Positions 1 through 64,000 of a stretch of DNA of 64,000 nt are shown here, one piece after another (the first letter of the stretch is position 1; each line of letters begins with the position of its first letter). A program made the translations under genes and the position numbers. The DNA is taken from positions 313,866 through 377,865 of the forward strand of contig JBDRYS010000001.1 in the NCBI GenBank assembly GCA_039803545.1. The letters are read 5' to 3'. The notes below the pieces were generated by a model. It worked only from the letters and a program-made list of their open reading frames with translations. It did not search any database and had not been told where the DNA came from. Source of the DNA: a candidate division WOR-3 bacterium. Lineage in GTDB: Bacteria > Hydrothermota > Hydrothermia > UBA1063.

Positions 1-1071
1 TCTGATTTGCTCAATTAAACTGTTGGTTTCCTTAATGTCTTCTTCCGTTTCCAAGGGCAAGCCTATCATGAAATACATTTTGAGGTTTTTGAATTTTAAG
101 GCCTCTATTGCTTTTACAAATTCGATTATCTCTCCATTTGTGATTTTTTTGTTGATCCTTTTCCTTAATTGTTCACTTCCCGTTTCTGGTGCGATCGTGA
201 TGCTGTTGAGCCCTTTCTTTTTTAAGTGTTCAAGAACATCGATTATTTTAATATCGATTTTTATCGAGGAGGGATTTATGATTTTGAATTTCTGGCTAAT
301 ATTAATGATTTCTCTGATTTGTGGATGGTCTAAAACCGAACCGCCCACCAATCCAATGTCAGAATTTTCAGGAAATTGTTCAATTATCTCTTTATACTTT
401 TGAACTGGTAACCACCTCGGAGGAAGGTTATTGTAACTTAATAGGCAAAATCGGCACTTTGACGGGCAGCTTCTTGAAAGCTCTACAAGGTTCATTTTGA
501 AGGTGGAATCTGGAGAGTAAAAGGCACTGAAAGATTCGCTTAAATTCAGGTTATTTAAGTATACTCTTTCTCCTTCTTTTTTGTTTTCCATTATAGCCCA
601 GGTTTTTTCCTTAAAGGCCTCGAGGTCAAAATTGTCGAAGTTCTCAACGATTTCAGGTATTATTACTTCGGCCTCTCCGATGCAGAGTAAGTCAAAGAAA
701 GGGAGAAGGGGAAAGGGGTTTGAAGAAACCGCTGCGCCTCCTGCAATTAAAATTGGACGTGTTCTTTTTGAAGAGAGGGGTTCAACTCCTATTTTTGTGA
801 TGATCTTTAATGCCTCTAAGTAATTAGGTTCGTAATCTATGGTGAAGAAGAGAAAATCGAAATCCTGAAGTTTGAGGCCAGTTCTCAGTCCTGTTAAGTT
901 TTCAGAAGTAAAAATGTCAGTAAAGAATTCCTTAGAAAGTAGCCGATAAAGGGTATGGACCGCCAAGTTTGAAGTGCAATTAGAAATGGTGCCAGGGAAT
1001 ACAATTGCGCACTTTGTCTCAGAATGTACGAACTTTGTATACCAGGTGATATGTGAAGTGCTATTTCTTAT
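1..1071 (-). CDS. Radical SAM protein, B12-binding type (partial, runs off window)
   Basis: The minus-strand frame is open from about 1125 to the window edge, so the C-terminus is missing. An N-terminal cobalamin-binding-like region (IAGGAAVSSNP, then LLCIGEAE) is followed by the radical SAM cluster motif CPSKCRFC, and by FMIGLPLETEED near the edge. The layout matches the uncharacterised radical SAM family that also includes the gene at 27085-29379. Role unknown. The start is unclear: the frame lies immediately downstream of ftsZ and overlaps its end, but no ATG, GTG or TTG occurs before TTG at 966, which would cut off the first conserved strand (CAIVFPGT). ATA at 1071 or ATT at 1110 are the only upstream options. 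Family call is firm, start is not. Confidence 0.8.
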   Translation of the reverse strand, partial: MRNSTSHITWYTKFVHSETKCAIVFPGTISNCTSNLAVHTLYRLLSKEFFTDIFTSENLTGLRTGLKLQDFDFLFFTIDYEPNYLEALKIITKIGVEPLSSKRTRPILIAGGAAVSSNPFPLLPFFDLLCIGEAEVIIPEIVENFDNFDLEAFKEKTWAIMENKKEGERVYLNNLNLSESFSAFYSPDSTFKMNLVELSRSCPSKCRFCLLSYNNLPPRWLPVQKYKEIIEQFPENSDIGLVGGSVLDHPQIREIINISQKFKIINPSSIKIDIKIIDVLEHLKKKGLNSITIAPETGSEQLRKRINKKITNGEIIEFVKAIEALKFKNLKMYFMIGLPLETEEDIKETNSLIEQIR

Positions 1072-2107
1072 GTTTCCGCACTCCCGGAGGTATTTCGAAG
1101 TTTTTCCAATTTGTTTGTTTGCTCGTTATTTTGTCTATGACCTCATCCGTTGTTCTCTTTCCAGTGGTTCCGATTAAATAGATTTCCGCGTAGGAGTCTA
1201 CTCGATTGTCCCCTTCCTTCTGAAGCCCGTATTTAATGGGGGCTTTCTCAGGAAGATGGGCTCTTATTTTGTCAAGAATTTCTCGGAAGTGGTTCATTGT
1301 GAGCTCGCCGTTACTTTTAATATTTATTAGGGCACCTTTAACATCACTTATAGTAACCCCTGTAAGTAGAGGATTAAAAACGACGCTCTCTATAGCCTTA
1401 TCCACATCCTCTGGCTTTTCTGCAATACCTTTGGCAAAATATCCAAGTCCCCCTCTTGAAATTAAAGATTTAAGGTCGTTAAAATCTACATTAACATCGC
1501 TGGCCTCTTGGACAATACTTATAATTGATTCTACGCAGTTCTTAACTACCCGGTCTACAAGGTCAAAGGCATCTTTTACACTCGATTCCATGCTTACGAG
1601 TTCTGAGATCACGTTGTTGTCTATAATTACCATGGTGTTTAGGTATTTTTCCATTTCCGCGATGGCTTTGAATGCTACATCTTTTTTGCCCTCGGCTTCA
1701 AAGGGCAGGGTAAAGACGCCAACGGTAAGTATATTTTTCTCTCTTGCGTATTTGGCAATGACTGGTGATGCTCCTGAGCCTGTCCCATTTCCAAGACCTG
1801 CAACAAGAATCAGTAAATCTGCATTTTGAATTTTTAAGAGGATTTCATGAATAGACTCTTCTGCTGCCTTCTTCCCAAGGTCTGGATCTGCCCCGGCGCC
1901 TCCTCCTCTCGTAACCGTCTTTCCAATTGTGATGAGGTGATGTGCTCGATGTCTTGAAATCGCCTGACTGTCTGTATTCAATATAATTGTCTCGCAGCCA
2001 AGCCCACTTAAATAAATTTTTTGAACAATATTACCTCCTGCCCCTCCAACCCCTACTACTTTTATTTTAAAGCTCGTCATGTCGTTCTTTTTATAGGCCG
2101 TAATCAT
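1061..2107 (-). CDS. ftsZ: Cell division protein FtsZ
   Basis: Tubulin-like GTPase that polymerises into the cytokinetic ring. At 348 residues it is somewhat shorter than usual because the linker after the core is very short. Visible motifs are VVGVGGAGGN near the N-terminus, TRGGGAGADPDLG, the GTP-binding loop GLGNGTGSGAS and the T7 loop NVDFNDL. The GTP loop is usually GGGTGTGAAP, so the second glycine is Asn here. The tail EIPPGVRKHKK resembles the C-terminal peptide (IPxFLR) that binds FtsA, with Gly-Val in place of Phe-Leu. An AAAGGGGG ribosome site supports the ATG at 2107; a second Met nine codons in is possible. It is the last classical dcw gene, 11 nt after ftsA. Confidence 0.97.
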   Translation of the reverse strand: MITAYKKNDMTSFKIKVVGVGGAGGNIVQKIYLSGLGCETIILNTDSQAISRHRAHHLITIGKTVTRGGGAGADPDLGKKAAEESIHEILLKIQNADLLILVAGLGNGTGSGASPVIAKYAREKNILTVGVFTLPFEAEGKKDVAFKAIAEMEKYLNTMVIIDNNVISELVSMESSVKDAFDLVDRVVKNCVESIISIVQEASDVNVDFNDLKSLISRGGLGYFAKGIAEKPEDVDKAIESVVFNPLLTGVTISDVKGALINIKSNGELTMNHFREILDKIRAHLPEKAPIKYGLQKEGDNRVDSYAEIYLIGTTGKRTTDEVIDKITSKQTNWKNFEIPPGVRKHKK

Positions 2108-2118
2108 AGAGGCCCCCT

Positions 2119-3348
2119 TTAGCTGCTAAAAAGTCTTTTAAAGATCCCCTTTACACTACCCATAATTTTTGTCTCTGACAGTTCTTTATTAGAAGTTAAT
2201 TTTCTGTGGGCAAAGAGTAACACGGCGAGGGAAGAGGATAATCTGTTGGTCAGCAACAGTTCATTATTGCTAAAGACTTTTTCAAGTTTCTCGTCGGGTT
2301 TATAAACCTCGGATGTAATGTTGAATACCTTCTCCGCGATCTTGTCAATGTACTCTATTTCGCTGGTTCCACCTGTGATTTTTACAAAAGTAATCTTGTC
2401 TTTTAAATCGTTCTGATGGAGCCTTTCTTTTATGTATTCGAAGATGTCCGTAAGTCTATCAGTGATATATTGAACTACCAGTTCTCCCCTTATTTGCGAT
2501 GGTTTACCTGGTGAAGATATTGAATTTAAAAATTCCCTTTCTTCTTCGTCGGTGTAATCCTTTCTGCTATAAAACTTTTTTAACTCTTCTGCCTTGTCAA
2601 GGGTTATGTTGAAATAGTGCCTAAGGTCTTTGTTGATGTTTATGCCACCAACGGGGACAGTTTCAGCAAAGAGGAGTTGGTCTTCAGACATTACACCGTA
2701 GTTGGTAAGGTCACGACCTATGTCTATGAATAAGATACCATTTTCCCTTTCTTCCTTAGTTGTTAGTTCGTACAGTTCTGCTATAATTTGATAAATAAGA
2801 CTCTCTGCAATTATCCCCGCCTTTTCAAGTGCTTTTTTGTAATTGAGCAGAGACGATTTTTTTGCAGTTATAAGGGCTGACTGTACTTCAAGTCTTACCC
2901 CAAGCATACCCTTTGGGTTTTTTATATCGGTTTTTGAGTCCACATTGAACCTGACTGGTATCGCCTGGGCTATTGAACGACCTTCTTCGATTTTGATCGT
3001 GTGAGAATTTTTTATAGCTTGTTCTATATGCTTTTCCGTGATTTCTGCAGGGTTTTCCGGAGTGCCACAGGCAGCCATCCCGATGGAAGTTATAAATTCT
3101 ATCTCCGGATCGCTAAATCCAATGAAAACGTGAGCTGGTTCGAATTTTGATTTTTTTGTATATTCCTCGATGGATTTTCTTACTTTGTTTGCAACATTTT
3201 CGAGGTTATAAACCTGGCCCTGTCTTATAGTGTCGGAATCCACAGGTTCCAAATCCCAATGCTTTAGTACGAGTTCATTGCTCACTTCGGCGATGAAAGT
3301 TACAACTTTTGATGAGCAAAAATCAACTACCATAAAGGTTTCTGCCAT
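2119..3348 (-). CDS. ftsA: Divergent cell division protein FtsA
   Basis: Actin-like protein that ties FtsZ filaments to the membrane. I chose the ATG at 3348 (409 aa) because GGGAGG stands six bases before it; a longer frame to 3390 has no such support. It overlaps murB by 26 nt. The fold and the amphipathic C-terminal helix (MGSVKGIFKRLFSS, the membrane anchor) are recognisable. The nucleotide-binding loops are altered: VDFCSSK replaces the usual DIGTSK, and IDIGRDLTNYG replaces DIGGGTTD. ATP binding may therefore be weak or lost; that is inference. Identity rests on the helix, overall length and position before ftsZ. Confidence 0.9.
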   Translation of the reverse strand: MAETFMVVDFCSSKVVTFIAEVSNELVLKHWDLEPVDSDTIRQGQVYNLENVANKVRKSIEEYTKKSKFEPAHVFIGFSDPEIEFITSIGMAACGTPENPAEITEKHIEQAIKNSHTIKIEEGRSIAQAIPVRFNVDSKTDIKNPKGMLGVRLEVQSALITAKKSSLLNYKKALEKAGIIAESLIYQIIAELYELTTKEERENGILFIDIGRDLTNYGVMSEDQLLFAETVPVGGININKDLRHYFNITLDKAEELKKFYSRKDYTDEEEREFLNSISSPGKPSQIRGELVVQYITDRLTDIFEYIKERLHQNDLKDKITFVKITGGTSEIEYIDKIAEKVFNITSEVYKPDEKLEKVFSNNELLLTNRLSSSLAVLLFAHRKLTSNKELSETKIMGSVKGIFKRLFSS

Positions 3349-4231
3349 CTTTATCCTCCCTGAAAAAGTGGCCATTGGGTTCCAAAACAATTATTTCCCT
3401 TTCCAGTTCAATATTGAACATTTCCTTAACTTTTTCGAACCCGATTTTTATTAGTTCCAAAACATCTTGATAGGTTGCATTATTGAAATTTACGATAAAA
3501 TTAGCGTGTTTTTCTGAAAACTTTGCCCCACCTACAGTGAAACCTTTAAGTCCAGCCCTGTCTAAAAGGTATCCTGCACTTATCCCTTCGGGATTTTTAA
3601 ACACCGAGCCTAAGGTTAACTCTCCTACTGGTTGCGTTTCTCTCCTGCGACTTTTGAATTCCTCCATCGCTGACTTTATTTTATCGGATGTGGAAGGAAC
3701 AAGCTGCAATGTTGCTTCAATTAATATACCAATTTTCTTTAAGTCACTCCTTCTGTAGCTAAAGTTCAGGTCTTTTTGAGTTACTTTTACAATGTGACCA
3801 TCTGGGGTCAGAACAACCCCTTCTATAAATAGTTCTCCAATTTCTCTCCCGAAGGCGCCCGCATTCCCTGAAATCGCTCCACCAATGGTTCCAGGAATTT
3901 CGCAGAGTTGTTCCATACCAGAGAGTTCTGCTCTTAAAAGTTCATTTACGAGGTAGGGCAACCGGGTCCCTGCTTTCACTTTGACCTTTGTACCATAGAT
4001 TGTTATATCGTTGAGCCCGGTTGTTTTAATAATTACTCCATGGTATCCTTCATCGGGAAACAGAATGTTACTTCCACCCCCAATAATATAGTAGGGTAGG
4101 TTAAAATCCTTTGCCATTTTGATGGCATTTAAAAGATCTTCTGTAGATTCAGCCTCAACAAATATGTGAGCCGGTCCACCAATCCTTATGTAGCTATGGT
4201 TTTTGAGAAGCTCCTGTTTTTTAATTTTCAT
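3323..4231 (-). CDS. murB: UDP-N-acetylenolpyruvoylglucosamine reductase MurB
   Basis: FAD- and NADPH-dependent reduction of the enolpyruvyl group to give UDP-MurNAc. FAD-binding signatures are GGGSNILF and GTIGGAISGNAGAFG. The catalytic serine lies in GSVFKNP, followed by AGLKGFTVGGAKFSEKHANF. The 302-residue length fits the shorter MurB type. Its start overlaps the murC stop by ATGA. In many dcw clusters ddl and ftsQ follow murB; here the next gene is ftsA and the two overlap. Confidence 0.97.
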   Translation of the reverse strand: MKIKKQELLKNHSYIRIGGPAHIFVEAESTEDLLNAIKMAKDFNLPYYIIGGGSNILFPDEGYHGVIIKTTGLNDITIYGTKVKVKAGTRLPYLVNELLRAELSGMEQLCEIPGTIGGAISGNAGAFGREIGELFIEGVVLTPDGHIVKVTQKDLNFSYRRSDLKKIGILIEATLQLVPSTSDKIKSAMEEFKSRRRETQPVGELTLGSVFKNPEGISAGYLLDRAGLKGFTVGGAKFSEKHANFIVNFNNATYQDVLELIKIGFEKVKEMFNIELEREIIVLEPNGHFFREDKDGRNLYGS

Positions 4232-5598
4232 AGTTGTTGAAGTATAGCCTCTCCTATCTTATAAACGTTTCCCGCCCCAATGGTTATTAAAAGGTCGCCG
4301 GGCTTCAGTTCCTTTTTCAAGTATTCAATTATCTCTTCAAATTCTTTGATGTACATTGCGTCTTTGTGCCCATATTTTTTCAAGGAGTCATAGATTAGCT
4401 TTGCTGTTACCCCTTCAATGGGCTTTTCTCCTGCGGGGTAAATTTCTGTAACAATTACTTTATCGGCATCAAAAAAGGCTGTACCGAATCGATCGTACAA
4501 GTGGTAGGTGCGAGTATACCGGTGGGGCTGAAAAACTGCAATTATCCTGCCGTCATGATATTCTCTTGCGGTTTTAAGAGTTTCAATAATTTCTCGTGGA
4601 TGATGTCCATAATCGTCTACTACCTTAATTCCGTATACTGTACCCTTGAGTTCAAATCTCCTTGCTACGCCTTTAAATTCTGCGATTCCCTCAATTATTT
4701 CATTTTCTTTTATTCCAATTTCCATTCCAACTGCAAAGGCAGCCAGCGCATTTTTAACATTATGTACCCCTGGGATGTTTAGAGTTACATCTCCAACTTT
4801 GTTTTTTCGATAATATGCTGAGAACTTGATATGATCGTTGTAAACCTGGATATTCCTTGCGTTTAGATCTGCATTCGATGCCAGTCCGTAAGTGATTTTA
4901 TTCCTTTCTACAAAGGGTAAGATCTCGATGGTATTCCTGTCATCGATATTGGCGCAAACTGCACCATAAAAGGGGACTTTGCTCGCAAATTCAATAAATG
5001 CCTTTTTAATATTCTCGAGGTTGCCATAGTAATCTAAGTGCTCTTCGTCGATGTTGGTTATTACAACAATAGTGGGGAAGAGATGGAGAAAGGACATATC
5101 ACTTTCATCGGCTTCAACCACGAGATAATCGGATTGCCCAAGTTTTGCTCCAGACTTTAAGCCTTTTATGATTCCCCCGACAATAATTGTAGGATCGAAA
5201 CCTGCTACCTGCAAAACAGTACCTATCATTGAGGTTGTAGTCGTTTTTCCGTGGGCACCAGATACCGCAATCGTATATTTTATGCGTGTTAATTCTGCCA
5301 GCATTAAGGCTCTTCTTATAACGGGAATTCCTTTTTCCTTTGCAGCTATCACTTCAACATTATCATCTTTTACGGCTGTTGAAATCACAAGGAGGTCTGC
5401 GTCATTAATATTCTCCGGTCTGTGGCCATAATTGATCTTAATTCCTATTTCTTGTAAGTGTTTGGTAACTTCATTAGAGGCAAGATCTGAGCCAGTCACA
5501 ATGAAGCCAAGGTTGTGGAGGACCTCAGCAATACCACTCATCCCAGAGCCGCCGATTCCCACAAAATGGATTTTCTTGAACTTTTTAGCAAATTGCAT
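4228..5598 (-). CDS. murC: UDP-N-acetylmuramate--L-alanine ligase MurC
   Basis: Cytoplasmic ATP-dependent addition of L-Ala to UDP-MurNAc, the first amino acid of the stem peptide. It shows the N-terminal nucleotide-sugar motif HFVGIGGSGMSG, the Mur ligase P-loop SGAHGKTTTT, the metal and carbamate region NIDEEHLDYYG, and DDYGHHPREI in the C-terminal domain, which is typical of MurC. The 456-residue length is normal. The start overlaps the murG end by 14 nt and has GGAG about ten bases upstream; the stop overlaps murB by ATGA, so translation is probably coupled. Confidence 0.98.
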   Translation of the reverse strand: MQFAKKFKKIHFVGIGGSGMSGIAEVLHNLGFIVTGSDLASNEVTKHLQEIGIKINYGHRPENINDADLLVISTAVKDDNVEVIAAKEKGIPVIRRALMLAELTRIKYTIAVSGAHGKTTTTSMIGTVLQVAGFDPTIIVGGIIKGLKSGAKLGQSDYLVVEADESDMSFLHLFPTIVVITNIDEEHLDYYGNLENIKKAFIEFASKVPFYGAVCANIDDRNTIEILPFVERNKITYGLASNADLNARNIQVYNDHIKFSAYYRKNKVGDVTLNIPGVHNVKNALAAFAVGMEIGIKENEIIEGIAEFKGVARRFELKGTVYGIKVVDDYGHHPREIIETLKTAREYHDGRIIAVFQPHRYTRTYHLYDRFGTAFFDADKVIVTEIYPAGEKPIEGVTAKLIYDSLKKYGHKDAMYIKEFEEIIEYLKKELKPGDLLITIGAGNVYKIGEAILQQL

Positions 5599-6640
5599 CT
5601 TTAAAAATCTCCTTGTAAATGATTTCTTCAGCGTTTTCTATTGACAATTTTTTTGCAAATTCCTTCTTATAAGCCCAACTCAGGTCCTTCAGGTAGTTTT
5701 CAAACTTCTCAGGAATGTCGTTCTCTGCGATCACAACGACATTTCCAGTTTTTTCGAGTTCACGAGCATTGTAATACTGATGTTTGTCTCGGGAGTAGGG
5801 GTAAGGTATGAGGATTGCTGGTTTCCCGTGGTATGCTATCTCCATGCACGAACTTGCACCTGCCCTCGAAATAACTATATCTGCTGCTGAGTAGTATAGA
5901 CCCATTTCTTTGATAAAAGGCAATGTTATGCAATTTTTGAGATTTAATGTTTGCACTAAGGAGTTTATGTAATCAAAATTTCGGGCACCTGTTTGGGTGA
6001 TGAAAAGATATTCACTAAATTTTCCTGCAAAGGGGACTATTTTTTCGACCATTCCGCGGGCTCCCAGACTTCCACCGATTACCAGAATGACCATTTTATC
6101 TTCAGGAAGGTTCAAGAGTCGTCTCGCTTCCTCTTTTGAGTATCTCCTCTTGGCTTCTTCTCGGATGGGAAGTCCTGTAACAATTACGTTTCCCTTAAGG
6201 TGTTTTTTAGTCTCATCGAAGGCGACGAAGTTTGCCCTTGCAAATCTTGCAAAGATTTTATTAACTAAGCCGGGGATGACATTTTGTTCCATTAAAAAGA
6301 AGGGTTTTTTCAAAAGTATAGATGCGATAAGGACGGGCACCACTGCGTAACTTCCTGTGGCAAGAATTACGCAAGGACTTTTTTGCTTTAGGGTGAAGAG
6401 ACTTTTTATTGTGTTTAATTTTAGAGAGAATAAGGCTTTTGCGAATTGTAAGGGGTTTTTTTGAAAATGATAGGATTTCCAATAGATTACGTTCGCTTTA
6501 TCAATGGTCCCTATTTTGCTTCCCGAGAGAAGGTACAGTACTTTTTTGCCATTTTTTTCGAAGAATTCACCACAACTTAAGGCTGGAAAGATATGCCCTC
6601 CCGTTCCACCTGTTGCTATTAAAATGTCAAATTCTTTCAT
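5585..6640 (-). CDS. murG: UDP-GlcNAc:lipid I GlcNAc transferase MurG
   Basis: Peripheral membrane glycosyltransferase (GT28) that converts lipid I to lipid II on the cytoplasmic face. It has the glycine-rich lipid I loop ATGGTGGHIFPA right at the N-terminus, GGSLGARG in the UDP-binding domain, and SRAGASSCMEIA, a conserved donor-site motif. I take the ATG at 6640 (351 aa), which puts the glycine loop at the usual distance from the start; the frame also opens ten codons earlier with TTG. It overlaps the end of ftsW by 14 nt. Confidence 0.97.
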   Translation of the reverse strand: MKEFDILIATGGTGGHIFPALSCGEFFEKNGKKVLYLLSGSKIGTIDKANVIYWKSYHFQKNPLQFAKALFSLKLNTIKSLFTLKQKSPCVILATGSYAVVPVLIASILLKKPFFLMEQNVIPGLVNKIFARFARANFVAFDETKKHLKGNVIVTGLPIREEAKRRYSKEEARRLLNLPEDKMVILVIGGSLGARGMVEKIVPFAGKFSEYLFITQTGARNFDYINSLVQTLNLKNCITLPFIKEMGLYYSAADIVISRAGASSCMEIAYHGKPAILIPYPYSRDKHQYYNARELEKTGNVVVIAENDIPEKFENYLKDLSWAYKKEFAKKLSIENAEEIIYKEIFKDAIC

Positions 6641-7751
6641 ATTCCTCAACTTTTTCAGAAAGGAACTCAAGGGTACCTAAGGCAAAGAGATTTACTATTA
6701 AAGAGCTACCACCAAGGCTTATTAAAGGTAGAGTCTGCCCTGTTGGAGGGAGTAGGCCAAGGTTTACCCCTATATGGATGGCAGAAGTGAAAAAGATCAT
6801 AAAGGTTATTCCAGCTCCGAGGACTGCGTAATAATAATTTGCGTTGAAATGCCTTGTCGAAACTTGAATTCCTCGAAAAATTATTACAATATAACACAAT
6901 ATAATTAGGGCCGCACCGAAAAGCCCTAATTCTTCTACTATAACCGCAAAGATAAAGTCATTTTCGGCCATAGGTAGATAGAGATATTTTTGTGTGCCCT
7001 TCCCAATCCCTTTCCCCGCGATGCCGCCCTGTGCTACTGCTATTAAGGCCTGTTTCACCTGGTAGTGTTTTTCTCCACTCACGAAAGTTTCTAATCTTTT
7101 TTGAACATGCCTAAAATTTCGTGGGAATGCTAAGAGTAGCCCTAATGCGAGAACTATTGAAGCAATGGAAGGAACAAGTAGGTACATTACCCTCACACCT
7201 GCAAAAAATAGGGTTGCCAATATAATCATCCCAAGGATGATTGCAGAAGAAAGGTTGGGTTGAAGAGCGACCAAAAGTATGTTGATGAAAGGTAAAATTA
7301 AGATTTTCAAAAGCTTTAGAGTGTTTTTTAGTGCTGATTTCTCTTGAGAAAGCTCACCTGCAAGGTAGAAAATGGTGACGAGCTTTGCCAGTTCTGAGGG
7401 CTGAAAGCTTAAGAGTCCAAACCTCAGCCACCTCACTGCGCCATAGTTTCGAAGTCCTACTAAGAAAAGTAGGCCAAGAATACCAGTGGTGATATACATT
7501 GCCAATCTTATATGCTTTCTGTATAGCTTAGGATCTATCCCTGAAGCTATGAAGAAAGCTGTAAGTCCAACGGCAATTCTAATCAATTCTTTAATTAATG
7601 ATCTGAACCTGGAAATGCCATATAATTCATGGCGATAGATGGTTGCGGAATAAACCATCAACATTCCAAAGATTACAAGTGCCAGTGTACTCACTATAAG
7701 TGTGAAATCAATTTTCCTCGGCGAGTTTTCTGACCCAGTACTGAAATACAT
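6627..7751 (-). CDS. ftsW: SEDS lipid II polymerase FtsW
   Basis: Polytopic SEDS glycosyltransferase that works with the class b PBP to build septal peptidoglycan. About ten hydrophobic segments are visible, with the family motifs FQPSELAK, QPNLSSAI, GGIAGKGIGKG, ENDFIFAVIVEELG and PTGQTLPLISLGGSS. The ATG at 7751 (374 aa) has AAGGAG seven bases upstream and starts just before the first membrane segment; the open frame extends to 7793 without support. It overlaps murD by 44 nt. Position inside dcw favours FtsW over RodA. Confidence 0.96.
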   Translation of the reverse strand: MYFSTGSENSPRKIDFTLIVSTLALVIFGMLMVYSATIYRHELYGISRFRSLIKELIRIAVGLTAFFIASGIDPKLYRKHIRLAMYITTGILGLLFLVGLRNYGAVRWLRFGLLSFQPSELAKLVTIFYLAGELSQEKSALKNTLKLLKILILPFINILLVALQPNLSSAIILGMIILATLFFAGVRVMYLLVPSIASIVLALGLLLAFPRNFRHVQKRLETFVSGEKHYQVKQALIAVAQGGIAGKGIGKGTQKYLYLPMAENDFIFAVIVEELGLFGAALIILCYIVIIFRGIQVSTRHFNANYYYAVLGAGITFMIFFTSAIHIGVNLGLLPPTGQTLPLISLGGSSLIVNLFALGTLEFLSEKVEEYERI

Positions 7752-9075
7752 CACCGCGCTCCTTGTAATTTTTAAACATATCAAAGCTGGCACAACCGGG
7801 AGAGAGGAGAACTACATCACCGGGTTCGGCAAGCTTGAAGCTTTTTTCAACGGCATCCTTCATGTCTGATGCTTCAGTTACAGGAAGGTGAGAAGAAAAG
7901 GTAGATACTACCTTGGGCTTAGCCTTTCCAATGGCGATAATGTGTTTACAGTGAGATTTTACGGTGTTGATTAAGGGTTTGAAGTCCAAATCCTTGTCCT
8001 CGCCTCCCATGATGAGAATAACGGGCTCCTTAAATCCCCTTAATGCCCACTCTACTGCGTGTGGGTTTGTACCCTTTGAGTCGTCATAGAATTTAATGCC
8101 GTTTTTTTCCAAAACAAACTCAATTCTGTGGGGTAGACCTTTAAACTCTCTAAGTTTTTCTCTTATCATTTCAATGGGAATGCCATAATAATATGCAAAT
8201 ACTGTTGATACCGCTGCGTTGAATACGTTGTGTATTCCCCTTATTTTGAGGTCATCTACATGAAAGAGCGGCTTTTCCCTCCCTTGCTCCGTTAAAATTA
8301 CCCGTCCACTGTTTTTATCGAAATAAGCCCCTTCCTCTATCTTTTCTTCAAGGCTTACGAATACGACTTTTGATTTGGCACGATTTTTCAGTGGACGAAC
8401 CACGGGATCATCGTAATTGAGGATTAATAGGTCATTTTCATCCTGGTTCTCAAAGATCCGTGCTTTTGAGTTAACATAATCCTCAAAACTTGGATGCCAG
8501 TCCAAATGATCCTGGTCGATGTTTAAGATTGCAGCTATATCTGGTTTAAATTCTCTTATCATCTTTAATTGAAAACTTGATACCTCTAAGACAAATGTAC
8601 CGTACTCGAAGGCATACATGCTTAGTGGGTCTCCTATATTTCCAGCGATGTAGCTGTTTTTATCGAAGTCTTTTATCAGTGTATAAGTGAGTTCAGTCAC
8701 CGTGCTTTTCCCGTTGGTCCCTGTGATGGCAATATATTTACCTGCTGTAAGCTGATAGCCTACTTCTAGTTCACTGAGTACTTCTATTTTTCTATCCCTT
8801 GCCCTTTGTAATATATCAATGTCGGGTTTCACACCTGGACTGACCACTATCAGGTCTGAGTTGAGAACCTTATCGGTATGCCCTTTTTCTTCGAATTCTA
8901 TGTGGTTTTCAATCAGAACGCTCTTATATTCTTCTTTAATTTCAGCGATATCGGAAACAAAAATTTTCGCATTACATTTTGAAAGGGCTAACGCGGCTTC
9001 AAGTCCACTTTTCCCGCAGCCAAGGATTGAAATTTTTTTACCCTCAAACTTTTCTATGGTTATTTTTTCTTTCAT
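7708..9075 (-). CDS. murD: UDP-N-acetylmuramoylalanine--D-glutamate ligase MurD
   Basis: Adds D-Glu to UDP-MurNAc-L-Ala in the cytoplasm. Motifs are the N-terminal ILGCGKSG, the P-loop TGTNGKST, NIDQDHLDWH and DDSKGTNPHAVEWAL; the last is the MurD C-terminal signature. I use the ATG at 9075 (455 aa) because it overlaps the mraY stop as ATGA; the frame is open 12 codons further up without a ribosome site. Normal length, no odd residues. Confidence 0.97.
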   Translation of the reverse strand: MKEKITIEKFEGKKISILGCGKSGLEAALALSKCNAKIFVSDIAEIKEEYKSVLIENHIEFEEKGHTDKVLNSDLIVVSPGVKPDIDILQRARDRKIEVLSELEVGYQLTAGKYIAITGTNGKSTVTELTYTLIKDFDKNSYIAGNIGDPLSMYAFEYGTFVLEVSSFQLKMIREFKPDIAAILNIDQDHLDWHPSFEDYVNSKARIFENQDENDLLILNYDDPVVRPLKNRAKSKVVFVSLEEKIEEGAYFDKNSGRVILTEQGREKPLFHVDDLKIRGIHNVFNAAVSTVFAYYYGIPIEMIREKLREFKGLPHRIEFVLEKNGIKFYDDSKGTNPHAVEWALRGFKEPVILIMGGEDKDLDFKPLINTVKSHCKHIIAIGKAKPKVVSTFSSHLPVTEASDMKDAVEKSFKLAEPGDVVLLSPGCASFDMFKNYKERGDVFQYWVRKLAEEN

Positions 9076-10148
9076 TTTATCTTCACCATCCCCAAAGCTA
9101 TAAGTGAGCAAATTAGTGAAATTATCCAGAACCTTACGGTAATTTTAGCCTCGTGCATGCCCATTTCCTCAAAGTGGTGATGATAGGGTGCCCTCCTGAA
9201 AACCCTTTTCCCACCGGTGGTTCTGAAATAAATTACCTGTATCAAAACGGAAAGTGCCTCGATAACAAAGAGTCCACCTGCAATGATGATCAATATTTCC
9301 TGTTTTAAAAGGACGGAGCTAACGGCAATTATTCCTCCAATGGTCTGGGAGCCTGTATCCCCCATGAAAACCTGGGCTGGGTAAGAGTTGTACCATAGAA
9401 ATCCGATCAATGCGCCTATCATTGATGACTCAAGGATTGTTAGCTCTTCGATCCCCGGGATGTAGAAGAGGTGAAGGTAAGTAGATAGTATCTTATTACC
9501 CTGGAAATAGGCCAAGAGTAGAATTACGGTAAGGGGTGGGATTGCACTCCCAGCCGCTAAGCCATCAAGTCCATCCGTTAAATTAACAGCATTTGTAAAA
9601 CCGAGGAATACCAGTATAACCAAAAGAATATAAAGGTTTCCGAGATAGAGGTTTATGTTCTTAAAAAACAAAAATTGAGTCCTTTTTGCTATTTCAGCTG
9701 GATAAAACATATTTACCGCAATTACTATGAAAGCTGCAAGGAGAAATTGGAGGAACAACTTTTCCCATTTGGTAAGGCCGCCCTTTTTAGCTCCTTTAAG
9801 CTTCTTAATATCGTCGAAAAGTCCAATTATAAACATGAAGAAGGTCGCTATCAAAGCAACCATAGGGAAAGGGGTGTTGAATCTGGAAAACAGAATGGTT
9901 GAAATTATTGTGATGCTAACAAAGACAATACCACCTGCCGATGGGGTTCCTTCTTTTTTCTTATGAGTTGATGGAACATACTCGGAAATCCTTTCTTTGT
10001 ATTTCGTTAGCTTTAGATAGAGGGGCATCAGCAAAAGGGTTAAGATGAGGGAAAAAGTTAAAGCAAGCCCCGCCCTGAAGGTTATGTACCTAAGCAAATT
10101 GAAAAGCTTAATGCTGCCCTTTAGCGGATACAGCCACTCATAAATCAT
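9072..10148 (-). CDS. mraY: Phospho-N-acetylmuramoyl-pentapeptide transferase MraY
   Basis: Integral membrane enzyme that transfers phospho-MurNAc-pentapeptide to undecaprenyl phosphate, giving lipid I. About ten membrane segments are visible. Family motifs are GTPSAGG, the acidic pair in GLFDDIKK, TNAVNLTDGLDGLA, FMGDTGS and the histidine-rich APYHHHFE. The 358-residue length is standard. The start overlaps the murF stop as ATGA and is preceded by TGGAGG; the stop overlaps murD. Confidence 0.98.
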   Translation of the reverse strand: MIYEWLYPLKGSIKLFNLLRYITFRAGLALTFSLILTLLLMPLYLKLTKYKERISEYVPSTHKKKEGTPSAGGIVFVSITIISTILFSRFNTPFPMVALIATFFMFIIGLFDDIKKLKGAKKGGLTKWEKLFLQFLLAAFIVIAVNMFYPAEIAKRTQFLFFKNINLYLGNLYILLVILVFLGFTNAVNLTDGLDGLAAGSAIPPLTVILLLAYFQGNKILSTYLHLFYIPGIEELTILESSMIGALIGFLWYNSYPAQVFMGDTGSQTIGGIIAVSSVLLKQEILIIIAGGLFVIEALSVLIQVIYFRTTGGKRVFRRAPYHHHFEEMGMHEAKITVRFWIISLICSLIALGMVKIK

Positions 10149-11494
10149 AAAATTTCCTCCAATTTGTTTACTATTTCTTCGAGTGTTAATCCTCTTGAAG
10201 CCTTTAATATCAGCCAGTCCCCTGGCTTTAAGTAATCTCTGAGAAAGCTTACAACCTCTTCCTTGTTGTTAAAGTGGTAGACCTCAGTTATACCTTCTTT
10301 TTTAGCTTCTTCTGAGATGAACTTTGAAAGCTCTCCTACGGTAACAAGAATTTTATGCCCGAGTTCTTTGAAGATTCTGCCTATTTTTCGGTGCTCTTCT
10401 TCTGCCCTTTCTCCCAGTTCTAACATATCACCGAGGACAAAGATTAGCCTTTTGCCGTTTTCTTTAAAAGTTCTTAAAAGCTCGGTAAGAGAGTCGGGAT
10501 TCGAATTATAGGCATCGTTGATAATAGTTATATCTTTTAGAACTTTCTTTTCCATTCGCATCTTTTCGCCTTTAAAATCTTTTAGGACTTCTTGCATGTC
10601 TTCGAGGGGAATGCCAAGATGTTCTCCTATCGCTATCGCCCCCATTACATTTTCTAGCATCCCTCTTCCAGGGAGTGGGAAGTAAAACTCTTTGCCTTTG
10701 TAAGAAAAGGAACTGGAGAATTCTTCAAGTCCATATTTTTCTGGCTTCACATCTCCTGTATCAAGCCCAAAGGTAGTCTTACCGGCTGTGTATGGTATCA
10801 TGGATTTTAGAATATCAAAGAAATCGGTAGAGGCATTTAGAAAGGCATGGCCGCTGTAATCCATTTCCTTGAATAGAGTACCCTTTTCGAAAGCGATGTT
10901 TTCTTTGGTGCCGAAGAACTCGATATGGGCAGTTCCTATTTTCGTTATTATTGGGTAGTTCGGCCTTGCTATGGAGGTCAAGTACCTAATTTCACCTGGA
11001 TGATTTGTTCCGTACTCGAGAATCAGGTAGTCAGTATGGAAAGGTGCTTCCAGGATGGTTAGGGGCAAGCCAATATGGTTGTTAAAACTTTTCCTTGATT
11101 TAAAAACTTTGTAACGTGTTGAGAGAATAGTGTAAATTAGTTCCTTGGTGGTAGTCTTTCCCACGGACCCTGTAACGCCAATGACCTTTGCCTTCATCCT
11201 TTTTAATTTTTCTTTTGCAAGCCTTGCCATTGCAAGGACAGTGTCATCTACGAGAATTACAGGGAGATGAGGAGCTATTTGGGATGAAAAAGGTGCTATG
11301 GCTACGACTGAGCCTTTAGATATTGCTTCTTCTGCAAAATCTGCTCCGTCAAATTTTTCACCTTTGATGCAGAAAAAGGCTGAATCCGGTTTAATCAGAC
11401 GTGAATCGATGGAAAAGTCTTTCACCATTAAATCAAGATCTACGTTTTTTGCTTTCCCGCCGGTAATGAAAGCGATTTCCCTTACTGTAAACAT
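10145..11494 (-). CDS. murF: UDP-MurNAc-tripeptide--D-Ala-D-Ala ligase MurF
   Basis: Adds the D-Ala-D-Ala dipeptide to complete the pentapeptide precursor. It has the P-loop GVTGSVGKTTTKE, a central-domain region GTNHPGEIRYL typical of MurF, and INDAYNSNPDS in the C-terminal domain. Length is 449 residues. The ATG at 11494 has AAGGAG five bases upstream and overlaps murE by 13 nt. No ddl gene lies in the window, so D-Ala-D-Ala must be made elsewhere. Confidence 0.97.
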   Translation of the reverse strand: MFTVREIAFITGGKAKNVDLDLMVKDFSIDSRLIKPDSAFFCIKGEKFDGADFAEEAISKGSVVAIAPFSSQIAPHLPVILVDDTVLAMARLAKEKLKRMKAKVIGVTGSVGKTTTKELIYTILSTRYKVFKSRKSFNNHIGLPLTILEAPFHTDYLILEYGTNHPGEIRYLTSIARPNYPIITKIGTAHIEFFGTKENIAFEKGTLFKEMDYSGHAFLNASTDFFDILKSMIPYTAGKTTFGLDTGDVKPEKYGLEEFSSSFSYKGKEFYFPLPGRGMLENVMGAIAIGEHLGIPLEDMQEVLKDFKGEKMRMEKKVLKDITIINDAYNSNPDSLTELLRTFKENGKRLIFVLGDMLELGERAEEEHRKIGRIFKELGHKILVTVGELSKFISEEAKKEGITEVYHFNNKEEVVSFLRDYLKPGDWLILKASRGLTLEEIVNKLEEIL

Positions 11495-12915
11495 CCCTTC
11501 TCCTTTAAAGCTTCTAACGCAACATCGTAGTCTGAAAAGGGATAACGAACCCCTTTTATCTCCTGATAATTTTCGTGCCCTTTCCCTATGATGAGAACAA
11601 TGTCATCTTTCTCTGCCAGTTTAATTGCTGTGAAAATCGCTTCTCTTCGATCAGGTATGACCTTTGCTCTATCACCTTTCATACCGCTTAAAATATCTTG
11701 TATTATCCTTTCGGGTGGTTCTGACCTTGGGTTATCTGATGTGATAATTTGTATGTCTGATAATTCTTCGGATATTTGTCCAAATAAAGGTCTTTTCCCG
11801 GGATCTCTATCGCCACCCGCGCCAAACACGGTTATAATTCTCCCTTTTCTGTACTGTTTCACATTTTCCAAGAGGTTTCTCATTGCCTCTGGTGTATGGG
11901 CGTAGTCGATGAATACATTGATTCCACAGTTATTATCTACTTTTTGGAATCTGCCCGGCACAGGTTTTATGTTAATTGCCAACTCCTTAAGATTTTGGGC
12001 TTTATTAAGCGTGTGTAGAACAAGAGCGGCGCACAAAAAATTGTACACATTGAACTTTCCTGGTAAGGGGATGTAAAGATTTCTCTCGTTTATAACTCCA
12101 TAAAGGTTCACAATGGAGCCATCCAGTCCTGTTTTGACAATTTCTGCCTTAAGAGAAGCATTTTCTTTTATACCGAAAGTAAGTGGTTCCTTTGTTGCTT
12201 CTAAGAAATATTTTGAGTAAGGGTCATCAAGGTTGATCACAGCGAATTCTGGCTTGTAGATCTGGAATAGTTTTAGTTTTGCCTTTAGATAATTCTCCAT
12301 TGTGCCGTGATATTCCATGTGTTCTCTGGAAAAATTCGTAAAACAGCCTACGTAGAAATGGGTCCCTTCTATTCTGTATTCTTCGATGCCTGCTGAAGAG
12401 ACTTCCATAATGAAATATTTTGCACCTTCTTGAAGTGCTTTATACATGAATTCCTGAATATCAGATGATTCCGGGGTTGTTCTTCCCGCCTCCACACAAT
12501 TGTTCCCGATGCAGTAGTAAATTGTGCCGAGTAATCCTGTCTTTTCACCTTGCGCTTCGAGCATTTCCCTTATCATAAAAGTGGTTGTAGTCTTTCCATT
12601 GGTTCCTGTCACCCCTATGGTTTTTAGCTTTTGTGATGGGTTATCAAAAAATCGGGCCGCTATAATTCCTAAATATTTTCTCGTGTTTTCAACATAAATG
12701 TATGGCACGGGGTAATCCTTTTCCTCCTGAACCATTAGGGCGACAGCCCCATTTTTTACTGCTTCTTCAACAAATAAATGCCCGTCTGTGTTTCTACCTT
12801 TTAAGGCAATGAAAAGGTCTCCAGGTTTTACTTTCTTAGAGTTGTATGTAATTCCTTTCACATCAACATCTTTTCCAACCATTTTAAAACCGTGTGCAAG
12901 TTGCGAAAGTAGCAT
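11482..12915 (-). CDS. murE: UDP-MurNAc-dipeptide--meso-diaminopimelate ligase MurE
   Basis: Adds the third residue of the stem peptide. The motif DNPR (about residues 394-397) is the known signature for meso-diaminopimelate rather than lysine, so the wall is predicted to be DAP type. The P-loop GTNGKTTTT is at about 104-112, and the early NSKKVKPGDLFIALKG is typical of MurE. The ATG at 12915 follows a GGGGGAAG stretch. It overlaps the end of ftsI by 32 nt. Confidence 0.97.
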   Translation of the reverse strand: MLLSQLAHGFKMVGKDVDVKGITYNSKKVKPGDLFIALKGRNTDGHLFVEEAVKNGAVALMVQEEKDYPVPYIYVENTRKYLGIIAARFFDNPSQKLKTIGVTGTNGKTTTTFMIREMLEAQGEKTGLLGTIYYCIGNNCVEAGRTTPESSDIQEFMYKALQEGAKYFIMEVSSAGIEEYRIEGTHFYVGCFTNFSREHMEYHGTMENYLKAKLKLFQIYKPEFAVINLDDPYSKYFLEATKEPLTFGIKENASLKAEIVKTGLDGSIVNLYGVINERNLYIPLPGKFNVYNFLCAALVLHTLNKAQNLKELAINIKPVPGRFQKVDNNCGINVFIDYAHTPEAMRNLLENVKQYRKGRIITVFGAGGDRDPGKRPLFGQISEELSDIQIITSDNPRSEPPERIIQDILSGMKGDRAKVIPDRREAIFTAIKLAEKDDIVLIIGKGHENYQEIKGVRYPFSDYDVALEALKEKGCLQ

Positions 12916-14521
12916 CGCTTCCCCCTGCTATAAATTCTGCTATCTTTCTAAAGAGTGGAGCTGCAACTTCACCACCGTACCTCAGGTATAAAGGCCCCTT
13001 TGGCTCAAAAATTACTACGTAGATTAAATATTTTGGATTATCTTTCGGGAAAAATCCAATGAAGGAGCTGGTCATGGCATCAGATGTGTAATTACCGGTT
13101 TCGGGGTCCAGATTTTTTGCCGTTCCAGTCTTCCCACACACATCAAGCCCTGGAACTTCTGCTTTTTTGCCAGTTCCGTAAACTACGACATCCCGCATCA
13201 TTTCTTTGAGGGTATCGGCAAGCTCTTTATTAATGGCATGGCGCACCACTATTGGTTTTCCTTGCTTTATGATTCTTGGTAACAACAAGAGCCCGCCGTT
13301 GGCAACAGCCCCGTAGGCCATTGCCATCTGTATTCCGTTTACCATCACACCATATCCATAAGCGAAATTTGCGGTTCGAAGGTTGCTCCATTTAGAGGGT
13401 TTTAATATAGGCGGTGCTGATTCTCCTGGGAGGTTAATTCCTGTGGGACAACCGATTCCGAATTTTTGAGCAGTCCTATAAAGTTTTTGTGGCCCAAGCA
13501 TTATCCCTATTTTAGCTGCCGCAATATTGGAAGAATAGGCAAAGGCTTCTCTTACACTTAATTGTGGGTGGGGATGTTCATCGGTAATGAGATGGTTGTA
13601 ATATGAATACTTGCCGTTTTCCGTGTTTATCGTGTCTGAAAGTTTTACTATCTTATTTTCTAAAGCTGATGCATAGGTTATTAGTTTAAAGGTAGATCCT
13701 GGCTCGTAGGGGTCCTCTATTGCTATGTTTTTTGATGGTATCTTGTCATTAGGATTTGCACTTGGATAAACTGCCAATGCAAGTATTTCACCTGTTTGTG
13801 GATTAGTTACGACTACGAATCCTTTTGATGCGCCCGTTTCTTGAATACGCTGTTTCAAGGCATAGTAGCAAAACTCTTGAAGAGTTAAGTTAATTGTTGT
13901 AACGATACTTTTGCCACTTTCAGGGTCCTTGTCCTGATTTTTATTAAGTTTAATGAGGTTACCTTTCGCATCCCGGATGTAAAGTATTTTACCAGGTTTT
14001 CCTCTTATGTAAGAATCCAAAACCAATTCGAGGCCACCCAGTGGATTTTCGTCTTCTCCGATGCATCCTGTAAGCGGCGCCAGTGCCTCCCCGTAGGGAT
14101 AGTATCGGTCTTTGACAATTCTCTGCAGAACTTCGGAACTATTTTGAAACTCCTGAAGAGTGGTTGAACAAAATTTAAAGTCAGCAATTTTTGTATGCAT
14201 TTTCCTGTTTTGCAATTTGGATGCGTATATTTGAGCACCATTACCCTGGTATTTATAGAGGATCTTTACCGCGTAAGGGGTGAGTTTTGGCTTTACTTTG
14301 TAAATTTTCAATGTCGGTACATTAACGACGAGTGGGTTCCCATTTCGGTCGTATATTATACCTCTTTCTCCTTGTATTGGCAGAGAAATTAAAGTCTGCT
14401 CTTCACCCAGTTCTCTGTATTTTGAACCCAAGGGCGTGGTTTGAAGGAGGAATATGTAGAGTATGAAAAATGCATAAACTGAAATCAGTAAGACGTTAAG
14501 AAAAATAGTCTTAGCTCTCAT
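12884..14521 (-). CDS. ftsI: Class b penicillin-binding protein, septal transpeptidase FtsI
   Basis: Cross-links septal peptidoglycan with FtsW. One N-terminal membrane anchor (about residues 7-26) is followed by the dimerisation region with GERGIIYDRNG and the transpeptidase domain. The three active-site motifs are present: STFK at 276-279, SSN at 330-332 and KTG at 464-466. Length is 545 residues; no PASTA repeats are seen. The start overlaps the ftsL stop as ATGA. Position after ftsL supports FtsI over other class b PBPs. Confidence 0.96.
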   Translation of the reverse strand: MRAKTIFLNVLLISVYAFFILYIFLLQTTPLGSKYRELGEEQTLISLPIQGERGIIYDRNGNPLVVNVPTLKIYKVKPKLTPYAVKILYKYQGNGAQIYASKLQNRKMHTKIADFKFCSTTLQEFQNSSEVLQRIVKDRYYPYGEALAPLTGCIGEDENPLGGLELVLDSYIRGKPGKILYIRDAKGNLIKLNKNQDKDPESGKSIVTTINLTLQEFCYYALKQRIQETGASKGFVVVTNPQTGEILALAVYPSANPNDKIPSKNIAIEDPYEPGSTFKLITYASALENKIVKLSDTINTENGKYSYYNHLITDEHPHPQLSVREAFAYSSNIAAAKIGIMLGPQKLYRTAQKFGIGCPTGINLPGESAPPILKPSKWSNLRTANFAYGYGVMVNGIQMAMAYGAVANGGLLLLPRIIKQGKPIVVRHAINKELADTLKEMMRDVVVYGTGKKAEVPGLDVCGKTGTAKNLDPETGNYTSDAMTSSFIGFFPKDNPKYLIYVVIFEPKGPLYLRYGGEVAAPLFRKIAEFIAGGSDATFATCTRF

Positions 14522-14721
14522 TTAAGGACCATGCCCAGCTTATCGAAGGAACGGAGTGTTTGTATTTTAGCTTCTTCAATAAGAAGTTCTCTCGAGATTT
14601 TTTCTATATAACTGTACATTTCGGCATTTTTTCTACCCTTTACTACATTTCTACTTGCCAAGCAAAGGGGAGGGGAAAAGAGAAAGATTAAACTTATACC
14701 AATCAACAAGGCTCTTTTCAT
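14518..14721 (-). CDS. ftsL: Short FtsL-like division protein
   Basis: A 67-residue protein with one N-terminal hydrophobic segment (residues 4-22) and a short helical stretch that ends in DKLGMVLK. The LGMV ending is typical of FtsL, a bitopic partner of FtsB that helps activate FtsWI. The ribosome site AAAGGAGG six bases before the ATG is one of the best in the cluster, so the gene is real although it overlaps rsmH by 71 nt. It is shorter than usual (about 100 residues). The assignment rests on position, topology and the tail, not on strong sequence identity. Confidence 0.75.
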   Translation of the reverse strand: MKRALLIGISLIFLFSPPLCLASRNVVKGRKNAEMYSYIEKISRELLIEEAKIQTLRSFDKLGMVLK

Positions 14722-15583
14722 CTACTTCCTCCTTTTGAAAGACCCTTAGTTTAGAACTTCTACACCTGGGATTTTCTAAAGACTCATTTAGGTCGGGGGG
14801 GAGTGGTTTTTTAGTTATCGCTTTCATTCCCCTAATGTTTTTTACGTTTTTGCAAAGCCGGTCTTCAATAGAGTGATATGAAAGGGTAATTAATATGCCG
14901 CCCTTTGAAAGGGCCAAAATTGCCTCTTTAATTCCCGTGGCCATATTTAGAAATTCATTGTTTGTGAAAATTCGGAAGGCCTGGAATATTTTGGGTAGTT
15001 CATCGTTAAGAAATCGATAAGGAATAGAACTTTTAACGATCTCGACCAAGTCAGAGGTGTATTTTATTCTATTTTTGTTTGAATAAATATTTCGGGCGAG
15101 AGTTCTTGCAAATCTTACTTCACCAAATTCTTTCAGAATTAATTCAATTTCATGCTCTGTTAATTTTTGAATTTTCTCGTAAAGAGGTTCACCTGCAGCG
15201 GGGTTGAAGCGCATATCGAGAACCTCTTCTTTTCTATAGGAAAAGCCTCTTTCTGAGCCTTCTAAGTGATATGAAGACAATCCAAAGTCAAAGAGAATGG
15301 CATCGACCCTTTTGATGTCTGTATCGGTAAGCACGCTTCTTATGTTAGTATAACTTTCGTTTAAGCAAGTAATATTGGAAAAATCTTTTGTATTTTCCAA
15401 AAGTTGCTGGAAGTAAGTGGGATCTACTTCCATGGCGATTACTCTACCACTTTCCCCCACTAATGTGGCTAAAGCTATAGAGTGCCCGCCTTCCCCTGCT
15501 GTGCAGTCCACCACAAATTTACACTTAAACTCTTGTAAGAATTGTAGAATTTTTTCAACCTGGCAAGGTTTATGAAATTTCAT
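14651..15583 (-). CDS. rsmH: 16S rRNA (cytosine1402-N4)-methyltransferase RsmH (MraW)
   Basis: SAM-dependent methylation of C1402 in the 30S decoding centre. The SAM-binding motif DCTAGEGGHS is near residue 26; FDFGLSSYHLEGSERGFSYR and ITLSYHSIEDR are family signatures. Length 310. The start overlaps the mraZ stop as ATGA, the standard mraZ-rsmH pairing at the head of dcw operons. Confidence 0.97.
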   Translation of the reverse strand: MKFHKPCQVEKILQFLQEFKCKFVVDCTAGEGGHSIALATLVGESGRVIAMEVDPTYFQQLLENTKDFSNITCLNESYTNIRSVLTDTDIKRVDAILFDFGLSSYHLEGSERGFSYRKEEVLDMRFNPAAGEPLYEKIQKLTEHEIELILKEFGEVRFARTLARNIYSNKNRIKYTSDLVEIVKSSIPYRFLNDELPKIFQAFRIFTNNEFLNMATGIKEAILALSKGGILITLSYHSIEDRLCKNVKNIRGMKAITKKPLPPDLNESLENPRCRSSKLRVFQKEEVDEKSLVDWYKFNLSLFPSPLLGK

Positions 15584-16002
15584 AGCGGGATTTCTTTAAA
15601 GTTGAGTTCTTCTACTTTATGGAGTTCGGCATATAGGTCAGGGTTCCATATCTCAAACCATCTCGGCATTTTGATAAAAATGCACACTTTAGATATGTTG
15701 GCGTAAGCCATGAGATTACCGGGTATTAATATTCTTCCCTGAGCATCAATTTCTGTTTCTTCCGATTCTCCTAAAAGGTACCTGACAGCTTTTCTCTTTT
15801 CTTCATCCCAAAGTGGGAATTCTCTAATTCTCTCTTCAAATTTTCTCCATTCCTCTTCGGTGAAGACATAAATGCATTTTTCTATCCCCTTTGTTAGGAT
15901 CAATTTTTCACCATACTTCATTTCCTTTCTCAAATTTACGGGGATAGCAATGCGGCCTTTCTCGTCTATATGGTGTAGTCTGTTAATTCTCTTTTTTTCC
16001 AC
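15580..16002 (-). CDS. mraZ: Transcriptional regulator MraZ
   Basis: DNA-binding protein made of two SpoVT/AbrB-like halves, each with its conserved turn: IDEKGRIAIP (about 13-22) and IDAQGRILIP (about 85-94). In E. coli MraZ forms a ring and represses its own operon through direct repeats spaced 10 bp. The same arrangement is found here upstream, with the third repeat overlapping the GTG start at 16002. GTG is supported by AAGGTGGGG four bases upstream and by the usual distance to the first motif. First gene of the operon. Confidence 0.96.
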   Translation of the reverse strand: MEKKRINRLHHIDEKGRIAIPVNLRKEMKYGEKLILTKGIEKCIYVFTEEEWRKFEERIREFPLWDEEKRKAVRYLLGESEETEIDAQGRILIPGNLMAYANISKVCIFIKMPRWFEIWNPDLYAELHKVEELNFKEIPL

Positions 16003-16022
16003 TTTTCCCCACCTTTTACCAC
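15999..16022 (-). promoter_or_regulatory. MraZ operator: three GTGG repeats at 10 bp spacing
   Basis: Read on the minus strand, GTGG begins at 16022, 16012 and 16002, exactly one helical turn apart, each followed by an A-rich tail. MraZ is known to bind such tandem repeats. The three repeats span the expected transcription start, the ribosome site and the GTG start of mraZ, so binding should block expression of the entire dcw operon. Confidence 0.8.
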
Positions 16023-16025
16023 TAA

Positions 16026-16054
16026 AGTTTAATTCTCCAAGGGTGGTTTGTCAA
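16026..16054 (-). promoter_or_regulatory. Promoter of the dcw operon
   Basis: On the minus strand a perfect -35 box TTGACA (16054-16049) is followed after 17 bp by TAAACT (16031-16026). Transcription would begin near 16019, inside the first MraZ repeat, leaving a leader of about 17 nt. No other promoter this good was seen within the operon. Confidence 0.8.
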
Positions 16055-16110
16055 GAGGGCGGCACTTTTCTTTTTAAAGTTTGCATTTTCTTTTTTTCTA
16101 ATCTTTGGTT

Positions 16111-16116
16111 TATAAT
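16111..16116 (+). promoter_or_regulatory. -10 box of a leaderless promoter for the acyl-CoA synthetase gene
   Basis: TATAAT lies exactly six bases before the ATG at 16123, so the transcript should begin at or within a base of the start codon. There is no ribosome site. The -35 region is poor. Confidence 0.65.
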
Positions 16117-16122
16117 GTTCAC

Positions 16123-17808
16123 ATGGACGCCTGGAGAAATTTAACTAAATATACAATTCCCGAACTCGTAAAAAAGATCGTTGAACTTCATGCAGCCCGA
16201 CCTGCAATGGGGTTTTACTTTGAAGAGCCTTTTACCTATGGCGAGTTAATGAGGAGGATAATCTCACTATCTCATCAGCTTAAGGAGTACGGTGTTAGAA
16301 AAGGAACCAAAGTTGCAATTCTGGGCGAAAATTCACCCAACTGGGTTATTGCATATCTTTCAACGGTTTTTCTGGGTGGCATTGCGGTTCCAATCCTAAC
16401 GGATTTTCATCCGGGTGATATTTCCAATATTTTAAAACATTCTGAGTCTACGGGGCTATTCGTGAGCAAGATTAACCTTCAAAGGCTAAAAGGTTATGAC
16501 CTTGGCAATGTTCGATTTTTGATTACCTTAGATGATTTTGCTCCAGAAACCCTTGAGGTTGAAGTGAGCCGCATTTCATCTATTTATGAGAAGGCTAAAA
16601 ATTTTGCATTACAATTAGCAGAAAAGATAGGATTAATAAGCGATGAGATTGAGCCTGACGATGTTGCTGCGATAATTTACACTTCGGGGACAACGGGAAA
16701 TTCCAAGGGTGTAATGCTTACTCATAAAAATATTGTTTCCAATGTTACGCAGGTTGCCAGAATATTCGATTTGAACCAGAACGACAGAGTCTTATCCATT
16801 TTGCCACTTGCTCATTCTTATGAGTTTACCTTGGGCCTATTGTATTCTTTATCGGTAGGTGCTTGTATCTATTACATCGGGAAAAAGCCTACCCCTGCTT
16901 TAGTACATGAGGCATGTGAGAGAGTAAAACCGACTATAATACCTGCTGTTCCCCTTTTGGTCGAGAAGGTTTATAAATCTAAGGTTAAAAAGCTTCTGGA
17001 AGAAAAGAAGGCGATCAAAACTGTTACAAAAATTCCTTTTGTCAAAAATCTTATCTATTCGAAGATAAGGAAATCTCTCCTTGAATTTTTTGGTGGTGAG
17101 TTGAGATGCATAACCTTAGGGGGAGCTCCTCTTTCCCTTGAAGTGGAGAAATTTTTAAGGACGATTAATTTCCCTTATGCGATGGGATATGGACTTACGG
17201 AAGCCTCTCCGCTCGTTAGTGGTTCTTTACCAACAGAAACGAGGCTTGGCTCAGCGGGTAAGGTAGCACCGGATATTGAAGTTAGAATAGTTGATCCTGA
17301 TCCCCATACTGGAGTTGGGGAAATATGGCTCAGGGGCCCCAACATTATGAAGGGATATTACAAAAACGAGAATCTTACAAGGGAAGTACTTACAGAGGAT
17401 GGATGGCTTAAGACGGGTGATCTTGGCTATGTGGATAAAGATAACTACATTTATATAAGGGGTCGCTCTAAGAACATGATACTTACCTCGGCTGGAGAGA
17501 ACATTTACCCTGAAAACATTGAAGAAAAGCTCAATATGCACCCCTTGATTCAAGAGTCAGTGGTCTATGAAAGGGAAGGGAGAATCGTTGCTAAGGTTTA
17601 TCTAAACTATGAGGAACTGGCTGAAGAACTGGAAGGAAAATCGGATTCCGAGAGGGAAAAAATTATAAGAGAGATTCTCAAAAAGGTTAGAGATGAAGTC
17701 AATGAGCAGTTGCCCTCTTACTCGAGGTTGTCTGAACTGTACGAATATCCTGAACCCTTTGAAAAAACGCCTACCAATAAGATAAAAAGGTATCTTTACG
17801 TAGATTGA
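16123..17808 (+). CDS. Long-chain acyl-CoA synthetase (AMP-forming)
   Basis: Activates a fatty acid through an acyl-adenylate to its CoA thioester. It has the ANL-family P-loop YTSGTTGNSKGVMLTHKN, the adenine motif GYGLTEASP, and GDLGYVDKDNYIYIRGRSK at the hinge to the C-terminal domain. Length 561 from the ATG at 16123; an upstream TTG at 16105 overlaps the -10 box and is unlikely. Its exact chain length cannot be read. It stands alone, diverging from the dcw operon and converging on the THEP1 gene with a 13-nt overlap of the ends. Confidence 0.92.
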   Translation: MDAWRNLTKYTIPELVKKIVELHAARPAMGFYFEEPFTYGELMRRIISLSHQLKEYGVRKGTKVAILGENSPNWVIAYLSTVFLGGIAVPILTDFHPGDISNILKHSESTGLFVSKINLQRLKGYDLGNVRFLITLDDFAPETLEVEVSRISSIYEKAKNFALQLAEKIGLISDEIEPDDVAAIIYTSGTTGNSKGVMLTHKNIVSNVTQVARIFDLNQNDRVLSILPLAHSYEFTLGLLYSLSVGACIYYIGKKPTPALVHEACERVKPTIIPAVPLLVEKVYKSKVKKLLEEKKAIKTVTKIPFVKNLIYSKIRKSLLEFFGGELRCITLGGAPLSLEVEKFLRTINFPYAMGYGLTEASPLVSGSLPTETRLGSAGKVAPDIEVRIVDPDPHTGVGEIWLRGPNIMKGYYKNENLTREVLTEDGWLKTGDLGYVDKDNYIYIRGRSKNMILTSAGENIYPENIEEKLNMHPLIQESVVYEREGRIVAKVYLNYEELAEELEGKSDSEREKIIREILKKVRDEVNEQLPSYSRLSELYEYPEPFEKTPTNKIKRYLYVD

Positions 17809-18356
17809 TTTTGTAGAGGTTTCTTTAGAACAATTTGAAGAATCTCCTCTGCGACTTCATCGGATTTGTAGCTTCCACTTTCTAAGAGAAATCTTTTGTC
17901 TGCTCTTTGCCTGAAGGCAGAAACGAGGGGATGGAAATCAACAACTGGAAGTGTGCACACTATAATACCTTTCTCCACGCTTAGTAATTTCTCAATAGAT
18001 TCCCTGAATTTCTTTGAGAGCATCTCCATTTTGCCGATTTCATCGATTATTAATATGTTGCATTCACCCTTGAAGAACTTCCCAACCTCGTCTAAAGCAA
18101 TTTTTTCGAAATTATCGACCTTTACATAGTATTTTCCGACCCTAAAAGGGGTTTTGTAGATTACATCTGCAAGGATTGCGCGTCTACCCTGTATTGTTAT
18201 AATTTCGAAGCCCGTCCTTTTGCCAGTATGATCCCTTATTTCTTTCGTAGTGAATCCACATAAATAATGTTTCCCTTTTTCTTTAATTTTTTCAATTAAC
18301 TTGATGCAGGTGGTAGTTTTTCCCGATGCAGGTTTGCCCTCAATCGTGATAATCAT
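17796..18356 (-). CDS. THEP1-family nucleoside-triphosphatase
   Basis: P-loop protein of 186 residues. GKPASGKTT forms the Walker A at residues 7-15; GFTTKEIRDHTGKRTGFEI, RVGKYYVK and IIDEIGKMEM are the THEP1 (NTPase_1) signatures. Members hydrolyse NTPs in vitro and are common in archaea and thermophiles; the cellular role is unknown. The start at 18356 faces ridA, and the -10-like sequences of the two genes overlap between them. Confidence 0.9.
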   Translation of the reverse strand: MIITIEGKPASGKTTTCIKLIEKIKEKGKHYLCGFTTKEIRDHTGKRTGFEIITIQGRRAILADVIYKTPFRVGKYYVKVDNFEKIALDEVGKFFKGECNILIIDEIGKMEMLSKKFRESIEKLLSVEKGIIVCTLPVVDFHPLVSAFRQRADKRFLLESGSYKSDEVAEEILQIVLKKPLQNQST

Positions 18357-18367
18357 TCCCTTAGTTT

Positions 18368-18377
18368 GTTATATAAT
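18368..18377. promoter_or_regulatory. Overlapping divergent -10 boxes between THEP1 and ridA
   Basis: The plus strand reads TATAAT at 18372-18377 for ridA, and the minus strand reads TATAAC at 18373-18368 for the NTPase. They share bases, so polymerase could open only one at a time. No convincing -35 boxes were found on either side, which lowers confidence. Confidence 0.4.
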
Positions 18378-18403
18378 TTTAAGACAAGAAGGAGGAGGAA
18401 TAA

Positions 18404-18760
18404 ATGGGACCAAAGGCCATAGGACCATACAGCCTAATAAGAGGAGCAGAATGTGGTAAACTCTTTTTCATTTCAGGGCAATTGGGTATAAATCCTGAAA
18501 CGGGGGAACTGGAGGTGGGCTTAGAAGCACAGGCCAGAAGAGTTATGGAAAATTTAAAGTCTATCCTTGAATCCTACGGCCTTTCAATGAATAATGTAAT
18601 CAAAACTACTATTTTTCTCATAAATCCCGAAGATTTCTCAAAGGTTAATGAGATTTACGCCAGTTTTTTCTCAGAGCCTTACCCGGCTCGTTCTACAATC
18701 TTTGTTAAAGCCCTGCCTAAAAACGCCCTAATTGAAATAGAGGCGATTGCTTGTTTATGA
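18404..18760 (+). CDS. ridA: RidA-family enamine/imine deaminase
   Basis: Small trimeric cytosolic protein (118 aa) that hydrolyses reactive 2-aminoacrylate released by PLP enzymes. The early IGPYS, FISGQLG, the substrate-binding arginine in ARSTIFVKALP and the terminal IEIEAIA are typical of the active Rid subgroup. A strong GGAGGAGG precedes the ATG at 18404. The end overlaps the convergent zinc-ribbon gene by 6 nt. Confidence 0.93.
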   Translation: MGPKAIGPYSLIRGAECGKLFFISGQLGINPETGELEVGLEAQARRVMENLKSILESYGLSMNNVIKTTIFLINPEDFSKVNEIYASFFSEPYPARSTIFVKALPKNALIEIEAIACL

Positions 18761-19030
18761 TTTCGAACCCGAGCGCCACCTCTTAAGATCAGGTATATAT
18801 TCTTTTGCAATTTTGAAGGCATATTTGGGTGGTATTTTTTCAACTTCTATCATTTCCGTTGCAACCTTTTGTATCATTTCCTCCATTGTAATGTTTGGCT
18901 CTGTAAATTTGCCATTTTGGTAGCACTTCCTGCAGTATTCATAGTTCAGGCTTCCGTCTGCGTTTGTTCCGAATTCCTCTTCGGATACTATTGGAGTTCC
19001 ACAGCTCTGGCAAATTGTTTTTTGTACCAT
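18755..19030 (-). CDS. Putative zinc-ribbon protein
   Basis: A 91-residue protein with two Cys pairs, CQSCG and CRKC, and the flanking FGTNADGSLNYEYC and CYQNGKFTEP. This matches a widespread family of small putative zinc-ribbon proteins of unknown function. The rest is helical (TMEEMIQKVATEM). GGAGAGG precedes the ATG. Confidence 0.85.
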   Translation of the reverse strand: MVQKTICQSCGTPIVSEEEFGTNADGSLNYEYCRKCYQNGKFTEPNITMEEMIQKVATEMIEVEKIPPKYAFKIAKEYIPDLKRWRSGSKS

Positions 19031-19059
19031 TGCACCTCTCCTTACTTTAAAATTTTTAT

Positions 19060-19944
19060 TTAGTCTTTGCTTTCTGTGTAAGGTTCAACATGTATGGTAG
19101 CATCAATATTTTCTTTCATTAAAGCATCTTCAATTTTCTTTGTAATTTCATGGGCTTCCTCAAGGCTTATCTCCTTAGGAAGCCTTATGTGAAAAGTTAG
19201 TTCGATGTGATTGCCATACCTGTGCATATGAAGATGATGAAGACCGGTTATCCTCGGGTCCGCTTTTTCTACTTCATCAGTGACTTTCTTTATTATCTCG
19301 TCAGGGACTTTTTCGCCTATGAGAGGGGAAACACTTGATTTTACAATGTCAAAAGCAGTTACAGCAATTGCTAAGGATATTAATAGGCCGAGGTATCCGT
19401 CAACGAGTGGTATCTGCTTGTTAAGAGCAACTCCTATCAAAAACAAAACGCTTGTGATCATGTCCGATTGGTGATGCCAACCATCTGCAGTAATTGCCTG
19501 TATTTTTGATTTTTTACCAGCCCAAAAGGCAAAGAGTGCGAGGGCTTGTTTTAAAGTGGCACAGACAGCCTGAACTAATACGCTCGCTAAGGTGAAGGTT
19601 ATGACCTTTCGAGATGTGATTCTTATTAGGGATTCTTTGAGGAAGTTGATTGCCACGAGAATTAGCATTATGCCAATTAACAAGCTTGTTATCTTTTCAA
19701 TTCTACCATGCCCAAAAGGGTGTTCCTCATCGGCGGGTTTTGCTGAAAGATAAATCCCAACAACCAGCATCATAGACGTTAAAGAGTCAGAAAGGGTATG
19801 CCAAGCGTCCGCCTGGAGTGAGACAGAGTTTATCTTAAGCCCAATGATGTATTTGGCTACAAAAAGTATTGAATTTAAAACGATGGATATCCATCCCTCA
19901 ATGTATGCGAGTTTATTGAAGTCCAGGCCTTTTCTAAGCTGCAT
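19060..19944 (-). CDS. Cation diffusion facilitator (CDF) transporter
   Basis: Proton-coupled divalent metal exporter of 294 residues with about six membrane segments. The transport-site HxxxD motifs are ADAWHTLSD in segment 2 and ADGWHHQSD in segment 5. A cytoplasmic C-terminal domain with HLHMHRYGNHIELTFHI follows. Such domains bind metal and gate transport. Zinc, iron or manganese cannot be distinguished from sequence; the His/Asp site suits zinc. It sits 29 nt after the zinc-ribbon start. Confidence 0.92.
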   Translation of the reverse strand: MQLRKGLDFNKLAYIEGWISIVLNSILFVAKYIIGLKINSVSLQADAWHTLSDSLTSMMLVVGIYLSAKPADEEHPFGHGRIEKITSLLIGIMLILVAINFLKESLIRITSRKVITFTLASVLVQAVCATLKQALALFAFWAGKKSKIQAITADGWHHQSDMITSVLFLIGVALNKQIPLVDGYLGLLISLAIAVTAFDIVKSSVSPLIGEKVPDEIIKKVTDEVEKADPRITGLHHLHMHRYGNHIELTFHIRLPKEISLEEAHEITKKIEDALMKENIDATIHVEPYTESKD

Positions 19945-19976
19945 CGGGATAAACCAACTGGGAATTTTTGGAAATT

Positions 19977-20378
19977 TTAATTCTGTCCTTTCTCAATGGG
20001 TAATCCTCTGTTAATCCAGTCCTTTAATCCGCCTTTCAAACTAAATACATTTCTATAACCCATGTTGATTAATCTTATCGCAACATTTTTACTTCTCATT
20101 CCGTGTGAGCAGTAGAGTATTATAGTGTTATTTTTAGGGAGAGTCATTAACAAAGAGTCGAGTTTTGGTGAGAAGTAGTCAATGTTAATTGCGGAGGGTA
20201 TATGTCCTTGTAAGAACTCTTCAGGTGTTCTAACGTCTACCACTGTGATCTCCATTTTATTGTGAGAAAGGAGCTTATAAAGCTCCTTTGCAGAAATTTC
20301 TCTAACATCTCTGATTAAAGAGTGTTTAGCACAGGAGAGGGTAAGGATAGCAAAAATCAGGTAATTACTTCTTTTCAT
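19977..20378 (-). CDS. Rhodanese-domain lipoprotein
   Basis: A short signal with lipobox (FAILTLSC) directs it to a membrane, and a single rhodanese domain follows: VDVRTPEEFLQGHIPSAINI and the active-site loop YCSHGMRS with the catalytic Cys. It would move sulfane sulfur or sense redox at the envelope. I take the ATG at 20378 (133 aa), which gives a normal signal length; an in-frame ATG at 20402 is possible. It overlaps cutA by 14 nt, so the two are probably co-translated. Confidence 0.85.
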   Translation of the reverse strand: MKRSNYLIFAILTLSCAKHSLIRDVREISAKELYKLLSHNKMEITVVDVRTPEEFLQGHIPSAINIDYFSPKLDSLLMTLPKNNTIILYCSHGMRSKNVAIRLINMGYRNVFSLKGGLKDWINRGLPIEKGQN

Positions 20379-20703
20379 TCGTGGATTTTTTAAGCTCTTC
20401 ATCCAGCCAATTCAGATAGTCGCTATTTCCTGCAATTACCGGGATTGCCAGGATTTCAGGAACCGCGTAGTTGTGAACTTCCTTTATGGCCTTCTCCAGT
20501 TCAGGGTAGTAATCGGCTCTTGTTTTAGCTATGATGAGATACTCTGTATCTTTTGTGATTTTGTTCTCCCACCAATATTGACTCGTTATTGGCCCTAAGA
20601 TCTGCACACAAGCAGCAAGTCTCTTTTGAACTAAGGTTTCAGTGATTTTTTCAGCAACTTCCCTAACATTAGTGGTTGTGAAGACCTGAATATATTCTGC
20701 CAT
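20365..20703 (-). CDS. cutA: CutA1-family protein
   Basis: Trimeric ferredoxin-like protein of 112 residues, linked to divalent metal tolerance though its biochemical role is unsettled. Recognisable stretches are VQVFTTT-like at the start (YIQVFTTT), LVQKRLAACVQI, QYWWENKI and VHNYAVPEILAIPV. The ATG at 20703 fits the family start and lies six bases after TATAAT, so the mRNA may be leaderless. The 20733 start has no support. Confidence 0.93.
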   Translation of the reverse strand: MAEYIQVFTTTNVREVAEKITETLVQKRLAACVQILGPITSQYWWENKITKDTEYLIIAKTRADYYPELEKAIKEVHNYAVPEILAIPVIAGNSDYLNWLDEELKKSTNEKK

Positions 20704-20709
20704 GGCTTT

Positions 20710-20738
20710 ATTATAAGATGAGGTGAGTCCCAAAGCAA
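20710..20738 (-). promoter_or_regulatory. Leaderless promoter of cutA
   Basis: On the minus strand TTGCTT (20738-20733), a 17 bp spacer and TATAAT (20715-20710) precede the ATG by exactly six bases. There is no ribosome site. Confidence 0.7.
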
Positions 20739-20774
20739 GCGGAACTTAATTGCCACAAGCAGAATCGTAAGTTG

Positions 20775-20868
20775 AAGATCACATATAATTTTGGAGGGAA
20801 CCTAATCGAACCTTCTATCTCGTAGCGGTTGTTTGCGGATCAAGATCATATATAATTTTGAGGGGAAC
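20775..20868. repeat. Two 27-bp direct repeats, 67 bp apart
   Basis: The copies at 20775-20801 and 20842-20868 agree at 24 of 27 bases and have the form AAGATCAYATATAATTTTG then a G-rich end and AAC. The end (TAATTTTGAGG...GAAC) resembles the core of the tRNA-upstream repeat at 23227 and 34526. They lie between tRNA-Lys and cutA. Function unknown. Confidence 0.7.
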
Positions 20869-20900
20869 GGGAATAGTAAATTTTGCCTAAATTAAAAAAC

Positions 20901-20973
20901 TGCGCTGCGCAGGACTCGAACCTGCAACCCACGGATTAAGAATCCGTTGCTCTGCCTGTTGAGCTAGCAGCGC
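20901..20973 (-). tRNA. tRNA-Lys (CTT)
   Basis: Full cloverleaf of 73 nt on the minus strand: acceptor GCGCTGC pairs with GCAGCGC, D arm GCTC...GAGC, anticodon stem ACGGA/TCCGT around loop TTCTTAA, T arm GCAGG/CCTGC. CCA is not encoded. A run of T follows the 3' end on its own strand and may end transcription. Confidence 0.97.
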
Positions 20974-20982
20974 ATTGTTAAA

Positions 20983-21011
20983 ATTATAAAAATAAACCTG
21001 CGGTTTTTCAA
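20983..21011 (-). promoter_or_regulatory. Promoter of tRNA-Lys
   Basis: On the minus strand TTGAAA (21011-21006), 17 bp, TATAAT (20988-20983). Just upstream is AACGCCGATCG (to 21023), which matches the end of the repeat found upstream of the fMet and Leu tRNA promoters. Confidence 0.8.
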
Positions 21012-21789
21012 ACGATCGGCGTTAATAACATAACTTAGGTCGGAACGGGACTATTCTTTCCTAAGTTCCGGAGGCAGAAATGCTCGCCTTGGCTTAAAGA
21101 ACACCGGGTAAGTTTCTAAAGTTCTTTGCATTAAAGGAGCGGATATCAAAATAAGCCGATTTTTTTTAATTTCGACCTTTTGGGAAATTTTCTTAAAATA
21201 AACCTAGCTTCCTCAATAACGGTGATTCATCTCTCATTAATGTACTTTTCAGGCCTTTGAGCCTTGTCATTTAAATCCTTTATATCAAATGAATCCTTTT
21301 AAGTTATAGCGAGTCGATGTATAGTATGTCAAGCCTTGTGATTTTAAGAAGATTGCTCGAAATAATGTGAGTCCACGATAGCAAGAATAATGTAGGACAA
21401 TCATTCTTGTTTTTCATTGAACTTTAAAGGCCCATTGTGAGTTAAGAGCGCAAAGGGAGAAGCATGAGGTATTTTGTAAATTCGACGATGCTCTACTTAT
21501 GTTAAAATTGTCGTTAGCCTTTGTTCGAGTTCGTCGAAGTTTATAACTCAAAATGACCTCAAGGAACAGTGGAACTATTATGAAGCTCTTTCTCTGCAGA
21601 TTCGGTTTTAGAAAGTACGATGTTAAGCAAGTATAGCTTTTAAGAAGAATTTGTACAAGTGCATTATATTTTTACAGGTTTTTAAATTGTATGCGAGTTT
21701 GAATCACCTATGGACTGAACGCCTTGACACTATTCAGCTCATCGCCCTTTTGTTCGTATGTTGAACATTAAAATTTAACACTCGCCGAT
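21012..21789. other. Gene-free region of about 780 bp
   Basis: No reading frame of plausible length or composition was found on either strand. Possible RNA structure lies at 21032-21067 (AACTTAGG with CCTAAGTT, and a competing pairing CGGAAC with GTTCCG at 21041-21070) and at 21096-21127 (AAAGAAC with GTTCTTT). TAAAAT at 21769 may be the -10 box of the MFS gene. The rest shows nothing I can name. Confidence 0.6.
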
Positions 21790-22926
21790 ATGATGCTGAA
21801 GATAATTGCTACAATTCTTTTTTATTTTGGCTATGGCTCTTATTATATCCTATTGAGGCCAAGATTTGTTGACCTTGGAGCGAGTTATTTTCAAATATTG
21901 CTGATTGACAGTTTGCCTGCCTTTGTTGCCTTGACCTCAGTATTTTGGGGTAGATTAGCCGATGTGATCTCACGAAGGCTATTTCTTTTATTAAGCAGCC
22001 TCGGAGGGATCTTTGTATTACTTCTCGGATTTTCGAATCAAATATATACGTTACTCCTTTTTCTGCTTCTATTAAGTATTTTTGCTTCCATCGCCATTCC
22101 AGTCATCAACAGTATGTTCTCCTACAGTGAGGATACAGAGGGAGCATTCGCCCTTTATTTATTGGCAGAGGCCCTTGGTTGGACTCTCAGTGGCTCTATT
22201 ATGGGTTATTTCTCTAAGGACCCAGGGCTTTTCAAACTCGGTTATATAATTAGTGGAATAGCCTGGGCTATTGGTATAATCGTTTTTTACCAAATTTATA
22301 CTGATAATCTTAATTTTGGTTCCCCGTCGACTTCCCTTTTCAAGGTTCATTTTGAAAGGGGGTTAATATTTTTGGCTGTTGGGACCTTTTTCTTGGAATT
22401 TGGGATTGTAACCTCTTACGGGATTTTGTCAGTGAAACTTTATGAGGTTTTGGGAAAGTCAAAATTCCTCTATGGAATAGTATGGGCTTCAATACCCGCA
22501 TTTTTATCTGCATTGGTGAGCAAATTTTATGGTGAGGTTGTTAAAAAACTCACTCCCTGGAGAAGTTTAGTACTACTTTCTGCTGCTTATTTTGTTAATA
22601 TCGCTATTTTGGCTCTTGCGAAGGGATATTTAATGGCCTTTTTCTGGATTCTACCTCTTTGGAATTTTATGTATATTGCCCTTTACTCCGCGGTCACAAG
22701 GCTATCAAGGGAAAATGAAAGAGCAACTGCCTTTGGATTTTTGAATTCCACTTTAAACTTCGCTGTTTTTCTCTCGGCATTATCTGGGATTCTTGCGGAT
22801 AAATTTGGCAGGTTGTCAAGTGTCGTTCTGGGTTTAGTTTCTATATTAGTGAGTCTTGTTATTTTTTCAAAGCTTAATGCCAATGTTTTCAGAGATTACT
22901 CGAAATACGCACTTCCTCAAAATTAA
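21790..22926 (+). CDS. MFS transporter, substrate unknown
   Basis: Integral membrane protein of 378 residues with about twelve hydrophobic segments in two halves. The loop between segments 2 and 3 reads WGRLADVISRR, a form of the major facilitator signature. Nothing points to a substrate. It is isolated between two gene-poor stretches with tRNA genes on either side, which would suit a transferred gene; this is inference. Its last codons (CTTCCTCAAAATTAA) form part of an inverted copy of the repeat at 23282. Two adjacent ATG codons compete for the start; no ribosome site is evident. Confidence 0.85.
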   Translation: MMLKIIATILFYFGYGSYYILLRPRFVDLGASYFQILLIDSLPAFVALTSVFWGRLADVISRRLFLLLSSLGGIFVLLLGFSNQIYTLLLFLLLLSIFASIAIPVINSMFSYSEDTEGAFALYLLAEALGWTLSGSIMGYFSKDPGLFKLGYIISGIAWAIGIIVFYQIYTDNLNFGSPSTSLFKVHFERGLIFLAVGTFFLEFGIVTSYGILSVKLYEVLGKSKFLYGIVWASIPAFLSALVSKFYGEVVKKLTPWRSLVLLSAAYFVNIAILALAKGYLMAFFWILPLWNFMYIALYSAVTRLSRENERATAFGFLNSTLNFAVFLSALSGILADKFGRLSSVVLGLVSILVSLVIFSKLNANVFRDYSKYALPQN

Positions 22927-22936
22927 TCTACTTGAA
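22913..22936 (-). repeat. Inverted partial copy of the tRNA-upstream repeat
   Basis: Read on the minus strand, the 24 bases match 23282-23305 at 23 positions. It covers the stop codon of the MFS gene. With the copy at 23282 it makes an inverted repeat that encloses about 345 bp without a clear gene. Confidence 0.75.
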
Positions 22937-23226
22937 CTATTCTCTATTGTAGTTCTGATGCCCATTCGGCCCCCCTTTTCTTGTTGTAAGCCGTGTCAAG
23001 CTCGCTTTGCAACATGATTGTCGCGTGTGTTAATTTTACTATCTTTATGTTATCTCTCAAATTCATAACCCCCTCTTTTTACTTCTTCACTTACACCTTT
23101 GACTCTTAAAACGCTGTTTAGAGGCGTGCTATCTCATGCTTCTTTGCTTTTTACTTTTTCTGTTTTCCCCAAACCACTTCCTTTGCTAAGACCACGCAGT
23201 ATTGCTACTCGCTTACTGAATAAAAG
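22937..23226. other. Intergenic stretch between MFS gene and tRNA-fMet repeat
   Basis: The only open frame with any support is on the minus strand, 22944-23066 (40 codons, ATG, GAGGGGGTT before it, predicted start MNLRDNIKIVKLTH). It matches nothing I know and may be chance. Otherwise nothing is seen here. Confidence 0.4.
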
Positions 23227-23321
23227 AATGCAATACCGTCGCCGCTTTATTATGTTGTTATTTTTGATGAAACAACCCCATTTCGAGTAGATTAATTTTG
23301 AGGAAAGCCGAACTCTTGACT
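23227..23321 (+). repeat. tRNA-upstream repeat, copy 1
   Basis: About 95 bp. The core 23257-23310 matches 34557-34610 with only two differences, and the match resumes at the -35 box TTGACT (23316). The outer part, starting at AATGCAATACCGTCGCCG, is less well conserved. It ends at the promoter of tRNA-fMet. Confidence 0.9.
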
Positions 23322-23344
23322 GAACAGTAAGATTATATTATAAT
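23316..23344 (+). promoter_or_regulatory. Promoter of tRNA-fMet and tRNA-Met
   Basis: TTGACT (23316-23321), exactly 17 bp, and a perfect TATAAT (23339-23344). Initiation would be near 23351, five bases before the tRNA. Confidence 0.88.
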
Positions 23345-23355
23345 AATAACACTAA

Positions 23356-23429
<74 letters not shown>

Positions 23430-23442
23430 CTGTCTTACTCCT

Positions 23443-23515
23443 GGCGGTGTAGCTCAGCTGGCAGAGCAGAGGAATCATAATCCTCGTGTCGGGGGTTCGA
23501 CTCCCTCCGCCGCCA
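23443..23515 (+). tRNA. Elongator tRNA-Met (CAT)
   Basis: 73 nt: acceptor GGCGGTG/CGCCGCC, D arm GCTC/GAGC, anticodon stem GAGGA/TCCTC with loop ATCATAA, T arm GGGGG/CCCTC. CCA is not encoded. A CAT anticodon could also belong to the lysidine-modified tRNA-Ile; the body looks more like elongator Met. It is 13 nt after tRNA-fMet and probably shares its transcript. Confidence 0.9.
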
Positions 23516-23542
23516 TTCTTTTAATTTCCATAATTCCCAGTT

Positions 23543-23548
23543 TAAAAT
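23543..23548 (+). promoter_or_regulatory. -10 box of a leaderless promoter for folD
   Basis: TAAAAT is followed by six bases and then the folD ATG. No ribosome site is present, and no clear -35 box is seen next to the end of the tRNA. Confidence 0.5.
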
Positions 23549-23554
23549 TATCCC

Positions 23555-24394
23555 ATGTCAGCTAAGGTTATTGATGGAAGACTTATCAGGGAAAAGGTAT
23601 TGGAAGAATTAAAGGAACAAATTGCCTGTTTGAATCTTCAAAGGCCCTTGAAATTAGCCATTTTTCAGTATAAGCCTCAGGTTCCCGATGAACTTTATGC
23701 TCATTCACTCAAAAGGGTAGCAAAAAAGCTCGATATAGAAGTGGAGGTAAAAACTTTTGGAGACCTTGAATCGTTAAAAAGCGCTATTTATGCTTACAAT
23801 GAAGATGAATCTGTCGATGGAATTATGCTGCAGATAGAGGACAAAAAAGATTATTTATACTACACTTCTTTTATTGTTCCCGAAAAGGATGTAGATGGTG
23901 CAAGTCCTGAAAACCTTGGGAAGCTAATAAGGAAAGACAAAGGATTAAGACCCGCCACTGCTGATGCCGTTATCAGAATAATAAAAGAAACGGGCTATGA
24001 AATTCGCGGAAAAAATGCATGCATTCTTGGAAGAAGCTTCCGCTCAGGGCTTCCCATTGCAATAATGCTTATGAATGAGGATGCAACCTGCACCGTGTGT
24101 CACTCTTCTACCAAGGATATAAGCATTTATACACGAGAAGCCGACATCCTTGTTGTTGCTATTGGACGTGCCAACTTTATTGGCGCCGATATGGTTAAGG
24201 AAGGGGCTTTTGTGATTGACGTTGGAATAAACCAGGTAAATGACAAGGTTGTTGGAGACGTCAAATTTGATGAAGTTAAAGAAAAAAGTGGATACATAAC
24301 CCCTGTACCTGGTGGGGTTGGCTCGGTCACGGATGTTATGATTTTTAGAAATTTAATAAAAGGAGTGATTTTTAGAAATGAAAAGCGACATTGA
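23555..24394 (+). CDS. folD: Divergent FolD: methylene-THF dehydrogenase/cyclohydrolase
   Basis: Interconverts methylene-THF and formyl-THF. Family features are PEKDVDGASPENLG, the NAD(P)-binding GRSFRSGLP, CHSSTKDI and the C-terminal TPVPGGVGSVTDVM. Length 279. Several usual residues differ: the N-terminal active-site motif normally has Tyr and Lys four apart, while here the spacing is five (YAHSLK); the LPLP after the conserved Gln is IEDK; PCTP is PATA. Activity may be altered, or the protein may work in a specialised one-carbon route. Next to fhs, with a 17-nt overlap, which supports a joint pathway. Confidence 0.9.
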   Translation: MSAKVIDGRLIREKVLEELKEQIACLNLQRPLKLAIFQYKPQVPDELYAHSLKRVAKKLDIEVEVKTFGDLESLKSAIYAYNEDESVDGIMLQIEDKKDYLYYTSFIVPEKDVDGASPENLGKLIRKDKGLRPATADAVIRIIKETGYEIRGKNACILGRSFRSGLPIAIMLMNEDATCTVCHSSTKDISIYTREADILVVAIGRANFIGADMVKEGAFVIDVGINQVNDKVVGDVKFDEVKEKSGYITPVPGGVGSVTDVMIFRNLIKGVIFRNEKRH

Positions 24395-26054
24395 AATCGC
24401 AAGTAGTGTTAAACTTTTGAGTATAGATCACATCGCTGCAAAGCTTGGCATTGATTGCCAGTTCATTACCCATTGTGGAGACTTTAAAGCTAAGATCAAT
24501 CCCAAAATTCTTGAAACCGAAGAATTTTTGAAGAAAAAAGAAGGCAACCTGATCCTCGTTACTGCAACAACTCCAACACCCTACGGTGAGGGTAAAACTA
24601 CGGTCTCCATAGGTCTTTCTGATGCTTTGAATAAACTTGGCTATAAATCTATTGTGACATTACGAGAACCATCGATGGGCCCGGTCTTTGGGATTAAGGG
24701 TGGGGCAGCAGGTGGAGGATATGCTCAAGTAGTTCCGATGGAGGACATCAACCTTCATTTTACGGGTGATTTTCACGCTGTTTCTATAGCACATAATTTG
24801 ATTTCAGCGATTATTGATAATCACATCCACCAGGGTAATGAATTGGGGATTGACCTTAGAAAAATAACCTGGAAAAGGGTTGTTGATCTCAATGATAGGG
24901 CTCTCAGGAAAATTATTATAGGTTTGGGAGGCCCTACCAATGGTTTTCCCAGGGAAGATGGTTTCGATATAACAGCTGCTTCCGAAATCATGGCCATTCT
25001 CGGTCTATCATTGAACTATAAAGACCTAAAAGAGAGAATTTCAAACATAGTAATCGGTTACAATAAACAGGATGAACCTATAAAGGTTAGAGACCTTAAA
25101 GTTCAGGGCGCTGTTGGAGCCCTTCTGAGGGATGCCTTTAAGCCGAACCTTGTTCAGTCACTGGAAAATAATCCTGCTCTTATCCACACAGGCCCCTTCT
25201 CCAATATCGCCCATGGTACCAATTCTCTGATTGCTACGAAGCTTGCTTTGAAACTTGCCGATTTTGTGGTCACTGAGGCTGGCTTTGGAACTGACCTTGG
25301 TGGGGAAAAATTTGTAGACATTGTATCTCGCGTTGGAAATTTAAGACCAAAGGCTGCGGTTCTTGTGACCTCTGTAAGGGCCCTTAAACACCATGGAGGT
25401 GCGAAGAGACAGGAACTTTCAACGGAGAATATTGAGGCTTTGAAAAAAGGCCTTGAAAATCTTGATAAACATATGGAAAATCTCGACTTCTACAATATTC
25501 CCTTTGTAGTTGCTTTAAATAGGTTTCCTACAGATATGGAGAGAGAGCTGGAACTGGTTGTAAACTATGTGCAGTCAAAAGGGAGAGAAGTTGCTATAAC
25601 CGAGGTTTGGGCCAAGGGGTCTGAGGGTGGCATCGATCTCGCAAAAAAAGTAATTGAAGCTGTCAAAAAGGCAGACGGGAATCTTAATTTCGTTTATGAC
25701 ATAGAAGATCCTATTCCCGTTAAGATTGAAAAAGTTGCAAAGCGTATTTACGGAGCTAAAGAGGTTATTATTGATAGGGATGCTGAACAGGACATAAAGA
25801 ATCTTGAAAAGCAAGGCTTTGGTAACTTATATGTGTGCATTGCCAAGACACAGCTTTCCCTTTCCGGAGACCCAAAGCTTTTAGGGAGACCCAGAGACTT
25901 TTCTCTCCATATTAGAGAGGTAAGATTGAGCGCCGGTGCTGGTTTTGTAGTTCCAATCGCCGGTGAAATCATGACTATGCCAGGCTTACCCAAGGTGCCA
26001 TCTGCTGAGTTTATTGATATAGACGAGAACGGTAAGATAACGGGTCTTTTCTAA
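24378..26054 (+). CDS. fhs: Formate--tetrahydrofolate ligase
   Basis: ATP-dependent formation of 10-formyl-THF from formate. It contains the P-loop TPTPYGEGKTT (the usual form has Ala for Tyr), EPSMGPVFGIKGGAAGGGYAQ with the substrate loops, LHFTGDFHAV, and the C-terminal GLPKVPSAEFID. Length 558, normal. Together with FolD it makes methylene-THF from formate, either for biosynthesis or as the methyl branch of an acetyl-CoA pathway; no other genes of that pathway are in the window. Confidence 0.97.
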   Translation: MKSDIEIASSVKLLSIDHIAAKLGIDCQFITHCGDFKAKINPKILETEEFLKKKEGNLILVTATTPTPYGEGKTTVSIGLSDALNKLGYKSIVTLREPSMGPVFGIKGGAAGGGYAQVVPMEDINLHFTGDFHAVSIAHNLISAIIDNHIHQGNELGIDLRKITWKRVVDLNDRALRKIIIGLGGPTNGFPREDGFDITAASEIMAILGLSLNYKDLKERISNIVIGYNKQDEPIKVRDLKVQGAVGALLRDAFKPNLVQSLENNPALIHTGPFSNIAHGTNSLIATKLALKLADFVVTEAGFGTDLGGEKFVDIVSRVGNLRPKAAVLVTSVRALKHHGGAKRQELSTENIEALKKGLENLDKHMENLDFYNIPFVVALNRFPTDMERELELVVNYVQSKGREVAITEVWAKGSEGGIDLAKKVIEAVKKADGNLNFVYDIEDPIPVKIEKVAKRIYGAKEVIIDRDAEQDIKNLEKQGFGNLYVCIAKTQLSLSGDPKLLGRPRDFSLHIREVRLSAGAGFVVPIAGEIMTMPGLPKVPSAEFIDIDENGKITGLF

Positions 26055-27088
26055 TGAAGCTTGCAATTGTTGGCGAGGCTCTGACGGGTAAGACGACACT
26101 CTTAAAGGTGCTTACCGATAACACTTTTTCCCGTGGTTCTGGATATATATCAGGCGTGGGCACTTTTATCCTTGAAGACCCTAATCTTGACTATCTTTTC
26201 GAGCTTTATAATTCGGACAAAAAGACCCCTCTTCATGTAGAGCTTTATGATTTTGAGGGGCTTGGAAAATTGTGGAAGGACGAAAAGAGAGGGGAAATTA
26301 AAAACGAACTCTCAAATTTTGATGCCCTGATTTGTGTTGTTTCTGATTTTCAGGAGGTTGCCTTAAAGGATTCTTTCTACAATCTGGAATACAAGCTTCT
26401 CCTTACAGACTTAGATTTCGTCGAAAGGCGAATCGAAACTCTGAAGAAGGAAAGGATTAAAAAGAAGGTTAATGAAGAGGAGATAGCCTTGCTCGAAAAA
26501 ATTGATTCCTGGCTCTCCGCTGAAAAGCCTTTGCATTCCCTTGAACTTACAGAGAAAGAAAAAGACCTGATAAAAGGTTACGTTTTCCTTTCTATGCTTC
26601 CTCAAATTTTTGTAATAAATCGAGAGGAATCGAAACTGGGTGGGGAGCTTCCTTCAGACCTCATTAATAGGATTAAAGAGAGGAATTCCCCATTTTTTAT
26701 AACCTCTCTAAAGGTTGAAGAGGAGCTAATAGGCCTTGAGAGGATAGAAAAACTGGAAATTCTTAAGGAATTCGGGATAGAGGAAGACATAAAGACGGCA
26801 ATTTCCTCAGTTATAAAAGACGTCCTTGGGTTAACTTTCTTTTACACAGCCAGTAAAACTGAAGCGAGGGTTTGGGCTGTAAGGAAAGGCGCTACTGCAA
26901 AGGAAGCGGCAGGCAAAATTCACAGTGACTTCGAGAGAGGATTTATAAGAGCTGAGGTTATCCATATAGAAGACCTTGAAAGGGCTGGAAGTGAAAAGAA
27001 GGCGAAGGAGCTTGGACTTTACAGGCTGGAGGGTAAAGATTACATCGTAAAGGATGGGGATATTCTCCTCATAAGGTTCTCTGTATGA
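26054..27088 (+). CDS. ychF: YchF/OLA1-family P-loop ATPase
   Basis: Ribosome-associated translation factor family that prefers ATP over GTP. The P-loop is GEALTGKTT, and the C-terminal TGS-like domain is well conserved: ARVWAVRKGATAKEAAGKIH, FERGFIRAEVI and EGKDYIVKDGDILLIRF. The middle of the G domain is weakly conserved (FEGLGK for the switch, VINREES for the base motif). 344 residues, about 20 shorter than usual. It shares TAATG with the end of fhs. Confidence 0.9.
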   Translation: MKLAIVGEALTGKTTLLKVLTDNTFSRGSGYISGVGTFILEDPNLDYLFELYNSDKKTPLHVELYDFEGLGKLWKDEKRGEIKNELSNFDALICVVSDFQEVALKDSFYNLEYKLLLTDLDFVERRIETLKKERIKKKVNEEEIALLEKIDSWLSAEKPLHSLELTEKEKDLIKGYVFLSMLPQIFVINREESKLGGELPSDLINRIKERNSPFFITSLKVEEELIGLERIEKLEILKEFGIEEDIKTAISSVIKDVLGLTFFYTASKTEARVWAVRKGATAKEAAGKIHSDFERGFIRAEVIHIEDLERAGSEKKAKELGLYRLEGKDYIVKDGDILLIRFSV

Positions 27089-29379
27089 ATCACCCCTTTG
27101 GGGATTACCTCTTGAACCTTGAGAGACCAGCACGCTATATAGGTGGGGAATTTAATGCTGTTAGGAAGCCCCTTGATAAGGTTGTTTTACACATAGGCCT
27201 CTTATACCCCGAAATTTATGAAATTGGGATGTCCAATTTAGGTTTAAAGATTATCTATCACATATTCAACAGCCATCCTGATGTGTACGCTGAACGGATC
27301 TTTCTGCCATGGATTGATGCCATTGAATATATGAGAGAAAGAGAGATACCTCTTTTTACCCTTGAAAGCTATACACCGGTGAAAAATCTTGATATGCTTG
27401 GTATTTCACTCCATACGGAGCTAAACTACACAAATTTACTTTTGGCCTTAGATCTCTCTCATATACCGCTCCTAAGGGAAGAAAGGGTCAATGGTAAATA
27501 TCCCCTCGTTGTTGTGGGTGGGCCTTCCAGTTTTAATCCCCTTCCCTTAGAACCCTTCGTTGATTTCTTTGTTGTTGGAGAAGGAGAAGGTGTTGTCAAG
27601 AAATTGATTCCGTACCTTTTGGATTACAAAAGGGGAAGGCTCTCTAACAACGAGTTTTATTCAGAAATTGCAAAACTTGAAGGTATTTATATCCCTGAAG
27701 TATCAAAGAAAGCGAAACGGGCTGTGGCCTATTTTAATACAGAAGACTTTCCTGTAGATCAAATTGTCCCCACGACGGAGATCGTGCACCATCGCTATGT
27801 TGTTGAGGTGATGAGGGGATGTACAAGGGGGTGTCGCTTCTGTCAGGGTGGCTTTAACTACAGGCCATTAAGGTTAAGGGAACCAGAAGAAGTGTTAAAG
27901 ATCGTGAATGATGGCTTGAGCAAGACGGGCTTTGATGAAGTTGGACTTCTTGCCTTTTCTATTTCTGATTACCCCTACTTAAGCGAACTTATCAGGGCTT
28001 TTAAAGAACGTTTTGAAAATACGCACATTTCTTTGCCCAGTCTTCCCATTGACTCTTTGGATGAAAGTTTACTCGTTGAGTTTGAAGAACTCAGACGTTT
28101 TGGCATCACCTTGGCACCTGAGGTTGCCTCAGAGAAGTTGCGAAAGGTGATCAATAAAAATGTTCCCTTAGAAAGTATATTTAGAACCCTTGACATCGCC
28201 CTTAAATTTAATTTTCGCCATGTAAAATTGTATCTGATGATCGGGGTTCCTGGCGAAACAGCAGAAGACCTTGAAGTGATGGTTAAATTTCTTAAAGAAC
28301 TTTCGATTCGTTACAGGAAAATAGAGTTTAAGGCTTCCATCTCCCCCTTTGTACCTCGACCTCATACCCCCTTTCAATTCGCACGGCAAGAGACGCCTGA
28401 CGAAATCTATTCAAAAATTGATTATCTTCGAAAGTCCACAAAAAGTTTAAAGAATTTTACTTTAACCTTTCACGATCCCAAGATGAGCTTGATTGAGGGT
28501 ATCTTCGGTAGGGGCGATAGTGCCCTTTCATCAGTATTGCTGGATGCTTACAAAGAGGGGGCAATTTTTGATTCGAGAAGCGAATTTTTTGATTTTAACA
28601 AATATTTAAAGGCCTTTGAGAAAAATGGAATAGATCCCTTTGCATATACTCGCCGTCGGGATCCTTCGGAACAATTGCCCTGGGAAATCATTGATACTGG
28701 AGTGTACCCGAAGTATTTGAGACATGAGTTTTCTAAATCTCAAGAGATTACTTACACTGCGGACTGCATGGCAAGGGGGTGTCAGGGCTGCGGAGTGTGG
28801 ATTAAGGAAGGATACGAGCTATGCAAAACGGGTATTAAGAAGGTTGAAAGAGTTCAACTTTCTGGGAGACCAATTCAAGAAAAAATTCCTGCTAAAACGA
28901 GTGGATATTTGCTGACTTACAAAGTTAGGGAGATGTCGAGGTTTATTTCACAGAGAGACCTTACAAAAGTAATAGTGAATATGCTTAGGGTATGCGGGGT
29001 AAAGCTTAAGTACTCTCAAGGGTATGTCCCCCATCCGAGGATTTCTATGCCTAATCCATTGCCCCTGGGCGTTGAAAGTGAGGAGGAATATTTCTACTTT
29101 GAGGCGGAAACTATAGAGAGTTTTAAGGATTTGATTAGTAGGCTGAATCTAAGAACCATTCCAGGGCTAGAATTCCTTTCAATTATCCCTGTGGATAAAA
29201 AGCCGGATTGGAGTAGGTTTAGCATCGCCAGATTCAAGTTAGAAAAGGATGGTGAATCGGAAGAATTTACAGTAGATTTGAGCCAGAATTCTCTTTACAA
29301 GGTCTTAAAGGAAAGGTTCGGAATAGAAAGAAGCGAATTAAACTCGGTGAGGATTAAGAAAGTTGCCGTTTTGAAGTAA
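27085..29379 (+). CDS. Radical SAM protein fused to a DUF2344 domain
   Basis: 764 residues. An N-terminal cobalamin-binding-like region (YEIGMSNLGLKI, VVVGGPSSFNPLPLEPF) is followed by the radical SAM core with CTRGCRFCQGG, then a Cys-rich link (CMARGCQGCGVW), and a C-terminal DUF2344 domain (REMSRFISQRDL, SQGYVPHPRISMPNPLPLGVES). In many bacteria these are the paired families TIGR03960 and TIGR03936; fusion is common. The function is not established. It shares ATGA with ychF. Confidence 0.92.
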   Translation: MNHPFGDYLLNLERPARYIGGEFNAVRKPLDKVVLHIGLLYPEIYEIGMSNLGLKIIYHIFNSHPDVYAERIFLPWIDAIEYMREREIPLFTLESYTPVKNLDMLGISLHTELNYTNLLLALDLSHIPLLREERVNGKYPLVVVGGPSSFNPLPLEPFVDFFVVGEGEGVVKKLIPYLLDYKRGRLSNNEFYSEIAKLEGIYIPEVSKKAKRAVAYFNTEDFPVDQIVPTTEIVHHRYVVEVMRGCTRGCRFCQGGFNYRPLRLREPEEVLKIVNDGLSKTGFDEVGLLAFSISDYPYLSELIRAFKERFENTHISLPSLPIDSLDESLLVEFEELRRFGITLAPEVASEKLRKVINKNVPLESIFRTLDIALKFNFRHVKLYLMIGVPGETAEDLEVMVKFLKELSIRYRKIEFKASISPFVPRPHTPFQFARQETPDEIYSKIDYLRKSTKSLKNFTLTFHDPKMSLIEGIFGRGDSALSSVLLDAYKEGAIFDSRSEFFDFNKYLKAFEKNGIDPFAYTRRRDPSEQLPWEIIDTGVYPKYLRHEFSKSQEITYTADCMARGCQGCGVWIKEGYELCKTGIKKVERVQLSGRPIQEKIPAKTSGYLLTYKVREMSRFISQRDLTKVIVNMLRVCGVKLKYSQGYVPHPRISMPNPLPLGVESEEEYFYFEAETIESFKDLISRLNLRTIPGLEFLSIIPVDKKPDWSRFSIARFKLEKDGESEEFTVDLSQNSLYKVLKERFGIERSELNSVRIKKVAVLK

Positions 29380-29381
29380 AA

Positions 29382-30686
29382 ATGAGAATTTTACTCGTTA
29401 ATCCTCCAGTTTATGACTTTGCACTCCATGATTATTGGCTGAAACCCTATGGGCTTCTGCGAATAGCATCGGCATTGAAAAGAGAAGGTATAGAATTTGA
29501 TTTTTTTGATTTTTTAGATAGGGGCCATCCTTTTTACAGAAACCTTGACCTTAAGACCGATGAGTACGGCAGGGGTAAGTTTTACTTTGAGGAGGTAAAA
29601 AAACCGGATGTGATATCCTTCGTTCCACGGAAGTTTAAGAGATACGGATTGCCTCAAAGAGTTTTCCTGGAAGAGACCTTTTCTAAGGAGTACGAGTACA
29701 TTTTTATCACAACGGGTATGACTTACTGGTACCTTGGGGTGAAGGAAGTAATTGAAATTTCTAAGGAAAGATGGCTCAAGGCAAAGGTTGTCGTTGGTGG
29801 AGTTGCAGCCACATTGACTCCGGACTTTTATATCTCTCTTGGTGCCGATGAGGTCGTTGTAGGTGATAATTGGGAGAGTTTTTGGCAAAATAATTTTTAT
29901 TTAAATCCCGTTGAGGAACTTCCCTATTATGATGTTTACGAAGACCTGAAATATGCGGTTATCCGAATTAATGAAGGCTGCCCTTTGAGGTGTTCTTACT
30001 GCGCCTCTTTCCTGCTTAAGCCCAAGTTTAAAACCATAGACGTTTCTAATTTAGTAAAATTGGTTGAGAAGCTTTACCTATCACGGTCCATCAGGGATTT
30101 CGTGTTTTATGACGATGCCTTGCTCTACAATTTAGAAGGTGGACTTTTGCCTTTTAGAGACGGTCTAAAAGAGAAAAAATTACTTGGTAAGATTCGTTTT
30201 CATACTCCCAATGCCCTTCACGTGAGAAAAATTACCAGGGAGACGGCTTATCTTCTTAAAGAGATGGGATTTGAAACCATATTCCTTGGGGTTGAAACCG
30301 TCAATCCAGAGCTTCTGAAGAAGGTCGGGTGGAAGCTTTCCTTTGCGGATTTTGAAAGGGCGGTGGAGAACCTTAAGGAGGCAGGTTTTACCGGGGATAA
30401 AGTAACGGCCTATATATTTCTTGCCTTGCCTGGCCAACCCCCAGAGGAGGTTGAAGAAAATATCAAGATTATTTCAGAATTTGGCATCAGAGTTTCACTC
30501 TCGGAGTTCTCACCTATACCAGGGACTCCATTGGGAAATCAAGTGATTGAGCAGTATAAACTGTACGACCCGCTCCTAACAAATAACTCCGTTTTCCCAG
30601 TAATATACTACGGCTTCGAGACAGTTAATCGTCTCAAAAACCTAAAAAACGAATTGCAGAAGAAATTCCTCTCTACTTCACATTGA
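29382..30686 (+). CDS. B12-binding radical SAM protein
   Basis: 434 residues. It opens with MRILLVNPPVYDF, typical of the cobalamin-binding half (YGLLRIASALK, VVGGVAATL), and has the cluster motif CPLRCSYCAS near residue 200, then ETIFLGVETVNPELLKKVG and ALPGQPPEEVEENI. Substrate unknown. It begins two bases after the preceding radical SAM gene and its end overlaps the GH57 gene by 14 nt. Last gene of the folD operon. Confidence 0.9.
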   Translation: MRILLVNPPVYDFALHDYWLKPYGLLRIASALKREGIEFDFFDFLDRGHPFYRNLDLKTDEYGRGKFYFEEVKKPDVISFVPRKFKRYGLPQRVFLEETFSKEYEYIFITTGMTYWYLGVKEVIEISKERWLKAKVVVGGVAATLTPDFYISLGADEVVVGDNWESFWQNNFYLNPVEELPYYDVYEDLKYAVIRINEGCPLRCSYCASFLLKPKFKTIDVSNLVKLVEKLYLSRSIRDFVFYDDALLYNLEGGLLPFRDGLKEKKLLGKIRFHTPNALHVRKITRETAYLLKEMGFETIFLGVETVNPELLKKVGWKLSFADFERAVENLKEAGFTGDKVTAYIFLALPGQPPEEVEENIKIISEFGIRVSLSEFSPIPGTPLGNQVIEQYKLYDPLLTNNSVFPVIYYGFETVNRLKNLKNELQKKFLSTSH

Positions 30687-33600
30687 TAGAGGGGATTTTA
30701 ACCGGCGCGTTTGTTTCATAGACGCTCAAAACTTTTTCCTGTACTCCAGTTTCTGGGTATAGAAGGTCAATTACCCTCGGTGCCATCTGGGACTTTGCCC
30801 CTCCAAATTCCCATTCGCCTCTTGTAGATTGTAAGGCCCTTAGGTTATCTTTTCCATAACCATCGTAAGAGTAGAGAGTGAGCGAAATTTTTGCCCCTTT
30901 TAAGTTGCCTGCGAACTTTTTGGAAACAGTGAAGACAACTTCTTTGTTTTCGTAATCCACGTAAATATCGGGATTTTCAAGAAGTTCCATTGATGGGTTG
31001 TAGACTCCGCAGGCATTGTCCCACCCGGAGATCATAATGGCGACATCCCATGGGTTTTCCGTTTGATAATTAAGAGAAGTTTTGATTGGATCTGTTTTGC
31101 CTCCATCCCTGTTATCAATATAGAGGAAGAAAATCTGCTGTGAAAATCCGTAGGGTGCATTCCAGGGGTTATCCAATTCTCCGACTTTTATAGAGAAGAT
31201 GTAGCTATTTTCCGTTTCAAATATTTTTAAACCTTTGATGTCAAAAATGCCCTTCTTAAATACCCCGTTGGAAGGATAAAGGTAATAGCCAGGGCCATAA
31301 TCGTCACCTTCAATATCTGGAATTTCAAAGATCTTTTTAGCGGAAAGGCGTGGATCATTTTTCGCCATTACTGATCCTCCGTAGGAGCCTTTCTTTGCCT
31401 CTTCAAGAATAGATTTATCAAGGAAGTCAGGATAGGGCTTACCGAGGATTTCGTATACATTTTTCAATGTCCTTCTGAACATGATGTCAGTCCAGCGGTC
31501 ATCGCCTGCATTCTGATCCGCTCCAAAGAACCAGAACCAGTCGCTACCTTCTGCGGAAGCCAGTTCAAAGAAGGCTTTTTCTAAAGTTTTTTCGTCGTAT
31601 TGACCGGATTTTTTGAAATTTTCGAAATCTTTTCTCACATAGCCCAAATAGTTCCAGGCTAAGTTCTCTTCATCTTCACCTATCCAGGTAGAGAAGTCTG
31701 CGTTGATCCAGGACCCAGCGAAAAGGTGGGTAATCACTCTCTTTGGAGGGAACTGTTTTATAAAGTCGGTGGGCGTAGTGGTCACTATCCAGTCCGCTTC
31801 GCTGAGCTGAGAATACAAGGAATGGAAGAAATCCTTTGCATCGTTTTTGTACCATTCCCAGGCGTTTTCGCCGTCGAGGATTATAGTGACTAAATGAGGC
31901 TCAGGGTCCTTTGCAAACTTTTGGTGAATTTCATAAAGTCTCATAATAAGGTCGTTTGCTGCCTGTACCCCCGAGAGGGATTTATACCTGAAGCCTATTC
32001 TGTCTGATAGATCGGTATCTCTGAAGACCATATAAATGGTGTCCTTTCCATTAACCACCGCATAAGGCCTGTAAAGGTCGTCATCACCAAAATCTGCCTT
32101 TTTGAGAGAACGGGCGAGGACATGCCCGTCAGAGCACATCCAGATGAATCCGCCCTGCTTTACGATGGGAACAATATCGTGGGATACTGAGCCTTCTGCA
32201 GGCCACATTCCTGCAGGTTTTCTTCCGAAGATTTCTTCGTACTTAGCTACCGCTTGTTTTACGTGCCATAGAGCGTCTTCGGGCCAGGAGAACCTCTCTG
32301 GGAGTTTTGCATTGGGCATTGCTTCACGGGCAGATTCTGTGTCGTAAATGAGTGGCAGAATGGGATGATAGTATGGTGTTGTGATAACTTCAATCTGACC
32401 CTTTGAAAGTAAGTCTTTATGAACAGGAATTATCGCCTTCAAAATTTTCATCTGTATGTCTAAGATTTCTCTTTTGTCCTTCTCTGTAAAATTTTGTCCT
32501 TTTTCTACAAATTTCTTTACGCTTACCTTTTCCCCTGTTGGAAGTGTTACCTCCCCATTTCGGAAGTCTGGATCGAACCAGCAGAGGTTGAAATAGACCT
32601 GGAGGTCTCGAAAATCCTGGGTGGTGTATCTTTTAATGGATTCGTCAAAGTTGATGGTACCGTCGGGATTCCAAACCCTCTTTGTTCTAAGTTCTTTGTA
32701 TCTTGGGAAAATATCGATCATATTATCCCAGTTCGCACTGAAAAAGTTGGCGAGTAGATATTTTTTATCCTCGTAGGTAAGTGAGTCCGCATTCTTTAAG
32801 GTCATTCTAAAATCCACATCAGGAGACTTCCCTTCGTCGTAAAGTCTGATATCATCCTGAAGCTGCATGAGCAGAACAGGGGTGAGGTTAATTGTGAATC
32901 TTATTTTGGGATACTGATAGAGAATTGCTGCCATATCGTAATAGTCCTTTATCCCGTGAAGCCTGACCCACGGTGCGAAGGACTCCCCCGTCTGTAAGTC
33001 CTTGTAGTATCTTGGCTGATGCTGATGCCACACAATGGCGAGATAGATTGGTGTCCCCTGTTTTTTCAAGGATTTAATTATTGGTTCCTGAGGGAGGGTT
33101 GAGGGGCTTACCGCCTCAAGAATAATTTTACCGTCATCGGTGAGTCTGAAGGCGGAGTTGAATCCTCCAAATCCATCGTCTACCTTTGCAGGATTTGTGG
33201 GGTCTTCTTTCCACTGAACACCGTTTATAACGAACTTGTACTGATAGTTGCCCGGTATGAGTTTTACTTTAACACTCCAGATTCCTTTTTCATCCTTTGT
33301 CATTGGCAACCCCGTTGGCGCCCAGTTATTAAAGGTGCCTGCAAGGTAAACCACCTGGGCATCGGGTGCGTAAAATCTGAACAAAACTCCTTCAGGGGTG
33401 TATTCGGGACCTTTCCAGTCGAATTTTATCTCTGTTTCTGCTGGTTTTACAGATGCCGGTGTGTAAAGGATTTTTCCGTCTGGGGTTAGTTCAAACTGAG
33501 AATTAAACCCGCCGAATCCATCCGGAACTTTTCTTGAATTAAAGGGGTCTTCTTTCCATGTGTTACCGTTGATTACGAATTTGTATTCGTAAACTCCGGG

Positions 33601-34131
33601 CTTCAGTTCCAATGAGGTTTCGAAGTACGCACCTTTGTTTTCCATCTTCTGAGCGGTTGGATTCCAGTTGTTGAAGGTTCCCGCAAGATAAACTTCCTTG
33701 GCCTCTTTATCGTAGAATCTAAAAATAACTTTTCCATTTATGTATTCTAAGGATTTTAGTGCACTGACACCGAGCTGTGGCGCCTCTGAAAAGAGGATTT
33801 CCCCCTTATCGGTTAGAGTGAATTTTGAATTTGAACCACCAAAGCCATCCGGAACCTTCCAGGGATTGTCTGGATCTTCTTTCCATACACCGTCGATGAT
33901 GAACTTATACTCATAGGTGCCCGGTTTAAGGTCTACTTCCGCAACCCAGGTGTTGTCTTTCTTGGTCATTTTAATTCCGGTTGGATTCCAGTTGGAGAAG
34001 GTACCGGTTACAACTACGTCCTTAGCCTGTGGTTCCCTTAGAGTGAAAATCACTTTACCATCTTTGTACTCAACCCCTGCAAAGAGGAGCCCAATTGATA
34101 AGGTTGTTATCAAGAATTTTACAAGTCTCAT
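30673..34131 (-). CDS. Secreted GH57 amylase/pullulanase with three N-terminal starch-binding-like modules
   Basis: 1152 residues with a signal peptide (about 1-19). Three tandem modules of the CBM48/AMPK type follow (about 22-115, 127-225, 240-340), each with GTFxNWxP, YEYKFxI or YQYKFVI, WKEDP and DGFGG. The GH57 domain starts at about 360 (IVWHQHQPRYY). WPAEGS places the nucleophile at Glu646 and DGENAWEWY the general acid at Asp753. The C-terminus (about 950-1130) resembles the glucodextranase C-terminal module. It should degrade alpha-glucans outside the cytoplasm; the exact bond specificity is not readable. GH57 enzymes of this kind are most common in thermophiles. AAGGAGG precedes the ATG. 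Confidence 0.93.
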   Translation of the reverse strand: MRLVKFLITTLSIGLLFAGVEYKDGKVIFTLREPQAKDVVVTGTFSNWNPTGIKMTKKDNTWVAEVDLKPGTYEYKFIIDGVWKEDPDNPWKVPDGFGGSNSKFTLTDKGEILFSEAPQLGVSALKSLEYINGKVIFRFYDKEAKEVYLAGTFNNWNPTAQKMENKGAYFETSLELKPGVYEYKFVINGNTWKEDPFNSRKVPDGFGGFNSQFELTPDGKILYTPASVKPAETEIKFDWKGPEYTPEGVLFRFYAPDAQVVYLAGTFNNWAPTGLPMTKDEKGIWSVKVKLIPGNYQYKFVINGVQWKEDPTNPAKVDDGFGGFNSAFRLTDDGKIILEAVSPSTLPQEPIIKSLKKQGTPIYLAIVWHQHQPRYYKDLQTGESFAPWVRLHGIKDYYDMAAILYQYPKIRFTINLTPVLLMQLQDDIRLYDEGKSPDVDFRMTLKNADSLTYEDKKYLLANFFSANWDNMIDIFPRYKELRTKRVWNPDGTINFDESIKRYTTQDFRDLQVYFNLCWFDPDFRNGEVTLPTGEKVSVKKFVEKGQNFTEKDKREILDIQMKILKAIIPVHKDLLSKGQIEVITTPYYHPILPLIYDTESAREAMPNAKLPERFSWPEDALWHVKQAVAKYEEIFGRKPAGMWPAEGSVSHDIVPIVKQGGFIWMCSDGHVLARSLKKADFGDDDLYRPYAVVNGKDTIYMVFRDTDLSDRIGFRYKSLSGVQAANDLIMRLYEIHQKFAKDPEPHLVTIILDGENAWEWYKNDAKDFFHSLYSQLSEADWIVTTTPTDFIKQFPPKRVITHLFAGSWINADFSTWIGEDEENLAWNYLGYVRKDFENFKKSGQYDEKTLEKAFFELASAEGSDWFWFFGADQNAGDDRWTDIMFRRTLKNVYEILGKPYPDFLDKSILEEAKKGSYGGSVMAKNDPRLSAKKIFEIPDIEGDDYGPGYYLYPSNGVFKKGIFDIKGLKIFETENSYIFSIKVGELDNPWNAPYGFSQQIFFLYIDNRDGGKTDPIKTSLNYQTENPWDVAIMISGWDNACGVYNPSMELLENPDIYVDYENKEVVFTVSKKFAGNLKGAKISLTLYSYDGYGKDNLRALQSTRGEWEFGGAKSQMAPRVIDLLYPETGVQEKVLSVYETNAPVKIPSINVK

Positions 34132-34152
34132 AACGCCTCCTTAACTCAGAAT

Positions 34153-34180
34153 ATTTTAATGTTCTCTTTGAGAAAAACAA
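34153..34180 (-). promoter_or_regulatory. Promoter of the GH57 gene
   Basis: On the minus strand TTGTTT (34180-34175), 16 bp, TAAAAT (34158-34153). The expected leader is about 15 nt and holds the AAGGAGG ribosome site. Confidence 0.6.
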
Positions 34181-34525
34181 ATGGTGGCGTTGCTCATGCT
34201 GAGCGGAGTTTGTGCGAGTGTTCTTTAAAAGCTCAATTGTTTGACTTTTTTCAGTTGAAAAGTGTGGAGAATAATAAGCAAAAGAATAGGAATCTTACAA
34301 GGACAACGGAAAGCAGTTTGTTATGGAGGAATTAATGATTTGAAATTCAGTGACATAATACCCGTTGATAAAAGTGAAGGCCGTAAAAAAGCTAAAAGTT
34401 GCTTAGGATACCATCCGAAAGAAACTGCATAAATCTTTTGAATAAATGTTTATAGTAAGAGGCAACTAAATGTACCGATGAGACCCTTGAAGTTCAAGCA
34501 AGCTTAGGAAAAATAATATAATAAG
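34181..34525. other. Gene-free stretch upstream of the second tRNA repeat
   Basis: I see no supported gene. A 56-codon GTG frame on the plus strand (34262-34432) has no ribosome site and resembles nothing known. Confidence 0.5.
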
Positions 34526-34621
34526 GATGCAGTATGGTCGCCGTTTGTATTCCTCAGTTATTTTTGATGAAACAATCCCATTTCGAGTAGATTAATTTTG
34601 AGGAACGCCGCATGTTTGACT
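34526..34621 (+). repeat. tRNA-upstream repeat, copy 2
   Basis: Second copy of the ~95 bp element, beginning GATGCAGTATGGTCGCCG and ending in the TTGACT of the tRNA-Leu promoter. The core 34557-34610 differs from copy 1 at two of 54 positions. Both copies sit at the same distance from their tRNA promoter. Confidence 0.9.
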
Positions 34622-34644
34622 TTTCCTTAATCTTTCCTTAGAAT
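34616..34644 (+). promoter_or_regulatory. Promoter of tRNA-Leu
   Basis: TTGACT (34616-34621), 17 bp, TAGAAT (34639-34644). The start would be a few bases before the tRNA. acpP, 35 nt after the tRNA, may be read from the same promoter. Confidence 0.82.
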
Positions 34645-34653
34645 TAACACATC

Positions 34654-34739
34654 GCCGAGGTGGCGGAACTTGGCAGACGCGCTGCCCTCAGGAGGCAGTG
34701 GGTGTTCGGCCCGTGCGGGTTCAAATCCCGCCCTCGGCA
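34654..34739 (+). tRNA. tRNA-Leu (CAG)
   Basis: 86 nt with a long variable arm. Acceptor GCCGAGG/CCTCGGC, anticodon stem CTGCC/GGCAG around CTCAGGA, T arm GCGGG/CCCGC. CCA is not encoded. Confidence 0.97.
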
Positions 34740-34774
34740 TAAATCGAAAAAAACAAAGATAAAAGGAGGGTATT

Positions 34775-35011
34775 ATGGACATATACGCAACACTCAAAGA
34801 AATAATCGTAGATAAGCTTTCAGTCTCGGAGGATCAGATAAAACCAGAATCCAGGTTTATGGAGGACCTGGGTGCCGACTCCCTCGATGTGGTAGAACTC
34901 GTAATGGCTATTGAAGAGAAGTTTGGTATTGAGGTGCCTGATGAAGATGCAGAAAAAATCAGAACAGTACAGGATGCAATTAATTATATAAAGGCTAAAA
35001 TAGGCTCATAA
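34775..35011 (+). CDS. acpP: Acyl carrier protein
   Basis: 78-residue acidic carrier. The serine in [14 protein letters not shown] receives the 4'-phosphopantetheine arm; [13 protein letters not shown] is the usual helix III region. AAAGGAGGG precedes the ATG. Followed by fabF, the standard fatty acid synthesis pair, and preceded by tRNA-Leu. Confidence 0.97.
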
Positions 35012-35060
35012 GGTAGTAGGATTATTACCATTTTTAGGCCCTTAAATTTGGTTTTTTATT

Positions 35061-36302
35061 ATGAAAAGACGCGTTGTAGTTACAGGGATGGGGGTGGTAT
35101 CCCCTGTTGGTAAAAGCGTAAAAGAGTTTTGGGAGGCTCTCTTATCTGCAAAGAACGGAATTAAATTGATTGATAGATTTGATGTCTCCCTATTTCCTAC
35201 AAAAATTGCTGGTTTAATTGACGATTTTCATCCCGAAGAGAGGATAGATCCTAAAGAACTTAAGAGAATGGACCTTGTAACTCAGTATGCTTTGTATGCT
35301 ACTCATGAAGCCATCCTTGATGCGGGTCTATCAGAGGATAAATTTGATCCCTACAGAGCTGGCGTGATTTTTTCATCGGGTATAGGGGGTATCAAGACCC
35401 TTGAAGAAGAAGTGATTAAACTCAAGGAACAGGGACCGCGCAGGGTAAGTCCTTTTCTCGTTCCTATGATGATTGTGGATATTACGCCTGGCCACATCGC
35501 AATGAGGTACGGTTTTAAAGGTCCCAATTATTCCATTGTTTCTGCCTGTGCATCTTCATCCCATGCTATCGGTGATGCATATAGGTTGATTAAGTACGGA
35601 GATGCTGATATAGTGATTGCAGGTGGATCAGAGGCATCGATTACCCCAATCGGGCTTGCAGGATTTTGCAGCATGAGGGCCCTTTCTACAAGGAATGACG
35701 AGCCAGAAAAAGCCTCGAGGCCTTTTGATAAGGAACGTGATGGCTTTGTAATGGCAGAAGGGGCAGGGGTCGTTGTTCTGGAGGAGCTTGAACATGCGTT
35801 GAAGAGAGGGGCTAAAATCTATGCCGAGGTTGTCGGCTACGGTGCCACTGCCGATGCCTATCACATAACGGCACCTCATCCTGAAGGTGAAGGTGCTGTT
35901 AATTCCATGAGACTTGCTATAGAAGAGGCTGGAATTTCGCCTGAAGAAGTAAGTTACATAAACGCTCATGGTACCTCTACCCAGCTTAATGACGCTGCGG
36001 AGACAAAGGCGATCAAAAAGCTGTTCGGTGAATACGCTTACAAGATACCAGTATCTTCTACTAAGTCAATGACCGGGCACTTACTGGGGGCCGCTGGAGC
36101 GGTTGAATTCATCGCAACGGTAATGAGTGTTTACACTGATAAAATACACCCTACTCGGAATTACGAATTTCCTGATCCTGAGTGTGACCTCGATTATGTA
36201 CCAGGAACTTACAGAGAACTTACCGTAAATTATGCGCTTTCCAATTCCTTTGGGTTTGGTGGCCACAACGCTTCACTTTTGGTTAAGAAATACTCCGTCT
36301 AA
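35061..36302 (+). CDS. fabF: 3-oxoacyl-[ACP] synthase II
   Basis: Condenses malonyl-ACP with a growing acyl-ACP. The catalytic Cys is in VSACASSSHAIGDA, with the two histidines in NAHGTSTQLND and SMTGHLLGAAGA; the C-terminal NSFGFGGHNASL is typical. Length 413. The end overlaps the convergent transglutaminase gene by 20 nt. Confidence 0.97.
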   Translation: MKRRVVVTGMGVVSPVGKSVKEFWEALLSAKNGIKLIDRFDVSLFPTKIAGLIDDFHPEERIDPKELKRMDLVTQYALYATHEAILDAGLSEDKFDPYRAGVIFSSGIGGIKTLEEEVIKLKEQGPRRVSPFLVPMMIVDITPGHIAMRYGFKGPNYSIVSACASSSHAIGDAYRLIKYGDADIVIAGGSEASITPIGLAGFCSMRALSTRNDEPEKASRPFDKERDGFVMAEGAGVVVLEELEHALKRGAKIYAEVVGYGATADAYHITAPHPEGEGAVNSMRLAIEEAGISPEEVSYINAHGTSTQLNDAAETKAIKKLFGEYAYKIPVSSTKSMTGHLLGAAGAVEFIATVMSVYTDKIHPTRNYEFPDPECDLDYVPGTYRELTVNYALSNSFGFGGHNASLLVKKYSV

Positions 36303-38154
36303 AGTTTTCGAATTTCCTTTTAAGTTGCTCTAAATCACAGTTACCAGAAAATCTGCACTTATTGTATTCATCGAGAAAATCGATTGCTTCTAAGGATTTG
36401 ATAAGATTTGCTATTTCTTTAGACGTCATTGCAGGCGTGATTTTATAGCCTTTACTTTTCAATATTTTTTCGAACTTTCTGTAATAGAATGTGGCAGGAT
36501 GAAGCCTTTCTTTTGAGCGTTTAATGAGAAATGTTATGGCTGCAGTTAGGATAAATAGCGCAAGCAGGTATCCGAGAAGGAAAAGCACATTTTTCCTGAA
36601 AAGTTTCTTCATTGAACTTTGAAGGGCATTGAATATTCTAATTTGATTTGAAAAGCTAAACTCGAGAACCTGGGTAGTCCAGAGGTAAGAGAGGTAATCA
36701 ATATATTCACTTAGTTTGCTCAAAACACCCGGCTTTTCCTCAAAGGGAGGGGTTGGATCAAGGGAGAGCCACTGGTTGTTGAAGTAGTATTCAACCCAGG
36801 TATGGGCGTGTTTTGTCCGGACGATGAAGTAATTCCCGAAGAGGTTCCATTCCTTTGTAAGGTAGCCTGCTACGATCCTTGAAGGGATCCCCTGTCTTCT
36901 TAAGATTAACGCTGCAAGGGTTGCAAAATACTCACAATGCCCTTTGCGGGTTTTTAAGAACCGATTGACCCAATTCGTATCGCCGGCAATTTCCAATGAA
37001 TATTGGAAGTTTTTCAAAAAGTATACTTTTATTTTTTGTGCTGTTTCAAGGGGCGTAGCCGCTTTCAGATTTTCTATTTCGATGAGAGAATCGATGAGGG
37101 AAGTATATTTCTCGGGAACAGAGAGGAAATCAACGCCTTTGGGGTAAGTTTCATCTGGGGCAGATGACGAAAAAGCCTTATACTGTACTTTCCTTGCAAT
37201 TTCAGACTCTCTTGTTAAGAAAACTTTTCCCCAGGACTCAGTGTAGGGAATTCCTCTGACGTCGATATATTCAGGGTAGTTTGGAACATAGAGAGCCTTT
37301 GTAGACATTGGCTCAAGGGTAATTTGAAAGGCAAAGGTCTTGCTTTTGTAATTCTCTTTGCCTTTGTAGTTCCATCCCGTTAAATTTTCGGGATCCCTTA
37401 TCCATGTTTCCTTTTTATAAACATTATAAACATTCCCACGAATGTAGAGGAACTCATCGCGCCTCTTCATAAGGGGTTTAACTCTCATCAAGATTTGATC
37501 CCGCCTATTCATATATTCCACTCTGCCCATTTGTAGTTCGTTACCGAAACCTTCCCTCCGAGTGGGTGAATAGATTTGAGCCCTAAGGAGTACATAGGGA
37601 GAACGGGGTAGTATAATGAAGAAGAATAGTGACATTAGAGTAGTGGCAATACCAAAACCGATTCCAAAATTTCGCAGGGTATTTAGTAGGTCAACCCGGA
37701 GGCTTGTCTCCTTTTTGTCATCTAAAAAGGTGATGATTAAAAGGGCTATAGAGGCTGAGACAATGTAAAGTACGAGGTAAATTAAGAAGACGAAGGAGTA
37801 GTGAAATATGGCACTGTCTACAAAGTTGAAAAAGGAAAGGGCTACAATCTGTTTCAAGTCCCTCATAGCCTTTTTACCGAGAATCTTTATAATGCTCAGG
37901 GACATTATCCAGTAGGCAATAGCCTCAAAGGGCGTTCTCAGGGCTAAAGTAAAAAAGAAGAGGGTCAAAAGAATACCCAGAGCCGTTAAAATTTTTCCCG
38001 ATATATAAAATTCCTTTGTAAGGTCCAAATAGAAGGCGATGACAAGAATAGCTAAGAAAAAAAGTCCTGTTGGTGAGAGGGCATGAGCTAAACTTGCCAT
38101 TGCAACGGTGAGGGGCAAATAGACGATGGTTTTTATTCTTTTCTCAACTTTCAT
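36283..38154 (-). CDS. Membrane transglutaminase-like protein (TgpA type)
   Basis: 623 residues: about six membrane segments in the first 190, an extracytoplasmic region with a transglutaminase-like domain, one further membrane segment near 530-550 and a small cytoplasmic tail. The Cys-His-Asp triad is visible in RKGHCEYFA (Cys407), KHAHTWVEYY (His451) and LDPTPP (Asp466). Similar proteins follow DUF58 and MoxR genes in many bacteria; the natural substrate is unknown. It overlaps the DUF58 gene by 11 nt. Confidence 0.9.
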   Translation of the reverse strand: MKVEKRIKTIVYLPLTVAMASLAHALSPTGLFFLAILVIAFYLDLTKEFYISGKILTALGILLTLFFFTLALRTPFEAIAYWIMSLSIIKILGKKAMRDLKQIVALSFFNFVDSAIFHYSFVFLIYLVLYIVSASIALLIITFLDDKKETSLRVDLLNTLRNFGIGFGIATTLMSLFFFIILPRSPYVLLRAQIYSPTRREGFGNELQMGRVEYMNRRDQILMRVKPLMKRRDEFLYIRGNVYNVYKKETWIRDPENLTGWNYKGKENYKSKTFAFQITLEPMSTKALYVPNYPEYIDVRGIPYTESWGKVFLTRESEIARKVQYKAFSSSAPDETYPKGVDFLSVPEKYTSLIDSLIEIENLKAATPLETAQKIKVYFLKNFQYSLEIAGDTNWVNRFLKTRKGHCEYFATLAALILRRQGIPSRIVAGYLTKEWNLFGNYFIVRTKHAHTWVEYYFNNQWLSLDPTPPFEEKPGVLSKLSEYIDYLSYLWTTQVLEFSFSNQIRIFNALQSSMKKLFRKNVLFLLGYLLALFILTAAITFLIKRSKERLHPATFYYRKFEKILKSKGYKITPAMTSKEIANLIKSLEAIDFLDEYNKCRFSGNCDLEQLKRKFENFRRSIS

Positions 38155-39040
38155 AGCCTAAAAGAGCGAGTTTTTGCAGTATCTTGATTTTTTGCTGGAT
38201 TCCTGAATCGGGGGGTATGGCAGTTTTTCCATCAATTTTTAATCCTACGCTGTGTCCGAGTTCTAAAAAGTGGACCGCTAAGGAGGCAACCTTTTCGATT
38301 TCTTCTTCTGTTGCATTGGAACTGATATCAAGGCTGAGAACTTGGAAATTCTCATCCTCAAATTTTTTAACATAGAGTTTTTCTTCTTTAATTTTTTTCC
38401 AATGAATCCTGGAAATCTTGTCCTGAAAGGTGTATTCTCTCAGCCCCATGAAGTCACCGATGGCGCCTTCTTTGCTCGATTCCACACCCCAGCCTGTATT
38501 TTCGGGATTTTCGACCTTTACTTCTCTCTTAATTTTGTGAATATGTGGGAAAACAAGGAGGTTTAAATTCAATGGGTAGTACATCTCTCTTATTGTAAAA
38601 CTCAGCGGGAATGTCGTCCCTACAAAAATTGATTCAACCTTGTTATATCCTCTTCTTTCGAAAAAATATGGTAAAAGCCCCTCCTTGGAGCTCGATGGAG
38701 GGATTACATCGAATAAAACCCTTTCCTTGTCTGATTTTTTTGCATAGATAAGGAATAGCGGGAGAAAGCCTCGATTTTTCACTTTGACTTTCAAATAATT
38801 AATGGTTTTGGCGTACAGTTCCTCTGGGGGCGTTATAGTAAGCTGGATGGATTTTAGGCTAAGATAACTTATAAAACCTGAAAGGGCCATAATGGAGAGC
38901 AAAGCGGCCAAGAAAAAGTAGAGAAGGTTATTTCCTGAGTTAACTGCTGCGAAGCCGAGTAAAAGGGTGAGTGCCGCATAATACCTTCCCCATTTCTTTA
39001 GTTTTACGTAAGAAACAAAGGGTTTTGGTTTTCTCGGCAT
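38144..39040 (-). CDS. DUF58 protein
   Basis: 298 residues with two membrane segments near the N-terminus (about 20-62) and the DUF58 signature GDFMGLREYTFQDKISRIHWKK near 195-215. These proteins form a conserved trio with a MoxR ATPase and a transglutaminase or VWA protein and are thought to take part in assembling an envelope complex. It starts directly after moxR. Confidence 0.9.
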   Translation of the reverse strand: MPRKPKPFVSYVKLKKWGRYYAALTLLLGFAAVNSGNNLLYFFLAALLSIMALSGFISYLSLKSIQLTITPPEELYAKTINYLKVKVKNRGFLPLFLIYAKKSDKERVLFDVIPPSSSKEGLLPYFFERRGYNKVESIFVGTTFPLSFTIREMYYPLNLNLLVFPHIHKIKREVKVENPENTGWGVESSKEGAIGDFMGLREYTFQDKISRIHWKKIKEEKLYVKKFEDENFQVLSLDISSNATEEEIEKVASLAVHFLELGHSVGLKIDGKTAIPPDSGIQQKIKILQKLALLGYES

Positions 39041-39949
39041 TTACCTTGGGACTGGGATTTTTTCTATGAAATCTTTTAAGAAAATAGACACATCACATTC
39101 GGGGACGTCGCAAATAACCCTGTGGCTTGCGATGTAAGGGAATATTTCCTTCACATCCTCAGGAATTACATAATTGCGCCCTTCTATGATTGCCTTTGCC
39201 CGTGCACATTTTAATAGGTGTATGGAAGCCCTCGAACTCAAGCCTTCCTTAATGGAGGGATTATTTCGTGTAGAGATAACGATTTCCGAGATGTAATCAA
39301 TTATTGAATCATCGACCGTTACCTTTGCAACTTCTTGCTGTATTTTTAGAAGTTCATCCTTGGTCATTTGTTGATTTAAGTAAGGAATTAACTCCCTTGG
39401 GTCTCCGGTTTTTAAAATTTCCTGTTCTACCTCCTTTGAAGGGTAGTCAATGTTGATCTTCATGAGAAATCTGTCCGTCTGGGTTATTGGAAGGGGGAAG
39501 GTTCCTGCATAATCCATAGGATTCTGGGTTGCAAAAACTATGAAAGGTTTTTCAAGTTCATAGGTTTTTCCTTCAATGGTGACCTGCCTTTCCTCCATCA
39601 CTTCTATTAGTGCGCTCTGGGTCTTGGGAGAAGCCCTGTTGATCTCGTCAATGAGGACAAAGTTGGCAAATATTGGTCCGGGCCGGAATTCAAAGTTCCC
39701 TGTTTTTAGGTTGTAAATATTTGTTCCAAGGATATCAGAAGGTAAAACATCACTGGTAAACTGGATACGGCGGAAGGATAATCCAAAGATTTTTGCAAAA
39801 GTAAGTACAAAGGTTGTTTTTCCGACACCGGTGGGTCCCTCAAGGAGCACATGGCCATCGGCCACAATTGCAGTCAGAACAGCCTTAATGATTTCGTCTT
39901 GCCCTTTAATAACCTTTTTGGCTTCTTTGATAATTTTCTCAAATTGCAT
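39041..39949 (-). CDS. MoxR-family AAA+ ATPase
   Basis: Chaperone-like ATPase of 302 residues. Walker A GPTGVGKTT (about 38-46), Walker B VLIDEINRA, sensor 1 FATQNP and EERQVTIEG between them are typical of MoxR. I chose the ATG at 39949: it fits the family start and lies seven bases after TATAAT. The longer frame to 39979 would read through the promoter. First gene of the moxR-DUF58-transglutaminase operon. Confidence 0.93.
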   Translation of the reverse strand: MQFEKIIKEAKKVIKGQDEIIKAVLTAIVADGHVLLEGPTGVGKTTFVLTFAKIFGLSFRRIQFTSDVLPSDILGTNIYNLKTGNFEFRPGPIFANFVLIDEINRASPKTQSALIEVMEERQVTIEGKTYELEKPFIVFATQNPMDYAGTFPLPITQTDRFLMKINIDYPSKEVEQEILKTGDPRELIPYLNQQMTKDELLKIQQEVAKVTVDDSIIDYISEIVISTRNNPSIKEGLSSRASIHLLKCARAKAIIEGRNYVIPEDVKEIFPYIASHRVICDVPECDVSIFLKDFIEKIPVPR

Positions 39950-39956
39950 ATTGTCA

Positions 39957-39985
39957 ATTATAAATTGAGAGAGGTGCATTGCGAA
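39957..39985 (-). promoter_or_regulatory. Leaderless promoter of moxR
   Basis: On the minus strand TTCGCA (39985-39980), 17 bp, TATAAT (39962-39957), seven bases, then ATG. No ribosome site. Confidence 0.65.
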
Positions 39986-40006
39986 AGTAAATTTCCGCCC
40001 AAAGTT

Positions 40007-40034
40007 TTGACAATTTGCCTTCGAGCCTTAATAA
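40007..40034 (+). promoter_or_regulatory. Promoter of the 40-50 kb operon
   Basis: A perfect TTGACA (40007-40012), 16 bp, TAATAA (40029-40034). The leader would be about 20 nt and includes GGGAGG before the first gene. It diverges from the moxR promoter. Confidence 0.6.
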
Positions 40035-40061
40035 TTATAAAAACCTGTAAGGGAGGAAATA

Positions 40062-40529
40062 ATGGAGGCTGTGGATAACAAAAAAGTAGTAGCCATAGAG
40101 TATACGATGACTCTGGATGACGGGAGTTTGATCGACGCTACAAAGGGAGAGCCGTTTGTTTTCCTTTTTGGCGTTGGTGAAATTTTCCCTAAACTGGAAG
40201 AAGAAATGAAAGGTATGAAGGTAGGCGAAGAGAAAGACGTGGTGTTGGAACCCGATGACGCCTTTGGAGAATACGACCCTGAAGCGGTTCAGGTAATTCC
40301 ACAGGAATACTTTGGCGAAGAGGAACCAGTTGTTGGAATGCAGTACTATGCCCACTTTGAAGATGGCAATGAAGTACCTTTTTATGTGAAAGACGTTAAA
40401 GACGGTAATGTAACAATTGATTTTAACCATCCTTTTGCTGGGCATAGGATTCATTTCCACATAAAAATAGTAAATGTTAGAGATGCTTCACCTGAGGAAC
40501 TGGAACACGGGCATGCCCATCACGTTTAA
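40062..40529 (+). CDS. FKBP-type peptidyl-prolyl isomerase, SlyD-like
   Basis: 155 residues. An FKBP domain (YTMTLDDGSLIDAT, EIFPKLEEEMKGMKVGE) contains an insert-in-flap region (about 70-125) with DDAFGEYDPEAV, as in SlyD, which gives chaperone activity. The C-terminal EHGHAHHV can bind metal, as SlyD tails do. GGGAGG precedes the ATG. First gene of a 13-gene operon. Confidence 0.93.
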   Translation: MEAVDNKKVVAIEYTMTLDDGSLIDATKGEPFVFLFGVGEIFPKLEEEMKGMKVGEEKDVVLEPDDAFGEYDPEAVQVIPQEYFGEEEPVVGMQYYAHFEDGNEVPFYVKDVKDGNVTIDFNHPFAGHRIHFHIKIVNVRDASPEELEHGHAHHV

Positions 40530-40531
40530 AT

Positions 40532-40954
40532 ATGCCAGAACCAAAGGAGTGGTATTCACTTCCTATAAGAGATAAGAAGAGAAGAACAAAGTTTCTCCTT
40601 TTGTTCGCCCTTTCTGTAGGCATTTTTTGGTTTGCCTTTGGAACCTTTTGGGGGCTTTTTTCACTACTGGTGATTGCGTTAGTGCTTCTCCCATTTTATA
40701 CGAAGACTCATTACCGCATTGAGGAAGGTAAAATTTACATAAAGAAGCCTTTTTATGTGCTCGAAAAAGACCTTAGTTATTATAAGAAGGTCTTGAAGGA
40801 CAGGTATGGCCTTTTTCTCTCCCCCTTTAAAAAGAGCACACCCCTTGAAAATTTTCGTGGTCTCTTTTTGCAAGTCGACGATGAGAGTTTGAGAGATGAG
40901 CTCTTTGAGTATTTAAAAGGAGTGATTGAAGGTGGTGACAAAGGAGAAAGTTGA
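40532..40954 (+). CDS. Small membrane protein of unknown function
   Basis: 140 residues. A basic N-terminus is followed by two closely spaced hydrophobic segments (about 22-57) and a soluble part with YRIEEGKIYIKKPFYVLEKDL, which could be a bacterial PH-like fold; that is a guess. No conserved motif is recognised. It overlaps the next gene by 23 nt. Confidence 0.75.
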   Translation: MPEPKEWYSLPIRDKKRRTKFLLLFALSVGIFWFAFGTFWGLFSLLVIALVLLPFYTKTHYRIEEGKIYIKKPFYVLEKDLSYYKKVLKDRYGLFLSPFKKSTPLENFRGLFLQVDDESLRDELFEYLKGVIEGGDKGES

Positions 40955-41615
40955 AGAAAATATAAAAAGGCTAAGGGAGAATATTGAAGACATTAAAGCC
41001 CGTTATGGTATAGAAAGAGATATAGTTATTGAGGCCGTTACCAAAGGTGTGGACGCGGAAAGGATCCTTTGGGCTTATGAGGCTGGAATAAAAGTAATGG
41101 GTGAAAACAGAGTGCAGGAGGCCCTTCTCAAAATTCCTTTCCTTTCTCTTGATATTGAATGGCATTTGGTGGGTCATCTTCAAACCAATAAAGTTAAACA
41201 TGCCCTTAAGGTTTTTAAGGTAATCGAATCGGTGGATAGAGTGGAGCTTGTTGAAGCCCTTGATAAGAGATTGGATAAGACCCTTGAAATTTTCATTGAG
41301 GTGAATACTTCAATGGAACCCCAAAAAACAGGCTGCAAATTAGAGGAAGTAAATAACCTGGTGGAAGAGGTTCTAAGAAGGGAGAAACTCGTGCTGACTG
41401 GTCTTATGACCATAGGCCCTTATCCCGTTGAAGAGAAAAAAAGCAGGGAGGCCTTTTCTAAGCTAAGAGAGCTGAAAGAAAGGATTGAAAAGGATTTTGG
41501 AATTCAACTTCAGTGGCTTTCAATGGGAATGACAGAAGATTACCCCTATGCAATAATGGAAGGTGCCAATCTTTTAAGGATTGGAAGGGGGATTTTTGGG
41601 GAGGTAAATAGATGA
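40932..41615 (+). CDS. PLP homeostasis protein, YggS/PROSC family
   Basis: Monomeric PLP-binding barrel without known catalytic activity that buffers PLP. Features are EAVTKGV with the PLP lysine, GENRVQEA, EWHLVGHLQTNK, LMTIGP and LSMGMTEDYPYAI near the phosphate site. I take GTG at 40932 (227 aa), with AAAAGGAG nine bases upstream; TTG at 40926 is also possible. Next to divIVA, a common association in bacteria. Confidence 0.92.
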   Translation: MVTKEKVEENIKRLRENIEDIKARYGIERDIVIEAVTKGVDAERILWAYEAGIKVMGENRVQEALLKIPFLSLDIEWHLVGHLQTNKVKHALKVFKVIESVDRVELVEALDKRLDKTLEIFIEVNTSMEPQKTGCKLEEVNNLVEEVLRREKLVLTGLMTIGPYPVEEKKSREAFSKLRELKERIEKDFGIQLQWLSMGMTEDYPYAIMEGANLLRIGRGIFGEVNR

Positions 41616-42073
41616 GGCTTACTCCTTTAGAGATAAGGAAGGCAACCTTTAAGATGAAATTCAGGGGGTTTGACCCTGAGGAAGTTCTCACTTACTTAGA
41701 GATGATTTCAAATGAATTCGAAAAATTAATTCAGGAGAACGAGCGGTTGAAAGAGAGAGTAATGGTTATGGAAAAGAAGCTTTCAGAGTATGAAGAGCTT
41801 GAAGAGAGTTTGAAGAAGGCTCTATTTCTCGCTCAGCAGTCATCAGAGCAGGTAATAGAGAATGCTCAGGAGAGGGCTCAGAATATAATAAAGGAAGCCC
41901 AGGTTAAAGCGGAAAGGATGATTGCAGAAATCGCCCTGAAGAGGTCTAAACTCGAAGATGAAGTCCAGAAACTGGAAAAGAGGAAATATGAAATTCTTCA
42001 AAAACTCAGAGGCGAATTGGAGTATTATTTGAGACTTCTCTCAAGGGAGGTGCAGGACTTTGAGGGAAAGTGA
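41612..42073 (+). CDS. DivIVA-domain protein
   Basis: 153 residues. The N-terminal lipid-binding domain has LTPLEIRKATFKMKFRGFD and the rest is a long coiled coil rich in Glu, Lys and Arg. DivIVA proteins mark poles and septa through membrane curvature. It shares ATGA with the preceding gene and overlaps the PNP gene by 14 nt. Confidence 0.92.
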   Translation: MRLTPLEIRKATFKMKFRGFDPEEVLTYLEMISNEFEKLIQENERLKERVMVMEKKLSEYEELEESLKKALFLAQQSSEQVIENAQERAQNIIKEAQVKAERMIAEIALKRSKLEDEVQKLEKRKYEILQKLRGELEYYLRLLSREVQDFEGK

Positions 42074-42878
42074 AATTATTTTTAATGCTGTAGAGCTCTT
42101 AAAGTCTAAGGGCCTTGATAAAGTTGATGTTGCAATAGTGCTTGGTTCCGGGCTTGGTCCACTGGCGGATGGCGTAAGAGAAATTTTCAGGGTAAAGTAC
42201 GACGAGATCGAAGGTTTTCCTGTGTCTACCGTCGAGGGGCATGAGGGGGTTTTGATTTACGGAGAATTGGAAGGAAAACGAGTACTTGTTTACAAAGGAA
42301 GATTTCATTATTACGAGGGATATTCCACCAGACAAGCGACATTGCCTCTCAGGATTCTTAAACCTTTAAACGCGAAGGTGTTGATTCTGACTAATGCCGC
42401 TGGAGGTGTAGTACCTTCGATGAAACCTGGAGACATTATGCTCATCCGGGATCATATCAATCTTATTCCCGACAATCCGCTTCGCGGGCCAAATCTTGAA
42501 GAATTTGGCCCAAGGTTCCCTTCGATGCATGATGCTTATGATGAAGAATTAAGAAGGCTTGCAAAGAAGTGTGCAGTGGAAGAGGGCATATTTATACGAG
42601 AGGGTGTTTATGTGGCTTTGCAAGGGCCATCCCTTGAAACCCCTTCGGAATATTTATTTGTGAAAGCAATTGGTGGTGATGCCGTTGGAATGTCCACCGC
42701 TCCTGAAGTTATCGTTGTGAGGCATATGGGAATTAAAGTCCTTGCCTTCTCTATAATTACCAATGTGGCAAATCCCTACGCACCTTCTCTTGCAACCCAT
42801 GAGGAGGTACTGCAGGTGGCTAACGAGGCCGGACGAAAACTGGAAAAATTAATTCGCAGGGTAATAAGGAGTTTGTGA
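42060..42878 (+). CDS. Purine nucleoside phosphorylase (trimeric type)
   Basis: Phosphorolysis of purine nucleosides to base and ribose-1-phosphate. Signatures are VLGSGLGPLAD, GHEGVLIYGEL, VYKGRFHYYEGY, NAAGG, GVYVALQGPSLETPSE, GMSTAPEVIVVRH and FSIITNVA with the Asn of guanine/hypoxanthine-type enzymes. Length 272. The start is TTG at 42060 with GGGAGG about nine bases upstream; it fits the family start. Confidence 0.95.
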   Translation: MRESEIIFNAVELLKSKGLDKVDVAIVLGSGLGPLADGVREIFRVKYDEIEGFPVSTVEGHEGVLIYGELEGKRVLVYKGRFHYYEGYSTRQATLPLRILKPLNAKVLILTNAAGGVVPSMKPGDIMLIRDHINLIPDNPLRGPNLEEFGPRFPSMHDAYDEELRRLAKKCAVEEGIFIREGVYVALQGPSLETPSEYLFVKAIGGDAVGMSTAPEVIVVRHMGIKVLAFSIITNVANPYAPSLATHEEVLQVANEAGRKLEKLIRRVIRSL

Positions 42879-44153
42879 ATGAAGATTGCAGTTATTGGGA
42901 GAGGTGGAAGGGAAGACGCAATAGCTCACAAAATTTCTAAGTCTCCAAGGGTTGATAAACTTTACGCTATTCCGGGAAATCCAGGAACGGCAAGGTATGC
43001 CCAGAATGTAAATTTTGCGGTCGATGATTTTAAATCGATTTTAGATTTTGTAAATGCTGAGGGGATTGATATCGTTGTTCCGGGGCCTGAGCTTCCTATC
43101 TCCAAAGGGATTAAAGATTTTTTGGAGGCAAATTCAAAGGCCTTTGTCTTTGCTCCACCGGCTAAATCTTCTTTCCTTGAAGCCTCTAAGATTCGTGCCA
43201 AGGAATTTATGAAGAGGAATGGAGTCCCAACGGCCGATTTCATGTCCTTTGAAAATTACGAAGAGGCCCTTGGGTATGTTAAAAGGCTTAGCAATTATCC
43301 CATTGTCATTAAAGCCGATGGTCTTGCAGAGGGCAAAGGTGTTTCGATAGCTTATACCCCTGCTGAGGCCTTTTCAATTTTGTACGAATACATGGTGGAA
43401 TTAAAATTTGGTGAGTCATCAAGGAGAGTTTTAATTGAAGAGTTCCTTTCTGGAGTGGAATATTCCGTCTTTGTTGTGACCGATGGAGAGGAATTTGTCT
43501 GGATCGGGGACGCCTCGGATTACAAGAGGGCATACGACGGGGACAAAGGTCCAAATACGGGCGGAATGGGTTCCGTCTCCCCCGTGCCCTTTTTAAACGA
43601 AGAAATGAGAACGATCACGAGAGAGGCAGTAATAAAGCCAACTATAGATGGCCTGAAAAAGGAAGGCATTCCTTACATGGGCTTCCTTTATTTTGGCCTT
43701 ATTTGGACTTCAAAGGGCCCAAAGGTTCTGGAATTCAACGTGAGACTCGGTGACCCAGAGGCACAGGTAATACTTCCAAGGCTCAAGAACGATCTTGTAG
43801 ATATCATAATTTCTGCAAGAGAACATAGGCTAAGAGAGGTAAAGGTGGAATTTGATGATCGGGTTGCGGTTTGCGTTGTTATCGCCAGTGGTGGTTATCC
43901 AGTACATTATGAAAAAGGGAAAGTAATACACGGTTTAAATAAATTGCCACAGGATGTTATCCTTTATCATGCTGGTACAAAGGAAGAGAATGGCAAGATT
44001 TATACCGATGGGGGGAGGGTCCTCAATCTTGTAGTTCTTGATAAAGATTTTAATTCAGCTGCGGAGAGGGTTTACAGCGAGATTGAGAAGATACACTTTG
44101 AAAATTTATTTTACCGAAGAGACATCGGTTCCTTAGAGAGGTTTAAAATTTAA
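42879..44153 (+). CDS. purD: Phosphoribosylamine--glycine ligase
   Basis: ATP-grasp enzyme of de novo purine synthesis. Features are IGRGGREDAIAHKI at the N-terminus, VIKADGLAEGKGVSIA and GPNTGGMGSVSPVP in the ATP-grasp domain, and FNVRLGDPEAQVILPRL. Length 424. It begins at the base after the PNP stop. Other pur genes are not in the window. Confidence 0.97.
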   Translation: MKIAVIGRGGREDAIAHKISKSPRVDKLYAIPGNPGTARYAQNVNFAVDDFKSILDFVNAEGIDIVVPGPELPISKGIKDFLEANSKAFVFAPPAKSSFLEASKIRAKEFMKRNGVPTADFMSFENYEEALGYVKRLSNYPIVIKADGLAEGKGVSIAYTPAEAFSILYEYMVELKFGESSRRVLIEEFLSGVEYSVFVVTDGEEFVWIGDASDYKRAYDGDKGPNTGGMGSVSPVPFLNEEMRTITREAVIKPTIDGLKKEGIPYMGFLYFGLIWTSKGPKVLEFNVRLGDPEAQVILPRLKNDLVDIIISAREHRLREVKVEFDDRVAVCVVIASGGYPVHYEKGKVIHGLNKLPQDVILYHAGTKEENGKIYTDGGRVLNLVVLDKDFNSAAERVYSEIEKIHFENLFYRRDIGSLERFKI

Positions 44154-44161
44154 CTTTCACA

Positions 44162-44635
44162 ATGGCATCTGGAAAAATAAAAACAAGAGAAGAACTCTCA
44201 AGGCTTTTAGATGTAATACGAGGGAAAAAGGTAGTTGTGTTTACCAACGGGTGTTTCGACGTAATTCATAGGGGGCATGTAGAGTATCTTTATTTTGCAA
44301 AAGGTCTTGGAGATTTACTCGTTGTTGCAGTAAATAGTGATGATTCTGTTAAAAGGCTTAAAGGGGAGGGAAGACCCATTAACAAATTGGAAGACAGAAT
44401 GACGGTGTTGGCGGCACTGGAAATGGTTGACTATGTAGTGCCTTTTGATGAAGATACGCCTTACGAAGTCATAAAATTGTTGAGGCCTGATATTATAGTG
44501 AAAGGAGGGGATTACAAGCCTGAAGAAGTGGTTGGAAAAGATATTGTGGAGAGTTATGGTGGGAAGGTGGTTATCGCCCCCTACATTCGAGGTTATTCCA
44601 CAACGGAAATCTTGAGGAGGATGAGAAATGATTAA
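44162..44635 (+). CDS. hldC: Heptose-1-phosphate adenylyltransferase (HldE C-terminal type)
   Basis: 157-residue nucleotidyltransferase. VFTNGCFDVIHRGHVEYL holds the HxGH motif; VAVNSDDSVKRLKGEGRPI, DIIVKGGDYKPEEVVG and GYSTTEILRR are typical of the enzyme that makes ADP-heptose from heptose-1-phosphate. Only the adenylyltransferase is present; the kinase must be encoded elsewhere. It implies a heptose-containing LPS core. The gene symbol follows the stand-alone form; functional confirmation is lacking. Confidence 0.88.
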   Translation: MASGKIKTREELSRLLDVIRGKKVVVFTNGCFDVIHRGHVEYLYFAKGLGDLLVVAVNSDDSVKRLKGEGRPINKLEDRMTVLAALEMVDYVVPFDEDTPYEVIKLLRPDIIVKGGDYKPEEVVGKDIVESYGGKVVIAPYIRGYSTTEILRRMRND

Positions 44636-45953
44636 GTTTCTTATGATGCTTTCAATCCTTTATTACGAGCCGAAAACTTTCACGAGTTTAAAGGATGTCG
44701 TTGAATATTACAGACCGAAACGGGGGTTTACTGGAATCGTAATCCTCGACAGGAAAGGGCAGGAAGTTTTTAGCTACAATGGAGATGCCTATTTTGTGCC
44801 TGCCTCCCTTAATAAAATCCTGATTACTTCCGCCTTTCTCCATTTCCTTGGACCCTCTTACACTTTTAAAACGAGGCTTTTAAGAGACTTAAAGAGTGGC
44901 AATCTCTATCTCTTAGCCAGTGGTGACCCATCTCTTAAGGTAAAGGACCTTTTTGAAATTTTCTCCTTTGTTAAGAGCGCTAACATTGTAAGTTTCGATA
45001 CCCTTTACCTTGTTGATTGGGCTTACGATTCGGTGATGTACGGGGCAGGCTGGCAATTTAATAACTTAACCAAAAGTTATATGGCGCCCGTAAGCTCCTT
45101 TATTTTGGAGAATAATATCGTTAAAATTTCAGTGTTTAATTTTTATGGGATGGGTGGTCGCATTGCTCTATTTCCCCAAACTGTTTTCCTTAAGTCATTT
45201 GTACGAGGAGGGAAAGTTTACCGGATTTACGATTTAGTGAAGGGGGATACGGTTGTAACCATCTTCGAAGGGGACATTGGCAAGATGGTTGCAGCCTATC
45301 GAAGTATCGTTTCTCCTGAAAAGTTTTTCAGGGAACAAGTGGATTCTTTACTTAAGATCTTGTCGATAAAGGTTAAAAGAATCGAAATTGTGAGGGATTT
45401 GCCTCCATTGAGGTTTGATACCCTTTATGTTTACGAATCTAAACCTGCCTACGTGCTTTTAATGGACTTTATGAAGAACAGTTTGAACATTTATGGAGAG
45501 GCCTTTTTGAAGACCCTGGGAAGGGAGCTTTACGGTGGAAAAGGTAGTTATGAAAAGGGGCTTGCAGCGGTTGATAGTTTTCTGAAGGTTGCAAACCTTT
45601 CAGACCACTTCAAGCCAGCAGATGGTTCGGGCCTTTCCAGGTATAATCTGGCAACTCCTCGTGGCTTTGCAGAATTGTTGTATTACCACTACAAAAATAT
45701 GAACTACTTCCCGGAGTTTGCCTCTCTCCTTGCCATAGCTAATGTCGATGGGACCCTTGCGAAAAACTATAAGGATTTACGCGGGGTTTTCCGTGGAAAA
45801 ACGGGGACCCTTGCCGGGGTTACCAATATTGCAGGTTACATTAGGACTAAGAGTGGAGAGGACTATATCTACGTGGTGATGTTGAATAACACCCCTGGCT
45901 CCCCCAAATATTTTGTCGAAAAAGTCTTAAAATTTATCTACGATACAATGTAA
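44628..45953 (+). CDS. dacB: D-Ala-D-Ala carboxypeptidase, PBP4/S13 family
   Basis: Periplasmic serine peptidase that trims or cuts peptidoglycan cross-links. 441 residues with a short N-terminal hydrophobic segment. Active-site motifs are SLNK (60-63), SGL in DGSGLSRYN where the family has SxN, and KTG at about 391. GDPSLK in domain II is typical of the family. It overlaps hldC by 8 nt and touches the aminotransferase gene (TAATG). Confidence 0.92.
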   Translation: MIKFLMMLSILYYEPKTFTSLKDVVEYYRPKRGFTGIVILDRKGQEVFSYNGDAYFVPASLNKILITSAFLHFLGPSYTFKTRLLRDLKSGNLYLLASGDPSLKVKDLFEIFSFVKSANIVSFDTLYLVDWAYDSVMYGAGWQFNNLTKSYMAPVSSFILENNIVKISVFNFYGMGGRIALFPQTVFLKSFVRGGKVYRIYDLVKGDTVVTIFEGDIGKMVAAYRSIVSPEKFFREQVDSLLKILSIKVKRIEIVRDLPPLRFDTLYVYESKPAYVLLMDFMKNSLNIYGEAFLKTLGRELYGGKGSYEKGLAAVDSFLKVANLSDHFKPADGSGLSRYNLATPRGFAELLYYHYKNMNYFPEFASLLAIANVDGTLAKNYKDLRGVFRGKTGTLAGVTNIAGYIRTKSGEDYIYVVMLNNTPGSPKYFVEKVLKFIYDTM

Positions 45954-47233
45954 TGAAGGGATTTGAAGCTCCATTGATCAAAACGGAGATTCCGGGGCCT
46001 GTTTCGAAGCTTTTGATGTGGTATTTGAGATCCCTTGAGTGCCGGAACATCACCTATATTTCTAATGATTTTCCCATATTTATTGATAAGAGTTATAAGA
46101 TGAATGTGTGGGACGTCGATGGGAATCGATTTATCGACCTTACTTCCTTTTTTGGAGTTTCTTTCATAGGACACAATCACCCCGTCGTTCGGGAAACTTT
46201 GAATTCTGCAGAAATCATTAACGGCATGGGCGATGTTTTACCCTCGGTGTCCAAGGTTGAACTCTTAGCGAAAATAAGCTCACTCTTGGGCGGCGGTTAT
46301 AAGGGGATTCTTGCACAGAATGGCGCCGATTCCGTCGAGTCTGCCATAAAGACTGCCTGGCTTTACACAGGAAGGAGAAAGATTATCTCCTTTGAAAATG
46401 CCTATCACGGTCTTTCTATTGGCACTTTGTCTGTTACTCACAATCCCAAATTTAAGCGGCCCTTTGGGGATGTAATACCTACCTGGGGTATTTCCGTTCC
46501 TTTCCCTGGATTGAGGCACAGTGAGGAGGAAGTTTTGGAGATCATAAAGAAACACTTAGAAAGTGGTAATGTTGCGATGATTCTTCTTGAGCCTATCCAG
46601 GCTCGCGGCGGTGTTAGGATGTTCCCTTTGGGGTTCGTTAAGGAAGTTGCAAAACTGGCTAAGGATTTTGGTGTTCTACTTGCTTTTGATGAGATCTTTA
46701 CGGGATTCGGCAGGTCTGGAAAGCTCTTTGCCTTTGAATATTTTGATGTAAGGCCCGATATTATAATCCTCGGTAAAGCTTTGTCCTCGTCCTTTCCCAT
46801 TTCGGTAATGATGGCGAGGGAAGAGGTTATGGATGCCTGGCCAGTCTCAGAAGGTGAGGCCATCCATACCAGTACCTTTTTAGGGCATCCCTTAATTTCA
46901 AAGGTCGCAAGGAATGTTATCGAGTACATAGAGGAGAACAAACTTTGGCTTGAAGCAGAGTCAAAGGGGAGATATTTTCGAAAAAAGCTTCTGGACCTTA
47001 AGGAGAAGTTTCCAGAGGTTATAGCGGATGTGAGGGGATGGGGTCTCCTTATAGGTGTGGAACTTAAAGGGGTTTCTGCCTTTGAAGTCACAAAGAAACT
47101 ATTAAAGCGTGGATTTATAACCCTGCCTTCCGGTCCTGAGGGTGAAGTTCTTGAACTAACGCCTCCCGTTGTTATAACAGAAGAGATTATTGATAACTTT
47201 GTTAGTGAATTTCAAAGGGTTTTAAGCCGATGA
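45953..47233 (+). CDS. Class III PLP aminotransferase
   Basis: 426 residues, fold-type I. NGADSVESAIKTA, FENAYHGLSIGTLSVT, AFDEIFTGFGRSGKLFAFE and the PLP lysine in ILGKALSSSFP (Lys275) are clear. Class III enzymes act on omega-amino groups or use aldehyde acceptors (GABA, beta-alanine, putrescine, glutamate semialdehyde); which one cannot be read. Its coupling to the two following genes (overlap ATGA) suggests that it aminates the aldehyde they produce. Confident in the family, not the substrate. Confidence 0.9.
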   Translation: MKGFEAPLIKTEIPGPVSKLLMWYLRSLECRNITYISNDFPIFIDKSYKMNVWDVDGNRFIDLTSFFGVSFIGHNHPVVRETLNSAEIINGMGDVLPSVSKVELLAKISSLLGGGYKGILAQNGADSVESAIKTAWLYTGRRKIISFENAYHGLSIGTLSVTHNPKFKRPFGDVIPTWGISVPFPGLRHSEEEVLEIIKKHLESGNVAMILLEPIQARGGVRMFPLGFVKEVAKLAKDFGVLLAFDEIFTGFGRSGKLFAFEYFDVRPDIIILGKALSSSFPISVMMAREEVMDAWPVSEGEAIHTSTFLGHPLISKVARNVIEYIEENKLWLEAESKGRYFRKKLLDLKEKFPEVIADVRGWGLLIGVELKGVSAFEVTKKLLKRGFITLPSGPEGEVLELTPPVVITEEIIDNFVSEFQRVLSR

Positions 47234-48162
47234 CACTCCATGAAAGAGTAGCGGAATATATCGCTAATTCAAAGGAGTTTGATGAGGAACTGGCTCTTGA
47301 AATTGTTGAGTTTCAAAGACAGTATATACCGGTTTATGCGAAGTTTCTTGAAATAAATGGAATAACCAAAGTCAGGAAGATTTCTGAGTTACCCTTTTTT
47401 CCGGTTGAGTTTTTTAAAAAGTACGAGATTTTTGCAGGTCAGCCAGAGAATTACTTTGAATCCAGTGGCACGACGGGAAATAGATCGAAAGTTTTTTTTA
47501 ATGCCCGTTCTCTTGAACTCTATAGAATTTCTGCCCTCAGGTCCTTTCCAGATTTTAAGGTGAAGAGGATCTATTCCTTTGTACCGGATTTTAGGATCGC
47601 CGGGCATTCATCTTTAGCCTTTATGCTTAAGATTTTTGAAGGAAAATACGAGGTGGTCTATTTGAATGATAGTTATGAGATTGAAAATCTCGACGGGGCC
47701 GTTAAAAGCCTTGAAGAGGCCGAAGAGGGCTCCCTTCTCTTTTTCACATCCAGTCAACTTCTCAAGGCCTCTGAATATTTAATTGGGACGGGTGTTAAGA
47801 TAAAGAAACGATTTGTAATAATTGAAACGGGTGGTTACAAGGCGCTTCAGAAAAAGTATGTTAGGCAGGAATTACATTCCCTCGCTAAGCAAGTTTTTGA
47901 AAAGGCAGAATTTTACACGGAATATGGCATGACAGAACTCTTTTCCCAGTTCTATTCTATTTGTAACGGTCTCTATAGGGAGCATCCCTATGCTAGGGTT
48001 CTAACAGAGGGCGAAGGGCTCTTAAAGGTTTTTGATTTTGCGAATCTTTACACGGTCTCTGCTCTTCTTGTTCCTGACAGAGTTGTTGTGAAGGGTAATT
48101 GCTTCGATGTAATGGGAAGGATTCAAGAAGATGAGAGGGGATGTGCTTTCACTTTTAGATAA
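47230..48162 (+). CDS. LuxE-like acyl-protein synthetase
   Basis: 310 residues. FESSGTTGNRSKVFF is the adenylation loop, followed by VPDFRIAGHSS, IETGGYKA and YTEYGMTELFSQFYS. In the Lux fatty acid reductase, LuxE activates a carboxylic acid as acyl-AMP and passes it to LuxC. LuxE-like proteins are widespread outside luminous bacteria with varied acid substrates. No luxAB is present, so light production is not implied. Overlap with the next gene is 32 nt. Confidence 0.88.
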   Translation: MTLHERVAEYIANSKEFDEELALEIVEFQRQYIPVYAKFLEINGITKVRKISELPFFPVEFFKKYEIFAGQPENYFESSGTTGNRSKVFFNARSLELYRISALRSFPDFKVKRIYSFVPDFRIAGHSSLAFMLKIFEGKYEVVYLNDSYEIENLDGAVKSLEEAEEGSLLFFTSSQLLKASEYLIGTGVKIKKRFVIIETGGYKALQKKYVRQELHSLAKQVFEKAEFYTEYGMTELFSQFYSICNGLYREHPYARVLTEGEGLLKVFDFANLYTVSALLVPDRVVVKGNCFDVMGRIQEDERGCAFTFR

Positions 48163-49153
48163 GTATAGTTTAGGACTGTCCGATTTCTTAGAGAAGTTTA
48201 AGAAGGGGAAAGTTATTTCTCGTGTTCAATATCAAAGGGAACTACTTGCCTCTCTTATAGAGCATTATATCCGATGCCTCGATTTTTTTAAAAACCTTAA
48301 TGAATATCCTCAGGGTCCTGAAAAAGTTTTTGTCTTTTTGCCAGGTAATGTTCCTGTAGTTCCTTTTCAGCTCTTACCCTTGCTCCTTGTGAGTGGGGTA
48401 GAAGAGGTCTTTTTCAAGTACCCGCGAAGAGAGAACCAGTTTTACGATAGTTTTTTTTATGTTTTAAATGCCCATCTTAAAGAGAATTTGAAGGTAGAAG
48501 GAGCATACCTTGAACATACTGAAGCTTTAGAAAAAGCCCAAAATTACCATTTTGTAATAGGGTTTGGGGGTGAGAATCTGAGGCTCGCTTTCGAAGCCAT
48601 CAAAGTGCCAGGAAAATTCTTCGGCCCGAAGTTTTCTGTAGGTATTCTTAAAGAAGGATATACTTCTGAAATGCTTGAAGGCATTGCCTGGGATAACCTT
48701 GCCTTTGATACTAAGGGTTGCCTTTCCCTGAGCGTTCTCTTTACTTTTGATAGGGATATTAGGGAAGGATTGTACCATGCCTTTGAAGAGGTTTCAGAAA
48801 TTTTAACGCCAGAGAGTGATTTTCGATTCGACGAGACTGAATATGAAGTGTACCGGAATTTTCAATATTTTAACGCTGTAAGAAGGGGCAAGGATTATTT
48901 TTTAGTCTTTTCTGAAAATTTTGTCCCCATTTCAGCGCCTCGCGCTCTTCAGGTGATAGAAGTTAGTTCCATGGATGAGGTAGAAGATTTTATAAAAAGA
49001 TACAACCATTATCTGCAGGGCATAGCCACTAATACGCAGTTTTTGCCAGAAAATAATGCATCAATGATTACAAGTTTTGGCAAGTTGCAGTTTACACCCT
49101 GCAGTTGGTTCTTTGAGAAGGGTGTAAATTATAAGAACTTCTGGGAGGTGTAG
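48131..49153 (+). CDS. LuxC-like acyl reductase (aldehyde-forming)
   Basis: 340 residues, shorter than classical LuxC (about 480). It keeps the GNVPVVPFQLLPLLL motif (about 72-86) and a candidate catalytic Cys197 in NLAFDTKGCLSLS. LuxC takes the acyl group from LuxE onto Cys and reduces it with NADPH to an aldehyde. The N- and C-terminal parts are reduced or diverged. It follows LuxE in the usual functional pairing. Identity rests on those motifs and the neighbour. Confidence 0.8.
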   Translation: MRGDVLSLLDKYSLGLSDFLEKFKKGKVISRVQYQRELLASLIEHYIRCLDFFKNLNEYPQGPEKVFVFLPGNVPVVPFQLLPLLLVSGVEEVFFKYPRRENQFYDSFFYVLNAHLKENLKVEGAYLEHTEALEKAQNYHFVIGFGGENLRLAFEAIKVPGKFFGPKFSVGILKEGYTSEMLEGIAWDNLAFDTKGCLSLSVLFTFDRDIREGLYHAFEEVSEILTPESDFRFDETEYEVYRNFQYFNAVRRGKDYFLVFSENFVPISAPRALQVIEVSSMDEVEDFIKRYNHYLQGIATNTQFLPENNASMITSFGKLQFTPCSWFFEKGVNYKNFWEV

Positions 49154-49154
49154 T

Positions 49155-49589
49155 ATGTTTGAAATTAGGTGGGAAACCATCGTAGATTCGGCCCATCGTT
49201 TGTATGAGCACGCAAAGAAGTGTGCTTTTCTCCATGGTCATAGTTACAGGATAAGGCTCAGGATGGGTGGAAAAGTTGGTGATGATGGCATGCTTGTTGA
49301 TTTTGGCCTTTTGAAAGAGAAGATACACAACCTCCTTGATCATAAGGTTATTTTGAATCGCAGGGACCCTTTGGTTGAGGTGTTAAAAAATGCAGGTCAA
49401 AGGTTAGTAATCCTTGACAGAAACCCCAGTGCAGAGAATCTTGCTCTACTTTGCTGTTCCATCGTGATGCAAGAGTTTGAAAATGTGAGCTGGGTTGAAG
49501 CGGAAGTATTCGAAACGCCAACCCAAAGTGGTTTTGTAAGTATGGAAAGAGGTGAGGTGGAGAGGGTAGAGTTTGAGGTTTTTGAATGA
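49155..49589 (+). CDS. queD: 6-carboxytetrahydropterin synthase QueD
   Basis: Second step of queuosine/7-deazaguanine synthesis, from dihydroneopterin triphosphate. 144 residues of the PTPS fold. Zinc histidines are in DSAHRL (His14) and LHGHSY (His27, His29), and Cys23 stands where QueD has its catalytic Cys. Adjacent to queE with a 4-nt overlap, which fixes it as QueD rather than a pterin enzyme. GGGAGG precedes the ATG. Confidence 0.93.
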   Translation: MFEIRWETIVDSAHRLYEHAKKCAFLHGHSYRIRLRMGGKVGDDGMLVDFGLLKEKIHNLLDHKVILNRRDPLVEVLKNAGQRLVILDRNPSAENLALLCCSIVMQEFENVSWVEAEVFETPTQSGFVSMERGEVERVEFEVFE

Positions 49590-50272
49590 AAATCGTAATT
49601 TCAGAAATTTTCAAATCAATCCAGGGAGAAGGTCCCAATATCGGGACCCCTTCGGTTTTCGTGAGGGTTGGGGGATGTAATCTGAGGTGCACTTTTTGTG
49701 ATACCGCTTACGCCTCTTTTCCAGAGAATTCCGGAAGCTGGTTGACCCTTGATATAGACGAAGTTACTAAGAAAATCCATGAAGTTCGGGGCAATGTTTA
49801 TAACCTTGTTATAACGGGTGGAGAGCCATTGCTTCAACAAAAGGCTTTGAGAGAGCTCATCGGCAGAGTGCAATCCTTTTTCCCTTCCATTGAGATTGAA
49901 ACCAACGGAACAATTTTACCTTTGGAACTCATTGAGATTCCTAACATTTCCTATAATGTTTCTGTAAAACTTTCCAATTCAGGGGTCAAGGAAGGGGAGA
50001 GGATTATTAGCGACTCCCTTGAGTTCTTTTCGAACTATGAAAAGGCTTACTTCAAGTTCGTTATAGATGGTGAGAATGACATGGAAGAGGTTTTGCAAAT
50101 CGTTAAAAAGTATTACATTGCCCCCCAAAGGATTTTTTTAATGCCCTTATCAAATAGTTCTTCTCAACTGGAGGAAAAGGCTTTGAAGGTCGTTGACCTC
50201 TGTCTAAAGTACGGTTTCAGGTATTCAGATAGGCTCCACTATCGGCTTTTTGGCGGAGAGAGGGGAAAGTGA
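49586..50272 (+). CDS. queE: 7-carboxy-7-deazaguanine synthase QueE
   Basis: Radical SAM enzyme that contracts the ring of QueD's product. 228 residues. SIQGEGPNIGTPSVFVR at the start and CNLRCTFCDT (Cys31, 35, 38) are the QueE signatures; VITGGEPLLQ and IEIETNGT follow. It is the last gene of the long operon and ends 8 nt from the convergent MATE gene. queC and queF are not in the window. Confidence 0.95.
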   Translation: MKIVISEIFKSIQGEGPNIGTPSVFVRVGGCNLRCTFCDTAYASFPENSGSWLTLDIDEVTKKIHEVRGNVYNLVITGGEPLLQQKALRELIGRVQSFFPSIEIETNGTILPLELIEIPNISYNVSVKLSNSGVKEGERIISDSLEFFSNYEKAYFKFVIDGENDMEEVLQIVKKYYIAPQRIFLMPLSNSSSQLEEKALKVVDLCLKYGFRYSDRLHYRLFGGERGK

Positions 50273-50280
50273 ATAAGAAA

Positions 50281-51627
50281 TCAAAGAATTTTCTCTGCCT
50301 TTAGCCAGATAATTGCAATTATGCTCGCTCCCAATGGTGCAATGTTGAGCCCCCACCACACGCCGTTAAGCCCCATGTTAAAGTTTATCGCTAAGAGCCT
50401 TGCTGTAGGGTAGGCTATTACAAGAAGTCTGCAGAAAGTCAAAATTGCAGATTTAACACCTTGCCCCATACCGTTAAAGGCTGAAGAGGTATACATGCCG
50501 ACAGGTGTGAAAATGTAGGTCAATGAAGTTATTCTAAGGAATTTAATGATGTCAGGCATTAACACTTTCATAGAGACATCATTGGCAAATAAACCAGCGA
50601 GGAGGGGCGCAAAGGCATAGATCACAATTGCAATGACCGCCTGGATTTTAATACCGAGTTTCCAGGCCTCGATTATGCTTTTTCTCACCATGTCATATCT
50701 TTTTGCCCCATACCATGCACCCACAATTGAGATGGTTGCAGCAGAGATCCCAAGGGATGGTAAGACCGCAAATTGATTGAGTCTCATGCCTATGCTGTAA
50801 ATCGCAATTCCCTGTGGACCTCTAATGGTTGAAGTTAGGTGGTTGAAGAGCATCTGGCTGAAGGAAATCAGAAATTGTGAAAGTGCGAAGGGGAATCCGA
50901 CTTTTATTATTTCGTTTATCACGGGCCAATTGGGCTTGAAGTTCCTAACTCGGATTCTTACAAAGGTACTCTTTTGAAAGATTGCCCAGTAGATAAAGAG
51001 TATAAGGGAGACAACTTGGGAAATAACCGTCGCTACCGCAACCCCTACCAAACCCAGTTTAAAGATAAAAATGGAGATTGGGTCGAGGATTATATTCAGA
51101 ACCGACCCTGTGACCATAGCGATCATCGAGCGCTTAGTATCTCCTTCAGCGCGGAATATGGAGTTAAAGATCATCACTAAAAAGCTAATAGGCATTGAGA
51201 GGAATATGATTTTTCCGTACTTAAGAGCCTGCGGTAAGGCCTCTCCTGCACCAAGAGATATAAATATTTGCTTTGAGAAAATTAATAAAGTGAAAGTAGC
51301 AATGACGGAAATAACTATGGAAAGGAAAATTCCGTTGGCTGCAGCTTTATTTGCTCTTTCATAATCTTTTGCACCGATACTTCTTGAGATAAGAGAATTT
51401 GTACCTACACCGATTCCACCGGCTATGGCCATGGCAGCAAAGTTCAGAGGTTGTGCCAGCCCTATGCCCGCGATTCCAAGAGAAGAGTTTTTAAGGGTTG
51501 AAATCCAGAAGGCATCCACTAAGTTGTAAAATATCTGAACGAAATTGGCGAAAATAGTAGGACTTGCCAGTTTCCATATGGATTTGCTTGGATGTTCGAA
51601 CAATAGTTCAACGTGCTTATAAGCCAT
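50281..51627 (-). CDS. MATE-family efflux transporter
   Basis: 448 residues with about twelve membrane segments in two similar halves. PTIFANFVQIFYNLVDAFWI and GGIGVGTNSLISRSIGA in the first half, and the matching PFALSQFLISFSQML in the second, are typical of the MATE/DinF/NorM group. Exports drugs or metabolites with Na+ or H+. Substrate unknown. The ATG at 51627 follows TAAACT by exactly six bases. Confidence 0.92.
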   Translation of the reverse strand: MAYKHVELLFEHPSKSIWKLASPTIFANFVQIFYNLVDAFWISTLKNSSLGIAGIGLAQPLNFAAMAIAGGIGVGTNSLISRSIGAKDYERANKAAANGIFLSIVISVIATFTLLIFSKQIFISLGAGEALPQALKYGKIIFLSMPISFLVMIFNSIFRAEGDTKRSMIAMVTGSVLNIILDPISIFIFKLGLVGVAVATVISQVVSLILFIYWAIFQKSTFVRIRVRNFKPNWPVINEIIKVGFPFALSQFLISFSQMLFNHLTSTIRGPQGIAIYSIGMRLNQFAVLPSLGISAATISIVGAWYGAKRYDMVRKSIIEAWKLGIKIQAVIAIVIYAFAPLLAGLFANDVSMKVLMPDIIKFLRITSLTYIFTPVGMYTSSAFNGMGQGVKSAILTFCRLLVIAYPTARLLAINFNMGLNGVWWGLNIAPLGASIIAIIWLKAEKIL

Positions 51628-51633
51628 GGCCTA

Positions 51634-51639
51634 AGTTTA
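51634..51639 (-). promoter_or_regulatory. -10 box of a leaderless promoter for the MATE gene
   Basis: On the minus strand TAAACT, six bases, then ATG. The same -10 sequence is used by the dcw promoter. The -35 region is weak. Confidence 0.45.
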
Positions 51640-51718
51640 ATGTTAGCAGTGCGAACAATCTAACTTTGAACTTTTATCCTGAAATTTTCGTCAAATGATG
51701 TAGAAAGGAGGTGAAAAA

Positions 51719-52165
51719 ATGTTAAAGCCTTTAATCCTTCTGATATTTTTAACGCAGGCGCCTATGGGTGGGCCTGTGGAAGATCCTATGGATGTGTCCT
51801 GGGGCATGCTTAGGGACAAGAGGGTCGTTTCCGAATTGAAATTGACCTCTGATCAACAGAAGAAAATCGCCGATATTCACTATAATTATTCGAAGAAAGT
51901 GGTTGATCTCAGGGCTGAAATTCAGAAAAAGGCCATTGACCTCAACAAAATTATCGAATCTGAGGATTTCACAAGGGAACAAATTGAGCCCTTGGTTAAG
52001 GAAATTGCCAATTTAGAGGCTGAGTTGCGCATAAATAGGCTTATGGAAGTTGGAGAGATGAGAAAAGTTCTGACTCAGGAACAGAGAAATAAACTGCGCG
52101 AATTGATGAGGGAAAGGATGAGGATGCTAATGAGAGAAAGGCAGAGGGATAGAGAAAGACGATAG
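51719..52165 (+). CDS. Spy/CpxP-like periplasmic protein with LTxxQ motifs
   Basis: 148 residues. A signal peptide (about 1-15) precedes an all-helical body with two motifs, LTSDQQKK and LTQEQRNK, as in Spy and CpxP, which are ATP-independent chaperones or stress sensors of the periplasm. The C-terminus is rich in Arg and Met (RERMRMLMRERQRDRERR). The ribosome site AAAGGAGGTG is a near-complete anti-SD match, so it should be strongly translated. A strong terminator follows. Confidence 0.88.
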   Translation: MLKPLILLIFLTQAPMGGPVEDPMDVSWGMLRDKRVVSELKLTSDQQKKIADIHYNYSKKVVDLRAEIQKKAIDLNKIIESEDFTREQIEPLVKEIANLEAELRINRLMEVGEMRKVLTQEQRNKLRELMRERMRMLMRERQRDRERR

Positions 52166-52199
52166 GGTGAGAATAAGAGGAAAGTAGGGCTACCCACAT

Positions 52200-52237
52200 G
52201 GGGGGCGGGGCGCTTTGCGCCCCGCCCCCCTGTTTTT
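52200..52237 (+). terminator. Intrinsic terminator after the Spy-like gene
   Basis: A perfect 13-bp stem of only G and C (52200-52212 with 52216-52228), loop TTT, then a run of six T at 52232-52237. It is the strongest terminator seen in the window. Confidence 0.95.
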
Positions 52238-52248
52238 TCACAGTCTTT

Positions 52249-52278
52249 TTTGAATATGTGAGACTTTGTGTTTATAAT
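52249..52278 (+). promoter_or_regulatory. Promoter of the GAF-GGDEF gene
   Basis: TTGAAT (52249-52254), 18 bp, TATAAT (52273-52278), 11 bases before the ATG. The leader would be only about five bases, without a ribosome site. Confidence 0.7.
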
Positions 52279-52289
52279 CATATAAAGTT

Positions 52290-53324
52290 ATGGAAAGGGA
52301 ACAATTCAAGAGAGTACTTAAGGCTTTAGTAAAGATATCTCAGGATATCAATACGCTGAAACCCCTTGACCTTCTCCTGATTCAGATAGTTAAGCTTGCA
52401 GATAAACTGCTTTCGACAAGCTATTCCAGCATTATCCTTGTTGATGAAGAGACGATGCAGTGGACCCGTGGGGCAACGACCGATCCACTCCACCGGGAAA
52501 ATGTTCACAAATATGTGAGGGAGAGGGGAGCCACCTACACCATTGTGAAGACTAGAAAACCCCTTGTAGTTAACGATGTAACTCAGAGCGAATTTGGTGA
52601 CCATCCTTTTTTGAAAGAGTCCGGTGTAGTCTCCTTTATGGGAGTTCCTATTATTCACTCTGACAAGGTAATAGGAGTCCTATATACCTTTTCCAAAAAG
52701 CCTCGCACTTTTGCTCCAGAAGAGGTTGAAATACTGAAGTTCTTGGCAGAGCAAGCAGCAGTGGCAATCAACAATGTCAAACTATACGAGAAGATTAGAG
52801 AGAAGTCCATAAAAGATGAACTTACAGGACTCTTCAATTACATATACTTAAAAAGTATCCTTGAGCGGGAATTGGAAAAGATAAACAAGGGACTCGAACG
52901 GCCTTCTTCCCTCTTACACATAGATCTGGATGACTTTGCAGAGATTAATCAACACTATGGTGTAAAGATAGGTGATGAGGTTTTAAAATATGTTGGTTTT
53001 GTGATAGCAAGCAATATAAGAAAGGTTGATGTAGCAGCAAGGTATGGTGGCGATGAATTTCTTGTCTATCTTGATGGCATAGATGAGTATGAGGCAAAAT
53101 TACACGCAGAAAAGATTTTAAACAAGATCCGCTTGGAACCAGTCCAATTTGGGAATGTGAAATTTATCGTGACGGCAAGCATAGGATTGACTCAACTTAA
53201 AAAGGGTAAAGACCTTGATACAATAATGAGAGAAGCAGATTTCGCCCTTCTCGAAGCTAAGAGAAAGGGTAAAAATTGTGTTGAACTTGCATCGAGTCTA
53301 TTCCGGGGAGAGGAGTCTTATTAG
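52290..53324 (+). CDS. GAF-domain diguanylate cyclase
   Basis: 344 residues: an N-terminal GAF sensor (about 20-165) and a GGDEF domain (about 170-335). The active site RYGGDEF (253-257 for GGDEF) is intact and the inhibitory RxxD site (Arg244 to Asp247) stands exactly five residues upstream, so the enzyme should make c-di-GMP and be held back by its product. No membrane segment, so it is cytoplasmic. The GAF ligand is unknown. Single-gene unit before tRNA-Pro. Confidence 0.94.
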   Translation: MEREQFKRVLKALVKISQDINTLKPLDLLLIQIVKLADKLLSTSYSSIILVDEETMQWTRGATTDPLHRENVHKYVRERGATYTIVKTRKPLVVNDVTQSEFGDHPFLKESGVVSFMGVPIIHSDKVIGVLYTFSKKPRTFAPEEVEILKFLAEQAAVAINNVKLYEKIREKSIKDELTGLFNYIYLKSILERELEKINKGLERPSSLLHIDLDDFAEINQHYGVKIGDEVLKYVGFVIASNIRKVDVAARYGGDEFLVYLDGIDEYEAKLHAEKILNKIRLEPVQFGNVKFIVTASIGLTQLKKGKDLDTIMREADFALLEAKRKGKNCVELASSLFRGEESY

Positions 53325-53327
53325 CAT

Positions 53328-53401
53328 CGGGGCGTAGCGCAGCTTGGTAGCGCGCCTGGTTCGGGACCAGGAAGTCGGAGGTTCAAGTCCTCTCGCCCCG
53401 A
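53328..53401 (+). tRNA. tRNA-Pro (CGG)
   Basis: 74 nt: acceptor CGGGGCG/CGCCCCG, anticodon stem CCTGG/CCAGG with loop TTCGGGA, T loop TTCAAGT. CCA is not encoded. It starts three bases after the GGDEF gene's stop; a promoter inside that gene's end is not obvious. The 295 bp that follow hold no gene. Confidence 0.96.
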
Positions 53402-53696
53402 TGTTGTATTATTAAATCTTAGAGTGGTGCCTAAAGTTTTTTTCTCGACTAATTTGTCAAAATTTTTACGGGTACTTTCGTTAAAATAAGAGAATGTGGT
53501 GCTTTAATGACAGCGATAGCGGAGGGAGATAAAGTGTAAAAAATTTCGCAAAACTGAGCACTACTTAACCTTTTGCTTAAATATAGGCTCAAGTTTAAAA
53601 TTTACTAGTGTCTAAAAGAAGTTAAAAAGTTTTAGTGTGTTAAAAGTGGCTTATTAGTGATTATAAAGAAATCGAGTCTGGAGGGAAAATTACGAA

Positions 53697-54524
53697 ATGA
53701 GTGAGGATAAAATCTATTTCAAGGCTAAAGATATTGTCATATATAACGAAGATTTTTTGACAACTCAATCTGTTGAAGAAAGTTCTGTGGACCTAATAGT
53801 GACATCACCGCCCTACAATGTTGATATTCACTATAACTCTTTTGATGATACAATTCCTTATAGTAAATATTTGGAGTTTACAGAACTGTGGCTTGAAAAG
53901 GCTTTAAAACTTATGAAAGATGACGGGCGAATGTGCTTGAATATTCCCTTGGACAAAAACAAGGGTGGTCAGCAGAGTGTTTATGCTGATATAATTACAA
54001 TTGCCAAGAAGGTGGGGTGGAAGTACCATTCAACAATCGTATGGAATGAAGGCAATATCTCAAGAAGGACAGCATGGGGTTCATGGCTTTCCCCCTCTGC
54101 ACCCTATGTGATTGCACCGGTTGAAATGATTGCAGTTTTATATAAAAAAAGATGGAAGAAACAAGGTATGGGAGAGTCTGATATAACAAAGGAAGAGTTT
54201 ATTGAGTGGACTAATGGTATTTGGACTTTCCCTGGTGAGAGTAAGAAAAGAGTTAACCATCCAGCTCCTTTCCCTCTTGAGTTACCAAAGAGGTGTATAA
54301 AGTTGTTTACCTATGTTGGGGATACAGTTTTAGATCCATTCCTTGGGAGTGGAACTACCTTAGTTGCTTGTGCACTTTTGAATAGAAGAGGAATAGGAAT
54401 TGATATTGACAAAGGTTACTGTGAGATTGCAAAAAATAGATTAATTCAAGAAGGTAAGCTTTTGGAAAGTGTTCTCTTTGATAACACTGTATTTCGAGAC
54501 AAGCCGACTAAGTACAAAAGATGA
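53697..54524 (+). CDS. DNA methyltransferase, beta class (N4-cytosine or N6-adenine)
   Basis: 275 residues. The catalytic motif TSPPY (36-40) comes before the SAM-binding DPFLGSGT (213-220), which is the beta-class order. SPPY is most often found in N4-cytosine enzymes, though some N6-adenine enzymes share it. GSWLSPSAPYVIAPVEMI is part of the conserved centre. GGAGGG precedes the ATG at a long spacing. It overlaps the next gene by ATGA; both are visibly more A+T-rich than the surrounding genes, as expected for a transferred restriction-modification unit. Confidence 0.93.
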   Translation: MSEDKIYFKAKDIVIYNEDFLTTQSVEESSVDLIVTSPPYNVDIHYNSFDDTIPYSKYLEFTELWLEKALKLMKDDGRMCLNIPLDKNKGGQQSVYADIITIAKKVGWKYHSTIVWNEGNISRRTAWGSWLSPSAPYVIAPVEMIAVLYKKRWKKQGMGESDITKEEFIEWTNGIWTFPGESKKRVNHPAPFPLELPKRCIKLFTYVGDTVLDPFLGSGTTLVACALLNRRGIGIDIDKGYCEIAKNRLIQEGKLLESVLFDNTVFRDKPTKYKR

Positions 54525-55552
54525 AGGGCGCATTTATCTGTACACTTTCGGAAGAAGATTGGGAAAAAACGAGATTGTTGGGAATATATGGAAATAGGTT
54601 TTTTAAAGAAGGAACTTCAAATGTGCTTAAAGATACTCAGCAATTATCAATTATAAGGGATTTGATTTCTATGCGGGAGGGTGATTTGGTATTTTTTCAC
54701 ATCCGCGGTAAACAGACCATTCACGGTGTTTATGAAGTTCGAAAAACGCCATATTTCGATGACCAAGAGAGGATTTGGGATAATAAAGTTGAAGTTTTCC
54801 CCTATAGATTTTTGTTCAAGCCACATCCCAATTATGCTCACATTGCAGAATATGATGCCAATATAGAGGTACATTCCTTATATGAATTTATTGATCGAGG
54901 CATGATTCAATCTTTGGTGACTTTAGAAAATGAGCAAAATATTGAAGCAAGGGGCGTTAGGAAAATCCTGGTTGAAGACGCAAAATTAATAATTTCACTC
55001 TTGCACAGAGATTTTAAGTTTAGAAAAAATCGAGAAAAACTCGAATTTGCCCCATATAACCCTCCAAATGCCGTTAAACACCTTAAAGATTGCATATACA
55101 AAGTTGGAAATATTGAAAATGCGATAAAGGCAGTAATAATGTACATACTTGCTTACAATCCATCTCAAATATTGAACGAAATAGAAAACAAGCGGGAATT
55201 GGATTGGAAAGAGTTAGATTTTGTAAATGAGTTTTTCATAGCCCAAACTACGCGGAAATCAGTTGATATTTATGCGAGAATGAGAGATATTCATGTCTTG
55301 TTTGAGGTGAAGACTGATGTTGCCGATGAAAATGCTTTGAGACAGGCAGTATACTACAGAGATTTGCTATGGCAAAGGCCGTGGATAAACCCTGAGAAAG
55401 ATAAAATTTTTGTTGTGCTTGTCGGCCAGAGATTTCAAGAAAAACTTAAACAGTCAGTTGAGAGGCTAAAAAAGATGAATAATGGGATTCATTTACTTCA
55501 ATATAGGCCCATAAATAATGGTAAATGGGCGGATTTTAACTATGTTATTTGA
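54521..55552 (+). CDS. Putative restriction endonuclease: EVE/PUA-like domain plus PD-(D/E)XK nuclease
   Basis: 343 residues. The N-terminus (about 1-125) has the look of an EVE/PUA-like fold (REGDLVFFHIRG, IHGVYEVRKTPYFDD, EVFPYRF), a fold that reads modified bases in other proteins. The C-terminal part has SVDIYARMRDIHVLFEVKT, giving Asp249, Glu262 and Lys264 of a PD-(D/E)XK nuclease, followed by helix ALRQAVYYRDL as in DUF91/NucS-like enzymes. The neighbouring methyltransferase supports restriction. Domain calls are by eye and no activity is known. Confidence 0.7.
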   Translation: MKGAFICTLSEEDWEKTRLLGIYGNRFFKEGTSNVLKDTQQLSIIRDLISMREGDLVFFHIRGKQTIHGVYEVRKTPYFDDQERIWDNKVEVFPYRFLFKPHPNYAHIAEYDANIEVHSLYEFIDRGMIQSLVTLENEQNIEARGVRKILVEDAKLIISLLHRDFKFRKNREKLEFAPYNPPNAVKHLKDCIYKVGNIENAIKAVIMYILAYNPSQILNEIENKRELDWKELDFVNEFFIAQTTRKSVDIYARMRDIHVLFEVKTDVADENALRQAVYYRDLLWQRPWINPEKDKIFVVLVGQRFQEKLKQSVERLKKMNNGIHLLQYRPINNGKWADFNYVI

Positions 55553-55937
55553 TAGAAGAATAAAGGAACCTAATCCTCTCAGGGCGTTGGCACAAGACCC
55601 TTATGCCTTTGGTATTTGCACAAAAGAGACCGATTTCTCCGTAGAGGTTCAAGAGCTGAATGTAGAGAAGAATTATCTTATCTTGAGAAAAAGAATAGAT
55701 GGCAGTGTGGGGTATATTTGCATTTTTGAAAGAGGTTCTTTGACAATTGAAGAAATGCGTTCTATTTATGTGGAGTTTAGGAATCTTGTCCTTAGGCTTA
55801 CTAATAGCAACTTTAGGGAGGTTGAATTAGTATTGATATGCAAGCACTATGACGCAGAAGTTTTAGAATCGATTAGTGAATACAACAGAACGTATACTCA
55901 TAGAGTCCCGATAAAACTCATTTTAAATGAGTATTGA
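55542..55937 (+). CDS. Third gene of the restriction-modification island, function unknown
   Basis: 131 residues from the ATG at 55542; an in-frame ATG at 55518 would add eight residues. It overlaps the nuclease gene, so it belongs to the same operon. The sequence alternates predicted strands and helices (YLILRKRIDGSVGYICIFE, VELVLICKHYD) without a known motif. It might be a subunit or an accessory protein of the nuclease. Not recognised. Confidence 0.7.
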   Translation: MLFDRRIKEPNPLRALAQDPYAFGICTKETDFSVEVQELNVEKNYLILRKRIDGSVGYICIFERGSLTIEEMRSIYVEFRNLVLRLTNSNFREVELVLICKHYDAEVLESISEYNRTYTHRVPIKLILNEY

Positions 55938-56137
55938 AATTAAAGAAATTCGATTCTTCTGATCTTAGTATAAACTGTTGTCTTATTAATGCTATACTTT
56001 GCCCTTGCGATAATTAAAGAACAAAAGTTTCCCTTAAACATAAAAGAGGCTGGGGAATGTTTACTGTACTAACAACGATCAGTTATACTTTAAAATCCTT
56101 TCGTAGCCAATTTTTAGATTGAGTTGGTATTTCTTTT

Positions 56138-57097
56138 TTACTCTTCCCCCTCTGCCTCTGCTGGTGCTAATGGGGTGAATTCTTCTTCGAAGGGTGTTAC
56201 AGCAGTATAATCGTAATCGACGATGGTTTTTGCCTTTGGGTCTATGGTGAGCACGATTTTACCTATCTGGCTCAGATAATCATAATTTCTGAGTATTATC
56301 GTGTGGTTAACTGGATCTACGTAGGCTTGTCTTTCACCGAAGCCGTCAAATCCCCCGAGTATGAGGTCAATTCCTGGGACATCTCTCGCAAGAAATCTTT
56401 CCCGGTAATATCCAATGCTGGATAACATTATCACAATATCACAGCCTTTTGCTTTAAGGGTTTCAACCGTTTTCCTTGCAGATTCGTATTCTTTTAGGAT
56501 TTTTATTGACTCATCACATTTAGATGGGTCAATGTCCTGATACATGAAGGAGGGGGTATTTTCACTGACAAGACCAAAGATACCTATTTTAATTCTCTTG
56601 TACTCGATAATGTCGTAAGGTAGGACGATGTTTGTGTATCTTGGGTCACTGAAGATTATGTTTGAGGAGACAAACTTTGCTTTTATTTTTGCTAAGTAGT
56701 CGAAAAGAGTAGCGGGTTGAGGCAAGTAATCTTCATTCCTGCTTTTTTCAGGAAATAGGATAAGCTCCCTGACGCCAATATTTATATAATCGTATTGGAG
56801 AGAATTTAAGTAATAGGCGATGGAATCGACGTACAAATTGTCTCCTGTGATATATCCACCGGTAAAGTTTCCCGCATCCATAAGAAGCAAAAGGGTCCCA
56901 CTTTTTTCGCATCTTTGCCTTTCTCTAATAAGGAGTTCCGATAGGCTTTCAAAACCTCTAAGGGTTGGCGGGAAGTCGGGGTTAATCCAGGTGGCTTTTG
57001 ATTTACCAAAGTTCCCGGCGATGTTGGAGGTATGGATAATTTCTATTTTAACGGGTTTTACTGAAAATAGTAAGCTTAATAGGAGGATTAACTTCAT
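56138..57097 (-). CDS. Secreted 5'-nucleotidase-like protein without metal ligands
   Basis: 319 residues with a short signal peptide (about 1-14). The fold is that of the calcineurin-like 5'-nucleotidase N-terminal domain: IEIIHTSNIAGNF, LLLMDAGNFTGG, INIGVREL, VIMLSSIGY and IDLILGGFDGF stand where active enzymes have HTNDxHG, DAGD, GNHE, a His and GGHSH. The metal ligands are substituted at essentially every site, so it is probably inactive and may be a binding protein. The acidic tail ends EAEGEE. It starts three bases after the PLD gene. Confidence 0.82.
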   Translation of the reverse strand: MKLILLLSLLFSVKPVKIEIIHTSNIAGNFGKSKATWINPDFPPTLRGFESLSELLIRERQRCEKSGTLLLLMDAGNFTGGYITGDNLYVDSIAYYLNSLQYDYINIGVRELILFPEKSRNEDYLPQPATLFDYLAKIKAKFVSSNIIFSDPRYTNIVLPYDIIEYKRIKIGIFGLVSENTPSFMYQDIDPSKCDESIKILKEYESARKTVETLKAKGCDIVIMLSSIGYYRERFLARDVPGIDLILGGFDGFGERQAYVDPVNHTIILRNYDYLSQIGKIVLTIDPKAKTIVDYDYTAVTPFEEEFTPLAPAEAEGEE

Positions 57098-57100
57098 TTT

Positions 57101-57661
57101 CTACTCCAGGAACCATTCGGGCATCTTTTCTGTTGAAAGCTCTTTGACTTTCTCAAAATATTTTTCAAAGTATTCGGCTACTTCAGGCGAGTAGATGAGT
57201 ACGGATGCTTCATTGTTTCTCTCCAGTGCGTAGTAGCTCCAGTTAGTTGATCCTACGATTGTTATTTTCCCGTCAACAATGATCAACTTGTCATGGGATG
57301 TTACATCGGGGGGATCAAAGTATACCTTGATGCCGCATTTGCGCAAAGTGTCCGCAAATTCTTTATTGTCAAGTGTATTGCTTCGGTTCCAATTGGAGGC
57401 ATCGAGGATGACTTCAACAGAAACTCCTCTCTGTGCAGCACTTATTAGGTCATTTAGAATCAAGGAGTTTGCATCGTTTTTGTACTGGGGGTAATACCGG
57501 GCACTAAACATAAAGATCTTAATGCTTTTTTCAGCACTCTGAAGCGCCTGGTGAAGGGCAGGTACATATTCTCTATTAGGGATTGGAATCACATCAGCGG
57601 GATAGGCATAAACTAAGTTAAATGTAAAGAGAATTGTAAAAACTACTAAAAACCTCTTCAT
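57101..57661 (-). CDS. Secreted single-HKD phospholipase D-like protein
   Basis: 186 residues with a signal peptide (about 1-19, ending VYA). One HKD motif, SHDKLIIVDGK (His123, Lys125, Asp130), is followed by GSTNWS, as in the Nuc family of small PLD nucleases, which act as dimers. Likely a periplasmic or secreted nuclease or phosphodiesterase. The ATG at 57661 follows CAAGGAGG; the frame opens with TTG one codon earlier. Forms an operon with the nucleotidase-like gene. Confidence 0.9.
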   Translation of the reverse strand: MKRFLVVFTILFTFNLVYAYPADVIPIPNREYVPALHQALQSAEKSIKIFMFSARYYPQYKNDANSLILNDLISAAQRGVSVEVILDASNWNRSNTLDNKEFADTLRKCGIKVYFDPPDVTSHDKLIIVDGKITIVGSTNWSYYALERNNEASVLIYSPEVAEYFEKYFEKVKELSTEKMPEWFLE

Positions 57662-57680
57662 CAATTACCTCCTTGATATA

Positions 57681-57709
57681 ATTATACTCTTTGAGCAGTC
57701 AACTCGCAA
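57681..57709 (-). promoter_or_regulatory. Promoter of the PLD/nucleotidase-like operon
   Basis: On the minus strand TTGCGA (57709-57704), 17 bp, TATAAT (57686-57681). The leader is short but holds AAGGAGG. Confidence 0.7.
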
Positions 57710-57838
57710 AAAATTGCTTAACGGCGGGCAGGTTTAATTATTGGAGGTAGGCATGGTGATTACAAGAAATGCTTAAGTATATAACTTAGATAAAAGGACT
57801 GACTCACTCTGAGAAACTAAAGAAATGATGTAGCGAGG

Positions 57839-58714
57839 TCAGCTGGATTTCCCACTTAAACTTTTCACATAAAACTCACCGGCACGATAAGAACTTCTTA
57901 CAAGGGGCCCTGAAGCAACGTAGTCAAATCCCATTGATAGTCCAATTTTCTCAAATTCTTTGAATTCTTCAGGCGTGTAATATTTGATAACGGGGGCGTG
58001 TTTAATCGATGGTCTGAGGTACTGGCCTATGGTGAGAAAGTTCACCTTTATTTCTCGTAATCTTTTCATTGTATCAATGATCTCATCCTTTGTTTCACCG
58101 AGTCCCACCATAAAGCCGGATTTAGTGTAAAGATCTGTTTTTATACTCTTTGCAATCCTTAGGGTCCTGAGGGAGGTTTCGAAGGACGCCCTGCGATCTC
58201 TAATTTCTGGGGTTAGTCTTTCAACAACCTCTACGTTGTGGGCAAAAACATCAACACCTGAGTCGACGATCTTCTTTATATGTTCGGGATTGGCTCTTAG
58301 GTCTGGAACTAAGACTTCGACGAGTATGTTAGGGTACTTTGATTTTATCAGCCTCACTGTTTTTGCATAGATTTCTGCTCCTTGGTCTTCTAAATCGTCC
58401 CGCGTAACGGAAGTGATTACCACATAGTCGAGGTTCATCTCTTCAACGGCCTTTAGGACTCTCTCAGGTTCATCGTAATCGATAATTCCACGAGGGTTCC
58501 CCGTCTTCGTGGCGCAGAATTTACAGTGTCTTGTGCAAATATCCCCCAGTATCAAAAAGGTAGCAGTACCGTGCCCCCAGCATTCTCCTAAGTTAGGACA
58601 CTTTGCTTCCACGCAGACAGTGTGTAAGTTTAATTGCTTTAGTGTCTTAATAACTCTGACAAATTTGTCGTTTGCAACGAATTTACTTCGTATCCAATCG
58701 GGCTTTTTCTCCAT
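57839..58714 (-). CDS. lipA: Lipoyl synthase
   Basis: Radical SAM enzyme that inserts two sulfurs into octanoyl groups of lipoyl domains. The auxiliary cluster Cys34, Cys39, Cys45 (CVEAKCPNLGEC) and the radical SAM CTRHCKFC (Cys60, 64, 67) are present, together with VTSVTRDDL, HNVEVVERL and SGFMVGLGET. The C-terminal RSSYRAGEF provides the conserved RSSY. Length 291. The ATG is six bases after TACAAT, so the mRNA is probably leaderless. Confidence 0.97.
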   Translation of the reverse strand: MEKKPDWIRSKFVANDKFVRVIKTLKQLNLHTVCVEAKCPNLGECWGHGTATFLILGDICTRHCKFCATKTGNPRGIIDYDEPERVLKAVEEMNLDYVVITSVTRDDLEDQGAEIYAKTVRLIKSKYPNILVEVLVPDLRANPEHIKKIVDSGVDVFAHNVEVVERLTPEIRDRRASFETSLRTLRIAKSIKTDLYTKSGFMVGLGETKDEIIDTMKRLREIKVNFLTIGQYLRPSIKHAPVIKYYTPEEFKEFEKIGLSMGFDYVASGPLVRSSYRAGEFYVKSLSGKSS

Positions 58715-58720
58715 CGATTA

Positions 58721-58772
58721 ATTGTAATTTATGACTCTGGAACTTCCAAGTCCTTATGCCGTCGTTTAAAAT
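58721..58772. promoter_or_regulatory. Divergent lipA/miaB promoters sharing one -35 hexamer
   Basis: Minus strand: TTGGAA (58749-58744), 17 bp, TACAAT (58726-58721), then six bases and the lipA ATG. Plus strand: the same hexamer read as TTCCAA (58744-58749), 17 bp, TAAAAT (58767-58772), then eight bases and the miaB ATG. Neither gene has a ribosome site. Confidence 0.65.
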
Positions 58773-58780
58773 TAAGCACT

Positions 58781-60064
58781 ATGAAAAGTTATCATATAAT
58801 CACCTTCGGCTGCCAGATGAACGAATATGACTCTGCCATAGTGGATAATTTAATGCGGAAAGAAGGTTTTATTTCCGTTGAAAAGCCGGAGAAGGCTGAC
58901 ATCGTTATAATAAATACTTGCTCTGTTAGGGGGAAACCTGAGCAAAAAGGAATTGAGGTTGCAAAGTATTTTAAAAAAAGAGGAAAATACGTTGTTCTGA
59001 TGGGTTGCACAGCCCAGCAGAAGGGTGAAGAACTTTTAGGAGTATCGGACCTTGTGGTGGGTACGAGGAATTTTCAGATAATTCCTGAGGCTATTAAAAA
59101 CAGTTTTTCTGGTAGATCCTTCCTCGAACTTAAGACCTCTTGTAACTTTAGTTTTCAGGGGCGCAGCGTACGGAAAATCCTTGAATACGTGGTGATTCAG
59201 GAAGGTTGTGATAATTTCTGTTCCTATTGCGTTGTACCATATACACGAGGAAGGGAATATTCAAGGTCCCCAGAAGAGGTATTAGAAGAACTTAGGTATG
59301 CTGAGGAAAGGGGTGCCCTTGAGGTAACCCTTCTTGGACAAAATGTTAATTCTTACTATTACAAGGGTATTGATTTTGCCGATTTGCTAAAGTTCATTGA
59401 CGAGAGAACTAATATCCCAAGAATCTATTTCACTACTTCACACCCACGGGATATGAGTTTGAAGGTAATTGAGGTTGTTAAAAATGCTCGGCACATAAAA
59501 CCCTGGTTCCATCTCCCCCTTCAGTCCGGTTCTACGAAGGTCTTGAAGGATATGAACAGGGGATATACCAAGGAAGAATACCTTGAACTGACGCAGTATA
59601 TAAGGGAAAAGATTCCTTCTGCTTCTATCACAACTGATCTGATGGTAGGCTTTCCCACAGAAACGGAGGAAGATTTTGAAGAGACGCTCGATGTTGTGAG
59701 AAAGGTGAAGTTTGACAACGCCTATATGTTCATTTATTCGCCCAGAAATCCTTCACCTGCCTATTTCCGGTACAAGGATAAAGTAATTGATGAAGAGGTC
59801 TCTGGTAAGAGGCTCCGGCGATTAATAGCAGAGGTTAACAGAAATATCTATGAGAGGCGTAAGCTGATGCTGGGTAGGGAGTACGAAATCCTCATTTATG
59901 GCCCTTCCAAAAAAAGTTCAAAATATTCCAAAGGCAAAACAGAAAACAATATAACCGTTGTAGTTCCAGGCGTTTTTGAAGAGGGAGAGTTTATCCGCGT
60001 TAGGATTGAAAAAATTGTTGGACTTACTGCCATGGGTGAATTAGTCGCGGCTGAGGTTAGGTAA
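58781..60064 (+). CDS. miaB: tRNA-2-methylthio-N6-dimethylallyladenosine synthase
   Basis: Methylthiolates A37 of tRNAs that read UNN codons. The N-terminal cluster domain has Cys11, Cys47 and Cys76 (GCQMNEYDS, NTCSVR, GCTAQQ). The radical SAM motif CDNFCSYC (Cys143, 147, 150) and PYTRGREYSR follow, and a C-terminal TRAM domain ends the protein. Length 427. GCQMNEYDS favours MiaB over the related MtaB and RimO. Its end overlaps the convergent gene by 24 nt. Confidence 0.95.
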   Translation: MKSYHIITFGCQMNEYDSAIVDNLMRKEGFISVEKPEKADIVIINTCSVRGKPEQKGIEVAKYFKKRGKYVVLMGCTAQQKGEELLGVSDLVVGTRNFQIIPEAIKNSFSGRSFLELKTSCNFSFQGRSVRKILEYVVIQEGCDNFCSYCVVPYTRGREYSRSPEEVLEELRYAEERGALEVTLLGQNVNSYYYKGIDFADLLKFIDERTNIPRIYFTTSHPRDMSLKVIEVVKNARHIKPWFHLPLQSGSTKVLKDMNRGYTKEEYLELTQYIREKIPSASITTDLMVGFPTETEEDFEETLDVVRKVKFDNAYMFIYSPRNPSPAYFRYKDKVIDEEVSGKRLRRLIAEVNRNIYERRKLMLGREYEILIYGPSKKSSKYSKGKTENNITVVVPGVFEEGEFIRVRIEKIVGLTAMGELVAAEVR

Positions 60065-60592
60065 GTTGTAATCATTCGTTAAAATGACGGGATAGGTATT
60101 AGGGAAAAGGTCACCCCAGTTGCCTTCTTCATTCATGAACAATTTTACAGATATGGTATTGCCGGGAAGATTATCCAATGAAAACAATACCCTTGAACGT
60201 ATTGATGTGGTTTGAACGATTGTGCAAGGGATCGTGGATAGGAACATATAACCTCCACCATTGCTTAATTGGTAAAGTGCCGAGTTTTGAGGGTTTGTCT
60301 TGTTTATTATGAGCATCAGATCTGCACCATAGAGTGTAAATTCGTCTTCCGAGATATAACCTGTGTTGTTCCATCCAGTGGCATCGTTTCCATCGGAGTT
60401 GATGAAAACATATATTGGTCCTGAGTAGTTCTGAAAGAGCCTATCCACATAAAATTGTACGGAAAGGGTGTGAGTGTTGTAGGAGAACCTTCCGCTTATA
60501 AAATCTGCATAACGTTGATGGACATCGTCGGGTGTATCGACCAGGGAGATGGTGTTTGATACTAAGGTGAGCAAAATTAATGCCTTTAGCAT
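60041..60592 (-). CDS. Secreted protein of unknown function
   Basis: 183 residues with a signal peptide (about 1-16). The body looks all-beta. VFINSDGNDATGWNN resembles the Asp/Asn-rich loops found in secreted beta-sandwich domains of the form IDTDxNxxTG, which often bind calcium. AAAGGAGG stands before the ATG. No enzyme motif. Overlaps the end of miaB. Confidence 0.7.
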   Translation of the reverse strand: MLKALILLTLVSNTISLVDTPDDVHQRYADFISGRFSYNTHTLSVQFYVDRLFQNYSGPIYVFINSDGNDATGWNNTGYISEDEFTLYGADLMLIINKTNPQNSALYQLSNGGGYMFLSTIPCTIVQTTSIRSRVLFSLDNLPGNTISVKLFMNEEGNWGDLFPNTYPVILTNDYNLPNLSRD

Positions 60593-60764
60593 ATTAGCCT
60601 CCTTTTGTTAGTTAAGGGGCAAAATTTGTGCCAAAGGGAAAGGCTCGATTTTTAGCGGAATTTTACTTAGTTCACTGCGAAGGTATTTTTACAAGATATC
60701 CGAACTTTTATAAGTTTTTGTAAATTCTCATGATAGAATGCGAAAGAATTTTCTCAGCTAAAAG

Positions 60765-62015
60765 CTATTTTTCACATTTTTTTACAAACAGGGTAAGGCC
60801 TTCTACCTTTACCACTTCAATTTCTTCGCCTTTTTCTATTCTTTCTTCGCTCTTTGCTTTCCAGAGTTCACCATGGACGAGGCACATACCCCCCTTCGAG
60901 TCTATTGGGGTTTGAGCGATTCCTTTTTCTCCAATGAGTCCTTCTTTTCCTGTAGCAGGCTTTATAAAGAAGGTTTTAACTCCCTTTGAAATTACCCAGA
61001 TGAAGAAAGCCGCTGATATTATCGCCGTTGAGACAATTAAACCTTTTGAAACCTGGAACATGGGACCTCCTTTAAAGAGCATTAAAGAGCCTAAAATGAA
61101 GGAAACTATGCCTCCAGCGGCTAATATGCCGTGGGATTGCACAAAGGCCTCAAGGGCAAAAAGAATAATTGAGAGAATCATAAGGGCGAGCCCCGCGTAA
61201 TTGACAGGTAGGGTTTGAAGAGAGTAAAAGGCGAGGATAAGACAGATGGAGCCTACTACCCCGGGAAATATCGAACCAGGGTTGGAGAGTTCAAAAAATA
61301 GGCCGTAAAAACCAAGAACAAGGAGTATGTAAGCAATATTTGGATTACTTAGAATGGTAAGCAGTTTCTCCCTCAGGCTCATCTTTAATTCTTTTATTTC
61401 GTATGGTTTTTGCAGGCTTATGATATATTCATTTCCGTCCATTTTAATCTTCTTTCCATTCAGGCTGTCAAGGAGTTCTTCAAGGCTTGACGCTATGTAG
61501 TCTATAACGCCTTCTTTTAGCGCTTCTGTGGCGGAGGAAGACTTGGCCTCATATACAGCCATTTCAGCCCACTTAGTATTTCTACCCCGGAGTTCGGCAA
61601 GGGATTTTAGATAGGCTGCAGCATCGTTTGCGACCTTTTTTACCATTATACTATCCATCTGGGTTCCGATGGCAACGGGGTGACAAGCCCCGATACTGGT
61701 TCCGGGTGCCATGGCAATGATGTGGGAAGCCATTGCAATAAATGCTCCAGCAGATGCAGCCCTCGAGCCTTCAGGGTAGATATAAGTAACCACGGGTATT
61801 TTGGAGGCAAGAATTGCCTTGTTGATGGAACGCATTGCTTCGTCAAGCCCGCCAGGGGTATCCATCTTAATGACGATTAACTTGGCATCTTCTTTGTTAG
61901 CCCTTTCAATGGCATCGCAAACGTATTCCGAGATAGAAGGTGTGATAGGTGCTTCTATGAAGACCTTGTAGATCTCCGCCTTAACTAACAATAAACTCAG
62001 CAAAAGTATGTTCAT
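60765..62015 (-). CDS. NfeD-family membrane serine protease (ClpP-like)
   Basis: 416 residues: signal peptide, an extracytoplasmic ClpP-class protease domain, about four to five membrane segments (about 225-335) and a C-terminal OB-fold NfeD domain. KMDTPGGLDEAM and GSRAASAGAFIAMA place the catalytic Ser at 88; Lys126 or 127 fits the Ser-Lys dyad of this family. Known members cleave hydrophobic stretches of stomatin, but no stomatin gene is next to it here. The start overlaps the slt stop as ATGA. Confidence 0.92.
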   Translation of the reverse strand: MNILLLSLLLVKAEIYKVFIEAPITPSISEYVCDAIERANKEDAKLIVIKMDTPGGLDEAMRSINKAILASKIPVVTYIYPEGSRAASAGAFIAMASHIIAMAPGTSIGACHPVAIGTQMDSIMVKKVANDAAAYLKSLAELRGRNTKWAEMAVYEAKSSSATEALKEGVIDYIASSLEELLDSLNGKKIKMDGNEYIISLQKPYEIKELKMSLREKLLTILSNPNIAYILLVLGFYGLFFELSNPGSIFPGVVGSICLILAFYSLQTLPVNYAGLALMILSIILFALEAFVQSHGILAAGGIVSFILGSLMLFKGGPMFQVSKGLIVSTAIISAAFFIWVISKGVKTFFIKPATGKEGLIGEKGIAQTPIDSKGGMCLVHGELWKAKSEERIEKGEEIEVVKVEGLTLFVKKCEK

Positions 62016-63934
62016 TTTTTCTCACTCCTTAAGAGGTACTGGTATATAATTATACTTCGCAAAATCCGCTGAACATACTCCCTTGTCTCCTTGAAGGGAA
62101 TTAACTCGAGAAATAGTAGTTGGTCGTTAGTTGTATAAGTGCTTTTCCATTCGCGAATTCTCGATTCCCCTGCGTTGTAGGCGCATAGGGTGTGAATTAG
62201 ATTGGGGAATGAATCGGACAACATTGATAGATATTTGATTCCAATAGTGATGTTTAAGTCAGGTACTCCAAGGGAATCGGGTGTAGCCTCCCGCATAATC
62301 CTTTTCCCTGTTGAGGGTAAAATCTGCATAAGGCCAATGGCACCGGCTGGACTTATAGCGGTGGGATTGAATCGGCTCTCTTCTCTCATTAGTGAAATTA
62401 CAACTTCGGGTTTTACGTTGTAAAAATTGGCAATGGAGCTTACTTGCTTGTAATAGTTTGTGGGAAAGATGTGTTTTAACAGGTAAAGGGGGATACCTTT
62501 TCTATCTGGCAAAGAGTTGTAATAGTCCAATGCGAGTTTTATCCTGATGTAATCATTGCCATAGCGTTCTGCCAATTTTACAGCGCCGTAAAGGTCATTA
62601 GGTTCAGAGGGCACGTAGTTCAAGGCTTCCGATTGATCTCCTAAGATTAGAAGATACTTGACAATTTTTAGTTTTTTAAAGGTTTCCTCTGATATTTCAG
62701 GCTCGGGTTCGCGGGTGACCACTAAACCTTTATCCAGTATGTAGAAGTAGTCAAATTTGGTTTCGTTATCTAAATCGTCATCTACGTAACGGCCTAAATT
62801 CTTTAAGAAGAAACGTGCCCTTATTTTTATTGGTAAGTTATTCCCATTGAGGCTCTTGATAAAGAGACTTTCGGCGCTCGTAGAATCTCCCTTGTACATT
62901 TTAAACAGGGCTAAGGCGTAGGAGAGTTCCTGTGAATGGACATTCACATTGTTAAAGTAACACTGGGAAATGGAATCCTTTTCTCTGATCAGGATATCGG
63001 TTATAAGCCTTGCAGCAATTTCGTTTCTCTGGTTGGCTAAATAATGAATGTACTCAAGTCCCTTAAGTGGATTTTGCGTTTTCCAGTAGGAGTAGCCTAT
63101 AGATAAAAACAGGCTTTTTTCTTCTCTTTCGTTTAACTTATCCCTGAGTTTTTCAAAAACTTGGATAGTTTTGTTGTAGTTCTTGAGTCTGTAAGCCGAC
63201 AGGATCTGGGCATAAGGGTAGCGAGTTGTGTTGATTTTTGTAAAAATGCTGTCTGCCTTTGCATAATTTCCGGCAGAGTAGTAAACAAATGCCTGCAAAG
63301 TATCATCTAAAAGCGAAACCAATCTAACTGCGTAAGGGGAATCGGGTTTGATTTTTACAAGTTCTTTTGCAAAATTTCGTGCATTCAAAGTATCAGACTT
63401 ACTAAGGGCTTTTAAAGCGTTCAGGAAGGTTCTTGTCTCTTGGGAAATTGGCCTTAAAGTCAGCAGAGAATCAGCAAATTCTATTTTTTGCTTGTTCCAT
63501 ACGTAGTCTACGAAATTCCTTATTGCAACCTTCAGATAGCGTGGATTCTTTATCTCTCTAACATAAAATAAGGCTTCCTGCGGCTTTTCAAGATGTAACA
63601 GTTTTTCAACAAGTCGCATGTAGAAATATTCTTTTAATTCAGCGATTGAATCTGCGAGGATTTTCAGGTTATAAACAGCTAAGGAGTCATAGTTGTTACT
63701 CTGCAAAAGGTTTGAGGTGTAGGCCAGAAGAACATCGGTGGAGACATTATTATCTTTTAGATAACTTATTGCCTTTTCTGTTTTGAGGTTGATTCTGCAA
63801 GAAATCAAAACGAGAACAGAGTCTTCCGTGTCCTTAGTGTTTTGCCACATAGTTGAAACCAGCCAGAAGTTCCTATTACTGAAATTTTCCTTTATGGGGC
63901 TTATATTGCAGAGGAAAAGCAAGAGGAATAACAT
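62012..63934 (-). CDS. Lytic murein transglycosylase with helical repeat superhelix
   Basis: 640 residues: short signal, a long alpha-helical region resembling the Slt70 U-shaped or TPR-like superhelix (about 30-490), and a C-terminal lysozyme-like domain. The catalytic Glu is in REESRFNP (about 519), followed by SPAGAIGLMQILPST, DLNITIGIKYLS and CAYNAGES. It cleaves MurNAc-GlcNAc bonds to the 1,6-anhydro product. I chose the second of two ATG codons (63934), seven bases after TAAAAT; the first is at 63937. Confidence 0.93.
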   Translation of the reverse strand: MLFLLLFLCNISPIKENFSNRNFWLVSTMWQNTKDTEDSVLVLISCRINLKTEKAISYLKDNNVSTDVLLAYTSNLLQSNNYDSLAVYNLKILADSIAELKEYFYMRLVEKLLHLEKPQEALFYVREIKNPRYLKVAIRNFVDYVWNKQKIEFADSLLTLRPISQETRTFLNALKALSKSDTLNARNFAKELVKIKPDSPYAVRLVSLLDDTLQAFVYYSAGNYAKADSIFTKINTTRYPYAQILSAYRLKNYNKTIQVFEKLRDKLNEREEKSLFLSIGYSYWKTQNPLKGLEYIHYLANQRNEIAARLITDILIREKDSISQCYFNNVNVHSQELSYALALFKMYKGDSTSAESLFIKSLNGNNLPIKIRARFFLKNLGRYVDDDLDNETKFDYFYILDKGLVVTREPEPEISEETFKKLKIVKYLLILGDQSEALNYVPSEPNDLYGAVKLAERYGNDYIRIKLALDYYNSLPDRKGIPLYLLKHIFPTNYYKQVSSIANFYNVKPEVVISLMREESRFNPTAISPAGAIGLMQILPSTGKRIMREATPDSLGVPDLNITIGIKYLSMLSDSFPNLIHTLCAYNAGESRIREWKSTYTTNDQLLFLELIPFKETREYVQRILRSIIIYQYLLRSEKK

Positions 63935-63941
63935 CATTACA

Positions 63942-63970
63942 ATTTTAAGGGCTTTGCATTGATTTTACAA
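63942..63970 (-). promoter_or_regulatory. Leaderless promoter of the slt-nfeD operon
   Basis: On the minus strand TTGTAA (63970-63965), 17 bp, TAAAAT (63947-63942). The second ATG follows after seven bases. The remaining bases to 64000 are intergenic. Confidence 0.7.
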
Positions 63971-64000
63971 TTAATTGAGAGTAAAATTATAAACTCCTAA

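Follow-up and report, generated by a model that had tools for sequence, protein, structure and literature searches.

Sigma-70-type promoters abutting start codons point to widespread leaderless transcription in a candidate division WOR-3 bacterium

In a candidate division WOR-3 bacterium, the upstream sequences of about a third of the operons suggest that the first transcribed base is that of the start codon itself, with no ribosome-binding leader. Leaderless transcription from sigma-70-type promoters abutting the gene, as a genome-wide class beside Shine-Dalgarno initiation, is very probably the best reading of the data presented here. The window, a stretch of 64,000 nucleotides, had been given a first-pass annotation that placed a -10 box upstream of the ATG at a spacing of six bases in five genes and of seven in moxR and slt, and all seven boxes and spacings proved correct when checked in the sequence. 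The -35-like hexamers that had been reported at 17 bp for cutA, lipA, moxR and slt are real, if individually modest (3/6, 4/6, 4/6 and 4/6 matches to TTGACA, respectively). The seven genes had also been described as having no ribosome site, in agreement with which zero occurrences of GGAG, GAGG, AGGA or AAGG were found in the 20 nt before each ATG. The predicted promoters are listed below with P(leaderless) from the mixture model described further on, together with that of miaB, an extra case beyond the seven genes that is divergent from lipA.

16111–16125, forward strand: leaderless promoter of the acyl-CoA synthetase gene; -10 TATAAT 16111–16116, then GTTCAC, ATG 16123 (N6); P(leaderless) = 1.00
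20701–20738, reverse strand: leaderless promoter of cutA; -35 TTGCTT 20733–20738, -10 TATAAT 20710–20715, N6, ATG 20703; P = 1.00
23520–23557, forward strand: leaderless promoter of folD; -35 TTTAAT 23520–23525, -10 TAAAAT 23543–23548, N6, ATG 23555; P = 1.00
39947–39985, reverse strand: leaderless promoter of the moxR-like AAA ATPase gene; -35 TTCGCA 39980–39985, -10 TATAAT 39957–39962, N7, ATG 39949; P = 0.98
51625–51662, reverse strand: leaderless promoter of the MATE transporter gene; -35 TAGATT 51657–51662, -10 TAAACT 51634–51639, N6, ATG 51627; P = 0.99
58712–58749, reverse strand: leaderless promoter of lipA; -35 TTGGAA 58744–58749, -10 TACAAT 58721–58726, N6, ATG 58714; P = 0.99
58744–58783, forward strand: near-leaderless divergent promoter of miaB; -35 TTCCAA 58744–58749, -10 TAAAAT 58767–58772, N8, ATG 58781; P = 0.97
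63932–63970, reverse strand: leaderless promoter of the SLT-domain lytic transglycosylase gene (slt); -35 TTGTAA 63965–63970, -10 TAAAAT 63942–63947, N7, ATG 63934; P = 0.89

The first-pass gene names were borne out by Pfam/NCBIfam, with support for AMP-binding (acyl-CoA synthetase), CutA1, FolD, AAA_3/bpMoxR, MatE, lipoyl synthase, MiaB and SLT, the name slt resting solely on the SLT domain. The closest named matches of FolD are from the candidate division WOR-3 bacteria UBA5631 (72%) and UBA1063 (69%). The acyl-CoA synthetase gene has a weak -35 (TTCTTT, 17 bp from the -10). The slt start is ambiguous by one codon, since a second in-frame ATG (63937, at a distance of 4 from the box) lies directly upstream of 63934. 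An in-frame ATG of moxR at 39979 sits within the promoter of ATG 39949, and starting the moxR annotation at 39979 would probably make the gene 10 codons too long. The divergent pair lipA/miaB has 66 bp between its ATGs (58714 and 58781), and the two -35 hexamers, each 17 bp from its own -10, are the same six base pairs (58744–58749) read on opposite strands, inside the near-palindrome TTGGAA-G-TTCCA.

The genome containing the window (1.67 Mb in four contigs, 99% completeness) was read whole, in stretches that were then joined, and 1418 genes were called with our own simple Markov coding-model caller, not a published one. For the test against chance, starts were picked from the coding signal alone, giving 374 ATG operon heads and 576 operon-internal genes. 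TANAAT was found at a distance (d) of six bases from the ATG in 45/374 heads and at d = 7 in 12/374, compared with about three per distance elsewhere, whereas only 7/576 and 1/576 operon-internal genes had it at d = 6 and d = 7, respectively (57/374 vs 8/576 for both distances, Fisher p = 8e-17). PWM matches at d = 6 numbered 42 among the heads against a dinucleotide-shuffle mean of 0.93 (sd 0.93), corresponding to 11.2% of heads vs 0.07% of internal in-frame ATGs. The count of box-to-ATG spacings against shuffles over the full genome, which the first-pass annotation had proposed as a check, therefore gave a large excess, tied to particular distances and restricted to the heads of operons. Raw counts of TATAAT-Nd-ATG over the whole genome with genes ignored (53 at d = 6, 44 at d = 7 and about 30 at d = 8–11) were only modestly peaked, indicating that the signal needs gene context, and they are too noisy for comparison among relatives.

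A mixture model fitted by EM over start choice and signal, with leaderless-type and Shine-Dalgarno (GGAGG) classes, assigned 37% of heads to the former and 50% to the latter, compared with 4% and 69% of internal genes. The TATAAT class had a spacing of 6 in 51% and 7 in 19% of cases, with a tail at 8–11 making up about 30% of the class, and a refit with spacing restricted to 5–8 gave 32% and 49% for heads and 3% and 69% for internal genes. All seven genes of the first-pass annotation obtained P(leaderless) of at least 0.89. Its proposal that operon heads use two translation modes is supported, at 32–37% leaderless-type and 49–50% Shine-Dalgarno, with the anti-Shine-Dalgarno of the 16S rRNA intact: the 16S 3' end reads GGATCACCTCCTTT and contains CCTCC, and Shine-Dalgarno pairing is therefore available. 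Controls run with the same code gave leaderless fractions of 0.01 for E. coli K-12, 0.02 for the low-GC Ligilactobacillus plasmid pMP118 and 0.00–0.01 for the genome's own shuffled upstreams. Deinococcus deserti scored only 7% with the AT-rich PWM of the WOR-3 genome, before refit, and a free refit yielded TANNNT at a spacing of 6 (49%) or 7 (23%) in 40% of heads. The 171 genes of the leaderless class in the WOR-3 genome start with ATG (156), GTG (13) or TTG (2). Among head genes that are transcribed divergently, about half belong to the leaderless type, and divergent leaderless pairs showed no excess over chance pairing (35 seen vs 35.5 expected); many of the leaderless-leaderless intergenic regions are just 58–108 bp long.

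Alignment of the 171 sites on the -10 revealed T (83%), T (78%) and G (56%) at a fixed 17 bp upstream, with TTG at a spacer of 17 in 83/171 sites and of 16 in 12, so that a -35 lies about 17 bp from the -10, as in sigma-70 promoters. The tRNA promoters of this genome likewise carry a -35 whose distance of 17 bp hardly varies, and the boxes are, as judged from these alignments, true -10 elements. A pyrimidine precedes the ATG in 79% of the d = 6 starts vs 54% of Shine-Dalgarno heads (p = 1e-6), which fits transcription starting on a Y-R step, with the A of the ATG as its first base.

With positions numbered from the first -10 base, the same alignment uncovered a preference for T (66%) at -16 and for C (60%) at -14 (171 sites; chi-square p = 2e-25 and 1e-32, respectively), which correspond to about -28 and -26 from the transcription start. 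Both bases occur with or without TT at -35, and in sites with 16- and 18-bp spacers they tend to hold their distance from the -10, as seen in only 14 cases. The tRNA promoters, which were chosen without using these positions, carry C-14 in 24/28 and T-16 in 21/28 cases, such as those of tRNA-Gly (119583) and tRNA-Cys (264171) on contig G000:C1, while the pattern is weaker in leadered promoter candidates. Congeners (n = 42) and the sister family f2 (n = 9) show it as well, and a C-14 preference was not seen in the sampled sites of families f3/f5, f18 or f14. Inspection by eye of RpoD and the start of RpoC gave no evident peculiarity to account for these bases. A sequence preference within the spacer is reminiscent of the Z-element, a stretch of promoter spacer from -24 to -18 facing the beta' zipper (PMC4496709); however, the WOR-3 bases at about -28 and -26 fall outside this span and are hence not a Z-element. 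We put at even chances that they form an extra basal spacer element, T at about -28 plus C at about -26, fixed to the -10 and not to the -35, which would be present in the housekeeping promoters of the genus and thinly in one sister family, be read by the RNA polymerase of the clade at tRNA promoters as well as at leaderless and leadered ones, and be missing from other WOR-3 families. Limited literature searches found no earlier description of these bases, which may be newer than the leaderless finding itself.

The assignment of genes to the two classes is inherited within the genus. Among orthologues of leaderless genes in three congeners, 27/30 keep TANNNT at d = 6 or 7 and 1/30 is Shine-Dalgarno-like, whereas 0/40 orthologues of Shine-Dalgarno-led genes have the box and 39/40 are Shine-Dalgarno-like (Fisher p = 2e-16). 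The folD arrangement, TANAAT/TANNNT-N6-ATG, is retained in all three congeners, and the MATE and lipA boxes are retained in one of them (G018). Relatives beyond the genus were sampled at 20–140 kb each, and on these rough percentages the leaderless type stands above the respective shuffles in families f3/f5 (39% pooled), which share the taxonomic class of this genome, and in f18 (27%) and f14 (32%), which lie outside it. Families f2, f22 and f20 gave 11–12%, not clearly above shuffles, and leaderless transcription is for this reason not claimed for the whole phylum. The f18 (L173–L177) and f14 (L183–L187) sites, 6 and 11 in number, display TTGAC at a 16-bp spacer and not TTGAAA/TTGACT at 17 bp.

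It could be argued that the box is an AT-rich, non-Shine-Dalgarno ribosome-binding signal, as in Bacteroidota, and not a -10 element, given that its position near the ATG is the one expected of a ribosome site and that the FCB group has known AT-rich non-canonical ribosome-binding sites (PMC9581028). An AT-rich ribosome site is, however, excluded by the -35 hexamer at a fixed 17 bp upstream of the box and by the spacer T and C recurring at the same positions in tRNA promoters, which are untranslated; the class is also nearly absent from operon-internal genes, which need translation too, and we regard this explanation as highly improbable. Chance can be set aside with still greater assurance. 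Intergenic DNA rich in AT often contains TANNNT, and the instances near ATGs might have been picked out, as the modest peak of the raw counts would allow, but the shuffles (about 1 match vs 42–45 seen), the low-GC Ligilactobacillus plasmid (2%) and the -35 and spacer pattern in common with tRNA promoters exclude AT-richness as the cause, and neither the difference between heads and internal genes (p = 8e-17) nor the inheritance of state by orthologues is expected from it.

The remaining alternative accepts the promoters as real and supposes very short leaders (1–5 nt), or main expression from additional upstream promoters with leaders. The spacing tail at 8–11 may indeed represent very short leaders, other possible ATGs lie close to those of slt and moxR, and the 5' ends are deduced from the letters; the sharp mode at 6, the YR step at the A of the ATG, the spacing shared with D. 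deserti and the lack of Shine-Dalgarno sites nonetheless make this option improbable as an account of the class. The first-pass proposal of frequent leaderless transcripts is hence supported by the box excess, the spacing and the -35, and we infer from sequence both the exact 5' end at the A of the ATG and the ribosomal mechanism.

Under the leaderless reading, a housekeeping sigma-70-type promoter would lie so near the gene that RNA polymerase initiates on the A of the start codon or no more than one base away, and the resulting mRNA would be leaderless and initiated without Shine-Dalgarno contact, like leaderless AUG-first messages elsewhere. This class accounts for about a third of operon heads and about half of the divergent ones, coexisting with Shine-Dalgarno initiation, which dominates at operon-internal genes and at the other half of heads. 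Large-scale leaderless expression would thereby be extended to a poorly known phylum and, judging by the families sampled, to two or more of its classes, and the calling of WOR-3 gene starts would need a promoter model, not a ribosome-site model alone. The conserved spacer bases are a tangible clue, open to experiment, to a promoter contact particular to this clade.

Leaderless expression is a known mode, for which we found no report in the WOR-3 phylum; a literature search for papers containing both 'leaderless' and 'WOR-3' found none. In Mycobacterium tuberculosis, many mRNAs reportedly have the start codon at their very 5' end, with a TANNNT -10 preceding it. That organism is a high-GC actinobacterium with experimental 5' ends, unlike the WOR-3 genome, where the evidence is from sequence alone. 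Its leaderless transcriptome is the subject of a published report (PMC3898074). Bacterial surveys (Zheng 2011, GeneMarkS-2) recognised a TA-led or leaderless class, in which as many as 40% of transcripts may be leaderless (PMC3160421, PMC9581028); the TA-led genes display the same signal, and WOR-3, which is absent from the groups listed by Zheng 2011 (PMC3160421), would fit the up-to-40% class. There is a close likeness in arrangement to Deinococcus-Thermus, where a -10 motif about 6–7 bp upstream of D. radiodurans ORFs works as a promoter and leaderless mRNAs are established in D. deserti (PMC12340547). As in these two species, the -10 of the WOR-3 genome lies 6–7 bp before the start, at operon heads and beside Shine-Dalgarno-led genes, with a spacing distribution nearly the same as that of D. 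deserti upon refit. The motif is TANNNT in Deinococcus, compared with TATAAT/TAAAAT in the WOR-3 genome, and the -35 at a near-fixed 17 bp, strongly conserved in the WOR-3 genome, has no counterpart in 27 aligned D. deserti sites.

Follow-up and report, generated by a model that had tools for sequence, protein, structure and literature searches.

Why would a bacterium of the almost uncultured phylum WOR-3/Hydrothermota, from which the accessible part of PMC12285271 describes one isolate, retain a 5'-nucleotidase homologue that has been stripped of its metal-binding residues, and why does the gene for this protein lie directly behind that of a PLD-type protein? The locus is part of a window of 64,000 nucleotides, the whole stretch of DNA that was analyzed. 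An earlier note, made from the sequence alone, had read the gene as a 5'-nucleotidase homologue that is under selection, but not for the usual chemistry, and had suggested that it encodes a nucleotide- or phosphate-binding partner of the PLD-type protein. The gene and its motifs are the following:

56138-57097, minus strand: single-domain pseudo-5'-nucleotidase with the fold of the UshA/CD73 catalytic domain; 319 aa, ATG start, hydrophobic N-terminus, no C-terminal domain
57014-57034, minus strand: HTSNIAG (residues 22-28) replacing HTNDxHG; Asp and His ligands gone
56966-56995, minus strand: ATWINPDFPP loop, common to the long enzymes of the subfamily and the short form
56867-56878, minus strand: DAGN (residues 74-77) replacing DAGD; bridging Asp gone
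56765-56776, minus strand: GVRE (residues 108-111) replacing GNHE/D; Asn ligand and catalytic His gone
56417-56419, minus strand: Ser227 where the lone-His ligand is expected
56342-56356, minus strand: GGFDG (residues 248-252) replacing GGHSH; two ligands gone

Sequence searches place this protein only loosely. Pfam assigned no family (best E 0.2), the best NCBIfam match, NF041198, reached 54.1 bits against a curated cut-off of 275, NF049981 followed with 25.2 bits against a cut-off of 140, and a sequence search of the PDB returned 2z1a at E 8.5e-12, with UshA/5'-nucleotidase kin seen weakly. The AlphaFold (AF2) model of the protein (pLDDT 88.3, pTM 0.89) leads to the same family: Foldseek retrieved 2z1a, a Thermus 5'-nucleotidase, at E 2.3e-21, and this entry is also the best solved VIA structural match (Z 33.1, rmsd 2.5 over 277 residues), with Z values of 32.8 for CD73 and 30.6 for the E. 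coli 5'-nucleotidase. By this model, the N-terminal metallophosphatase fold of UshA/CD73 is present, and the homology proposed in the earlier note is borne out by structure prediction and structural alignment. The chain ends, however, at the expected start of the C-terminal substrate-binding domain: PF02872 has no match anywhere in the window's genome, and none of the six short proteins scanned contains a 5_nucleotid_C domain. At the sensitivity used, no further UshA-like protein was found in the window's genome.

We then consider what is left of the active site. The seven dimetal ligands of UshA-type 5'-nucleotidases are Asp41, His43, Asp84, Asn116, His217, His252, and His/Gln254 (E. coli UshA numbering), and the catalytic dyad consists of His117 and Asp120. 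Alignment with relatives shows that 0/7 ligands are left in the window protein and that the dyad positions are occupied by Arg110 and Ile113, so that the catalytic dyad is absent as well. The replacements that had been pointed out earlier at each metal motif (HTSNIAG, DAGN, GVRE, Ser227, GGFDG) are all found, and the window protein is very likely a pseudoenzyme.

Is this loss a peculiarity of one genome? Proteins of this short form are carried by 39 of the 147 genomes of the phylum, as judged from open frames, and a profile built from 21 short members matches 99/147; the named relatives come mostly from WOR-3 or Hydrothermota MAGs, apart from a few that are otherwise named (e.g. L045, L066, L074). 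The same ligand losses occur in three congeners (66-81% identity) and in the remaining short relatives, which excludes a sequencing accident. Among 37 aligned short proteins, zero, one, or two of the seven ligands are kept (8, 21, and 8 proteins, respectively; the counts omit the split G016, the broken G044, and the second protein of G132): The ligand is retained in 0/37 at the D84, N116, H252, and 254 positions, while D41 is present in 24/36, H43 in 6/36, and H217 in 7/37. The dyad has fared no better, with His117 in 2/37 and Asp120 in 0/37. The nearest relatives are long UshA-like proteins with an ATFINPDFPP-type loop from WOR-3, Cloacimonadota, Neomarinimicrobiota, and Calditrichota, which have the loop in common with the window protein (ATWINPDFPP) but comprise about 500-575 aa, possess the C-terminal domain, mostly carry seven ligands, and have no adjoining PLD gene. 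All seven ligands are present in 21/30 long relatives, and three more keep five or six. One long WOR-3 clade (G079, G080, G081, G084, G093, G098) shares part of the short form's loss, with 4/7 ligands in 6/6 members and a frame that is still full-length. At the loci of this half-eroded clade (L187, L188, L189, L191, L192, L203), His43, His217, and His254 have become Glu, Gly, and Ala/Ser.

When 64 catalytic domains were placed on a tree, a single branch (support 100/99) separated all 36 short rows from the rest; this tree omits G016, G035, the second protein of G132, and G030, G034, and G036, which nearly duplicate other long rows. When the motif columns are masked and two long branches are dropped, 34 short rows still group together with support 100/99, this tree additionally omitting G076 and G142. 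The branching order within the short group is poorly resolved. Both trees give the short form a single origin.

A protein that has lost its catalytic residues might simply be a decaying relic that is held by synteny only, and one copy, that of G044, is indeed broken by stops, perhaps through a MAG error. We regard this explanation as extremely improbable: The frame is open lineage-wide, including all four genus members, and dN to the nearest congener (81% identity) is 0.129, similar to the adjoining housekeeping genes lipA (0.097) and miaB (0.088), with dS within the genus at or near saturation. Moreover, 20 columns are invariant in a profile alignment of 21 short members, among them N146, G175, D244, H265, and Y272, and the neighbors other than the PLD gene are reshuffled. 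A pseudogene reading was rejected on account of the open frames and purifying selection. Retention of the pseudo-nucleotidase by selection, as claimed in the earlier note, is supported; of the dN/dS comparison proposed there, the dN part stands close to lipA and miaB, but the saturated or nearly saturated dS leaves the omega ratios only rough. The PLD gene evolves more slowly within the genus than the pseudo-nucleotidase (dN = 0.056).

Selection could also act on an enzyme whose chemistry or metal set is a different one, assembled from the remaining D74, E179, D244, H265, and Arg256. The short form conserves E179 (30/37) and R256, which most long proteins do not; together with G252 they are the conserved residues new to it, and the long clade with 4/7 ligands indicates that the site tolerates rebuilding. 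On the other hand, nearly all residues that are conserved in the short form are also conserved in the long enzymes, and a search for a replacement site among conserved His, Asp, Glu, and Cys residues yielded no new ligand cluster, E179 being the only one of them whose conservation does not extend to the long proteins. As the dyad has been lost along with the ligands, we consider such an enzyme quite unlikely. An alternative ligand set, which the earlier note had named as a finding that would refute its reading, does not show up in residue conservation.

What, then, is a dead nucleotidase domain kept for? Attention turns to the gene that precedes it:

57101-57664, minus strand: PLD-superfamily protein with signal-peptide-like N-terminus and a single HKD; 187 aa from the listed TTG
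57242-57295, minus strand: intact HKD motif (HDKLIIVDGKITIVGSTN) of the PLD protein
57098-57100, minus strand: 3-nt gap between the PLD stop and the pseudo-nucleotidase start (TAG AAA ATG), tight coupling
57681-57709, minus strand: promoter-like TTGCGA-17-TATAAT 5' of the PLD gene; 10/12 match, only suggestive

A scan for promoters and terminators gave counts no higher than in shuffled sequence. Probably, an ATG at 57661 behind AGGAGG (window 57659-57674, minus strand) is a likelier start of the PLD gene than the TTG at 57664.

The association of the two genes is not restricted to the window: A same-strand PLD gene is next upstream of the short form in 38/38 genomes with readable upstream DNA, comprising 21/21 genome loci, 14/14 further intact loci, and the split G016, the broken G044, and the contig-cut G035; in the 39th genome, G024, the contig begins inside the gene. 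Beside the other relatives, no PLD gene was found at any of 53 loci, some of which have little upstream DNA (the 80 named loci comprise 27 short and 53 other ones; the short L049 and L083 are without upstream DNA), and the same applies to all 15 long WOR-3 loci, a set that overlaps the 53 in at least one genome and sometimes has little upstream DNA. Fifteen family codes contain the pair. The remaining neighbors vary by family, and among the loci compared none of them is found in more than three family codes, lipA being the most widespread with three. In L043, L044, and L052 the two genes even overlap in an ATGA start/stop. Some families carry two PLD genes in a row (L170-L175) or a fusion of two (L136-L138, L183); the pseudo-nucleotidase is always single. 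The strict motif HxK(x)4D(x)6GSxN is present in 46/46 PLD ORFs, including an unpaired copy in G045, and in the fused PLD protein of G076 the second half has S replacing the G of the motif. The pseudo-nucleotidase domain has become the constant associate of a PLD-type phosphodiesterase that is live and apparently secreted. The tie to the PLD-type gene that had been noticed earlier, with 3 nt between the genes, is hence stronger than a single sequence could show; beyond the earlier note, the C-terminal domain is missing, and ligand loss and PLD neighbor are conserved throughout the lineage.

The PLD protein contains a PLDc_2 domain (Pfam, E 2.9e-27), and the solved structures related to it are those of a phospholipase (1e-12), mitochondrial cardiolipin hydrolase (2.3e-9), NucT (6.5e-8), and Nuc (1.3e-7). 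A link to defense was considered, as DrmC is the nearest match in NCBIfam and PADLOC, but the protein has a signal-peptide-like start and in NCBIfam scores below the cut-offs of both NucT and DrmC. It resembles the NucT/Nuc/Zucchini branch in its HKD domain, signal peptide, and length. NucT is described, in the accessible part of its report, as a dimeric periplasmic endonuclease with the HxK(x)4D(x)6GSxN signature that is implicated in purine salvage and transformation; unlike the PLD protein studied here, it is accompanied by no pseudo-nucleotidase partner mentioned in that part (PMC5714352). By similarity only, the PLD partner may be a NucT-like endonuclease acting on single-stranded nucleic acid. 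A link to natural transformation via ComEC proved uninformative, as ComEC is present in 55/60 relatives with or without the pair.

In every copy the HKD motif is kept, in every copy the metal site is lost, and the adjacency is invariant, an asymmetry that speaks for a dead domain in the service of the live enzyme. A partnership of the pseudo-nucleotidase with the PLD enzyme is likely. As to its nature, we lean, if only slightly, toward a pseudoenzyme that derives from a UshA-type nucleotidase and regularly accompanies an exported, HKD-intact PLD phosphodiesterase, in the capacity of a structural or regulatory subunit; the chances are about even for the stricter version, a two-component exported phosphodiesterase in which a PLD-type nuclease or phospholipase has the stripped 5'-nucleotidase domain as its obligate second subunit. 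The course of events would be as follows: In an ancestor in the phylum, a UshA-type catalytic domain would have lost, once, both the dimetal site and the C-terminal domain that binds the nucleotide, and what remained would have been retained beside the exported PLD phosphodiesterase with its intact HKD motif. Both proteins would be exported and act together outside the cytoplasm, where the dead domain may place, stabilize, or restrict the PLD enzyme. For the pseudo-nucleotidase, export is suggested by a hydrophobic N-terminus that has no clear cleavage motif. Extracellular nucleic acid would be the likeliest substrate, since the PLD protein resembles the nucleases NucT and Nuc, among others. 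PLD enzymes work as dimers, and two PLD halves per partner gene would fit a PLD dimer sharing one partner. Proteins encoded in one operon need not touch each other. When both were folded as one chain (stop read as Gln; pLDDT 87.3, pTM 0.65), the domains were well formed and no confident interface appeared; with a shallow alignment and without the PLD dimer, this result says little for or against contact.

The constant pairing and order, with the enzyme gene first and its partner directly behind, would also suit an inhibitor or immunity-like protein that masks the exported PLD enzyme until it is outside or shields the cell's own envelope or nucleic acid, and so would the single pseudo-nucleotidase gene beside duplicated or fused PLD genes. 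Three observations make this function unlikely in our estimation: The acidic bias of nuclease inhibitors is absent, the short domains having no common charge pattern and a mean net charge of -3.8 versus -10 for the long domains; both proteins are apparently exported, as immunity proteins usually are not; and G045 retains a PLD gene (46% identity) in the absence of a pseudo-nucleotidase, so that the PLD protein can dispense with its partner there. The unpaired gene of G045, the lack of a charge pattern, and the broken copy in G044 count against the subunit reading as well.

The nucleotide- or phosphate-binding role put forward in the earlier note, in which the protein would hand a ligand to the PLD enzyme or take a product from it, draws on the nucleotidase ancestry of the fold and on the neighbor's resemblance to nucleases, whose products are nucleotides. 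In UshA-type enzymes, however, it is the C-terminal domain that holds the nucleotide, according to the accessible parts of two reports (PMC10454023; PMC8071527), and the lack of this domain in the window protein makes the role less likely. With the phosphate-holding metal and catalytic residues gone as well, this part of the earlier reading is not supported, and we consider it very unlikely. The pseudo-nucleotidase may bind a ligand other than nucleotide or phosphate.

With the UshA/CD73/NadN family (PF00149 plus PF02872) the window protein shares the fold of the catalytic domain (Z 30-33), a hydrophobic, signal-like N-terminus, and a weak sequence similarity that stays below cut-off; it differs in going unrecognized by Pfam and in the absence of the metal ligands, the His-Asp dyad, and the C-terminal domain. 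A search of titles and the beginnings of abstracts, mostly of open papers, found no description of a PLD/pseudo-nucleotidase pair. If the obligate-subunit reading is true, a pseudoenzyme of the UshA fold works for an enzyme of another superfamily. Pseudoenzymes are usually found singly; here, a single tree brings together one loss event, the loss of a domain, and a new gene partnership, and the long relatives together with the partly eroded long clade provide a comparison set. The pair offers a two-protein system that can be tested, in a phylum with hardly any cultured member, and naming the short-form genes 5'-nucleotidases by similarity would be wrong.

The nearest named relatives are UshA-like (seleno)proteins (NF041198/NF049981), as far as the accessible parts of PMC2398784 and PMC13188914 describe them, with the window protein far below cut-off. 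One such protein lies in G132 (L190, 1195-2316, minus strand): It carries an in-frame TGA within a C-x-x-TGA motif, lacks the metal ligands, and scores 170 bits to NF041198 and 81.8 to NF049981, both under cut-off. Judging from this motif, it is a probable selenoprotein, and the Cys/Sec motif is near the place of ATWINPDFPP in the window protein. No PLD gene was found at this locus. Since the G132 protein is also without ligands, proteins of this fold have lost them outside the PLD-linked group, too.

On the other side of the pseudo-nucleotidase gene, in the region 53328-55937 of the window, a cassette of three genes, one of them for a type II-like DNA methylase, separates a tRNA gene (53328-53401) from the 3' end of the pseudo-nucleotidase gene. 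In G002, G003, and G004 nothing occupies this spot, and in G001 it contains a DrmD/BrxH-like helicase and a type IIG-like restriction-methylase; the spot 3' of the pseudo-nucleotidase is an insertion spot for defense genes.
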